A stretch of 37,055 nt of DNA from positions 1 to 37,055 of the forward strand of contig JAPSLU010000017.1 of the NCBI GenBank assembly GCA_031180405.1, in the 5' to 3' direction. How positions within the stretch are numbered: the first letter of the stretch is position 1; every line of letters starts with the position of its first letter. The position numbers and the translations under genes are program-made. The notes under the pieces are model-generated. The model searched no databases. It was given only the letters and a program-made list of their open reading frames with translations, and was not told the origin of the DNA. Below are positions 1-37,055 of the stretch, in pieces. This stretch comes from Bacillus sp. (in: firmicutes) (GTDB lineage: Bacteria; Bacillota; Bacilli; Bacillales; Bacillaceae).

Positions 1-1
1 C

Positions 2-202
2 GCTGAAAAGCTTCATCGTTCACGGAGTTGTATTTCAAAATTTGAAACAGATAAAAAGACACTGGATGTCGCAACTTTAATTAAGTGGGCAGATGTTACC
101 TCAGCTAAAGATGTGGCATGTGCAATTGTGACAGGGGTAGATCCAGTGATGATATTGCAGCAGTTAATGCCGTTGATAGGAGGAATAATCCAATGGTTCT
201 AA
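2..202 (+). CDS. C-terminal part of an XRE-family phage regulator (partial)
   Basis: The reading frame is open from the window edge to TAA at 200-202 (66 residues seen). It contains LHRSRSCISKFE, the recognition-helix and following segment of a Cro/CI (XRE) helix-turn-helix, then a short tail ending IIQWF. This is the layout of small Bacillus prophage regulators. The N-terminal half lies outside the window. It probably binds operators in the phage control region to the left. The stop overlaps the next start (ATG at 193), so the two are translationally linked. The fold is seen in the sequence; the regulatory target is inference. Confidence 0.6.
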   Translation, partial: AEKLHRSRSCISKFETDKKTLDVATLIKWADVTSAKDVACAIVTGVDPVMILQQLMPLIGGIIQWF

Positions 203-303
203 CCTGAAAAGAGAAGCTGGAACAATTGATTAAGAAATTAAAGAGCCAAGGAGTCAAGATTGATAGGGCTGTTAGGATCCATACTCCAAAGGAGGGTTCA
301 TGA
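193..303 (+). pseudogene. Micro-ORF interrupted by an in-frame TGA
   Basis: A good ribosome binding site (AGGAGG, about 179-184) precedes ATG at 193, but the frame reads MVLT then TGA at 205. The same frame then stays open for 31 codons (KEKLEQLIKKLKSQG..., ending TPKEGS) to TGA at 301. The basic, helical composition looks like real coding sequence, and the next gene's ribosome binding site overlaps its end. A single C-to-T change (CGA to TGA) would explain it. Alternatives are restart at the TTG at 223, or no product. Function unknown. Confidence 0.4.
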
Positions 304-408
304 ATGGACTTGGGTTATGTCCTAGCTATGATTTTTGGAACCTATTTTATTTTCATTATGGGAATTTTAATTGGAGATTTTACTTCAAATCAAAAAGAAA
401 AGCAGTAA
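304..408 (+). CDS. 34-aa single-span membrane peptide
   Basis: ATG at 304 lies 8 bases after GGAGG (291-295). The product is a short hydrophobic helix (YVLAMIFGTYFIFIMGILI) followed by a polar tail ending NQKEKQ, so it is predicted to cross the membrane once. It directly follows the broken micro-ORF. No family is recognised. Tiny membrane peptides are common between the immunity and replication regions of Bacillus prophages, but no function can be assigned. Confidence 0.5.
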   Translation: MDLGYVLAMIFGTYFIFIMGILIGDFTSNQKEKQ

Positions 409-447
409 GCTCACCACAGCTCACTGCCACTAAATATCGCTCACTAC

Positions 448-554
448 TATTCTACCACCACTAGAATAGGGCGGCAAGAACCTTTGTTCCTGCCGCGATA
501 AGTCGGAACGAAAATCTACCACTCCCCCATCACTTGCGTTTCGGCTTATCGCGG
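448..554 (+). promoter_or_regulatory. Array of three hairpins upstream of yqaI
   Basis: Three inverted repeats follow each other in a gene-free leader. TATTCTA (448-454) pairs with TAGAATA (462-468). GCGGCAAGAAC (471-481) pairs with GTTCCTGCCGC (486-496). CCGCGATAAG (493-502, continuing imperfectly to 511) pairs with CTTATCGCGG (545-554, from 536). The second and third share bases 493-496, so full formation of one disfavours the other. None is followed by a clear T run. This suggests a structured leader or attenuator for the early operon; the pairing is seen, the role is inferred. Confidence 0.45.
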
Positions 555-594
555 TGTGAATAAAGCACCTAATTACATAGAGAGGAGGATTGGA

Positions 595-798
595 ATGAAT
601 CATCCTATGATTGACCAAATAGAGCGGTTCGGATATCCGAATATGGTAACACAGCCTAAACATGTAGGATTCGATTATTTTGGTGACGAGATTCTTGATG
701 GTGACGACATAGTGGAATATGACGGTGAAATCATCTTGAAGGACAACTTGGAGCGGTTCTTAACAGAAGTCATGGAATTTGAATTTAGAACAGCATAA
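595..798 (+). CDS. yqaI: YqaI-family early phage protein
   Basis: 67 residues. GAGGAGG (582-588) sets the start at ATG 595 rather than the upstream in-frame ATG at 556. The C-terminal half (FDYFGDEILDGDDIV, GEIILKDNLERFL, FEF) matches my memory of B. subtilis skin-element YqaI in both pattern and length. It sits immediately before yqaJ and recT as in skin. The protein is acidic and of unknown biochemical role. Family assignment rests on recalled similarity plus conserved gene order. Confidence 0.7.
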   Translation: MNHPMIDQIERFGYPNMVTQPKHVGFDYFGDEILDGDDIVEYDGEIILKDNLERFLTEVMEFEFRTA

Positions 799-803
799 AA
801 AAT

Positions 804-849
804 GACTCCTGTTGGTGCAGGAGTCGATAATGATTGGCGAATCATTTTA
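804..849. terminator. Hairpins between yqaI and yqaJ
   Basis: GACTCCTG (804-811) pairs with CAGGAGTC (818-825). On the minus strand this stem is followed by a run of T (complement of 797-802), so it is a good intrinsic terminator for minus-strand transcripts, although no minus gene ends here. A second stem, ATGATT (830-835) with AATCAT (840-845), is followed by TTTAT on the plus strand and might weakly attenuate yqaJ. Confidence 0.4.
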
Positions 850-899
850 TACCGTCATCATAGCACATTGCCTGGTGGCGGTAAAGGGAGGACTTAATA

Positions 900-1841
900 G
901 TGGCAATTAATGCAGTGTCTACTAAGGAAATGAGCAGGTATGAATGGCTGCAAGAACGTGCTAAAGGAATCGGTGGAAGTGATGCAGGAATCATCCTTGG
1001 AGTAAATAAATACAAAACAGCTTTTGAGCTATGGCTTGAAAAAACAGGCCAGGTTGAGCCTCAAGAAATCGATAATGAAGCCATTTACTGGGGCAACGAA
1101 ATGGAGAATGTGATTGCAAAAGAATTTGAAAAGCGTACAGGCAAGAAGGTACGCCGGACAAACTTTATGTACAGCCATTCAGAGTACCCTTTTATTAAAG
1201 CGAACGTGGACCGTTTAATCGTCGGAGAATCAGCCATTCTGGAATGCAAAACAGCAAGTGCATATCTGGCTAAAGAATGGGAAGGCAAAGAGATTCCGGC
1301 CAGCTACCTTGTACAGGTTCAGCATTATCTTGGAGTTACAGATAAGAAAAAGGGTTATATCGCTGTCCTTGTCGGCGGAAACAAGTTCATCTGGAAGGAA
1401 GTAGAGCGAGACCAGGAGCTTATCGATATTATTTTCAATGCTGAAAAGCATTTTTGGGAATATCACGTACTGCAAGGGCATGCTCCGGTGTTAGACGGAT
1501 CCAGCGCAGCTGAGAAGTACTTGAAAGAGAAATACGATCGTGCTGTGAAGGATAAAGAAATTGTCCTTCCATCTGATTATAAAGATTTGCTGGTTCAATA
1601 TGAGAAAGTGAAATCTGATGAAAAGCTGATTAGAACAGCAAAAACGGAAATTGAAAACAAATTAAAAGAAGTATTGAAAGATGCTGAAACAGGTATTACT
1701 GATCAATTTATAGTCACTTGGAAGAATCAGAGTAGAAGAAGTGTGGATTCGAAAGCACTGAAAGAAAAGTTTCCTGACATATACAAAAAAGTTTTGAAAG
1801 AATCCTCGTTCCGAAAATTTGCTATAAAGGAGATTAATTGA
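900..1841 (+). CDS. yqaJ: YqaJ-type phage recombination exonuclease
   Basis: 313 residues from GTG, 8 bases after GGGAGGA. This family (YqaJ, lambda-exonuclease-like, PD-(D/E)XK fold) digests one strand of linear duplex DNA, giving the 3' single strands used by the RecT annealase encoded next. Visible signatures are GGSDAG (25-30), a helix with ELWLEKTG (43-50), ENVIAKEFEKRTG (69-81), catalytic D104, the ECK motif (E115, K117), and QVQHYLG (139-145). All key metal-binding residues are present. The stop overlaps the recT start (TGATG), implying coupled translation. Length is normal for the family. Confidence 0.9.
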   Translation: MAINAVSTKEMSRYEWLQERAKGIGGSDAGIILGVNKYKTAFELWLEKTGQVEPQEIDNEAIYWGNEMENVIAKEFEKRTGKKVRRTNFMYSHSEYPFIKANVDRLIVGESAILECKTASAYLAKEWEGKEIPASYLVQVQHYLGVTDKKKGYIAVLVGGNKFIWKEVERDQELIDIIFNAEKHFWEYHVLQGHAPVLDGSSAAEKYLKEKYDRAVKDKEIVLPSDYKDLLVQYEKVKSDEKLIRTAKTEIENKLKEVLKDAETGITDQFIVTWKNQSRRSVDSKALKEKFPDIYKKVLKESSFRKFAIKEIN

Positions 1842-2770
1842 TGGCGACTAATGCAGAATTGAAAAATCAATTAGCTAGTAGGCAGGAGACAGCAGCAAAG
1901 CAAGTATCAGCCCAATCACTTGGACTTAAAAGTCTACTAAATACGCCAACAATGCAAAAGAAGTTTGAGCAAGTATTGGCCAATAAAGCTCCTCAATTTA
2001 TGGCATCCGTTCTTAATTTGTATAACGGAGATCCTGGCCTAAGAGAAGCTGAGCCTATGTCCATAGTGTCCAGTGCAATGGTTGCTGCATCTCTCGATTT
2101 ACCAGTTGATAAAAACTTAGGTTACGCCTGGATTGTTGCTTTTTATGATTCTAAAAAGGGGTATAAGGCAGCACAGTTCCAGCTGGGATACAAAGGATAC
2201 ATTCAGCTGGCACTAAGAAGTGGCCAGTACAAGGCTATAAATGTAATACCGGTATATGAAGGAGAACTCCTAAAGTGGAATCGTCTAACGGAGGAAATTG
2301 ACCTTGATTTGGACGCCAAGAAAAATGATAAGGTTATCGGTTACTGTGGCTACTTTAAGTTGGTCAATGGCTTTGAAAAAACAGTTTATTGGACCCGGGA
2401 CGAAGTAGAGGCACACAGGATTAAGCACAACAAGGCAAAAGACAAGAAATCTCTTAATAATGTTTGGCGTTCTGATTACGATGCCATGGCAATGAAAACA
2501 GTTCTGAGGAACATGTTAGGCAAATGGGGTATCTTGTCCATCGATATGCAAAAAGCATTCTCAGAAGACGAGCAGGAGCGTGAGGTAAAAGATATTACGG
2601 ATGAGGCCAATGAGTATGTTGAGCCAATTCAGTACGACTCTCCAAGCAAGGAAGAGTATGTATCAGATGAAGAGCCAGAAATTATTGGTATGGATCAAAA
2701 GAAGAAAAAAACTAGCAAAAATATGTCCACCCAGGAATCATTGGACATAGATTTTGAAGATGCAGAGTAA
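1841..2770 (+). CDS. recT: RecT-family single-strand DNA annealing protein
   Basis: 309 residues. AAAGGAG (1826-1832) supports ATG 1841 over TTG 1838. RecT proteins coat single-stranded DNA and promote annealing and strand invasion together with the exonuclease partner. The core LPVDKNLGYAWIV, followed by GYKAAQFQLGYKGYIQLALRSG and the YNVIPVYEGE-like strand, is typical. A charged acidic tail with a lysine cluster (QKKKKKTSK) follows the core, as in other members. It corresponds to skin YqaK. The end overlaps the next small gene by 11 bases. Confidence 0.9.
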   Translation: MATNAELKNQLASRQETAAKQVSAQSLGLKSLLNTPTMQKKFEQVLANKAPQFMASVLNLYNGDPGLREAEPMSIVSSAMVAASLDLPVDKNLGYAWIVAFYDSKKGYKAAQFQLGYKGYIQLALRSGQYKAINVIPVYEGELLKWNRLTEEIDLDLDAKKNDKVIGYCGYFKLVNGFEKTVYWTRDEVEAHRIKHNKAKDKKSLNNVWRSDYDAMAMKTVLRNMLGKWGILSIDMQKAFSEDEQEREVKDITDEANEYVEPIQYDSPSKEEYVSDEEPEIIGMDQKKKKTSKNMSTQESLDIDFEDAE

Positions 2771-2921
2771 CAAAACAAAAGTCCTCCTTCCAGCATGGAT
2801 CTGGGAGGAGGCTAGAGATAAAGAACACTTGAAAATACTTATTTTAGAGTATATGCGGCGGTATCCGGATTACAAAGTAAAAGGCGTTAAAAACGGATTT
2901 GCTGTCTGTGAGAGAAGTTAA
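2760..2921 (+). CDS. 53-aa basic early protein
   Basis: ATG at 2760 lies inside the end of recT. The frame reads MQSNKTKVLLPAWIWEE..., then ILEYMRRYPDY and KGVKNGFAVCERS, to TAA at 2919. It is compact, basic and amphipathic. There is no strong ribosome binding site, so translation is probably coupled to recT. Small basic proteins between recT and the replication initiator are common in skin-type phages. I do not recognise a family. The tight overlap and continuous plausible sequence argue that it is real. Confidence 0.55.
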   Translation: MQSNKTKVLLPAWIWEEARDKEHLKILILEYMRRYPDYKVKGVKNGFAVCERS

Positions 2922-2944
2922 TTTGATAGGGAGGAGGTACAAAG

Positions 2945-3904
2945 GTGCAAGGCTGGATAAAGCTTCACAGGAAGATACTAGAGAACGAGATATGGCATGA
3001 TGTCACCACTTATCGACTTTTTACATTGCTGCTTTTGCAAGCTGTTCACAAGGACGGGGTTAAAGTGAAAGGCATTGAATTAAAGAGAGGTCAGTACCTC
3101 CGTTCCTATTCTAAGTTAGCCGAAGATCTCGAATACAAGGAAAAAAGAGGATTTAAAAAAGTTTCGAAAAGCACGGTTTTACGATCGGTTAAGAAATTAG
3201 TTGATGAAGGAATAGTGTCCGTTAACGAAACTGATTACGGAACGGTGTTCACCATCCTAAAATACCACGAATACCAAGGGTTTGACGATGATAACGAAAC
3301 GCCAATCGAAACGGATAATGAACCTTTATCCGAACGAAATCGAAACGAAATCGAAACGTTATCGAAACAAGAACAAGAATTAAAGAATTTAAGAATTAAA
3401 GAATTTAATACTTCTACTAAGGATCCAGTGGATGTCATTGCAGAAAAATTTATTGATTTACGAACAGCTGCTGAAGGACGTTCTGTTTACCCAACAACAA
3501 AAGATTATGAAGCAATCGCCCGGATTGTCGCCCGTGGTATACCGTTGCCACAAACAATCAAATTGCTTGAACAGTGTTTTGCTGAATATAAAGAACGTCA
3601 GCCAAATGGAGCCATTAAAGCCTTCGGTTACTGCGAAAAATACATCTTGGATCATTATAAAGCCTTAGTAGCAAGAGAACAGGCAAAAGAGGCAGCTAAA
3701 AACGTTAAGCCTTTTAAAAACAATAATTCTTTTAAGCCAAAGGGTATGCGAGCCAAGCCAATACGGACGGAAATGCTGCCAGATTGGTTTGATGCTGAAA
3801 GCCAACAGCATGAGAAGCCTAACCTTTTAAAGAATGAGCAAGAAATTGCTAAAAAGAAAGCAGATTTGCAGGAAAAACTTAAACTATTAAGATCGGGGAG
3901 TTGA
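2945..3904 (+). CDS. DnaD-like phage replication initiator (YqaL type)
   Basis: 319 residues from GTG, after GGGAGGAGG (2930-2938). The N-terminal part (1-115) is the phage replisome-organiser winged helix: GWIKLHRKILENEIWHD, a helix-rich block with RGQYLRSYSKLAEDL, then SKSTVLRSVKKLVDEG and a wing ending FTILKYHEYQ. A polar linker (about 116-155) is encoded by repeated DNA (see repeat entry). The C-terminal region (about 180-245) resembles a DnaD-type helical domain. Such proteins bind the phage origin and bring in the host helicase. In skin the next gene is a DnaC-like loader (YqaM); none follows here. Confidence 0.75.
   Translation: MQGWIKLHRKILENEIWHDVTTYRLFTLLLLQAVHKDGVKVKGIELKRGQYLRSYSKLAEDLEYKEKRGFKKVSKSTVLRSVKKLVDEGIVSVNETDYGTVFTILKYHEYQGFDDDNETPIETDNEPLSERNRNEIETLSKQEQELKNLRIKEFNTSTKDPVDVIAEKFIDLRTAAEGRSVYPTTKDYEAIARIVARGIPLPQTIKLLEQCFAEYKERQPNGAIKAFGYCEKYILDHYKALVAREQAKEAAKNVKPFKNNNSFKPKGMRAKPIRTEMLPDWFDAESQQHEKPNLLKNEQEIAKKKADLQEKLKLLRSGS
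3304..3406. repeat. Iteron-like repeats plus AT-rich tandem repeat: candidate phage replication origin
   Basis: Inside the initiator gene, AATCGAAACG occurs at 3304-3313, 3338-3347 and 3349-3358, with a variant TATCGAAACA at 3360-3369. The last three are spaced exactly 11 bases apart. Immediately after, the AT-rich 16-mer AAGAATTAAAGAATTT is repeated perfectly in tandem (3375-3390, 3391-3406). Direct initiator sites beside an AT-rich unwinding region, inside the initiator gene, is the known layout of lambda-like origins. Repeats are seen directly; origin function is inferred. Confidence 0.55.
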
Positions 3905-3908
3905 TGCT

Positions 3909-4103
3909 ATGGGGATCCTTTATGAATCCGTTATGCAGCAGAAAAGGAATTTCCTCATCAAGAGATTATCAGAATTGAATATTTCTAGAGCTCAATCCGG
4001 AAAAAGCATTGATGAATGTGATTATGAGGAACTGAAATATGAGCTTGTGCTGGTATCCTTTCGGGAGATTGATGCAGAGGCAGCACAAAATAACTGGTTT
4101 TGA
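3909..4103 (+). CDS. Small FbpA-like protein
   Basis: 64 residues, starting 5 bases after the initiator gene. The stretch QKRNFLIKRLSELNI, then GKSIDECDYEELKYELV, follows the pattern of the short Fur-regulated basic protein A (FbpA) family, where a helix ending in a variable loop leads to an ELxxEL helix. Many Bacillus phage proteins of this size are assigned to that family without a demonstrated iron-related role. The assignment is by pattern only. It overlaps nothing and is followed 15 bases later by a zinc-ribbon gene in the same operon. Confidence 0.5.
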   Translation: MGILYESVMQQKRNFLIKRLSELNISRAQSGKSIDECDYEELKYELVLVSFREIDAEAAQNNWF

Positions 4104-4118
4104 AGGGAGATATGAAAA

Positions 4119-4340
4119 ATGACTATTACAAATGTTAAGTTAGTTACTCGCTGTCCAAAATGTCTGTCCAAGGGGACTGTGATTGGCCATCGAAATAACC
4201 TCTTATTACTTGAGTGCAGGGACTGTAACAAACGTTGGAATACTTACTCAAAGACTTGCAATGTTTGCGGAAAGCCAAATTATTTCTACGTTGAAGGTCC
4301 CTGCGTTAAATGCTATTCAGAGAAACACAATGCCGTCTGA
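4119..4340 (+). CDS. 73-aa protein with four CxxC knuckles (double zinc ribbon)
   Basis: The sequence shows CPKC, CRDC, CNVC and CVKC, enough for two zinc-binding ribbons. The first pair flanks a strand-rich segment (VIGHRNNLLLLE), typical of zinc-beta-ribbons. GGGAG (4105-4109) sets the ATG at 4119; the ATG at 4112 is in another frame and stops quickly. It is probably a small nucleic-acid or protein-binding factor of the early operon. No specific family is recognised. It converges on the minus-strand gene ending at 4343, only 2 bases away. Confidence 0.65.
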   Translation: MTITNVKLVTRCPKCLSKGTVIGHRNNLLLLECRDCNKRWNTYSKTCNVCGKPNYFYVEGPCVKCYSEKHNAV

Positions 4341-4342
4341 AG

Positions 4343-4564
4343 TTAATAAAATCGATGTGCAGGAAAATTAGAATGATGTGCAGATATAATGGCTTTACAC
4401 TTAGGGCAAGTGACATTATCTACTTTTTTAAATTGAATCTTCTTAAAATCATTTTTTGTAAAAGTAGAAAACACATGATATCTAAAACCACATATACATG
4501 TGTTTCGGTCCTTAACAACATGTCTTATACCTGTCTCTTTACAGTTAACTGTTGGGAAAATCAT
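4343..4564 (-). CDS. 73-aa Cys-rich protein downstream of a c-di-GMP-type riboswitch
   Basis: Minus-strand frame starting ATG 4564 (MIFPTVNCKETG), preceded by GAAGGG and GGAAG as possible ribosome binding sites. It carries NTCICGFRYHVFST and VTCPKCKAIISAHH, that is CxC and CxxC pairs that could bind zinc. A longer open frame to 4648 exists, but it runs through the riboswitch-like RNA, so I prefer 4564. The aptamer lies 66-151 bases upstream on the same strand, so expression is likely tied to cyclic dinucleotide level. It runs against the surrounding early operon, typical of an independently controlled accessory gene. No function is recognised. Confidence 0.55.
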   Translation of the reverse strand: MIFPTVNCKETGIRHVVKDRNTCICGFRYHVFSTFTKNDFKKIQFKKVDNVTCPKCKAIISAHHSNFPAHRFY

Positions 4565-4629
4565 GACTTCCAACCCTTCTAAGCTAAAATACAGGCAAAC
4601 TAGAAAGGTATGTATTGATAAAAAATACT

Positions 4630-4715
4630 TTTGCAACCCGGCTGCCATGACAAATAAGCTGTTTTAGGCCCGTGGCTTTGCGTCTTTTACTTTCGTAAAA
4701 TTTGCCCAGAGGAAA
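4630..4715 (-). promoter_or_regulatory. Cyclic-di-GMP-I (GEMM) riboswitch-like aptamer
   Basis: Read on the minus strand, the conserved blocks appear in order: GGGCAAA (complement of 4701-4707), a stem TTTTAC/GTAAAA closed by a GAAA tetraloop (4691-4694), GACGCAAAGCC (4674-4684), GGCCTAAA (4663-4670), then CATGGCAGCC and GGGTTGC (4633-4649). This matches the known GEMM-I pattern, including the GAAA tetraloop and the GACGCAAAGCC core that contains the ligand-stacking A. The closing P1 helix is not obvious from sequence, so ligand binding may be weak or P1 may be non-standard. The downstream gene is the Cys-rich 73-aa protein. Confidence 0.75.
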
Positions 4716-4817
4716 TACTACCATAATTTAGGTGTAATGTCGTAATTTGTTGGAATTTGTAATAATAATGAAATGATGTTTACAAAAGGGAAGAAAGCAT
4801 TATTAGGTGGTGAGGGG

Positions 4818-5069
4818 ATGACGCAGTTAGACTTGTTCTCCTTCGCCCTTGAAGATCAGATCTTTGGATTAAAACAGGGTGAGGAGTTAGAACTTTTCAG
4901 AGGAAATGAACGGCTGCTTATTCGGAAGCATGATAAATACAAGGACGTTTACTTTTATCAGGGACCTGACTTCTCCGGATATGCGCTTCATGTTGATAAA
5001 GAGGGCTTATTTGGTGGATTAGATCTCTTTAAGACAAAAATAAATCAGTGGCTTTGTAGCGGGTGTTGA
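4818..5069 (+). CDS. Hypothetical acidic protein, 83 aa
   Basis: Start ATG 4818 follows GGTGGTGAGGGG, a better initiation site than the in-frame ATG at 4773. The product begins MTQLDLFSFALEDQIFG and contains GEELELFRGNERLLIRKHD and FGGLDLFKTKINQWL. It is soluble, with alternating strands and helices and no Cys pairs except the C-terminal CSGC. It is the first plus-strand gene after the riboswitch insertion and lies convergent with the next minus-strand gene. Family not recognised. Confidence 0.5.
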   Translation: MTQLDLFSFALEDQIFGLKQGEELELFRGNERLLIRKHDKYKDVYFYQGPDFSGYALHVDKEGLFGGLDLFKTKINQWLCSGC

Positions 5070-5093
5070 ATTTAACAAAATAAGGAGTTAGTT

Positions 5094-5225
5094 TCATTTA
5101 CCTTTTTTCTCAGCTCTAAAAGTCCAAGCAACTACTAAGAGCCAAAAAGCTGACAATATACTTGGAACTCCAAGTGTCACGAAATATATATTTTTTAAAG
5201 TATGTTGATCAATCCAGTTAAACAT
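5094..5225 (-). CDS. 43-aa single-span membrane peptide
   Basis: Minus strand, ATG 5225 preceded by GAGGTG at a good distance. The product has an amphipathic N-terminus (MFNWIDQHTLKNIYF), a hydrophobic span (VTLGVPSILSAFWLLVVAW) and a basic tail (RAEKKGK). Size and charge resemble type I toxin peptides of Bacillus prophages, but I see no direct match to TxpA, BsrG or YonT. Its leader contains one of the two 55-nt hairpins (5245-5300), which ends about 20 bases before the start codon and could affect translation. Confidence 0.55.
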   Translation of the reverse strand: MFNWIDQHTLKNIYFVTLGVPSILSAFWLLVVAWTFRAEKKGK

Positions 5226-5244
5226 ATTTTCACCTCATCAGTAT

Positions 5245-5300
5245 GCGAGCAAGGACCTAATCTAAGGAGCTTTTTGGATGTGGAGGATTGACCTTGCTCG
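5245..5300. repeat. 55-nt hairpin element, copy 1
   Basis: CGAGCAAGG (5246-5254) and CCTTGCTCG (5292-5300) form a perfect 9-bp inverted repeat around a 37-base loop. An inner AATC/GATT pairing extends the structure. A second copy with identical arms and an equal 37-base loop is at 5411-5465, but the loop sequence differs. On the minus strand this copy lies in the leader of the 43-aa membrane peptide. Confidence 0.6.
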
Positions 5301-5336
5301 TGCAGCTAGTTTGTCCAATTGGAAAATATTTAAACA

Positions 5337-5359
5337 ATAAAAAAACCGCATCTCTGCGG
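5337..5359 (-). terminator. Intrinsic terminator, minus strand
   Basis: CCGCA (5346-5350) pairs with TGCGG (5355-5359) around TCTC. On the minus strand the stem is followed by a run of seven T. It terminates transcripts coming from the 62-aa membrane gene and hairpin copy 2, so the 43-aa gene downstream probably has its own promoter. Confidence 0.65.
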
Positions 5360-5410
5360 TAAATTAGATATTCATGCTTTGTAGTATATGTTAATAAGTT
5401 GTTACTAGTG

Positions 5411-5465
5411 CGAGCAAGGGCAGGAATCTTATGGGGTTGTTAGCATAAAGTGGTGGCCTTGCTCG
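5411..5465. repeat. 55-nt hairpin element, copy 2
   Basis: CGAGCAAGG (5411-5419) pairs with CCTTGCTCG (5457-5465), with a 37-base loop as in copy 1. The loop has its own inner stem, CTTATG with CATAAAG. On the minus strand the element lies between the 62-aa membrane gene and the terminator at 5337-5359. Conserved arms with divergent, equally long loops suggest selection on structure. Confidence 0.6.
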
Positions 5466-5535
5466 GTATATATAAAGTTTCCATTTAATTACAGATATAT
5501 ACATTTGACCTAATTTTCCCTCAGGTGAGTTCTCA

Positions 5536-5724
5536 TCACTTATTCCTATTTAAATATCGGTGTAATTCAAAGCCGGTTCCTAAGAGGGTGGTGACCATAG
5601 CAATGAAGAATAGTACTTCTGTAGTTGAACTGGCTGTCCAAACATCTATAAAATGCATAAATGTTAATATGGTAAAACAAGATGCACTAAAAATATTTAA
5701 ATAGAGTTGAGTTTTATTTGACAA
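5536..5724 (-). CDS. 62-aa two-span membrane protein
   Basis: Minus strand, TTG start at 5724, with GAGGTG about 8 bases upstream. Two hydrophobic segments (YLNIFSASCFTILTFMHFI and TTEVLFFIAMVTTLLGTGF) are joined by a short polar turn, and the tail is basic (HRYLNRNK). An extended -10 promoter lies just upstream (5761-5769). It is an independently transcribed minus-strand gene within the early operon. Family not recognised; a role in lysogenic membrane functions is only a guess. Confidence 0.6.
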   Translation of the reverse strand: MSNKTQLYLNIFSASCFTILTFMHFIDVWTASSTTEVLFFIAMVTTLLGTGFELHRYLNRNK

Positions 5725-5760
5725 TTAGAAATCACCTCAATTTGGGAGTAGTTATCTCGA

Positions 5761-5769
5761 ATTATAACA
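5761..5769 (-). promoter_or_regulatory. Extended -10 promoter for the 62-aa membrane gene
   Basis: On the minus strand the sequence reads TGTTATAAT, a perfect TATAAT box with the TG extension. The -35 region is poor at normal spacing, as is usual for extended -10 promoters. It lies about 40 bases upstream of the TTG start at 5724. Confidence 0.55.
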
Positions 5770-5856
5770 TTTTTTGGGAATTGTAATATCATCGGAAGTT
5801 AATAACAAACAGAAAAATAAGAAAAGTTAAATTGGGTGCAGAAAAAAAGGAAAGCT

Positions 5857-6471
5857 TTAAAAGCTTTTCCCCGATACTTCCCTATCTATTAATAAGGATA
5901 ATTCTATAATAGGTTTTAAATTAGGACTTTCTTTATAAGGTAGCATATCAATACTTCCTATTTTAGTAGCAACATCATACTCTCCAATAATAGTGTCTAA
6001 TAATATAAAGGCTGCGTTTTCCCATTCTTCAAAATCAGAATCATAACCTTTGAGATATAGAACAATGTCTACCGTGTCACCATTTTTTCGGTAAGTGAAA
6101 TATACATCATCAGGCCCTAAACTAATATCCTCATATTCGATAGTGGAAATATCATCAACATTACTTTTGGGTCGAAAAGCAATTATTTTAAAACCGTCAA
6201 GTTTCGGTGCTTTTTCAACAAGGTCAATTACATCTGTAAAGGCAGATAGGATACCATCAGCACTTATTATAAATTCTCTCTTTCCATCGATAAGATCAGC
6301 ACTAAATTCAAAAGCTATATCCTCATTTATCTTAGATAACTGTTTATCTAGTTTGTAGAACAATGAATTTAATTTTTCTTCTTTTAACTGATAATAGTCT
6401 TGTGAATTCTTTTCAAACCAAATCCAGAAGTCAGTAGCAGTATAGTTTTTACCAAATATTTTTTTGAACAT
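5857..6471 (-). CDS. Conserved soluble protein of about 204 aa, function unknown
   Basis: Minus strand. AAAGG lies 9 bases before ATG 6471, favouring it over the in-frame ATG 6480. Segments WIWFEKNSQDYYQL, KREFIISADGI and FKIIAFRPK form a pattern I associate with a widespread family of about 200-aa soluble hypothetical proteins, sometimes found in toxin-immunity neighbourhoods. The C-terminal part (WENAAFILLDTIIGEYDVATKIGSIDMLP) is typical of the same family. No catalytic motif is seen. It has its own -10 box (6502-6507), so it is likely expressed in the lysogen. An immunity or inhibitor role is speculative. Confidence 0.6.
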   Translation of the reverse strand: MFKKIFGKNYTATDFWIWFEKNSQDYYQLKEEKLNSLFYKLDKQLSKINEDIAFEFSADLIDGKREFIISADGILSAFTDVIDLVEKAPKLDGFKIIAFRPKSNVDDISTIEYEDISLGPDDVYFTYRKNGDTVDIVLYLKGYDSDFEEWENAAFILLDTIIGEYDVATKIGSIDMLPYKESPNLKPIIELSLLIDREVSGKSF

Positions 6472-6501
6472 GTCGTCCATCCTTTATAAGTAATTTAGAT
6501 A

Positions 6502-6507
6502 ATTATA
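6502..6507 (-). promoter_or_regulatory. -10 box for the 204-aa minus-strand gene
   Basis: The complement reads TATAAT, about 31 bases upstream of ATG 6471. A possible -35 (TTTTCT) is 17 bases further upstream and weak. Confidence 0.45.
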
Positions 6508-6652
6508 CTCAATCGAGAACTAGTAGAAAATAAAAAATTGAAACATGTGATAAAGGTGTAGATTTATATTCTTTCTAACAGGAAAAGGTAAGTACTTCCC
6601 GAACTATATGAATATGGAGTTAACTCAATGCTATTTATAAGGGGGAAGAGGT

Positions 6653-6832
6653 ATGACCGAGAAAAAAGCAAGCTATTTATTGTTTTGTTCTGAATGTGGT
6701 ATGCCTCGGCCAATCCCGCAATACATCATGGAAACTTACTTTATCAAAGGGGTTGACGGAGTATATTGCAATAACTGTGGAAATAAGACAATCATTCCGG
6801 GATACCTGAAAAAAATAAAAAATGATTTGTAA
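6653..6832 (+). CDS. 59-aa zinc-ribbon protein
   Basis: ATG 6653 follows GGGGGAAGAGG closely. The product contains FCSECGMPRPIPQY and, 25 residues later, YCNNCGNKTIIPGY: two CxxCG knuckles, a classical small zinc ribbon. The basic tail is KKIKNDL. It is the first plus-strand gene after the minus-strand island and probably belongs with the regulator gene that follows. Function unknown; zinc ribbons of this size often bind nucleic acid or RNA polymerase. Confidence 0.65.
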   Translation: MTEKKASYLLFCSECGMPRPIPQYIMETYFIKGVDGVYCNNCGNKTIIPGYLKKIKNDL

Positions 6833-6897
6833 AAACAAAAAAAGCCAGGACTCCTCCTGACCTACCTAAGCAAATTATAACATGGGAGGGGTTCTGG

Positions 6898-7365
6898 ATG
6901 AAAGAAGCTGCCAGCAAGCAAATTGAATCCATTCTTAAGGATTATCATTGGATGATGAACTCTATAAAGGTGCTCAGGGACTCAATGAAAGAACCAGGAG
7001 AAGGGTTAACAGCTCAATATGGTGATGCAGCTGGGATGCCGAAAGCTCAAGGTACCACAAGTGATCCTGTTTATAGAGAATGTGTACGCAGGGAGAGAAG
7101 ATATTCAGTTATTTGTAAGTACGAGGCTAAGATTTCTGTTATTCAGGATCGAATGCATCTTATTACGGATGACAGGGAAATTGAGGTTCTTCATTGGCTG
7201 CTTGAGGGGAGAAGTTATCGGTGGATTGCAATGCATATGGGTTTATCGCACTCCCACATTGGACGCATTAAAGATTCAATTGTTAAGAAAATGAGTGAAT
7301 ATGTTCCAAATGTTACAAACGATACAAACGATACGAAATTGCTAAAACATAAATCTGCTTGCTAA
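6898..7365 (+). CDS. Late-control HTH regulator (sigma-4/RinA/ArpU-like)
   Basis: 155 residues. GGGAGGGG (6884-6891) sets ATG 6898. The N-terminal part is helical and charged (ECVRRERRYSVICKYEAKI). The C-terminal 106-131 is a helix-turn-helix, SYRWIAMHMGLSHSHIGRIK, of the type seen in sigma factor region 4 and in phage late activators (RinA, ArpU, Xpf). It lies at the end of the early region, just before the head genes, the usual place for the activator of late transcription. The exact family is uncertain. The gene is followed by a strong terminator (7383-7417). Confidence 0.7.
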   Translation: MKEAASKQIESILKDYHWMMNSIKVLRDSMKEPGEGLTAQYGDAAGMPKAQGTTSDPVYRECVRRERRYSVICKYEAKISVIQDRMHLITDDREIEVLHWLLEGRSYRWIAMHMGLSHSHIGRIKDSIVKKMSEYVPNVTNDTNDTKLLKHKSAC

Positions 7366-7382
7366 ACTTGAAGGCAGGACGG

Positions 7383-7417
7383 GGAGGCGGTTACGAACTG
7401 CTTCCTCTATTTTTGTT
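7383..7417 (+). terminator. Intrinsic terminator ending the early operon
   Basis: GGAGGCGGTT (7383-7392) pairs with AACTGCTTCC (7396-7405) around ACG, with two G-T wobbles, then TCTATTTTTGTT. Confidence 0.7.
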
Positions 7418-7423
7418 GGATAG

Positions 7424-7437
7424 TTACTTTATAGTAA
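7424..7437. promoter_or_regulatory. Palindrome TTACTTTATAGTAA: candidate operator
   Basis: TTACT (7424-7428) and AGTAA (7433-7437) form a perfect inverted repeat just after the early terminator and about 58 bases before the next gene. It is well placed to be bound by the late regulator encoded immediately upstream. This role is inference from position and symmetry. Confidence 0.35.
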
Positions 7438-7495
7438 AAAAATACAGGAAAATATCTCCTTTTGGCGAAGTGTAATGACGAAGGGGGTGATGCGC

Positions 7496-7819
7496 GTGAG
7501 ATTAAAAATGGATGGTTTTGATGATCTAGAAAAACAATTAAAGCAAATGGAAAAAAACATCAAAGAGTTTGAGGGTGGCAAGGAAGTTGGATTTGAAGAA
7601 TTATTTAATCCTTCATTTATGAAAATTCATACTGACTTTAATAACATTGATGAGTTTTTTGATAAAAGTCCGTTTAGTATTGAAACAAATGAAGATTTTG
7701 ATAATCTGGATGAATCTGAATTAGATAAATACGTAGCTGAGACAACAAAATTTTCATCATGGGGAGAAATGCTAGATACTGCTGGAGAAATACATCTTAC
7801 AAAAAAGTTAGGGTTTTAA
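7496..7819 (+). CDS. Conserved small phage protein, about 107 aa
   Basis: AAGGGGGTG (7481-7489) best serves GTG 7496 (product begins VRLKMDGFDDLEKQLKQM); ATG 7490 and ATG 7475 are in frame but less well spaced. I recall similar Bacillus phage proteins with the same MDGFDDL start and the ending FSSWGEMLDTAG...KKLGF. It is acidic, with a conserved middle LFNPSFMKIHTDF. Function unknown. A terminator follows directly (7828-7848). Confidence 0.6.
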   Translation: MRLKMDGFDDLEKQLKQMEKNIKEFEGGKEVGFEELFNPSFMKIHTDFNNIDEFFDKSPFSIETNEDFDNLDESELDKYVAETTKFSSWGEMLDTAGEIHLTKKLGF

Positions 7820-7827
7820 ATAACAGT

Positions 7828-7848
7828 GCATCCTTCGGGGTGCTTTTT
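7828..7848 (+). terminator. Intrinsic terminator
   Basis: GCATCC (7828-7833), loop TTCG, GGGTGC (7838-7843, one wobble), then TTTTT. It ends the transcript of the 107-aa gene. Confidence 0.7.
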
Positions 7849-7851
7849 AAT

Positions 7852-7883
7852 AGAAAAAGAAAAACCCTCACTTTGCAGGAGGG
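7852..7883 (-). terminator. Intrinsic terminator, minus strand
   Basis: On the minus strand CCCTC (complement of 7879-7883) pairs with GAGGG (complement of 7865-7869), followed by TTTTTCTTTTT. The stop codon of the 39-aa minus-strand ORF lies within this stem, so the two form one transcription unit. Confidence 0.65.
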
Positions 7884-7987
7884 CGTTTCTTCGCCGTATA
7901 TAAAAATGATATAGTTAGGCCGGCGGCAACCGACAACTGAACCTCCAAATTTACAACGACTTCCATAGTTAATTGTAAAGTTAACAT
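7868..7987 (-). CDS. 39-aa hydrophobic peptide, toxin-like
   Basis: Minus strand, ATG 7987 preceded by GGGGG about 8 bases upstream. It reads MLTLQLTMEVVVNLEV, then QLSVAAGLTISFLYT, then a basic proline-containing tail KKRPPAK. A single hydrophobic segment and charged C-terminus in about 40 residues is the format of holin-like and type I toxins, but no named family is matched. The stop falls inside a strong minus-strand terminator. A TTGACA-like -35 (complement of 8120-8125) lies upstream. A DUF2513 gene is divergent from it. It could also be a non-coding RNA. Confidence 0.4.
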   Translation of the reverse strand: MLTLQLTMEVVVNLEVQLSVAAGLTISFLYTAKKRPPAK

Positions 7988-8143
7988 ATAGCATTCCCCC
8001 AAATATTAAGTCACCCATGCGAGTGCTAGGCACACACTACATGAAAATATCTGAGGTTAGTAAAATAGTATCATAACAAATTGGAAAATGGAATAATATT
8101 GCAGGGGAATAAATCATTTTGTCAAAGTAAAGGGGTTAATGCT

Positions 8144-8509
8144 ATGAAAAGAGATATGGAATTAGTTAGACAACTATTATTTATGATTGAAAAGTTGGAG
8201 AGTAACCATACAGAATTAAAAATTCCCTCTGAAATAGATAGAGAAGAAGCTGTTTACCACCTTCGTATTATGGAACAAGCTGGATTTACGGTAAATAAAA
8301 TTCAATACGCCGATAATCAGCCTTTATGGATATACAGTTCTCTTACTTGGGATGGCCATGACTTTTTAGATTCAATTAAAAATGATACTGTTTGGACAAA
8401 AATTAAAGAAGGTATAAAGAATAAAGGCCTTGAATTAGGTCAGGTTTCATTTAGTGTCTTGAAAGAATATGCAAAATTAGAGATTAAGAAAAAATTGGGA
8501 CTAGAGTAA
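8144..8509 (+). CDS. DUF2513-family protein
   Basis: 121 residues. AAAGGGG (8129-8135) supports ATG 8144, not the upstream in-frame ATG 8081. The start MKRDMELVRQLLFMIE, the block EEAVYHLRIMEQAGF, and LTWDGHDFLDSIKNDTVWTKIK are hallmarks of DUF2513, a prophage-associated family built like a winged helix with no proven function. It is isolated by terminators on both sides (7828 and 8512) and is divergent from the 39-aa peptide gene, so it is probably an accessory cassette rather than part of the late operon. Confidence 0.8.
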   Translation: MKRDMELVRQLLFMIEKLESNHTELKIPSEIDREEAVYHLRIMEQAGFTVNKIQYADNQPLWIYSSLTWDGHDFLDSIKNDTVWTKIKEGIKNKGLELGQVSFSVLKEYAKLEIKKKLGLE

Positions 8510-8511
8510 TA

Positions 8512-8540
8512 AGCATCCTTTCGAGGCTGCTTTTTCTTTT
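8512..8540 (+). terminator. Intrinsic terminator after the DUF2513 gene
   Basis: AGCATCC (8512-8518) pairs with GGCTGCT (8525-8531) with one mismatch, around TTTCGA, followed by TTTTTCTTTT. It separates the accessory cassette from the late operon. Confidence 0.65.
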
Positions 8541-8585
8541 GCTCCAAAACAAACATAAATACCTGGAGGTGGCAGGTGATGTAAC

Positions 8586-9320
8586 ATGGCTGAGAAATAC
8601 GTCCAAGCTGAAAAAGATTACGTCAAAGGCATGAAGTACAAGGATATTGCTGAGAAATATCAGGTATCACTGAATACCGTGAAGTCCTGGAAAAAGAGAT
8701 ATGGTTGGAATCGTAATAGGGGTGCACCCAAAGAAAAAAGTGTGCACACAATAAAGCGGGGTGCTCCAAAAGGCAATATTAATGCAAAAGGTAACAGAGG
8801 GGGAGCTGCTCCAAAAGGAAACTCGAATGCCGTAACCCATGGTTTTTTCTCTAAGTTCCTACCAGAAGAATCATTAGAAATCATGATCCATATGCAGGAG
8901 CATTCCCCTGCTGATTTAATCTGGGATCAAATACAGATTCAATACGCTGCAATTATTCGTGCCCAGAGAATAATGTTTGTTGAGAACAAAGACGATTTCA
9001 CCAAGGTTTTAAAAAAGACTAAGGACTCAGATTCTGCTGAGGAAAGAGAATGGGAATATCAATTCGCTTGGGATAAGCATGCTACTTTCCTAAATGCTCA
9101 GTCCAGGGCAATGGGTGAGCTGCGTTCCCTTATTAAACAATTTGATGAGATGGCACACATTCATGATGAGCGCAGGATGAAACTTGAACTTATGCGGGCT
9201 AATATCGAGAAAACAAAAGCTGAAATCAAACAAGAGGCTGCCGATGGTAGCAAGGTTGTTATTGTTAATGATAAAGAAGCAATGAGGAAGGCGTTAGAAA
9301 ATGACAGTCAAAACAATTAA
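8586..9320 (+). CDS. terS: Terminase small subunit (YqaS/PBSX type)
   Basis: 244 residues. GGAGGTGG precedes the start. The N-terminal helix-turn-helix (about 7-35, [23 protein letters not shown]) binds the packaging site. A Gly-rich linker with repeated GAPKGN motifs and [11 protein letters not shown] follows, then a helical oligomerisation region ([19 protein letters not shown]-like). This is the standard layout of phage terminase small subunits from Bacillus skin/PBSX phages. It opens the late operon and overlaps terL by 20 bases. Confidence 0.9.
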
Positions 9321-10602
9321 TGTCATGGACTTGATGAACGTCAATTTTTATTCCCTCTGGCTTGCTGAACAGTCTCATATAGTCGCTAAAGGCGGCCGTT
9401 CCTCTATGAAATCCTCTGTGATTAGTTTAAAACTTGTGGTCTATTTTTTGGAAGATGATTTGGGCAATGTCGTTTGTTTAAGGAAAGTAGGAAAATATCT
9501 TTCTACTTCCATTTACGAGCAAATTAAATGGGCCATTTACATGCTTGGCGTTGAGGATGAGTTCTATTTCGGAAAATCGCCTCTGATAATTCGCCATAAG
9601 GCCACGAATACAGCTTTTTATTTTTATGGCGTTGACGATCCCATGAAGATTAAGTCAGCTAAGATAGCAAAAGGCTATGTAATGGCTCTGTGGTTTGAGG
9701 AAGCAGCTGAATTTGCTGGTGTGGAAGATATCGATATTGTTGAGGATACCTTTCTCCGTCAAGAAATTGAAGGAAAAGAGGTTAAGGTGTATTTCTCCTA
9801 CAACCCTCCCAGAAATCCTTATAGCTGGATCAATGAGTGGTTAGATACAAAGGCAAGGGATGATGATTATTTCATTCATCATTCAACGTACCTTGATGAT
9901 AAAAAAGGTTTCTTATCCGAGCAGATGATCCGAAAAATTGAGAAGTACAAGGAAAATGATGAAGATTATTGGCGTTGGATGTATGCCGGTGAGGTTATTG
10001 GTCTTGGCGACATGGTCTACAATATGGACCATTTTCACGAAATCGATTCGTTGCCTGAAGACGATGATCTAATTATTATAGACATTGCTATCGATACCGG
10101 ACATCAGGTGTCTGCGACCACTTTCTTGGCCTTCGGATTTACGAAGAAGAGGAATGTAATTTTACTCGATACCTTTTACTATAGCCCTGAAAACAAAGTC
10201 GTAAAAAAGGCCTCAAGCGAGCTTTCAAAGGATTTAAAAGAGTGGATGGATAAAATCAAGCAAACCTATAATAGACACTTTGATCAGCAAACAATTGATT
10301 CTGCAGAGGGGGCTTTGCGTAACCAGTTCTTTAAAGATTATGGGATCCGCCTTCATCCTGTAGTGAAGAAAAAGAAAATAGATATGATCGACAACGTCCA
10401 GGATTTATTAGCTCAGGGGCGTTTTTTTGTGCTTAAAACAGCAGCCAATGAGATTTTCCTGACTGAACATAAAAAATACCAATGGGATGCTGATTCCTTA
10501 CAGAGTGATGATCCGAAGGTCATAAAGATTGATGATCATACCTGCGATGCATTCCAATATTATGTTCAGGATAATTTGAGGAAGCTTGGATTGAAATATT
10601 AA
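9301..10602 (+). CDS. terL: Terminase large subunit (PBSX/SPP1 type)
   Basis: 433 residues. This is the packaging ATPase and nuclease that pumps DNA into the prohead at the portal. The adenine-binding start is followed by the Walker A GGRSSMKS (31-38), the Walker B VMALWFEE (127-134, catalytic Glu), and the coupling motif SYNPPR in mid-protein. The C-terminal RNase H-like nuclease begins at [10 protein letters not shown], with a further acidic residue in [10 protein letters not shown] near the end. Length is normal. It starts inside terS, so translation is coupled. Confidence 0.92.
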
Positions 10603-10616
10603 GGCGGTGACAATCA

Positions 10617-12116
10617 TTGTTTAAAAACATGCTGGCCCGCATAAGGCAGGTGATGTACAGAATGGGATTGATTAAAGGCATTAAGAGGCTGGCTGATCAT
10701 AAGGACATCCAGATTAATGAGGATTTCTATAAATATATTGGGAATTGGAAAGCTCTCTATAAAGGGTATTTTAGCGAATGGCATGATATCCGATATACAA
10801 CAATTGCGGGACCAAAAAAACGTCGAATGGCTTCCTTGAACATGCCAAAGGTGGTCTCTCAGGAGCTAGCAACATTAATCTTTAATGAGCGCTGCGAGAT
10901 CAATATTTCTGACAAGACATTGTCTGGGAAAATTCATGATGTCTTTAAGAATAATAATTTCGTTAAGAAGTTCCAGGATTACTTAGAATACCAGTTTGCT
11001 ATGGGTGGCATGGTGATCAAGCCTTATGTGGAGGATGAAAAGTTAAAGCTCTCCTATGTGACTGCAGATTGTTTTATCCCCATTAGCTGGGACCATATCA
11101 CGATTAGAGAGGCTGTTTTCCTAAATGAATTCTCTAAGAAAGGAAAGAAGTACAATCACCTGGAATGGCACCTGTGGGATAGGGCGACCTATATAATCCG
11201 AAATGAAGTCTATGAAAATAATACAGGCGAGGAATTAGGGGTTAAGGTTCCACTGAAGCAATTTTTCCCGAATCTTGAAGAGGAGATTAGGATATCTAAT
11301 TACAAGCGACCGGGTTTTGTCTACTTTAAGCCAAACATAGCCAATAACTTGGATACTACAAGCCCATTAGGAATTTCTATTTTCGCAAATGCGCTTGATA
11401 CGCTGCATTCCTTGGATATCGCTTTTGACTCCTATCAGCGGGAATTCAAGCTTGGGAAAAAGCGAATTTTAGTACCTGATACAGCTATTCAAACCGTTAT
11501 TGACCCACTAACTGGTCAGATGCACCGTTATTTTGATGCTGAAGATGAAGTTTATCAGGCGATGGCTCTTGGCGATATGGATGCCAATAAAATAGCAGAC
11601 ATTTCAACAACACTTCGGGTCGAGGAACATATTTCAGCGATTAATTCTTTGCTCAATGTCTTGGCTATGCAAATAGGTTTCTCTTCCGGTGCTTTCACCT
11701 TCGATGGCCAGGGCGTTAAGACAGCAACAGAGGTTGTTTCGGAAAATTCTAAGACCTTCCGGACGAAGCAAAGCCATGAAAACCTTATTGAAGCTGGCAT
11801 TCAGGAACTAGTGGAATGTATCATTCAGGTCGCTGAGCTATATCAGTTATTTAATCGGCCTGAGGGCGAATATGAAGTCACAGTTGCTTTTGATGATTCT
11901 ATAGCAGAAGACCAAAAAGCAGAGATCGCAAAGCAGGTTCAGCTGGTTACCAATCAACTGACTTCGAAGAAAAAGGCGATTATGAAGATCCATGGTTTTT
12001 CAGAAGAAGAAGCCGAGCAGTTGCTGAAGGAAATTGCAGAAGAAAATGCAACAGCAACGGTTGAAGCAATTGATTTCTTTGGCATTAATAATAGACAAGA
12101 CCAGGGTGAAACCTAA
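10617..12116 (+). CDS. Portal protein (SPP1 gp6/YqbA type)
   Basis: 499 residues from TTG 10617, after AAGGCGGTGA. It forms the dodecameric ring through which DNA enters and leaves the head. Visible features are the N-terminal helical region with WHDIRYTT and LNMPKVVSQELATLIFNER, then a strand-rich clip/stem region with YVTADCFIPISWD, and the crown part TATEVVSENSKTFRTKQSHEN, followed by an acidic tail. This is the portal pattern of SPP1-like and skin-like phages. The stop overlaps the next start (TAATG). Confidence 0.88.
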   Translation: MFKNMLARIRQVMYRMGLIKGIKRLADHKDIQINEDFYKYIGNWKALYKGYFSEWHDIRYTTIAGPKKRRMASLNMPKVVSQELATLIFNERCEINISDKTLSGKIHDVFKNNNFVKKFQDYLEYQFAMGGMVIKPYVEDEKLKLSYVTADCFIPISWDHITIREAVFLNEFSKKGKKYNHLEWHLWDRATYIIRNEVYENNTGEELGVKVPLKQFFPNLEEEIRISNYKRPGFVYFKPNIANNLDTTSPLGISIFANALDTLHSLDIAFDSYQREFKLGKKRILVPDTAIQTVIDPLTGQMHRYFDAEDEVYQAMALGDMDANKIADISTTLRVEEHISAINSLLNVLAMQIGFSSGAFTFDGQGVKTATEVVSENSKTFRTKQSHENLIEAGIQELVECIIQVAELYQLFNRPEGEYEVTVAFDDSIAEDQKAEIAKQVQLVTNQLTSKKKAIMKIHGFSEEEAEQLLKEIAEENATATVEAIDFFGINNRQDQGET

Positions 12117-13219
12117 TGGATCCACTAAGGCAGCAGCAATTAACAATGCCTGTTATCGAAGTCTTTCTATCCATTGAGGAAGAAATCCTTTTAAATATTG
12201 CCAAGCTCCTGAAACAAGGAAAAAGCCTGCTGGAAGAAGATGTGGAAAGGTGGCAAACCGAGAAGCTTGGACAATTAGGAAAATTAACACAGCAAAATAT
12301 TATAACCATAGCAAAATACGCGGAACTTTCGATAGAAACTGTAACAGCTATGCTTGAGGAAGCTGGATATGAGGCTGTCACTGATTCAGAAATGGAACTG
12401 ACTGAAGCTGTTGCTCAAGGAATCTTGCTACAACCACCTTTACCTAAAGAAAGCAATGTTCTTGAAGCGGTATTAGTGTCTTTTCAAAGGCAAGCAAGGG
12501 AAACTTTCAACCTGATCAATACAACCATGTTAAATCAGTCTCAGCAAATATATTTAAATATCCTGAATGAAACAACCGGAAAAGTCTTGGCAGGCACAAA
12601 AACACCAAGACAAGCGCTGGCAGAGACAGCTGCAAGGTGGGCAGAACACGGGGTTCCTGCTCTAATACGTAAAGATGGGGCCAAGATGTCAACCGAAGCC
12701 TATGTATCAATGGTTACTAGGTCTATGTCAAACAGTGTTGCCAATGAAATGCAATTTGCTCGAATGGATGAATACGAGGCAGATTTAGTTGAAGTCAGTT
12801 CCCATATGGGAGCAAGGCCAAAATGTGCAGAGTACCAGGGGGAAATCTTTTCAAGATCAGGCATCAGTAAAAAATACCCTCCTCTTTCATCTACTAGCTA
12901 TGGCGAACCCGATGGACTAAGGGGGATTAATTGCCGGCATGTTTTTTATCCCTATATTGAAGGTTTTTCAAAGCGTGTCTATAGGCCATACCCAGCTGCA
13001 GAAAATAGGAAGATCTACGAAGAAAGCCAGAGACAGAGGCATTTAGAGAGGGAAATCAGGAAAGCTAAAAGACAATTAGCTGTTGCTGAAGCTCTGGGTG
13101 AATCTGAAGCCATAGATGCTGCTAAAAAGAAAGTACGGCAGCGGCAAGCTAACATTAGAGCCTTTATTCACGATACTGGCCGAACAAGGCGGTATGAGCG
13201 AGAAAAGGCTTATTCATAA
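12116..13219 (+). CDS. Phage minor head protein (min_cap2 type)
   Basis: 367 residues. The N-terminal half is helical. The second half carries the conserved Cys/His region MGARPKCAEYQGEIFS, then YGEPDGLRGINCRHVFYPYIEG, as in the phage minor capsid protein 2 family that sits between portal and scaffold genes. These proteins are thought to enter the head and be ejected with the DNA. The C-terminus is a basic helix (ERQRHLEREIRKAKRQ-like). Overlap with the portal gene implies coupled translation. Confidence 0.82.
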   Translation: MDPLRQQQLTMPVIEVFLSIEEEILLNIAKLLKQGKSLLEEDVERWQTEKLGQLGKLTQQNIITIAKYAELSIETVTAMLEEAGYEAVTDSEMELTEAVAQGILLQPPLPKESNVLEAVLVSFQRQARETFNLINTTMLNQSQQIYLNILNETTGKVLAGTKTPRQALAETAARWAEHGVPALIRKDGAKMSTEAYVSMVTRSMSNSVANEMQFARMDEYEADLVEVSSHMGARPKCAEYQGEIFSRSGISKKYPPLSSTSYGEPDGLRGINCRHVFYPYIEGFSKRVYRPYPAAENRKIYEESQRQRHLEREIRKAKRQLAVAEALGESEAIDAAKKKVRQRQANIRAFIHDTGRTRRYEREKAYS

Positions 13220-13286
13220 TGGTGCGTCTTTTTAAAGGTTAGACGCCATAAAGAAACGGAACCTTTTTGCGTGAGGTGTGACACGC
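13219..13286 (+). promoter_or_regulatory. Structured spacer before the scaffold gene
   Basis: GCGTCT (13224-13229) pairs with AGACGC (13241-13246), with outer ATG/CAT pairs; GCGTG (13269-13273) pairs with CACGC (13282-13286). There is no T run after either stem. This may be an RNA processing or translation control region between portal-type genes and the abundantly needed scaffold and capsid. Confidence 0.35.
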
Positions 13287-13318
13287 TAAAAAACATATTA
13301 AAAAGGAGATAAAAATAG

Positions 13319-13897
13319 ATGGACTTAAAAGAATTGCTTGGAGAAGATCTATATAAGCAAGTCATGGAAAAAGCGGGAGATAAAAAGATTGCAATTGTTT
13401 CTGATGGCAATTGGATCCCTAAAGAAAAATTTAATGAATTGAACGAAAACACCAAGGATCTGAAAAAGCAGTTGAAAGATCGAGATGCTCAACTAGCTGA
13501 ACTTGGTGAAAAGGCAAAAGGTCATGAAGAATTAACAGCTAAGATTAATGAATTAACAGAAGCAAATAAGAAAACTGAAGCTGATTACCAGAAAAAGCTT
13601 GATCAGCAGGCTTTTGATTTTGCCTTAAAGTCTGCTTTAACAAATGCCAAGGCTAAAAATCCAAAGGCGGTTGAGGCTTTATTAAATAAGGAATCTATCA
13701 AGCTGGATGGAGATAAGCTCCTAGGTTTGGAAGATCAGTTGAAAGCATTGCAGAAAAGCGATGCTTATTTATTTGAAGCAGAGCAGCAACCTAGTAAGCC
13801 AACATTTTCTCATGGCCAGCACCAAACGACTCCAGCTGGTGAGCCTAGCACCCTTTTAGATGCATTAAATCAAAGGTTTTCAACAACCAATAATTAA
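13319..13897 (+). CDS. Scaffold protein (GP20-like)
   Basis: 192 residues after AAAAGGAGA. It has the N-terminal start MDLKELLGEDLYKQV, then GNWIPKEKFNELN, then a long coiled coil (about 45-95, KDLKKQLKDRDAQLAELG) and a C-terminal region rich in Gln, Pro and Ser. This is the phage GP20 minor structural/scaffold family, found next to the major capsid gene. It guides prohead assembly and is usually removed before packaging. No protease is seen nearby. Confidence 0.85.
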   Translation: MDLKELLGEDLYKQVMEKAGDKKIAIVSDGNWIPKEKFNELNENTKDLKKQLKDRDAQLAELGEKAKGHEELTAKINELTEANKKTEADYQKKLDQQAFDFALKSALTNAKAKNPKAVEALLNKESIKLDGDKLLGLEDQLKALQKSDAYLFEAEQQPSKPTFSHGQHQTTPAGEPSTLLDALNQRFSTTNN

Positions 13898-13916
13898 GAT
13901 TAGGAGATGATTGTTC

Positions 13917-14897
13917 ATGCCAATTACTTTAGAGCAAGCAAAAGTTGGAATGGCAGACCATATTGACCAGCAGGTTATCGATGAATTTCGTCGTGCTTCC
14001 TTCCTTTTAGATCAGCTAACATTCGATAATGCTGTTTCACCTGGTACAGGTGGATCAACTTTAACATATGGTTACACTCGTTTAAAAACTCCTTCAACTG
14101 CTGGTTTCCGTGAAATTAACAGTGAATACACAGCAAATGAAGCAGACCGCGAGAACCAATATGTGAATCTTAAAATCTTTGGTGGAGCGTTTAAAATTGA
14201 CCGTGTAATTCAAGATACCAGCGGTCAAATCAACGAAATGAATTTCCAAATGCAGCAAAAAATTAAAGGAGCTGCTAACCTGTTTCATTACACTGTAATT
14301 AATGGAGATTCAGCTGTCGATTCCAAAGCATTTGATGGATTAGACAAGGCGCTTACTGGTTCTAATACCGAATTAAATACTGATTCTGTTATTGATCTTT
14401 CAGATGAAGCAGGCTTAGAAAGTAAGAAGTTTGCTTTATTGGATGAGCTCGATAATTTTCTAGCGGAATTAGATGGCCGGCCAACCATGCTGATGGGTAA
14501 CAGCAAGTTAATCACCAAAATCAAGTCGGTTGCCCGCCGAGCTGGTTATGCTACAAAGTCTGAGGATGGCTTTGGACGTACAGTAACAGGGTATGATGGA
14601 ATCCCACTGGTGGATCTTGAATACTTCTATGACGGTACCTCAACCATTCCAGTTGTTCCAATCATTAATCGTACGGTTGGTACCGAGCAAACAGGATTAA
14701 CAGATCTTTACGCTGTTACTCTTGGAATGGATGGATTCCATGGTGTTTCGCCTACGGGTAATAAAGTGATCCGTACTTTCTTGCCTGATTTCAACTCTCC
14801 AGGTGCAGTTAAAACAGGTGAAGTTGAAATGGTGGCTGCTGTTGCCCTTAAAGCAACCCGAAAAGCCGGTGTTCTTCGTAACATAAAAGTTCAATAA
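13917..14897 (+). CDS. Major capsid protein
   Basis: 326 residues. AGGAGA (13902-13907) lies 9 bases before ATG 13917, favouring it over TTG 13911. It begins PITLEQAKVGMADHIDQQVIDEFRR, with NGDSAVDSKAFDGLDKAL and the loop MLMGNSKLITKIKSVARRAG, a pattern of HK97-fold capsid proteins from Gram-positive phages. Position directly after the scaffold and before the connector genes fits. No N-terminal prodomain longer than about 40 residues is evident, so the separate scaffold protein probably does this job. Confidence 0.88.
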   Translation: MPITLEQAKVGMADHIDQQVIDEFRRASFLLDQLTFDNAVSPGTGGSTLTYGYTRLKTPSTAGFREINSEYTANEADRENQYVNLKIFGGAFKIDRVIQDTSGQINEMNFQMQQKIKGAANLFHYTVINGDSAVDSKAFDGLDKALTGSNTELNTDSVIDLSDEAGLESKKFALLDELDNFLAELDGRPTMLMGNSKLITKIKSVARRAGYATKSEDGFGRTVTGYDGIPLVDLEYFYDGTSTIPVVPIINRTVGTEQTGLTDLYAVTLGMDGFHGVSPTGNKVIRTFLPDFNSPGAVKTGEVEMVAAVALKATRKAGVLRNIKVQ

Positions 14898-14914
14898 AGA
14901 AGGGAGCCTTTATT

Positions 14915-15121
14915 ATGGCTAGAATTAAAAGCCCTAATCCTAATTACAACGGGAATAGCGCTTCCCTTTCATTTGTTAATGGAGAAGCTGAAACCGATAA
15001 TAAATGGTTGATCGAATGGTTTAAGAATAAAGGTTATACGGTTGAGGAATCAAAAGAGTCTAAAAAGAAGAACCCAGGGAAAACGGAATCTAAAAAGCCT
15101 GAAGGTAAGAAGGTTGTGTAG
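14915..15121 (+). CDS. Small basic head protein, 68 aa (YqbF-like position)
   Basis: ATG 14915, 8 bases after GAAGGGAG. It starts MARIKSPNPNYNGNSASLSF with an acidic middle and ends in a Lys-rich tail (ESKKKNPGKTESKKPEGKK). The N-terminal NPNYNG segment and the following WLIEWFKNKGY resemble small proteins between capsid and connector genes of Bacillus phages, thought to be head decoration or accessory proteins. Function is not established. Confidence 0.65.
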   Translation: MARIKSPNPNYNGNSASLSFVNGEAETDNKWLIEWFKNKGYTVEESKESKKKNPGKTESKKPEGKKVV

Positions 15122-15123
15122 TA

Positions 15124-15498
15124 ATGCCTTACATTGATCAGGCTTTTTATAATGATGTGTACAAAGGTATTCCAATGGATGCTGAAACCTTCACAAGGCT
15201 TGAAGCAAGGGCTTCAGATGTCGTTGATGTGCTAACAAATAATCGGTTAGCCGGAGAAGGCCTTTCACATAAGCCAGAACTAATCCGAACCAATGTTAAA
15301 AAGGCGGTTGCAGCCCAAATTGAATATATGTATTCAGAAGGTGGGGAATTGTCAGTTCATGGCGGTTCCCCTTCTTCAGTTAGTATAGGCGGCTTTAGTT
15401 ATACAGAAGGATCCGGTGTGAAAGTAGTTTCTGAAATGGCCCGCAGCTATTTAAGGCCAACGGGATTGCTGTACATGGGAGTTGAGGTTAGATGCTAA
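15124..15498 (+). CDS. Head-tail adaptor (YqbG/gp15-like)
   Basis: 124 residues, 2 bases after the previous stop. It begins PYIDQAFYNDVYKGIPMD with a helical bundle (FTRLEARASDVVDVLTNN, VKKAVAAQIEYMYSEGG) and a later glycine-rich strand (GGSPSSVSIGGFSYTEGSG). This is the head-completion adaptor that binds below the portal. Gene order (capsid, adaptor, then minor capsid 1-3) supports it. It overlaps the next gene by 7 bases. Confidence 0.75.
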   Translation: MPYIDQAFYNDVYKGIPMDAETFTRLEARASDVVDVLTNNRLAGEGLSHKPELIRTNVKKAVAAQIEYMYSEGGELSVHGGSPSSVSIGGFSYTEGSGVKVVSEMARSYLRPTGLLYMGVEVRC

Positions 15499-15830
15499 GA
15501 ATCCGGCCGATTCCCAGGAATCTCTTAATTCATGAAGCTATTTATGAACAGTTCGAAGAAAATGGGAGGTATGGTGAAACCTATTTGCCTGCAGTAACCC
15601 TGAAAAACATCAGGATCAACTTTGAAAAGAGTTTTAACCGGGCAGGAGATACAGAAAGCAAAAGTGTAAAAGCCCTATTGTTCTTTGACCAAAAGAATTC
15701 AAGTTCCTCTGGCATATTTGAATTCAAGGAAAAATCAAAGGTGACATTCCAGGGCGTACCGATGCAAGTTCAGCGGGTTAATCCTCTGTATACCGACACC
15801 CTTCATCATTATGAGGTGGAGTTAATATGA
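15492..15830 (+). CDS. Minor capsid protein 1-type (head closure)
   Basis: 112 residues. The sequence IRPIPRNLLIHEAIYEQFE, then SKSVKALLFFDQKNSSSSG and VTFQGVPMQVQRVNPLYTD, matches the Gram-positive phage minor capsid protein family that acts as the connector stopper. It starts inside the adaptor gene and overlaps the next by 4 bases (ATGA), so translation is coupled. Confidence 0.78.
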   Translation: MLRIRPIPRNLLIHEAIYEQFEENGRYGETYLPAVTLKNIRINFEKSFNRAGDTESKSVKALLFFDQKNSSSSGIFEFKEKSKVTFQGVPMQVQRVNPLYTDTLHHYEVELI

Positions 15831-16177
15831 TCAGTTTCAGCGTGAATTTGGAATTGGGGAATATCCAACAACGGGTTGAAGAAGCGGTAGATGCTGGTCA
15901 GAAACAGCTGGATCAGGAAGTTTTGAAGGGTTCAAACTATTTCATTCCCAAAGATACCGGGGAACTTGAACGTTCAGGGATTCGGGCTTCAAAAATCGGA
16001 AATGGAAAGATTATTTGGGATCAACCATATGCCAGAAAGCTTTATTACAACCCGCAATATAACTTCTCCAAAGATGCAAACCCAAATGCACAAGGGCTAT
16101 GGTTTGAAGCGGCAAAAGCCAGATTCCTAAGTGATTGGGTGCGGATGACACAACAGGCCATTAATCGGCACTTGTAA
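15827..16177 (+). CDS. Minor capsid protein 2-type (neck)
   Basis: 116 residues. The family core PKDTGELERSGIRASKIGNGKIIWDQPYARKLYYN is present, with the ending FEAAKARFLSDWVRMTQQA. It joins head and tail (neck protein Ne1-like). It begins at the ATGA overlap with the preceding gene and lies in the invariant connector order. Confidence 0.8.
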   Translation: MISFSVNLELGNIQQRVEEAVDAGQKQLDQEVLKGSNYFIPKDTGELERSGIRASKIGNGKIIWDQPYARKLYYNPQYNFSKDANPNAQGLWFEAAKARFLSDWVRMTQQAINRHL

Positions 16178-16197
16178 GAAAGGGGTGGATTTCCCCT

Positions 16198-16596
16198 ATG
16201 CCTTCAGATTTTATTGATGACATGGCAAATCACTTGGAAGAGAACTTTTCTTTATTTGACTCTCTGTCAGTCGATGTTCTGCCAGAGGATTTAAATGCAA
16301 TCACAATCAGAAGAACGCCAGCTGCACCTTTGGAACGATATTTGGACGATTCAAGGGATTGGATCATAGCCTTTCAAATCCTTGTTAAACATCAAAATCA
16401 AGGCCAAGCCATCGATACTATGAATCGATTAACCATTTACCTTGATGAATTGGGAACGAATGAGGTTACTTCTGCTGATGGATCCTATCAATTTATTAAG
16501 TCAGAGATTTATACAATGCCTATTTTGGTTGAGAAAGACAGCCGAGGCAGTTATATCTATTCAGCATTATTTAATGCCACTATAACGAAGAATTAA
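16198..16596 (+). CDS. Minor capsid protein 3-type (tail terminator/completion)
   Basis: 132 residues. It begins PSDFIDDMANHLEENF and has a strand-rich core with ITIRRTPAAPLERYLD and IAFQILVKHQNQGQAIDTMNRL, then the IYTMPILVEKDSRGSYIYSALF strand. This corresponds to the minor-capsid-3/tail-completion family, which caps the tail tube at the head-proximal end. GGGGTG precedes the ATG. Confidence 0.75.
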   Translation: MPSDFIDDMANHLEENFSLFDSLSVDVLPEDLNAITIRRTPAAPLERYLDDSRDWIIAFQILVKHQNQGQAIDTMNRLTIYLDELGTNEVTSADGSYQFIKSEIYTMPILVEKDSRGSYIYSALFNATITKN

Positions 16597-16610
16597 AGGA
16601 GGGCATCTTG

Positions 16611-17057
16611 ATGGCAGGCTTCACTTTGAATTCAGCGCATACTTTTGAAATTGAAACAAGCCAGACAACTGATGAAATGACACAAGTTTGGGCGCGTGTT
16701 GCAGCAGGAATCAACACGTTTGATCCACAATGGAATGAAGAAATTGACCAAACTCCATATTTAGATGGTGATGGATTCGGCTCATCCGATGTGACGGCTG
16801 CACAGCTGGTCATTGCTTTTGAGGGTCATAGGAAATATGGGGATGAAGCACAGGATTTTATTGCCGGACTGCAAACAGAACTGGGAGAGGGTCGCAAAAC
16901 TTTATTCCGTTGGACAGATCCAGAAGGGGATTCATATGAAGGTCCATGTACTGTAGCAAATATTGTAGGTGCGTCAGGTGCGGCCAATGAAAAAAGCACC
17001 TTTAGTTTTGAAATCCATTTCAATGGAAAGCCAACCTATACCCCAGCTGCACCATAA
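16611..17057 (+). CDS. Major tail tube protein
   Basis: 148 residues. AAAGGAGGG (16596-16603) supports ATG 16611. It starts MAGFTLNSAHTFEIE, then WARVAAGINTFDPQWNEE, and the C-terminal half contains SYEGPCTVANIVG and STFSFEIHFNGKP, typical of siphovirus tail tube proteins (phage tube fold). Placement between the tail terminator and the tail assembly chaperones is diagnostic. There is no sheath gene, so the tail is non-contractile, unlike PBSX. Confidence 0.82.
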   Translation: MAGFTLNSAHTFEIETSQTTDEMTQVWARVAAGINTFDPQWNEEIDQTPYLDGDGFGSSDVTAAQLVIAFEGHRKYGDEAQDFIAGLQTELGEGRKTLFRWTDPEGDSYEGPCTVANIVGASGAANEKSTFSFEIHFNGKPTYTPAAP

Positions 17058-17090
17058 TTATAAAAAATATTGGAAGAAGGGGGAAATGCT

Positions 17091-17474
17091 ATGGCAATTA
17101 AAATTAATGTTCAAAAAGCATATGAAGAAGTTGAGATTGCAGACAAAGTTTATGTGATGGATCTCAATGATGAGAAATTGAGGGAATATGACAAGGTCTT
17201 TAGAAAGTTCCGTAAAGAATCCCTGAAAATCAGCGAAAGGGATTATTCCAAAATGACGGATAAGGAACAAGAAGCAGCGGAAAAAGAGAATTACGAAATT
17301 ATGTTTAGCGTTGTGGAACTTCTTTTGGGTGAAGGATCCTTTAAAAAGGTCTATGCAGATACCGGGAAATCATTGCTTGTTATGGTTGATATAATCATGC
17401 AGCTGATGGAAGTTGTCGGAAAGAGAATGCAGGCATTTAAAAAGAGAGAAAAAGCCTATTACACAGGGAAATAA
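17091..17474 (+). CDS. Tail assembly chaperone (G-like)
   Basis: 127 residues. AGAAGGGGG (17075-17083) favours ATG 17091 (MAIKINVQKAYEEVE) over the in-frame ATG 17070. Mostly helical and charged, with DYSKMTDKEQEAAEKEN and a C-terminal KKREKAYYTGK. It precedes the Gp15-type gene as in siphoviruses, where these two work on the tape measure. Many phages join them by a ribosomal frameshift. Here the second has its own start after 5 bases, and I see no clear slippery site. Confidence 0.7.
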   Translation: MAIKINVQKAYEEVEIADKVYVMDLNDEKLREYDKVFRKFRKESLKISERDYSKMTDKEQEAAEKENYEIMFSVVELLLGEGSFKKVYADTGKSLLVMVDIIMQLMEVVGKRMQAFKKREKAYYTGK

Positions 17475-17479
17475 AGCTT

Positions 17480-18082
17480 ATGAAGCTTACGGAAAGATTT
17501 ATAGATGAAACAGAATTCCAAGGACAAATAATTGAGCTTAATCTTGCCTTTGATAATGTTCTACGGGTTTTTGAACTCCTATCTGATGAAACGTTTGATG
17601 AAATAGAAAAGCTTGAAATTCTATTTGAAATGCTTGTGAAAAATGCCTATGAATTGGAACTCTCTATTTTTGAGATAAGCCAATTGATAGGCTTTCTTTT
17701 TGACGAAATCCTATTTCCTAAGAAATCTGAAAACGGTGGAAAAAGCTATTTCGATTTTGAACAAGATGCTGCCTTTATTTATGCTTCGTTTCTCCAAGAT
17801 TACAAGATTGATCTTTTTGAAATGCAAGGCAAACTGCATTGGCAGAAGTTCTTGGCATTATTAGATAGCTTATCTGATGATACGAAATTTAAAGAGGTTG
17901 TGGCAATTAGAGCGCAGAAAATCCCTGCACCTACTAAATACAACAAGGAAGAACGGAACAGGATTATTGAATTGAAGCGGATCTATAAGCTCAAAAATGA
18001 AACACCTTCCCTTGAAGAAGCTGATGCAACTTTAACAGCGATAGGTAACGCGTTAAAGAAATCCTACAAAAAAGGTAGGTGA
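17480..18082 (+). CDS. Bacteriophage Gp15-family tail assembly protein
   Basis: 200 residues. The block YASFLQDYKIDLFEM, then GKLHWQKFLALLDSLSDDTKF and VAIRAQKIPAPTKYNKEE, is the signature of the Gp15 family, which is found directly before the tape measure gene and acts as a chaperone during tail assembly. It begins 5 bases after the preceding gene. Confidence 0.88.
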   Translation: MKLTERFIDETEFQGQIIELNLAFDNVLRVFELLSDETFDEIEKLEILFEMLVKNAYELELSIFEISQLIGFLFDEILFPKKSENGGKSYFDFEQDAAFIYASFLQDYKIDLFEMQGKLHWQKFLALLDSLSDDTKFKEVVAIRAQKIPAPTKYNKEERNRIIELKRIYKLKNETPSLEEADATLTAIGNALKKSYKKGR

Positions 18083-18086
18083 AAAG

Positions 18087-20420
18087 ATGGCTTCGAGTGA
18101 TGGGCGCATTGTCATCAATACAGAAATAAACACAAATAACGTGGAATCAGGGCTTCAGCAGATTGAAAATCGGGTACAAGATGTAGCTGACAGAATGGGA
18201 TCCATTGGGGAAACCATGTCCAAGGCCGTAACGGTTCCTCTTACTGCAATGGGAGCTGCTGGGATTGCTGCTGCAACTTCCGTTAGTGATGCACAAGCGA
18301 AAATAAGAAATAGTTTGGGACTTACCAAAGGAGAGGCTGAAAAACTAACCCAAACAGCCAAAAACATTTATACATCGGGATTTGGTGAAAGCCTTGATGA
18401 TGTTTCAAACGCCTTGATTCAAACCCGGCAAAATATCAAGGGATTAGATCAAGAAGAACTTGAAACCGTAACAAAATCAGCCATGAACTTGGCCCAAACC
18501 TTTGATGCAGATGTAAATGAGGTTACAAGGGCCGGAGGAAATCTGATAAAAGGGTTTGGAATTTCTGCAGAAGAAGCATTTGATCTCATGGCACATGGGG
18601 CGCAGAACGGATTGAACTTCTCTAATGAAATGTTTGATAATCTCAGCGAATATGCGCCTTTGTTTGCTGAAATGGGCTTTTCTGCTTCTGAATACTTTCA
18701 GCTGTTAGAACAAGGCAGTAAAGCTGGAGTATATAACCTCGATTACATCAATGATGCAATGAAGGAATTTCAAATCAAAATTAAAGACGGATCCAAATCA
18801 ACTTCTGATGCTATGGGCCAAATGTCTAAAAGTACCCAGAAGGTATGGAAGGATTTCTTAGCCGGTAAGGGTACGGTTAAAGACGTTCACAATGCAGTCA
18901 TAGCGGAATTAAAAGGAATGGATGATCAGGTTAAAGCCAATGAAATTGGTGTTGGTCTATACGGGACTAAGTGGGAAGATCTTGAAGCTGATGCCATGTA
19001 TGCCCTTGGAAATATTGATGGAGGGGTCAAAGGAGTCAAAGGTTCCATGGATGAAATGAACCGGGTAACTGAAGAATCCTTTGGAACCAAGTGGAAGCAA
19101 TTCACAAGGGAAGCTTTGTTTGCCCTGGAGCCTTTAGGGAAAGTTCTTTTAGACTTTGCCATGGCAGTTCTCCCGTATGTCTCCCAGGCAATCCAATTTG
19201 TTTCTGATGCCTTTGCAAAAATGGATCCTGTTATGCAGGCAATAACTGTTGGAATCGGACTAATAGCAGCTGCAATAGGCCCGTTTTTAACCGTATTAGG
19301 GACAATGATTGGTCCACTAACAACAGCCTGGCAATGGTTATCTAAAGTAAGGGCGATATTCCCATTAATCAGAACTGCAATGCTTGCACTCACAGGCCCG
19401 ATTGGTATCATTTCAGGAATTGTTGTAGCTTTAGCACTCTTAATCTATGAAAATTGGGATTCTATAAGCAAATGGACAACTGAAAAATGGGGACAGGTTA
19501 AGAACTTCCTTTCTAACATGTGGAGTTTAACCAAGATTTTATTTGAGCAATCCCTAAAGTTCATATCTGATTTCATAGATAAAACTTGGAAAGCTGCCAG
19601 AACAGTAACCGAAAATACGTGGAAAGGAATAAAAACATTTTTCTCCAATACTTGGCTGGCCATGAAAAACACTGCAAATAATGTAGCTGAGAATATAAGG
19701 AGCTATGTTTCCGGAAAATGGCAAGCGTTAAAGGATAAAACAAATGAAATATACAATTCCATAAAAACCAAAATACAAAATACTTGGAATGAAGCAAAGG
19801 GAATAGTCCAAAACACAGCTGAAGCCATACACAGAGCTGCTGTTGAAAAATTTGTTGCTTTAAGGCAAGGGGTTCAAGAAAAGCTTTATGAAGTCAAACA
19901 GAAGATCATGGACATATGGAATCAGGCCCAAGATTGGCTTGAAGGTGTTGATCTTGAATGGATAGGGCGAAACATCATAAGCGGTCTTATTCGAGGGTTG
20001 TGGGGCATGTTTGGAAGCCTGATGGACACAGCAAGAAGCATTGCGAAAAGCATAGCAAACAAGATCCAGAGCGCATTAGATATTCATAGTCCTTCAAGGG
20101 TAGCTATTGAATTAGGTTCATTCTTTACGGAAGGTTTAGAGGATGGGCTTCTAGCTAGGGCCAAACAACTGATGAAAGCAGCAACCCAAGTAGGGGAAAC
20201 TGTTGCCATTGGTACAAGGAAACCTTTGCAGGATGCGAGATTAGACATTTCTAAACAGAAAGTTCAATCTGCACAAAATACTTCCAGTGCTGCAGCAGGA
20301 GTGGTCAATAAAACCATTCAGCTAATTATGCCGAATGTACGAAATGACAGTGATGCAAGAAGCATTTCTCAGAAACTGGCAAGCTTAGAAAACAGGTCTT
20401 TGCGTGTAGGGGGGGGTTAA
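18087..20420 (+). CDS. Tail tape measure protein
   Basis: 777 residues. It begins with the TP901-like core: INTEINTNNVESGLQQIE, then repeated helices and SVSDAQAKIRNSLGLTKGEAEKL. A hydrophobic block with probable membrane helices occurs at about 375-450 (ITVGIGLIAAAIGPFLTVLG; GPIGIISGIVVALALLIYE), used for DNA entry through the host membrane. The C-terminal DIHSPSRVAIELGSFFTEGLEDG motif (about 665-690) is common to tape measures. Length would give a tail of roughly 115 nm if the usual 0.15 nm per residue holds. It is shorter than many relatives. Confidence 0.9.
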   Translation: MASSDGRIVINTEINTNNVESGLQQIENRVQDVADRMGSIGETMSKAVTVPLTAMGAAGIAAATSVSDAQAKIRNSLGLTKGEAEKLTQTAKNIYTSGFGESLDDVSNALIQTRQNIKGLDQEELETVTKSAMNLAQTFDADVNEVTRAGGNLIKGFGISAEEAFDLMAHGAQNGLNFSNEMFDNLSEYAPLFAEMGFSASEYFQLLEQGSKAGVYNLDYINDAMKEFQIKIKDGSKSTSDAMGQMSKSTQKVWKDFLAGKGTVKDVHNAVIAELKGMDDQVKANEIGVGLYGTKWEDLEADAMYALGNIDGGVKGVKGSMDEMNRVTEESFGTKWKQFTREALFALEPLGKVLLDFAMAVLPYVSQAIQFVSDAFAKMDPVMQAITVGIGLIAAAIGPFLTVLGTMIGPLTTAWQWLSKVRAIFPLIRTAMLALTGPIGIISGIVVALALLIYENWDSISKWTTEKWGQVKNFLSNMWSLTKILFEQSLKFISDFIDKTWKAARTVTENTWKGIKTFFSNTWLAMKNTANNVAENIRSYVSGKWQALKDKTNEIYNSIKTKIQNTWNEAKGIVQNTAEAIHRAAVEKFVALRQGVQEKLYEVKQKIMDIWNQAQDWLEGVDLEWIGRNIISGLIRGLWGMFGSLMDTARSIAKSIANKIQSALDIHSPSRVAIELGSFFTEGLEDGLLARAKQLMKAATQVGETVAIGTRKPLQDARLDISKQKVQSAQNTSSAAAGVVNKTIQLIMPNVRNDSDARSISQKLASLENRSLRVGGG

Positions 20421-20423
20421 TCC

Positions 20424-21743
20424 ATGAGTTGGGGGTTTTCTTATAACGGCATTCATTCAACTTCAAAAGGGCTTAGAATCTCCAATATACAAGGGCGTGA
20501 CACACTCCCAGACATTGAAAGCCGTACTGCACAAACGCCTTCAAAAAGCGGGGTTCATTATTTTGGATCCCGTTTTATGGAGCGCAGAATAACGGTTGAA
20601 ATAAACCTTTTCGGTGCTTCTCTATCTGAATTCAGAACAAAAATAAGGGATTTGGCTGCATGGCTGAATCCCAATAATGGCCCACAAGAATTGATTTTCG
20701 ATGATGAAACCGACAAGAAATATTTTGCGGTGGTCACAGGGAATACAGACTTTGAAGGGATCTTTGTTAAAAGGGTGGCAGAAATTGAATTCCTTTGCCC
20801 GGATCCTTTTGCTTATGCCATTTCTGAAACAGATGCAACTTTCACCAATAACGCTGTAAAAATCAATAACAATGGAACAGCAGAAACCTTCCCAATTATT
20901 GAAATCACAGCTGATGGAACGGCAAAGCCTGATAATTTTAAAGGGAAAACAAGGGGAAGCACAGCAGAGAATCCACATATAACTATGCTTTCCGGGCTTA
21001 CTTCCTTAACTTCTCCTTCACAATTCAATTATGAAGCGCCACAGTCTTATATTGACAATTTGGAGAAACAAGATCTTTTGGCTTCGGTTTATTCAAGGAC
21101 AGGGAGCGGAGAAATTGCTCAATGGATGTTTTCCTTCAACCTAATAGCCCTAATCAAGCGAAAATTCGGCTTCACAGTACCAGGAGCAAACCACGGGGAA
21201 CAAGTGCAATGGCTGAAGGATAACATTTCAGAAATTGTTTTAAGATGGTACGGAAAAGCAAGCGGGCCTTCAGGGAATTTGGCTTCACTTACTTTATGGC
21301 GTGGAGATACACTTGCATGGTATACGCCTGCAAGAACTCACACAAGCAGCACAATTTCATCAATTGTATTTAATACAGCTGCCACGAATGCTTTCATTGA
21401 TTCTGATGGTTTTACCCATGGTTTGGCCTATGCTGAAGCTTCATACGGAACAACGGCTTCAGTTGTAGAAACGGATTATGTTGAATTAGAAGTAACCCTT
21501 TCAGGGATCGGGGGCATAAAGGTTTCCAATGGTGATGAATTCATAGCTTTAACCCGGACATTTACAACCGGGGATAAAATCAAAATTGATAATCAAGTAG
21601 GAACGGTTGTGTTAAACGGAACAACGGACATAATCACAAGCCTTGATATGGAATCAGATTTCTTTTCTATCAAGCCGGGGGAAAATACCCTTGAATCAGG
21701 CGGGGGAACGGGAACAGTCACATATACAAAGAGGTGGCTATAA
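20424..21743 (+). CDS. Distal tail (Dit) protein with an inserted extra domain
   Basis: 439 residues. The N-terminal belt domain (about 1-150) shows SWGFSYNGIHSTSKGLRI, SGVHYFGSRFMERRITVEI and EIEFLCPDPFAY. A canonical Dit of about 250 residues would then enter its galectin-like C-terminal domain. Here about 180 extra residues (about 165-345; SPSQFNYEAPQSYIDNL to ETDYVELEVTL) interrupt it, and the galectin part resumes with GDKIKIDNQVGTVVLNG and ends GTVTYTKRWL. Such evolved Dits carry carbohydrate-binding modules for host attachment. The insertion's fold is not identified. Confidence 0.82.
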   Translation: MSWGFSYNGIHSTSKGLRISNIQGRDTLPDIESRTAQTPSKSGVHYFGSRFMERRITVEINLFGASLSEFRTKIRDLAAWLNPNNGPQELIFDDETDKKYFAVVTGNTDFEGIFVKRVAEIEFLCPDPFAYAISETDATFTNNAVKINNNGTAETFPIIEITADGTAKPDNFKGKTRGSTAENPHITMLSGLTSLTSPSQFNYEAPQSYIDNLEKQDLLASVYSRTGSGEIAQWMFSFNLIALIKRKFGFTVPGANHGEQVQWLKDNISEIVLRWYGKASGPSGNLASLTLWRGDTLAWYTPARTHTSSTISSIVFNTAATNAFIDSDGFTHGLAYAEASYGTTASVVETDYVELEVTLSGIGGIKVSNGDEFIALTRTFTTGDKIKIDNQVGTVVLNGTTDIITSLDMESDFFSIKPGENTLESGGGTGTVTYTKRWL

Positions 21744-24700
21744 ATGAATAAGCTTTTCATATTGGAAGGTCAATCAGAAGGGCTTCTTGCTGTGTTGCAA
21801 AACGACAACAGCAAGAAATGCCCTTTTTTTGATGCCATTCACACAGAACAATTAAATAAAGATCATACTTTTGAATTTTCAGTTCCTGCAGATCATGAAG
21901 CGGCTGCACATGTGAAGGAAAACAATCTTGTCACATTCAAAGATGAAGATGGAGATTTTCAGTTATTCCAGATTTACAAAATCGAGGAAGAACATAACGG
22001 AACCGAGATTCTAACAAAGGCTTATGCTGAACACATTTTCTTTGAAATGAATGACGATATTGTTGAGGACTTGCGAACTGTTGATGATACAGCAGACAGC
22101 GCAATGACTGATGCCCTTTCAAAAAGCCGGTTCCAAAAAGGAACTGTTGCGGATCTTGGAAGAAGAACAACAAATTTTTACTATGAATCTGCCGTTTCTT
22201 CTATCCAGAAGATCATTCAAACATGGGGCGGGGAACTGAAGAAGCGCATTTATTTTGACGGTAGCAAGATAACAGGGCGTTTTGTGGATCTCCTTGCAAG
22301 GCGTGGAGCTGATACCGGGAAGCGGTTTGAATTCACAAAAGACTTGATTTCTGTAAAAAGAACTGTTGATACTTCTAACCTGAAAACGGCACTTTATGGG
22401 CGGGGAAAAGGTGAGCAAACCGAAACAGGAGGATATACAAGGCGCATAGGCTTTGCGGATGTGGTTTGGAATGGTTCAGGCCTTGATCCTGTTGATAAGC
22501 CTTTAGGCCAAAAGTGGGTTGGGGATCCGGTAGCCCTTGAACGATTTGGGCGCCTTGATCCTGCAACCGGGCAGAAAAGGCACAGATTTGGAGTATTTGA
22601 GGATGGAGAAGAAACGGATCCACAAGCTTTATTAGATAAAACATGGAATGCCCTTCAAGGTACAAACACACCAAGAATCACTTATGAAATGAACGTTCTG
22701 GACTTGGAACAAGTTGCCGGGCTTTCTCATGAAAAAGTTAGCTTGGGCGATACTGTCCTTGTTATTGATAAAAACTTCACTCCTGAATTAAGGGTTGAAT
22801 CCAGAGTAATAGAAATCAAAAGAGATTTAGCAAATCCCGAAAACACTGAAATCATTCTTGGAAACTTCCTGCCGTTGTTTACTGATCTTGCTTCAAGGCT
22901 GAAAAACATTGAAAGCAAGGTAGATGGCAGAACCGGGGTTTGGGATAATCCCGGAGAAATTGGCCCTATTGATGATAGCGATTTTGCGGATATACTTCCG
23001 GCAAAACCAAATGTAACAGCTTCAGGAGCCTTTTCAAAAGTCATTATTGAATGGGATGCCGATTTAAGTAGTTATGTAAAAGAGTATGAAGTTTACGTTT
23101 CAACAGTTCCTAACTTCACGCCTGACATTTCGAACCTTGTAGCCAGGGCAACGACAAGCGTATTTGTCTATGAAGGCGAACCAAATCAACAATATTACAT
23201 CAGAGTTAGAGGGATGAACAGAGCAGGAACTGCCGGGCCTTTCTCTGATCAAAAAACAGCCACAACAGCAAGGATTAATGCGGGTGATATTACTCCCCAA
23301 GTGATAACAAATGATCTCATTGCTCTAAATGCCAATATAGACGGGGCCAAGATAGCAGATGCTACAATAGGCCGGGCCAAAATCGGAAGCGTGAATGCTG
23401 ATGTTATCGACACAGGTATTTTAAACGCTGCAAGAATTGACGTTAGGGCGCAACTTGGGGCCAATATTTCCACTGTTAAAGATGGTCTTTATGGTTATAT
23501 GAAGCCTGTTACGCTAAACGGTGAAACATGGTATCAATGGAGCGCTTTAAATTCATGGATTTATTTAATGGAAGATACAGACGCGGACCAATATAACAGG
23601 CCTGTTCCAAATGATGGGGATGAAGTTGCATTTGATTTCCTTTTATATGCACAAAACTCAGGAACAGCGCCAAACCTAACAATGGGCATCAGGGTTTATT
23701 TTGAGGATGGGACTTCCTGGCTTGATACTTTTGTATTAAGCAGTATTGTTTCTGTTCCAGCTAATACAGCAAAACGGTGTCAATTTTCAAGAAAGATTCC
23801 TGAAAATGCTTATTCAGGTAAAAAACCTACTTATTGGGAAGTTTATTTTTACACTTCTACATCAGCCACTAAGTTATATGTCCGGGAAACAGACGTAAGA
23901 ATTAGGCTTAGAGGGAACTTAATTGTTCAGGGTGACATTGAAGTGAAAAACCTTAAAGCTTGGGAAGGTTTGAACGTCAATGATCAATTCATAGTTGATG
24001 AAAACGGAAATGTTAAATTTGCCGGAACGCTTGAAGCGGGGGTTTCTATCAATTCACCAACAATCCGAGCTGGGTCTTTTTATGGAGGGAATATTTACAT
24101 GTACGGCACAAGTGCAACTATTCAAACCATGAATGATCCAAATGCGATAACCGAAATAACTCATATTTACAATGGTTCTATATCCCAAAGGAAATATGCT
24201 GCACCCGGTGACTACGAAAATGTCAGAGAAAGCAATATAAGATCCGGAAGGTTTGAGATTTCAAACGGAACAGGCATAAGGGAATCGCTGAGAGATAATG
24301 ACATTGAATATCATATTGACGGAAGCCTTTTTCCTTATGAATACAAGTACGAAGCGGGAGATACAATCCTTGAATCTGGCCTATTGGCTTCTGACATTGT
24401 GGGTCTTAAAGATTCTATGGATGGAGACATAACGGGATGGCCTATGTATATTCATGCCGACAGGTTAGGAATCGGACTAAGTAAAGAAAACTCAACAGAC
24501 CCTGAATATACCGGGCTTTTGCTTGATATTAGACAAGAACGTCTAACAACGACAAAACGAACACAGCTTTCTTCTCCAAACGGGATGAAATTTAACATTC
24601 TGAACTCAGGAGACTTTACTTTTCAAGGGAAAACCCATATTGATGCAGATAGCGATTTACTGCAACTTCATGGCGCTACACATTGTTATATTGAGTTTTT

Positions 24701-25322
24701 CAAAGGCACAACGACAAGAAGCGCTTATTTTGGATTTGGTAGCTCAACTTCTGATGAATTCGCATTTGTGAACGAAAGATCTGGCGGGAATATATTCATT
24801 AGAACAGCCACAGGCGCTCAATTATTGCTTACTGCTGACAATGAGCAGAGATTTCCGAAGTTATACAATAAAACAACAACAGGCGGGGCAAACGTTCATG
24901 TTAATTCCAGCGGTTATCTTTGGCGTTCTTCCTCTGCTCGGAAGTACAAGCTTCAGGAAGAAGCAATTGATCTTGAAGAAGCTAAAAAGATTCTGAATGT
25001 TGATCCTAAAACATGGTACGACAAATACTCGGCTGAAAAGTATGCGGATCTCCTAACAGAAGAATCCAAAGGGGCAGAGATTGATTGGGATGAAGTGGGC
25101 GTGTCTGACGTTATAAGAATTCCCGGATTAGTTGCTGAAGATCTTATTGAAGCGGGGCTTGAAAGATTTGCGGTATACGGCCCTCAAAATGAAAACGGTG
25201 AAAGAGAACTTGAAGAAGTTCAATATGACAGAATCCCTGTTTTATACATTCCTTTAATCAGAGAATTGTTTAACAGGGTTGAAGTATTAGAATCTAAAAT
25301 TGCAAAGGATGGTATTCAATGA
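21744..25322 (+). CDS. Tail endopeptidase-type (Tal) fibre protein with FnIII and S74 chaperone domains
   Basis: 1192 residues, starting at the stop of Dit. The N-terminal part (about 1-400) is the prophage tail endopeptidase/receptor-binding base (LFILEGQSEGLLAVLQN, VDTSNLKTALYGRGKGE). A fibronectin type III domain lies at about 420-510 (NVTASGAFSKVIIEWD to YYIRVRGMNRAG), followed by a repeated coiled connector (DADVIDTGILNAARID-like), a beta-rich fibre region, and from about 1064 the Peptidase S74 intramolecular chaperone (SARKYKLQEEAIDLEEAKKIL to LIRELFNRVEVLE). The S74 domain helps trimerise the fibre and then cleaves itself off. The visible Ser and Lys (SSARKYK) fit this. Confidence 0.85.
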   Translation: MNKLFILEGQSEGLLAVLQNDNSKKCPFFDAIHTEQLNKDHTFEFSVPADHEAAAHVKENNLVTFKDEDGDFQLFQIYKIEEEHNGTEILTKAYAEHIFFEMNDDIVEDLRTVDDTADSAMTDALSKSRFQKGTVADLGRRTTNFYYESAVSSIQKIIQTWGGELKKRIYFDGSKITGRFVDLLARRGADTGKRFEFTKDLISVKRTVDTSNLKTALYGRGKGEQTETGGYTRRIGFADVVWNGSGLDPVDKPLGQKWVGDPVALERFGRLDPATGQKRHRFGVFEDGEETDPQALLDKTWNALQGTNTPRITYEMNVLDLEQVAGLSHEKVSLGDTVLVIDKNFTPELRVESRVIEIKRDLANPENTEIILGNFLPLFTDLASRLKNIESKVDGRTGVWDNPGEIGPIDDSDFADILPAKPNVTASGAFSKVIIEWDADLSSYVKEYEVYVSTVPNFTPDISNLVARATTSVFVYEGEPNQQYYIRVRGMNRAGTAGPFSDQKTATTARINAGDITPQVITNDLIALNANIDGAKIADATIGRAKIGSVNADVIDTGILNAARIDVRAQLGANISTVKDGLYGYMKPVTLNGETWYQWSALNSWIYLMEDTDADQYNRPVPNDGDEVAFDFLLYAQNSGTAPNLTMGIRVYFEDGTSWLDTFVLSSIVSVPANTAKRCQFSRKIPENAYSGKKPTYWEVYFYTSTSATKLYVRETDVRIRLRGNLIVQGDIEVKNLKAWEGLNVNDQFIVDENGNVKFAGTLEAGVSINSPTIRAGSFYGGNIYMYGTSATIQTMNDPNAITEITHIYNGSISQRKYAAPGDYENVRESNIRSGRFEISNGTGIRESLRDNDIEYHIDGSLFPYEYKYEAGDTILESGLLASDIVGLKDSMDGDITGWPMYIHADRLGIGLSKENSTDPEYTGLLLDIRQERLTTTKRTQLSSPNGMKFNILNSGDFTFQGKTHIDADSDLLQLHGATHCYIEFFKGTTTRSAYFGFGSSTSDEFAFVNERSGGNIFIRTATGAQLLLTADNEQRFPKLYNKTTTGGANVHVNSSGYLWRSSSARKYKLQEEAIDLEEAKKILNVDPKTWYDKYSAEKYADLLTEESKGAEIDWDEVGVSDVIRIPGLVAEDLIEAGLERFAVYGPQNENGERELEEVQYDRIPVLYIPLIRELFNRVEVLESKIAKDGIQ

Positions 25323-25522
25323 GCGAACAAAAACAAACAATTTCTATAGATCCTTATCTTCAAAATGAACTTGGAAAACTAAAATACGAAAATATAATCT
25401 TGAAGGCACAATTTGATAATGTGGTTTCTCAAAACAATGAATTGCAGCAGAAAATCCAGGAACTTGAAAACAAACTAATTGATTTCAAGGGAGCAAATGA
25501 TACAGCAGAACCTAAAAATTAA
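25319..25522 (+). CDS. Small coiled-coil protein, 67 aa
   Basis: ATG overlaps the fibre gene stop (ATGA). The middle is a heptad-patterned helix (ENIILKAQFDNVVSQNNELQ, KIQELENKLID) with a polar tail ending AEPKN. Short coiled-coil proteins between fibre and lysis genes, XkdX-like in position, are often fibre-accessory proteins. No definite family is seen. Confidence 0.6.
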   Translation: MSEQKQTISIDPYLQNELGKLKYENIILKAQFDNVVSQNNELQQKIQELENKLIDFKGANDTAEPKN

Positions 25523-25557
25523 GGGTTCATTTTTTGCCTTCAAAGGAGGAAATTTAA

Positions 25558-25836
25558 ATGACGCAAGAGGCGATACCCGTAAACACATATAATCAAGAAC
25601 TTGCTGAATTGAAGGGTGATATAAAAGATATTGAGCTCCGTGTTAACAAATTGGAAAGAGTAACAGACCGACATGATCAGCAGATTACTTCCATAAATGA
25701 AAAGCTCAATAAAATTGATGAAAATACAACATGGATCAAAAGAACAATTACAGGAGCTATTATTACAGCGATTTGCACCGGTATTATCGGGGGGGCAATC
25801 GCTATTTTTTATAACGTTTTAAGAGGAGGGCAATAG
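25558..25836 (+). CDS. xhlA: XhlA-like haemolysin/holin partner
   Basis: 92 residues. AAAGGAGGAAA precedes the ATG at ideal distance. The N-terminal amphipathic helix (ELAELKGDIKDIELRVNKLE) is followed by ERVTDRHDQQITSINEKLNKID and a C-terminal membrane helix (TGAIITAICTGIIGGAIAIF). This is the architecture of XhlA from PBSX, a membrane protein that cooperates with the holin in lysis. It lies directly before the holin gene. Confidence 0.8.
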   Translation: MTQEAIPVNTYNQELAELKGDIKDIELRVNKLERVTDRHDQQITSINEKLNKIDENTTWIKRTITGAIITAICTGIIGGAIAIFYNVLRGGQ

Positions 25837-25837
25837 A

Positions 25838-26104
25838 TTGATAAATTGGAAGGTTCGCTTTAAAAATCCTGTGTTTCTTGCACAATTATTTCTAGCTTTT
25901 TTTGCACCGATACTAGGATACTATGGGTTAACAGCACAGGACCTCACTACTTGGGGTTCTGTTTTTAATTTGCTAGTAGGAGCTTTTTCAAATCCGTATG
26001 TTTTATTGCTGATTGTGGTGAGTATGTGGAATGCCTTAAATGATCCTACAACGAAGGGAATTGAGGATAGTCAACAAGCTAAACGCTATCAATGGCCAAA
26101 ATAA
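25838..26104 (+). CDS. Phi-LC3-family holin
   Basis: 88 residues from TTG 25838, with GAGGAGGG 10 bases upstream. The product (MINWKVRFKNPVFLAQLFL, then a second hydrophobic span NPYVLLLIVVSMWNALNDPTTKG) matches the phi-LC3 holin family: two spans, DPTTKG turn and a basic C-terminus. It makes the membrane hole that lets the amidase reach the wall. A wobble-containing terminator hairpin follows (26105-26129). Confidence 0.88.
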   Translation: MINWKVRFKNPVFLAQLFLAFFAPILGYYGLTAQDLTTWGSVFNLLVGAFSNPYVLLLIVVSMWNALNDPTTKGIEDSQQAKRYQWPK

Positions 26105-26129
26105 GCTGCCCTTCTGGGTGGCTTTTCTT
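26105..26129 (+). terminator. Terminator hairpin after the holin
   Basis: GCTGCCC (26105-26111) pairs with GGGTGGC (26116-26122), two G-T pairs, loop TTCT, then TTTTCTT. It may reduce, not abolish, read-through into the amidase gene. Confidence 0.6.
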
Positions 26130-26147
26130 ATGCCTTGAAAGGGGGGA

Positions 26148-26234
26148 TTGTTATCTGAAAAGGGAGGGACAGTAGTACAAGTAGTTGATAGATTGGTGAA
26201 TAAAAATATTATTAGAGGTGATAAAATATGGTAA
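26148..26234 (+). CDS. Possible 28-aa leader peptide of the amidase gene
   Basis: A TTG at 26148 follows AAGGGGGGA and reads LLSEKGGTVVQVVDRL, then VNKNIIRGDKIW, ending at TAA 26232-26234, 7 bases into the amidase gene. The strong ribosome binding site before a TTG and the overlap with the amidase start suggest it may set amidase translation by coupling. No homology is known to me. It could be fortuitous. Confidence 0.3.
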   Translation: MLSEKGGTVVQVVDRLVNKNIIRGDKIW

Positions 26235-26917
26235 AACTCTTTATTGATCCAGGTCACGGTGGCACAGATCCAGGTGCGGTAGGAAATGGTCTTCAGGAAA
26301 AGAATTTAACACTTCAGATTGCTACACGTATTAAAGATATTTTAACCCTTGAATATGATAATGTTTTAATCCGCATGAGCCGAACTGGAGATCAAACAGT
26401 ATCTTTATCTGAGCGTACAAATGCTGCCAATGCATGGGGAGCTGATTTCTTCTTGTCAGTCCACATTAACGCAGGCGGGGGAACAGGTTATGAAGATTAC
26501 GTTTATCCAGGAGTTGGAGCACCAACTACCACTTATCAAAATAACATTCATGCTGAAGTAATTAAACTGGTTGATTTTAATGATCGTGGCAAAAAGCAGG
26601 CAAACTTCCATGTGTTAAGGGAAACCAACATGCCAGCTTTATTAATTGAAAATGGCTTTATTGATAATGCCAATGATGCAGCGAAGCTAAAATCAAGCAG
26701 CTTTATTGAGAATTTGGCACGTGGCCATGTTAACGGTATTGTGAAAAGCTTCAATCTTCCACGGAAAAGTTCAGCTGTTTATCATACTGTTGTGTCTGGT
26801 GATACTGTTTATTCACTGAGCAGAACTTACGGAAGCACTGTACAGCAAATTAAGGATTGGAACAACCTTGATGAAAATTATACGATTTATGTAGGGCAAG
26901 TGCTTCGTGTAAAATAA
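26228..26917 (+). CDS. Endolysin: N-acetylmuramoyl-L-alanine amidase with LysM
   Basis: 229 residues, GAGGTG before ATG 26228. The Amidase_3 domain (1-175) contains the zinc ligands H10 (DPGHGG), E24 (LQEKNL) and H79 (SVHINA), plus the catalytic E141 (LLIENGF). The C-terminal LysM (about 186-229, YHTVVSGDTVYSLSRTYGST to IYVGQVLRVK) binds peptidoglycan. It cuts the amide bond between muramic acid and the peptide stem, opening the wall after holin action. All key residues are intact. Confidence 0.95.
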   Translation: MVKLFIDPGHGGTDPGAVGNGLQEKNLTLQIATRIKDILTLEYDNVLIRMSRTGDQTVSLSERTNAANAWGADFFLSVHINAGGGTGYEDYVYPGVGAPTTTYQNNIHAEVIKLVDFNDRGKKQANFHVLRETNMPALLIENGFIDNANDAAKLKSSSFIENLARGHVNGIVKSFNLPRKSSAVYHTVVSGDTVYSLSRTYGSTVQQIKDWNNLDENYTIYVGQVLRVK

Positions 26918-26925
26918 ATTGAATT

Positions 26926-26949
26926 AGCCCTTCTCATACAAGAGGGGCT
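26926..26949 (+). terminator. Hairpin after the endolysin gene
   Basis: AGCCCTTCT (26926-26934) pairs with AGAGGGGCT (26941-26949), one G-T pair. The following bases (TAAGTAATTCT) are only moderately T-rich, so it may stop late transcription incompletely. A stronger terminator follows at 26994. Confidence 0.5.
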
Positions 26950-26993
26950 TAAGTAATTCTATTAAGCTAATACGACGTAAAAATGAAAAATGA

Positions 26994-27026
26994 GCGCTAA
27001 TTCTTATTCAAGAATAGCGCCCTTTT
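26994..27026 (+). terminator. Strong intrinsic terminator ending the late operon
   Basis: GCGCTAATTCTT (26994-27005) pairs with AAGAATAGCGC (27010-27020) with one bulge, followed by CCTTTT. The region 27030-27170 holds no gene I can support. Confidence 0.65.
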
Positions 27027-27178
27027 CCGTTGATTTCAGTAGAATTGGTTCAACATACATACCTGTCATCTCATTATATGGTAAAACAAAATTCACTTAA
27101 TCTAATTAGGAGCTAACAGGATATTGGATGGAATAAGCAAAATGTTAAAAAGGTTTACATATAAAAAATTTACTATAT

Positions 27179-27207
27179 TTTACTTTTTTTGAAAAATATA
27201 GTATTAT
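27179..27207 (+). promoter_or_regulatory. Promoter of the secreted-protein gene
   Basis: TTTACT (27179-27184) and TATTAT (27202-27207) are spaced by exactly 17 bases within a very AT-rich stretch, 40 bases before ATG 27248. It makes this gene independent of the late operon. Confidence 0.5.
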
Positions 27208-27247
27208 TAAAATTGTCAGAATAATACCAAGAAAGGTAGTGAAGTAA

Positions 27248-27976
27248 ATGAAAAAGTTTGTATCCATATTTATGACCCTTTTGCTTGTTCTCAGTTCCTT
27301 TGGGACAATGGCCTCTGCTACAAGTCAATCGTTCAAAGAGAAAGAAAAAATGGTAGAAGAAAGCTTTAATTATTCAATTAAGTCTGCTAAAGGTGATGAA
27401 AAGGAAAAGCTTAAAACTGACTTAGCAAAATTTAAAAAACTATCAAAAGAAGATAAAAAGAAGTTTATTAGTTACATGTTTGATCCAGAGGTAACAAGCA
27501 CCATTGCAGAATCAATATCTGAAGTTGAACCAGGTGAAACAAAGGCACTAAAAAATGGTGACATTGTATTATCGGCTACATATGAAGAATCTGACGTTGA
27601 GGCACCAGCCCTAGAAGAAGGGAACATTCAACCCTTAGCCACTACCTATTATAAAAAAGCTTGGTACAAAAGGGGGGTAAGCTTTTTAGGACTTACAGTC
27701 CTTGAAGTATACGCTCAAGTAAATTATACTCATAATGGAAGTAAAGTTCTATCTACATATGGATGTGATGCCTATACTTCCCGCAATCTAAACCCGACTG
27801 TAGATTATGAGTGGGGAAGATGTATCAGAAATCATAGTAGCTCCCAAGCTTGGGCAACTGCCTCGGTAAAATGGAGTGCAATTTATAGTGGATTAGGAAT
27901 TGTTTATGCAAACCATGAGGTTAGAGTGTGGGGTAACTACAAAAACCAATCGGGAGGAAGTGTAACTAAACTATGA
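27248..27976 (+). CDS. Secreted protein with signal peptide (lysogenic conversion gene)
   Basis: 242 residues. The N-terminus (KKFVSIFMTLLLVLSSFG, then MASA) is a classic signal peptide with a cleavage site after the ASA at about 22-24. A lysine-rich helical region follows (EKEKLKTDLAKFKKLSKEDK). From about 130 there is a compact aromatic beta-rich domain (YYKKAWYKRGVSFLGLTVLE, CDAYTSRNLNPTVDYEWGRC, ATASVKWSAI) with two Cys that may pair. AT-rich composition, its own promoter and the following tiny membrane gene suggest an acquired gene acting outside the cell. No specific family recognised. Confidence 0.65.
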   Translation: MKKFVSIFMTLLLVLSSFGTMASATSQSFKEKEKMVEESFNYSIKSAKGDEKEKLKTDLAKFKKLSKEDKKKFISYMFDPEVTSTIAESISEVEPGETKALKNGDIVLSATYEESDVEAPALEEGNIQPLATTYYKKAWYKRGVSFLGLTVLEVYAQVNYTHNGSKVLSTYGCDAYTSRNLNPTVDYEWGRCIRNHSSSQAWATASVKWSAIYSGLGIVYANHEVRVWGNYKNQSGGSVTKL

Positions 27977-27996
27977 GTAGTGAAGGGGCAAACAGA

Positions 27997-28095
27997 ATGT
28001 TTAAATCTAAGAGACTAAGAAATATTATAGTTGGAATCTTAATCGCCCTACTAATAGCAGTTATACTAGGAGCATTAACAGTTAACTCTTTATAG
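27997..28095 (+). CDS. 32-40-aa single-span membrane peptide paired with the secreted protein
   Basis: An ORF starts at ATG 27973, overlapping the stop of the secreted-protein gene (ATGA), and an internal ATG 27997 has AAGGGG 9 bases upstream. From either start it encodes RLRNIIVGILIALLIAVILG, one membrane span, and ends NSL. A strong terminator follows at 28119. Co-transcription with a secreted protein raises the possibility of an immunity or export helper, but this is speculation. Confidence 0.5.
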   Translation: MFKSKRLRNIIVGILIALLIAVILGALTVNSL

Positions 28096-28118
28096 ATATA
28101 AATAAAGTTGTTCCATGG

Positions 28119-28146
28119 CCAGCAGCTAATTACTGCTGGTTTTTTA
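28119..28146 (+). terminator. Strong intrinsic terminator
   Basis: CCAGCAG (28119-28125) pairs perfectly with CTGCTGG (28133-28139), followed by TTTTTT. It ends the secreted-protein/membrane-peptide operon. Confidence 0.85.
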
Positions 28147-28204
28147 ATTAAGCTTATAAGTCACGCTCTTTTATTCATTTTGATCTAATAATGGAAGTGT
28201 CATA

Positions 28205-28312
28205 TCAAGGAACAACAACTAGAAGTGTCCAAGCAATTAGTACAAGTACGAAACTTCCTAGATTAAGTAAAACAACTATGTTTAATTTCCCTTTTTGCAT
28301 TTTTTTCTTCAT
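28205..28312 (-). CDS. 35-aa membrane peptide
   Basis: Minus strand, ATG 28312. It reads MKKKMQKGKLNIVVLLNLG, then SFVLVLIAWTLLVVVP: a basic N-terminus and one hydrophobic helix. There is no strong ribosome binding site. Its composition is plausible for a tiny membrane peptide, but evidence is only the frame and hydrophobicity. Confidence 0.35.
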   Translation of the reverse strand: MKKKMQKGKLNIVVLLNLGSFVLVLIAWTLLVVVP

Positions 28313-28313
28313 A

Positions 28314-28413
28314 CTTGTTCAGCAATTCTGATTTGTTTAATTAAACAATCATCATCTTAATTTAAGCATAAATGACAAACCAAGATGTTCCACTGGCCCG
28401 TTTGCTGAACAAG
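28314..28413. repeat. Widely spaced perfect 12-bp inverted repeat
   Basis: CTTGTTCAGCAA (28314-28325) and its complement TTGCTGAACAAG (28402-28413) flank 76 bases that hold no clear gene. Between and beyond (28330-28490) there is only a short open minus-strand stretch without a good start (VALKSLIKDPVRDVEIL, ending CHLCLN), which may be a gene remnant. Confidence 0.4.
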
Positions 28414-28495
28414 AATTTCTACATCTCGTACAGGATCTTTGATTAAACTTTTCAAAGCCACAAAAGGACTACTTCTTAACTAATAGTTCAAAAAT

Positions 28496-28537
28496 GATTT
28501 ATAAAGCCCTTCTCAATCGAGAGGGGCTTTATAAATC
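28496..28537. terminator. Large bidirectional terminator-like palindrome
   Basis: GATTTATAAAGCCC (28496-28509) plus TTCTC pairs with GAGAGGGGCTTTATAAATC (28519-28537); one mismatch-type pair in 19, loop AATC. The stem is long and A/T-flanked on both strands. It overlaps the last codons of the minus-strand gene at 28529-28756. Confidence 0.75.
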
Positions 28538-28756
28538 AGGAGCATCTTTATTCTCAATAAACCACCCGGCACCTATTTTGGTGATTTTACATCCGGGATA
28601 CTGCTTTTCTAATCTTTTTCTTTCCTTTTTCTCCTTGATCTCCTTTTCAACCTCTGCGCGTTTAATGTTTTCCATGGTTTCATTTAAGGTATTACCTGCC
28701 TTAACAAAACCTAATCTTGGTACATAAACAACTTTTAATTTGTCGCCTACTTTCAT
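28529..28756 (-). CDS. 75-aa basic helical phage protein
   Basis: Minus strand. GAAAGGA supports ATG 28756 rather than the in-frame ATG 28774. Reads MKVGDKLKVVYVPRLGFVKAG, then a charged helix (ENIKRAEVEKEIKEKKERKRLEKQ) and the ending YPGCKITKIGAGWFIENKD. I recall similar small proteins in Bacillus phages, but no known function. It ends in the bidirectional palindrome. Confidence 0.6.
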   Translation of the reverse strand: MKVGDKLKVVYVPRLGFVKAGNTLNETMENIKRAEVEKEIKEKKERKRLEKQYPGCKITKIGAGWFIENKDAPDL

Positions 28757-28844
28757 TATCACACTTCCTTTCACCTAAATATTAAGCAAATATGATAAAA
28801 GTCCTCGTGGCAAAATTGTGAATAATAATGCTCTTTGAAAAGAG

Positions 28845-29333
28845 TTATTTTCTCTTTTTGTTCTTTTTATTTGTATTCTGATGAGGTGTTTTTTTATTTA
28901 ATAGTTTAATAATTTCAGCTTGCTCTTTAATAATTTTATTTTGGTCCTTAATTAAATCTGTTTGTTTTTCAAACCTATCTTTTAAATAAAAATAGTCCTC
29001 TTTTTCGGCTTTTCTTTGTCTAAAGCCTATTAAAAAAATAACAATAGCAAGCCCGAATAAAGTGAAGAAGTTATTATTTTCAATCATGAATGGTCCTAAA
29101 ATATTAAGATAAGGGAAAACAACTATTGACAAGACCCCGATGAAAAGTAAAACTTGCTGAAGTTTGTAAGATTTTTCATTTATGCTAACAACCAGGTCAA
29201 AAATTGCAAAAATTACGGCAGAAAATGTAACGGAGACAACCAATAATTGGTTGTTTCTGAAATCTGGAAAAAAGCCACCGATAGCTATCGAAACACCTAA
29301 AAACATTACTATTTCATTTGTATATCTTCTCAT
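28845..29333 (-). CDS. Membrane protein with cytoplasmic coiled coil, 162 aa
   Basis: Minus strand, ATG 29333 after GGTGGG. Four hydrophobic segments are visible (EIVMFLGVSIAIGGF; LLVVSVTFSAVIFAIFDLVV; LLFIGVLSIVVFPYLNILG; FFTLFGLAIVIFLIGF), then a coiled coil (LKDRFEKQTDLIKDQNKII, KEQAEIIKLLNKK) and a Lys/Asn-rich tail. It is divergent from the PUA-like gene at 29425, with only 91 bases between, so the two may share control. Membrane anchor plus coiled coil resembles effector or sensor proteins of phage exclusion modules. Function not demonstrated. Confidence 0.6.
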   Translation of the reverse strand: MRRYTNEIVMFLGVSIAIGGFFPDFRNNQLLVVSVTFSAVIFAIFDLVVSINEKSYKLQQVLLFIGVLSIVVFPYLNILGPFMIENNNFFTLFGLAIVIFLIGFRQRKAEKEDYFYLKDRFEKQTDLIKDQNKIIKEQAEIIKLLNKKTPHQNTNKKNKKRK

Positions 29334-29369
29334 AATATCCCACCATGTTTAGAAAAAAATTACATTTCA

Positions 29370-29399
29370 TTGTTTTTGTTTATGTTCCTTTATTATAAT
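29370..29399 (+). promoter_or_regulatory. Promoter of the PUA-like gene
   Basis: TTGTTT (29370-29375), 18-base spacer, TATAAT (29394-29399), then GGGGGGA before ATG 29425. A perfect -10 box. Confidence 0.6.
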
Positions 29400-29424
29400 A
29401 TAAAAAGAAAATAGGGGGGATATT

Positions 29425-30435
29425 ATGGAAGCTCAGGTCCAAAATTTTGTTAATAAATATAATTTACCTGTTGTTCAAATAAATGGTGAACGAAACTACT
29501 GGTTGGTCAGAACCAATGCAGGTGCTTATTTTGATGAATTTTTTGGTGATAATTTCATAGCTATTGGCTGGGATGAATTTATTGATTTTAATAGATTCAA
29601 AGCTAAAAAGAAAGATGAAGCAATAGCAAAGGAACTTGAAGATATTTATCCTGATGAACAATCAGGAAGGATATATGGCCAAATTCATCGTTTCTTATTT
29701 GAAATGCAGGTTGGCGATATTGTCATGATTCCAAGTGTGAATTCTACTCTAATCAGGTTTGGCATTATAGAAAGTAAACCTTTTATTAGAGAAGTAAGTG
29801 CAACAAAAATTGACGAAGGCGCTTGTCCCTATATCAAAGCTAGAACAGTGAAGTGGATAAAAACCGTAAACAGACTAAAGTTAGATCCATATCTTTTTAG
29901 AATGATGCAGTCCCATCAAGCGATCAGTAATGCAAATGATTACGCTCATTATATTGATAGAACTTTACACTCCTTTTTTGTTAAAAATGGAAAGGCGTAC
30001 TTGGTACTTCCGGTTCAAAAAGAAGGGGATATTCCGGCCTATGACCTTGTCAACTTTGTTAACAGTATTGTTGATTTGATACCTCTGGTTAATAATATAA
30101 AGGGTATAGATCAAGAATATGATAAGGAAGATTTGGATTTGAAATTAAATGTCCAATCACCTGGCTTTACAGAGTTTTTCTCAGAAGCCCCTAATCTTAT
30201 ATTGGGTATTGGTCTAGTAATTGTTTTCCTTACGGGGAGTAAATTTAAGGGTATTTCAAAATCAAATGACGACTACGAAGTCCATTTTAAGGGTTTATTT
30301 GAAGAAAAGTTCCAAGAACAACTTGGAGAATTTGATAAGCTTAAGCAAAGTCATCAAGAGACTTTAGCTAAAATTAAAGCTGATTTGCCAGAGGAATTAA
30401 AAAAACTTCTCGAAGAAACTCAACGAGAAGATTAA
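29425..30435 (+). CDS. PUA/EVE-like N-terminal domain protein with a membrane segment (candidate defence protein)
   Basis: 336 residues. The N-terminal part (about 20-150) shows NYWLVRTNAGAYFDEFFGDN, FIAIGWDEF and QVGDIVMIPSVNSTLIRFGI, the pattern of PUA/EVE-like domains found at the front of many restriction and other defence proteins, where they read nucleic acid or modified bases. A middle region follows, then one probable membrane helix (about 256-272, APNLILGIGLVIVFLTG) and a C-terminal coiled coil (EEKFQEQLGEFDKLKQSHQE). No nuclease motif is seen. A sensor domain joined to a membrane segment suggests abortive-infection style action; this is inference. Confidence 0.6.
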   Translation: MEAQVQNFVNKYNLPVVQINGERNYWLVRTNAGAYFDEFFGDNFIAIGWDEFIDFNRFKAKKKDEAIAKELEDIYPDEQSGRIYGQIHRFLFEMQVGDIVMIPSVNSTLIRFGIIESKPFIREVSATKIDEGACPYIKARTVKWIKTVNRLKLDPYLFRMMQSHQAISNANDYAHYIDRTLHSFFVKNGKAYLVLPVQKEGDIPAYDLVNFVNSIVDLIPLVNNIKGIDQEYDKEDLDLKLNVQSPGFTEFFSEAPNLILGIGLVIVFLTGSKFKGISKSNDDYEVHFKGLFEEKFQEQLGEFDKLKQSHQETLAKIKADLPEELKKLLEETQRED

Positions 30436-30680
30436 TCTTTAGAATATGGAGAAGAAATCTTAAAATATTGTTTAATTATTAATATTGTTGATGGAGTGAA
30501 AACTAAAATATCTAAAGGTATATTGAAAAGATACTTATTATGTAGAGAAAGTAAGATACCAATTGTGTATTTCTGTACTAGGAAGAAGATTCCAAATAAC
30601 ACCATGAATGTCCCACACACGGAAATATAATGCAACAATTGCTTTAATAGAGGATCAATTTTCAATACCCCCTTTAGCAT
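30432..30680 (-). CDS. 82-aa two-span membrane protein
   Basis: Minus strand, ATG 30680, with AAAGGAGTGA at ideal distance. Two hydrophobic segments (YISVCGTFMVLFGIFFLVQ and IPLDILVFTPSTILIIKQY) are separated by a short loop. It converges on the PUA-like gene, overlapping its last 4 bases, so read-through of one would be antisense to the other. Family not recognised. Confidence 0.6.
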   Translation of the reverse strand: MLKGVLKIDPLLKQLLHYISVCGTFMVLFGIFFLVQKYTIGILLSLHNKYLFNIPLDILVFTPSTILIIKQYFKISSPYSKD

Positions 30681-30793
30681 ATATTTTCACTCCTTTCTTT
30701 AAAAATGTACATTAAATTCGAAAAAATATGCAACTTTTTTGAAGAATCCTTGAAATTATTATAGTCTTTAACAGAAAGATTAACAATAAATAA

Positions 30794-31057
30794 TTAAAAA
30801 GGCAAATCATCCCTCACAACCGGCCTAAACTGCTTCACATCTTCAGTAATATCATTCTCCTCGTTCCAGGTAACCATTTCAATAATCATATCCCTGCAGC
30901 CCGATTCACGCCATTGTTGCTGGATCCATTCGTAGGCTATCACTGCAACCGCAAAGTTTGGATCATCCGTAAAATCTCGGTCTCGAACGAAAAACTCTCC
31001 GCGGCTTAAACCTCTAATGCCTTCAATATTGAGGATTGTTTTAATTATTACCCTCAT
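30794..31057 (-). CDS. Conserved phage protein, 87 aa
   Basis: Minus strand, ATG 31057 after AAAAAGGAAG. Begins MRVIIKTILNIEGIRGLS and has the segment VAVIAYEWIQQQWRESGCRD, then a charged tail (TWNEENDITEDVKQFRPVV). Soluble, balanced charge. I recall similar small proteins in Bacillus phage genomes without known role. Located between the defence-like module and the restriction-modification locus. Confidence 0.6.
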   Translation of the reverse strand: MRVIIKTILNIEGIRGLSRGEFFVRDRDFTDDPNFAVAVIAYEWIQQQWRESGCRDMIIEMVTWNEENDITEDVKQFRPVVRDDLPF

Positions 31058-31209
31058 CTTGTGACTTCCTTTTTGATTTTATTATATTCAAACAAATGTT
31101 CTGTATTCGATGAATACAAAACATTAATGGTGAAAAATAGGTGCTTATTCAAATAAGAAAAGACGCGGTCACATGGCTTTTTTACCCCATTAACCACAAA
31201 CTGTAGTTA

Positions 31210-31353
31210 TTAATTAGAAGCAACTTTAACAGGCTCAGCATAAGCTGACGCTCCAAGTATCATATCCCATTGGACTGGCACACGAGCCAAGTTCCCCGTA
31301 GAATGTGCAAACAAACACCAAGAAAATACTTTAAAATTTATAATTCTAGAACA
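31210..31353 (-). pseudogene. C-terminal fragment of a decayed gene
   Basis: On the minus strand an open stretch without a start codon reads FSWCLFAHSTGNLARVPVQW, then DMILGASAYAEPVKVASN and TAA (31210-31212). It is bounded upstream by an in-frame TAG (31354-31356). The composition is protein-like and more GC-rich than its neighbours. No family is recognised. The rest of the 31058-31384 gap shows nothing else I can support. Confidence 0.3.
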
Positions 31354-31384
31354 CTAGGACACCGATAATAAATTCATATATGCG

Positions 31385-31413
31385 TTGGTATTTTCACGAA
31401 TACGTGATAAAGT
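31385..31413 (+). promoter_or_regulatory. Promoter with embedded palindromic operator of the R-M controller
   Basis: TTGGTA (31385-31390) and TAAAGT (31408-31413) are spaced by exactly 17 bases. The spacer contains the perfect palindrome TCACG-AATA-CGTGA (31394-31407). An operator between -35 and -10 of a small HTH gene is typical of autoregulated C proteins of restriction-modification systems. Operator identity is inferred. Confidence 0.55.
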
Positions 31414-31444
31414 TTTAATAGGATTAATTTTGGAGGTTATTATA

Positions 31445-31657
31445 ATGGTAGTCCGGTATAACAAGTTGTTTAAGTTACTTATTGATAGAAAGATGTCTAA
31501 TGCTGAACTTGCGATAAAAGCAGGTTTTAGTGCAAACATAATAACTAGATTAAAAAGGGATAAATATATTTCACTCGATAGTATTGAAAAAATTTGTAAC
31601 GTTCTTGAATGTAAAGTGGATGACATACTAGAATTCGTTCCTGATAAGGATGAATAA
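31445..31657 (+). CDS. XRE-family controller (C-protein-like)
   Basis: 70 residues. TTTTGGAGG supports ATG 31445, not the upstream TTG-type frame start at 31385. It is a single Cro/CI helix-turn-helix: NAELAIKAGFSANIITRLKR, then SLDSIEKICNVLECKVDDIL. Size, position immediately upstream of the R-M genes and an overlapping promoter palindrome fit a C protein that delays nuclease production after entry. YozG-like regulators have the same fold, so the assignment is not certain. Confidence 0.65.
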   Translation: MVVRYNKLFKLLIDRKMSNAELAIKAGFSANIITRLKRDKYISLDSIEKICNVLECKVDDILEFVPDKDE

Positions 31658-31687
31658 TTCAGGAAGTAGATGAAGTGAGGTTATAAA

Positions 31688-32632
31688 GTGCTCAAATACA
31701 TAGACGTAGATATTAACGAAAATGAAATTATAGAATTTGGAGAACAATTATTATCTATCCTTCTTAAAGATCGGACAACGGGACGAAATATTATCTGGGG
31801 TACAAGTGACTATAAAGATCTTGGCGATTTTTATCATGATAATGAAGAAATAAATTCGACATTAATTACAGGACTTCATCGAAAAGTCATCCAACCTAGA
31901 ATCACTAAATCTAAGATGAATCAAAGTAGCCGCACAAAAGAAAAGGCAGAAGTTTTCACACCCTCGTGGATATGTAATGAACAAAATAATTTAATTGACG
32001 AACAATGGTTTGGAAGAAAGAATGTATTTAATATACAGCTGCATAAATCATGGGAAGTAAATGATCAGAAAATAGAATTCCCCAATATTAAAGGAAAGAT
32101 GTGGGGAGATTACGTAGATGCTCGAAGGATGGAACTTTCTTGTGGAGAAGCTCCTTATCTAGTAAGTAGATACGATACAAATACAGGTGAAACCATTAAA
32201 ATTAAAGACAGAATTGGAATATTAGATCGTAAAATGAGAGTTATCAATGAAAATGTTGATGACGAAACAAATTGGATGAAGTGGACTGAACGAGCTTTCC
32301 AAAGCGTATATGCATATGAATATCAAGGTGATAACTTGCTGCTTGCTCGTGAAAATTTACTATACACTTTTATAGATAATTTAATTCATAAATTTAATAG
32401 AGAACCTACTTTTAACGAACTGAAAAGAATAGCAACAATTATCTCATGGAATATATGGCAAATGGATGGTATTACCAATACTGTTCCGTTGTGTGATAAA
32501 AGAAAATGGATGGAACAAATTTCCTTATTTGATATAATAGAAGATATACCTGAGCGCCAGTATTGTAAGATAAAGGATTGGCGGTCTAAAGTAATTGTTG
32601 AATATCAATCATTGTTAAAAGGGGTAAATTAA
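31688..32632 (+). CDS. R-M accessory subunit resembling a methylase lacking the catalytic motif
   Basis: 314 residues from GTG 31688 after GTGAGG. It has SSRTKEKAEVFTPSWICNEQN (methylase motif X-like TPSWI, 91-95) and RRMELSCGEAPYLVSRYD (149-163, a motif I-like stretch), then WNIWQMDGITNTVP. No NPPY motif IV is seen. I recall such proteins annotated as subunit M beside GIY-YIG/helicase and Eco57I-type methylase genes. It probably forms part of the methylase or specificity complex. Its stop overlaps the next start (TAATG). Confidence 0.65.
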   Translation: MLKYIDVDINENEIIEFGEQLLSILLKDRTTGRNIIWGTSDYKDLGDFYHDNEEINSTLITGLHRKVIQPRITKSKMNQSSRTKEKAEVFTPSWICNEQNNLIDEQWFGRKNVFNIQLHKSWEVNDQKIEFPNIKGKMWGDYVDARRMELSCGEAPYLVSRYDTNTGETIKIKDRIGILDRKMRVINENVDDETNWMKWTERAFQSVYAYEYQGDNLLLARENLLYTFIDNLIHKFNREPTFNELKRIATIISWNIWQMDGITNTVPLCDKRKWMEQISLFDIIEDIPERQYCKIKDWRSKVIVEYQSLLKGVN

Positions 32633-34881
32633 TGGGTGAAATGTTCGGACCAACATTTGAGTATAAACTAATATATATTTTTGAGATCAAAGATGAAAAA
32701 CATCGGGGACTTTTGAAAATCGGTGACACTACTATACAAACAGATGAAGCTATTGATAAGTTGCAACCTAACTGTAAAGCTTTGAATGAAGCTGCAAGAA
32801 AAAGAATAAAGCAGTATACAAATACTGTGGGAGTTTCACCAGAACTATTACATTCAGAATTAGCAGTACGTATCATTAAAGATAGGAATGGAATGCCTGC
32901 CTTAGAAGCATTTCGTGACTATCACGTCCATAAAGTTTTGGAAAACTCGAATATCAAAAAGAAGAAGCTCAATAACTCTACAAGTCGAGAATGGTTTGAA
33001 GTAGATTTACAAACAGTTCTAAAAGCAATTGAAGCTGTTAAAAAGAACGTAAATAATTTATCAAATAGCGCAACATCAAAAATCATCCCTATTGTTTTCA
33101 GACCAGAACAAGAAGAAGCAATTGAAAAAACTATTAAACAGTTTAAAAAAGGAAACCGAATGCTATGGAATGCTAAAATGCGTTTTGGAAAAACTTTATG
33201 TGCCCTCGAAGTGGTTAGAAAGTCAAAATTCAAAAAAACAATAATTATAACTCATCGACCTGTTGTTGATGATGGCTGGTATTCAGATTTTGGAAAAGTT
33301 TTTATTAATGAGTCAAATTACATTTATGGTTCAAAAAATAGTGGGTATACTGTGGATCAACTATTGAAACAAGAAAAAAACTTTGTGTACTTTGCATCTT
33401 TGCAGGACTTACGAGGTTCAGATGCAGTTGGAGGAAAATTTGGCAAGAATAGTGAAATATTTTCATTAGATTGGGATTTTGTTATTGTTGATGAAGCTCA
33501 TGAAGGAACAACAACCGCAATAGGAAATGATGTAATCAAAAAAGTTGTAAAAGAGGAAAATGATTACGATACGAAATTTCTTGCACTTTCAGGAACCCCA
33601 TTTAATATATTAAATGATTATGATGACAATATATACACTTGGGATTATGTTATGGAACAGCGAAATAAGAAAGAATGGGATATAAATTATTTTGGGGATT
33701 CTAATCCTTATGATGAATTACCCGAACTTAAAATATACACATATGATCTAGGGAAAATAATTGATGATGCTAAATATGTTGAGCTAGAAGATAAAGCATT
33801 CAACTTTCGAGAGTTTTTTAGAGTTTGGACAGGCGATATATCAATAGATAGACGTCCTATGCCTGATAGTAGTCTAGTAGGGGAATTTTATCATGAAAAA
33901 GATATAAGAAGCTTTTTAGACTTGATAACTAATGAAGATCACGATAGTCAGTATCCTTACTCTAACGAGGAATACCGAAATTTATTTAAACACTCTTTGT
34001 GGATGGTGCCCGGGGTAAAAGAAGCTAAGGCATTAAGCAAAATGATGAGAAAGCATCCTGTATTTGGTAGTGGAGCTTTTAATATTGTTAATGTTGCCGG
34101 CGATGGTGATGAAGAAGAAAAAACTGAAGATGCATTGAAGAAAGTTCGAGATGCTATTAAGAGTGCTGGTGATGGATATACAATCACTCTTTCTTGTGGA
34201 AAATTAACTACTGGTGTTACAGTTCCAGAATGGACAGCTGTATTCATGCTTTCAGGTTCTTTCTCTACTTCTGCTGCAAATTATTTACAAACTATTTTCC
34301 GTGTTCAGTCTCCATGTAATATTAACGGGAAAATAAAACAGAGTTGCTATGTTTTTGATTTTGCGCCAGATAGAACTTTAAAAATGGTTGCAGAAGCAGT
34401 TGCACTTTCCACAAAAGCTGGAAAAGCTAATGCAACAGATAAGAAAATAATGGGGGAATTTTTAAACTATTGTCCAGTTATTTCAGTCGATGGAACTGTT
34501 ATGAAAGAGTATGATACTAACAAATTATTGCAACAATTGAAGCGAGCTTATGCGGAAAGAGCGGTGAAAAATGGATTTGATGATACAAATTTATATAATG
34601 ATGAACTGTTAAAATTAGAGGATGTTGATATTGAAAAATTTAACAATCTTAAAGGCATAATTGGAAAGTCAAAAGCCACACCAAAAACAAATGAAATTGA
34701 GCTCAATCATCAAGGGTTTACAGATGAAGAATATGAAGAAGTTGAACGTATCAAGAAGAAAACGAAGAAAGAAATAACCCCTGAAGAACAAGAAAAAATT
34801 AAGGAAATTAATGAGCAACGAAAGCAAAAGGCTATGCAATATCGATTTTGCGTGGAATTTCCATTCGAATGCCTTTGTTGA
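32632..34881 (+). CDS. GIY-YIG nuclease and SF2 helicase polypeptide of an R-M system (N-terminal half of a split gene)
   Basis: 749 residues. N-terminal GIY-YIG/T5orf172-type nuclease (about 10-125): KLIYIFEI, LLKIGDTT, R57-containing EAARKRIK, HKVLE and REWFEV. The SF2 helicase follows: motif I MRFGKT (183-188), motif II DEAH (287-290), motif III SGTPF (320-324) and a motif VI-like QTIFRVQSP (about 552-560). It would translocate on DNA and cut unmodified invaders. The last 12 residues (YRFCVEFPFECLC) look out of frame: one extra T in the T run at 34846-34849 would continue into the methylase frame. Confidence 0.75.
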   Translation: MGEMFGPTFEYKLIYIFEIKDEKHRGLLKIGDTTIQTDEAIDKLQPNCKALNEAARKRIKQYTNTVGVSPELLHSELAVRIIKDRNGMPALEAFRDYHVHKVLENSNIKKKKLNNSTSREWFEVDLQTVLKAIEAVKKNVNNLSNSATSKIIPIVFRPEQEEAIEKTIKQFKKGNRMLWNAKMRFGKTLCALEVVRKSKFKKTIIITHRPVVDDGWYSDFGKVFINESNYIYGSKNSGYTVDQLLKQEKNFVYFASLQDLRGSDAVGGKFGKNSEIFSLDWDFVIVDEAHEGTTTAIGNDVIKKVVKEENDYDTKFLALSGTPFNILNDYDDNIYTWDYVMEQRNKKEWDINYFGDSNPYDELPELKIYTYDLGKIIDDAKYVELEDKAFNFREFFRVWTGDISIDRRPMPDSSLVGEFYHEKDIRSFLDLITNEDHDSQYPYSNEEYRNLFKHSLWMVPGVKEAKALSKMMRKHPVFGSGAFNIVNVAGDGDEEEKTEDALKKVRDAIKSAGDGYTITLSCGKLTTGVTVPEWTAVFMLSGSFSTSAANYLQTIFRVQSPCNINGKIKQSCYVFDFAPDRTLKMVAEAVALSTKAGKANATDKKIMGEFLNYCPVISVDGTVMKEYDTNKLLQQLKRAYAERAVKNGFDDTNLYNDELLKLEDVDIEKFNNLKGIIGKSKATPKTNEIELNHQGFTDEEYEEVERIKKKTKKEITPEEQEKIKEINEQRKQKAMQYRFCVEFPFECLC

Positions 34882-36611
34882 TCTATGGGGCTGATATTGA
34901 CATTAATGAAGATATCACCATGGAAAATCTTGTGGATATTGTAGACGACTCATCCTGGGATGAATTTATGCCAGACGGTGTATCGAAAGATTTATTCAAA
35001 AGTTTTATTAAGTATTATGATGCAGAGATATTTATTGCAGCTGGAAGAAAGATAAGAGACACAGTTAGAAGTGCAGATGAATTATCTCCGACAGAGCGTG
35101 TTAAAAAAATTACAGAATTGTTTTCCAATTTTAAGAATCCAGATAAAGAAACTGTGCTTACACCATGGCGTGTTGTAAATATGCATATGAGTGATTGCCT
35201 TGGCGGTTATGACTTTTATGATGCAAATCATACTAGTTTATTAGACACACCGAGATTTGTTGATCGGGGACCAGTAACTAAAGATACACTAGCAAATACA
35301 GATGCTAAGATACTGGAGATAAATTCAAAGACAGGTCTTTATCCACTTTATGTTACTTATAGTATTTTCCGTAGCAAGTGTGATAATTATGCTGAAGATG
35401 AACTAGACTATAAATTGCTGGAGGCTCTATGGAATGAAACTGTTCAGCAGAACATATTTGTGATTTGCAAGACACCAATGGCAAAGTCTATCACAAAACG
35501 AACTTTAATTGGATTTAAGAATATTCCCGTCAATGCTCATTATTTTGATGATCTTATTAAAATGTTAAAGAATAAGCAAAAACAGTTTGTTGACAGAGTT
35601 TTAAAGTCAAGCTATTGGAAAAAGGATGGTAAGAAAATGAAGTTTGATGCTGTGGTTGGTAATCCTCCTTACCAAATAATGGATGGAGGTACAAAGACAA
35701 GTGCTTCACCAATATATAATAAATTTGTTGAATCTTCAAAAGCATTAAATCCTAAATATATATCTATGATTACACCAGCAAGATGGTATGTTGGAGGAAA
35801 AGGGCTAGATTCTTTTAGAACATCTATGCTTAATGATAATCATATTACACGCTTGATTGACTTTCCAAATTCTAATGAAGTATTCCCAACCGTAGATATT
35901 GCCGGGGGTGTAAGTTACTTTTTATGGGATAAGAATATTCAAAGCGAGTGTGAAGTTGTAAATTGTGCAGATGATGAAAGAAATGCATTAACTAGACCTT
36001 TAAATGAATATGATGTTTTTATTCGCTCTAATAAAGCTATATCCATTGTAAGAAAAACTTTACAAAATCATAAAGGTGCATTTATGGATACAGTTGTTTC
36101 TGCATCAAAACCATTTGGATTAAGAACTTTTTATAAACCAAAAGAATCAGGAGTGCCGTGCCAATTTATTCAAAAAATCGGTTTAAAGTATGCTGATCCT
36201 AAAGATGTCAAAGACCAATGGAACTTATTAAATAAATGGAAATTATTAGCGCCTCGTTCACCTATTGCAGGTCAAACTGATTTCACCAAACCTGTCGGGT
36301 TTTACTATGATGGTAATACACGTATTGTACCGCCTGGAACTTGCTGTACAGAATCCTTTCTTGTATTGTTTTCATCAGATTCTGAGGAAGAAGTTCTTTC
36401 ATTTAAGACATACCTTTTTACGAAAGTGGTTAGATTCTTGTTACTCCAATGTGTTGCTTCACAAGATGTAATTCGTGACAAATATAAGTTTGTACCACAC
36501 TTGGGTAATTATTCAGGATCATATACTGATGAAATGTTGTGTGAAATGTGGGATATTACGGAGGAGGAATGGCAATACATTGATTCAAGAATACACAATT
36601 ATGAAAAATAA
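34848..36611 (+). CDS. N6-adenine methylase and target-recognition part (C-terminal half of the split R-M gene)
   Basis: 587 residues as an open frame; the apparent TTG start at 34848 has no good ribosome binding site and lies within LRGISIRMPLLIYG, a segment I recall as internal in related fused proteins. Methylase motif X TPWRVVN (105-111), motif I-like ILEINSKTG (155-163) and motif IV NPPYQ (272-276) are intact. The C-terminal region (about 400-587, VSASKPFGLRTFYKP, AGQTDFTKPVGFY) is probably the target-recognition domain. In frame with the preceding polypeptide it would be about 1330 residues, a Type ISP/IIG-like layout. If the frameshift is real, only low-level expression is expected. 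Confidence 0.7.
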   Translation: MRGISIRMPLLIYGADIDINEDITMENLVDIVDDSSWDEFMPDGVSKDLFKSFIKYYDAEIFIAAGRKIRDTVRSADELSPTERVKKITELFSNFKNPDKETVLTPWRVVNMHMSDCLGGYDFYDANHTSLLDTPRFVDRGPVTKDTLANTDAKILEINSKTGLYPLYVTYSIFRSKCDNYAEDELDYKLLEALWNETVQQNIFVICKTPMAKSITKRTLIGFKNIPVNAHYFDDLIKMLKNKQKQFVDRVLKSSYWKKDGKKMKFDAVVGNPPYQIMDGGTKTSASPIYNKFVESSKALNPKYISMITPARWYVGGKGLDSFRTSMLNDNHITRLIDFPNSNEVFPTVDIAGGVSYFLWDKNIQSECEVVNCADDERNALTRPLNEYDVFIRSNKAISIVRKTLQNHKGAFMDTVVSASKPFGLRTFYKPKESGVPCQFIQKIGLKYADPKDVKDQWNLLNKWKLLAPRSPIAGQTDFTKPVGFYYDGNTRIVPPGTCCTESFLVLFSSDSEEEVLSFKTYLFTKVVRFLLLQCVASQDVIRDKYKFVPHLGNYSGSYTDEMLCEMWDITEEEWQYIDSRIHNYEK

Positions 36612-36703
36612 CATTTAGATACTGAAAAGAATGAATTAATAACATATCTATTTTTTTCGATTTTATGTGAAAATGAATGAGCGGATTTTATGTAACAAGT
36701 ATT

Positions 36704-36747
36704 AAAAGCGGAAACCCTTGATATACATTGGTATTGCGCTTTTCTTT
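36704..36747 (+). terminator. Terminator after the R-M operon
   Basis: AAAAGCG (36704-36710) pairs with CGCTTTT (36737-36743), 26-base loop, followed by CTTTTA. Long loop lowers certainty. Confidence 0.5.
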
Positions 36748-36795
36748 TATAGCGTCCCTCGGAGATTTGAACTAGCTTAGGAGACAGATTATGGG

Positions 36796-36849
36796 GTTGT
36801 TGACGAATTGTTGACGAAAACGGTCAACAACGGTAGGTTTTAAACCTAC
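36796..36849. repeat. Tandem 11-mers and palindromes near the right prophage end
   Basis: TTGTTGACGAA occurs twice in tandem (36797-36807, 36808-36818), and GTTGTTGAC (36796-36804) has its complement GTCAACAAC at 36823-36831. A separate palindrome GTAGGTTT-T-AAACCTAC lies at 36833-36849. These may be integrase or excisionase arm sites, or operators. Confidence 0.4.
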
Positions 36850-36942
36850 AAGAACATATTTCACTCCTGCTAAAGCCTTGATATGTATGGGATTTTCCAT
36901 AATAACCTTGTTGCTTCCGTATCTGTTTACCACTTTGACAGG

Positions 36943-36975
36943 GTAGAGGTCGCTGGTTCGAACCCAGTCGGAAAT
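36943..36975 (+). other. tRNA 3'-end-like sequence: probable attachment site attR
   Basis: GGTCGCTGG-TTCGAAC-CCAG (36949-36967) is a complete tRNA T-arm, stem CTGG/CCAG (36953-36956, 36964-36967) with loop TTCGAAC, followed by CGGAAATA as a possible acceptor end, and a strong terminator from 36982. I do not see a convincing anticodon or D arm upstream, so this is a tRNA 3' fragment, as left at one end when a phage integrates into a tRNA gene. The identity of the tRNA cannot be told. Sequence after about 37020 is likely host DNA. Confidence 0.5.
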
Positions 36976-36981
36976 ATACTT

Positions 36982-37018
36982 AAAGTGTCTGGCTGCCGAT
37001 AGCCAGGCACTTTTTTTG
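36982..37018 (+). terminator. Strong intrinsic terminator
   Basis: AAAGTGTCTGGCT (36982-36994) pairs with AGCCAGGCACTTT (37001-37013), one T-G pair, then a T run to 37017. It sits right after the tRNA-like element, consistent with the host tRNA terminator. Confidence 0.85.
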
Positions 37019-37055
37019 TTTACAGGGGGTTGCTTTTAAAGTGGGAACCCCTGCA

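Follow-up and report, generated by a model that had tools for sequence, protein, structure and literature searches.

We asked whether a small gene in a Bacillus prophage is governed by a second messenger of its host and, if so, by what kind of switch. The window that we analyzed, 37,055 nucleotides in length, represents one entire contig of a draft assembly of 438 contigs (completeness, 89%; contamination, 6.5%), on which the assignment of the host rests. When all Rfam families were searched against both strands with cmscan, one match exceeded any gathering score. This was the c-di-GMP-I riboswitch family (RF01051) on the minus strand, with a score of 80.9 bits (cut-off, 35; E = 1.4e-14). The alignment covers model positions 1 to 87 with zero nonstandard pairs flagged, and the GAAA tetraloop and the GACGCAAAGCC and GGCCUAAA blocks occur in the expected order, confirming the near-consensus GEMM-I aptamer of the original prediction. 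Also as predicted, the aptamer lies directly ahead of a cysteine-rich prophage gene of unknown function on the same strand, the 73-aa open reading frame (ORF) P0001 (Table 1). A longer ATG-initiated ORF (101 aa) begins at 4648, within the aptamer, and the family alignment does not retain this start.

Table 1. Positions of features of the riboswitch locus and its surroundings in the window
Feature	Position	Strand	Basis or remark
c-di-GMP-I (GEMM-I) aptamer	4629..4716	-	RF01051, 80.9 bits; G20 = 4706, A47 = 4679, C92 = 4633 (Vc2 numbering)
Aptamer 5′ strand GGGCAAAU, proposed switching strand	4700..4707	-	Complementary to 4599-4593
Anti-Shine-Dalgarno ACCUUUCUA	4601..4609	-	Pairs with 4581-4573 in predicted hairpin
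UUUGCCU	4593..4599	-	Complement of aptamer 5′ strand; invariant in 33/33 leaders
Shine-Dalgarno region UAGAAGGGU	4573..4581	-	8 nt 5′ of ATG 4564; predicted sequestered in aptamer-folded state
Predicted sigma-A promoter	4715..4743	-	Read from sequence: -35-like ACGACA 4743-4738, 17-nt spacer, extended -10
Predicted extended -10, TG-n-TAGTAT	TG 4723-4722, hexamer 4720-4715	-	Read from sequence
P0001, 73-aa CxCG...CPKC protein, candidate zinc ribbon	4343..4564	-	ORF and family alignment
P0002, convergent 73-aa Cys-rich early gene	4119..4340	+	ORF; stop 2 bases from P0001 end
Regulator-like gene	6898-7365		phrog_36 match

The P1 helix had been described as unclear. P1 pairs are not part of the RF01051 model. 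In the window the helix looks absent rather than indistinct, with a predicted -10 occupying the site of its 5′ strand. This hexamer ends 8 nt upstream of the residue equivalent to G20, and because the predicted promoter leaves no room for the 5′ strand of P1, the helix probably does not exist. The promoter scan (threshold, 9 of 12) did not report the window site. The homologous site of another prophage locus, L022, passed the same scan (ATGACA-17-TAGTAT with TG), and by eye a -10-like hexamer stands just 5′ of GGCAAA in the listed leaders of the relatives. The transcript probably starts a short distance before the aptamer 5′ strand.

To characterize the region between the aptamer and the gene, we compared the window with 33 other loci, having dropped L022 and L035 as duplicates; of the resulting 34 leaders, 33 are distinct, since L079 equals L078. 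UUUGCCU is present in all 34 aptamer-bearing leaders, the window included. Among the 33 distinct leaders, no other run longer than one base is invariant between the aptamer and the Shine-Dalgarno (SD) sequence. UUUGCCU is always placed between the anti-SD and the SD, and GGCAAAUUUUA of the aptamer 5′ strand is equally invariant (33/33). The leader sequences are related, so this invariance partly reflects common descent. Dinucleotide shuffles matched the aptamer strand equally well in 22 of 1,000 cases for the window and in 9 to 45 of 1,000 across nine of the 33 leaders. As a control, UUUGCC was found no more than 220 nt downstream of 1 of 14 parsed among the other riboswitches of the same genome (L011), in a comparison that left out L003, L009, L014, and the below-cut-off L019.

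These elements suggest a self-contained cassette in which a promoter of its own starts an RNA with the c-di-GMP-I aptamer at its very 5′ end, followed by a translational platform and the gene for a small candidate zinc-ribbon protein. In the absence of ligand, GGGCAAA in the aptamer 5′ strand would pair with the downstream UUUGCCU. This pairing would break the ligand pocket and draw the anti-SD arm away, so that a ribosome could start. With c-di-GMP bound, the 5′ strand would be locked in the aptamer, UUUGCCU would be freed, and the anti-SD/SD hairpin would form and turn translation off. Expression of the prophage gene would then be largely confined to lysogens with low c-di-GMP.

We examined this scheme by folding. 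The SD was predicted to pair with the pyrimidine-rich left arm just 5′ of UUUGCCU in 33 of 33 platform folds (0.57 to 1.0 of its bases; mean, 0.82), although the sequence had been trimmed 16 nt before UUUGCC so as to hold both arms, a choice that favors their pairing. The hairpin energies lay mildly below those of shuffled sequences, with a mean z of -1.38 and values below -1.5 in 10 of 33 leaders and -0.91 in the window. When arms were swapped among 13 lineages, native combinations averaged -9.1 kcal/mol versus -8.3 kcal/mol, and 573 of 10,000 permutations were as good, so that covariation of the hairpin was not significant by this measure. In two-state folding from the predicted start, the unpaired fraction of the SD in the window was 0.54 in the long-range state versus 0.02 in the aptamer state (means of the 33 leaders, 0.38 versus 0.18). 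The long-range state left the SD more accessible than the aptamer state did in 26 of 33 leaders, including that of the window, and 7 leaders gave the opposite order. Across the 33 leaders, the long-range state differed from the aptamer state by -0.9 kcal/mol (standard deviation, 2.5), and with energies so nearly equal a ligand could tip the balance. At the global energy minimum, 16 of 33 leaders formed the long-range helix, and in 4 the minimum was identical to the aptamer state. Pseudoknots are not scored in these folds, and the long-range pairing and the SD hairpin could coexist as one. A scan of the minus strand of the window from 3900 to 5200 returned no terminator-like sites, and a terminator platform was rejected. 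Weighing the folding support together with the limits set by shuffling, covariation, and pseudoknots, we favor, with moderate confidence, a translational OFF switch in a self-contained cassette carried as temperate phage cargo.

The same folds bear on the reverse arrangement, a c-di-GMP ON switch in which the ligand-stabilized form has an open SD or in which a two-helix pseudoknot is the ligand-free OFF state. The 7 leaders with a more open SD in the aptamer state point in this direction, and the unscored pseudoknots leave room for it; the other 26, among them the window, predict the reverse, and an excerpt of PMC11477304 presents the class I riboswitches of Clostridioides difficile as OFF switches that act on transcription. 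We regard an ON switch as rather unlikely.

We next examined the protein family and its distribution. The window copy of P0001 has five cysteines, and C23, C25, C53, and C56, together with H15 and D19, are invariant in 15 aligned family members. We read the protein as a likely zinc ribbon. It matched no family above cut-off in Pfam or NCBIfam, and a profile search of the PDB gave a best E of 0.056; we therefore assigned it to no known zinc-ribbon family. Weak similarity was found to phrog_15583, which is annotated as of unknown function: all eight aligned members matched with E values no higher than 5, the best being 2.6e-5 and that of the window copy 0.012. A structure model built from 15 sequences (pLDDT 77.8, pTM 0.58) gave no Foldseek match at E ≤ 0.001 (best E, 4.1 in the PDB and 0.2 in the viral library). 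The family is described in none of the libraries searched.

Close relatives of P0001 came from genomes labeled Cytobacillus, Bacillus, and Paenibacillus, and from two distinct IMG/VR contigs; tblastn detected no homologs in 50,697 phage records (E up to 0.1). The only copy in the genome under study is that of the prophage. The P0001 family was found in 2 of 80 genomes of the same bacterial family (own genome included), 16 of 397 across the order (own genome and the spurious L049 included), and 34 of 36 in one other genus. An aptamer lies directly upstream on the same strand at 8 of 9, 10 of 18, and 17 of 20 homologous loci in three sets, or 35 of the 47 scanned (33 of 44 when L022, L035, and L083, which repeat L021, L024, and L047, are left out). 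The scan of the other genus covered those family rows that came with a locus, and a c-di-GMP-I aptamer precedes the family gene at 24 of its 31 distinct scanned places. Among the 12 loci lacking an aptamer (L028, L032, L044 to L050, L081, L083, and L084), L028, the only one in the nine-locus set, has a stop in the gene, and L050 is a fragment. Two loci were judged spurious, namely, L049 and a locus from Archaeoglobus (L029), the latter left out of the nine-locus set. By eye, the C. gottheilii copies adjoin clpP-like and rpoN-like genes. A riboswitch-less member (L058, 9782-10006) has as neighbors, also by eye, a cluster of flagellar genes and an hpf-like gene. When 398 genomes sampled phylum-wide were scanned for the aptamer version with a UUUUAC stem, tolerating one mismatch, the single carrier was the genome under study; the genus with 34 of 36 carriers was not noticed among those sampled. 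Aptamer and gene thus form a conserved unit, carried by phage and by the chromosomes of related bacteria. We read the pattern as that of a chromosomal cassette apparently captured once by one phage lineage.

Selection on the phage copies was estimated from 58 codons. Among six prophage copies, dN/dS was 0.15 to 0.33 in 12 pairs and 0.45 (dS, 0.10) for L023 with either L024 or L025, and one further pair gave no ratio; the gene is under purifying selection. These values count against a second alternative, that riboswitch and gene arrived with the phage and matter no more. Such a decaying passenger would be in keeping with the lack of homologs in the phage records and with close relatives in only two IMG/VR contigs, but the window copy has dN/dS of 0.15 to 0.24 against the five other prophage copies, and GGCAAAUUUUA and UUUGCCU are unaltered in every one of the 33 leaders. 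We consider decay improbable.

The surroundings of the cassette differ between the prophage loci and the other loci tested. In the window, P0001 lies on the opposite strand between replication genes (RecE-, RecT-, and DnaD-like, by PHROGs) and the regulator-like gene, which we take to be ArpU/RinA-like and beyond which follow terminase, portal, head, tail, and endolysin genes. The original prediction had put the gene inside the early operon. It does lie in the early region, but it is antiparallel to that operon and convergent with the plus-strand gene that ends at 4340, and it has its own predicted promoter; P0001 would be a separate, oppositely oriented transcription unit. The six distinct prophage copies, including that of the window, have one common neighborhood. 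P0002 adjoins P0001 at six of six prophage loci tested (L020 to L025, five of them distinct) and at none of 12 other loci, and L020 to L025 have in common three genes close to the cassette, namely, P0002, P0005, and the regulator-like gene, none of which was found at the 12 other loci tested.

Further genes of these prophages were recorded along the way. Two small plus-strand Cys-rich ORFs of the early region (6653-6832 and 4119-4340) are weakly zinc-ribbon-like in Pfam, below cut-off. The right end of the window (32632-36611) encodes a ResIII/T5orf172 protein and an Eco57I-type methylase, possibly restriction-modification cargo. A 495-aa protein with an HKD-like motif, cardiolipin-synthase-like by eye, is encoded near the cassette at L022 (2602-4089), L024 (2905-4392), and L025 (2906-4393), and the L022 protein had no tblastn match in the window.

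The convergent layout raises a third alternative, in which the transcript acts mainly as an antisense RNA that reads into the early genes (P0002, P0005, and the DnaD-like loader) and damps lytic replication. The stop of P0001 lies 2 bases from that of P0002, and no minus-strand terminator-like site was found down to 3900. Nevertheless, the platform appears to act on translation and in that case would not end the RNA. A search of 12 other loci of the family found neither P0002 nor P0005 nor DnaD-like genes, and the homologous strand of L022 has terminator-like sites about 410 and 1,060 to 1,120 bases past the gene (5636 and 6281-6346). An antisense role is therefore very unlikely in our view.

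We also considered the identity of the ligand. Excerpts of two papers give G20, A47, and C92 as the residues of Vc2 that contact c-di-GMP (PMC4744006 and PMC11218506). Equivalent residues were located by the model alignment and by the 27-nt spacing between the leading G of GGCAAA and the first A in CAAAG, which corresponds to G20-A47. In the window they are G, A, and C, so the expected ligand is c-di-GMP, not cGAMP. The same genome has 18 RF01051 matches above cut-off (L001 to L018), 17 besides that of the window, and by eye their first downstream ORFs include a SinR-like HTH protein (L007), a Flp-type pilin (L013), and PAS/GAF, STAS, and response-regulator proteins. Three of the 18 read AGCAAA, with A at the position of G20 (L003, 1501-1587; L009, 1501-1589; L014, 1501-1589; contigs C166, C105, and C247). 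A at this position is presumably the mark of cGAMP-type GEMM-Ib riboswitches, and although these three suggest that the cGAMP signal might exist in the host, the window and all 33 distinct leaders have G there, so that the altered specificity once entertained for this aptamer was rejected and a cGAMP sensor is exceedingly improbable.

Related layouts were sought among viral contigs with a pattern scan that returned at least 120 loci. Among the 120 loci listed, model R1 identified 7 in the first 80 (one of them, L132, being the contig of L021) and 4 in the other 40, one of the latter marginal at 20.6 bits; six of the first 80 besides L132 were looked at more closely. In two IMG/VR contigs, RF01051 riboswitches (L108, 5157-5239; L160, 6003-6085) have the same UUUUAC stem and, inside a predicted SD hairpin, the same complement AAAUUUGCC, and they precede a CheY-like frame. 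In that frame the interval from the stop to the conserved start contains no ATG, GTG, or TTG, and an ATT start is possible. Three further clear c-di-GMP-I aptamers occur in IMG/VR contigs by model R1 (78 to 82 bits; L180, 1214-1300; L184, 5848-5929; L198, 10702-10784).

Compared with known RF01051 riboswitches such as Vc2 and Bc1, the window has the full aptamer match, the GAAA tetraloop, and the G20, A47, and C92 contacts. It differs in that the predicted promoter leaves no space for P1, the 5′ strand would double as the switching strand, and the platform is predicted to hide the SD, with no terminator found. Bc1 of Bacillus thuringiensis, as presented in an excerpt of PMC11218506, is likewise a Bacillus c-di-GMP-I riboswitch with a GAAA tetraloop and G20, A47, and C92 equivalents, but its long platform has two intrinsic terminators, of which the window showed none. 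Phage-borne c-di-GMP sensing is not new, given the C. difficile prophages phiCD630-1 and phiCD630-2, which carry the c-di-GMP-I riboswitches Cdi1_4 and Cdi1_5 (PMC3649979, in part). Like the window aptamer, these are prophage-carried, and they act by premature termination ahead of the antisense antitoxin RNAs RCd11 and RCd12 in the lysis-module region. According to a passage of PMC7699646, high c-di-GMP reduced transcripts downstream of Cdi1_4 and Cdi1_5 (antitoxin strand), although the paper cites another study that found insensitivity. In contrast, the window has a protein gene with a predicted translational layout, on the opposite strand beside replication genes.

What the locus adds to these precedents is a second lineage beside C. 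difficile, within the open-license literature covered and with further published phage-borne cases possible, together with a target that encodes a protein, a cassette conserved in hosts and phage, and a translational layout lacking P1, the platform features all being predicted. Since the same layout also stands before the CheY-like frame of L108 and L160, it may represent a c-di-GMP-I platform class that recurs and has yet to be described. More speculatively, the family could be a mobile single-gene c-di-GMP regulon, in which an uncharacterized Bacillaceae protein family is controlled by a P1-less 5′-end riboswitch whose ligand-binding strand is also its switching strand, and which, once captured by a phage, would let lysogens with low c-di-GMP make a host-acting regulator. 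In any case, the locus would tie a phage-carried gene, outside C. difficile, to a signal that is expected to set whether its host moves or settles.
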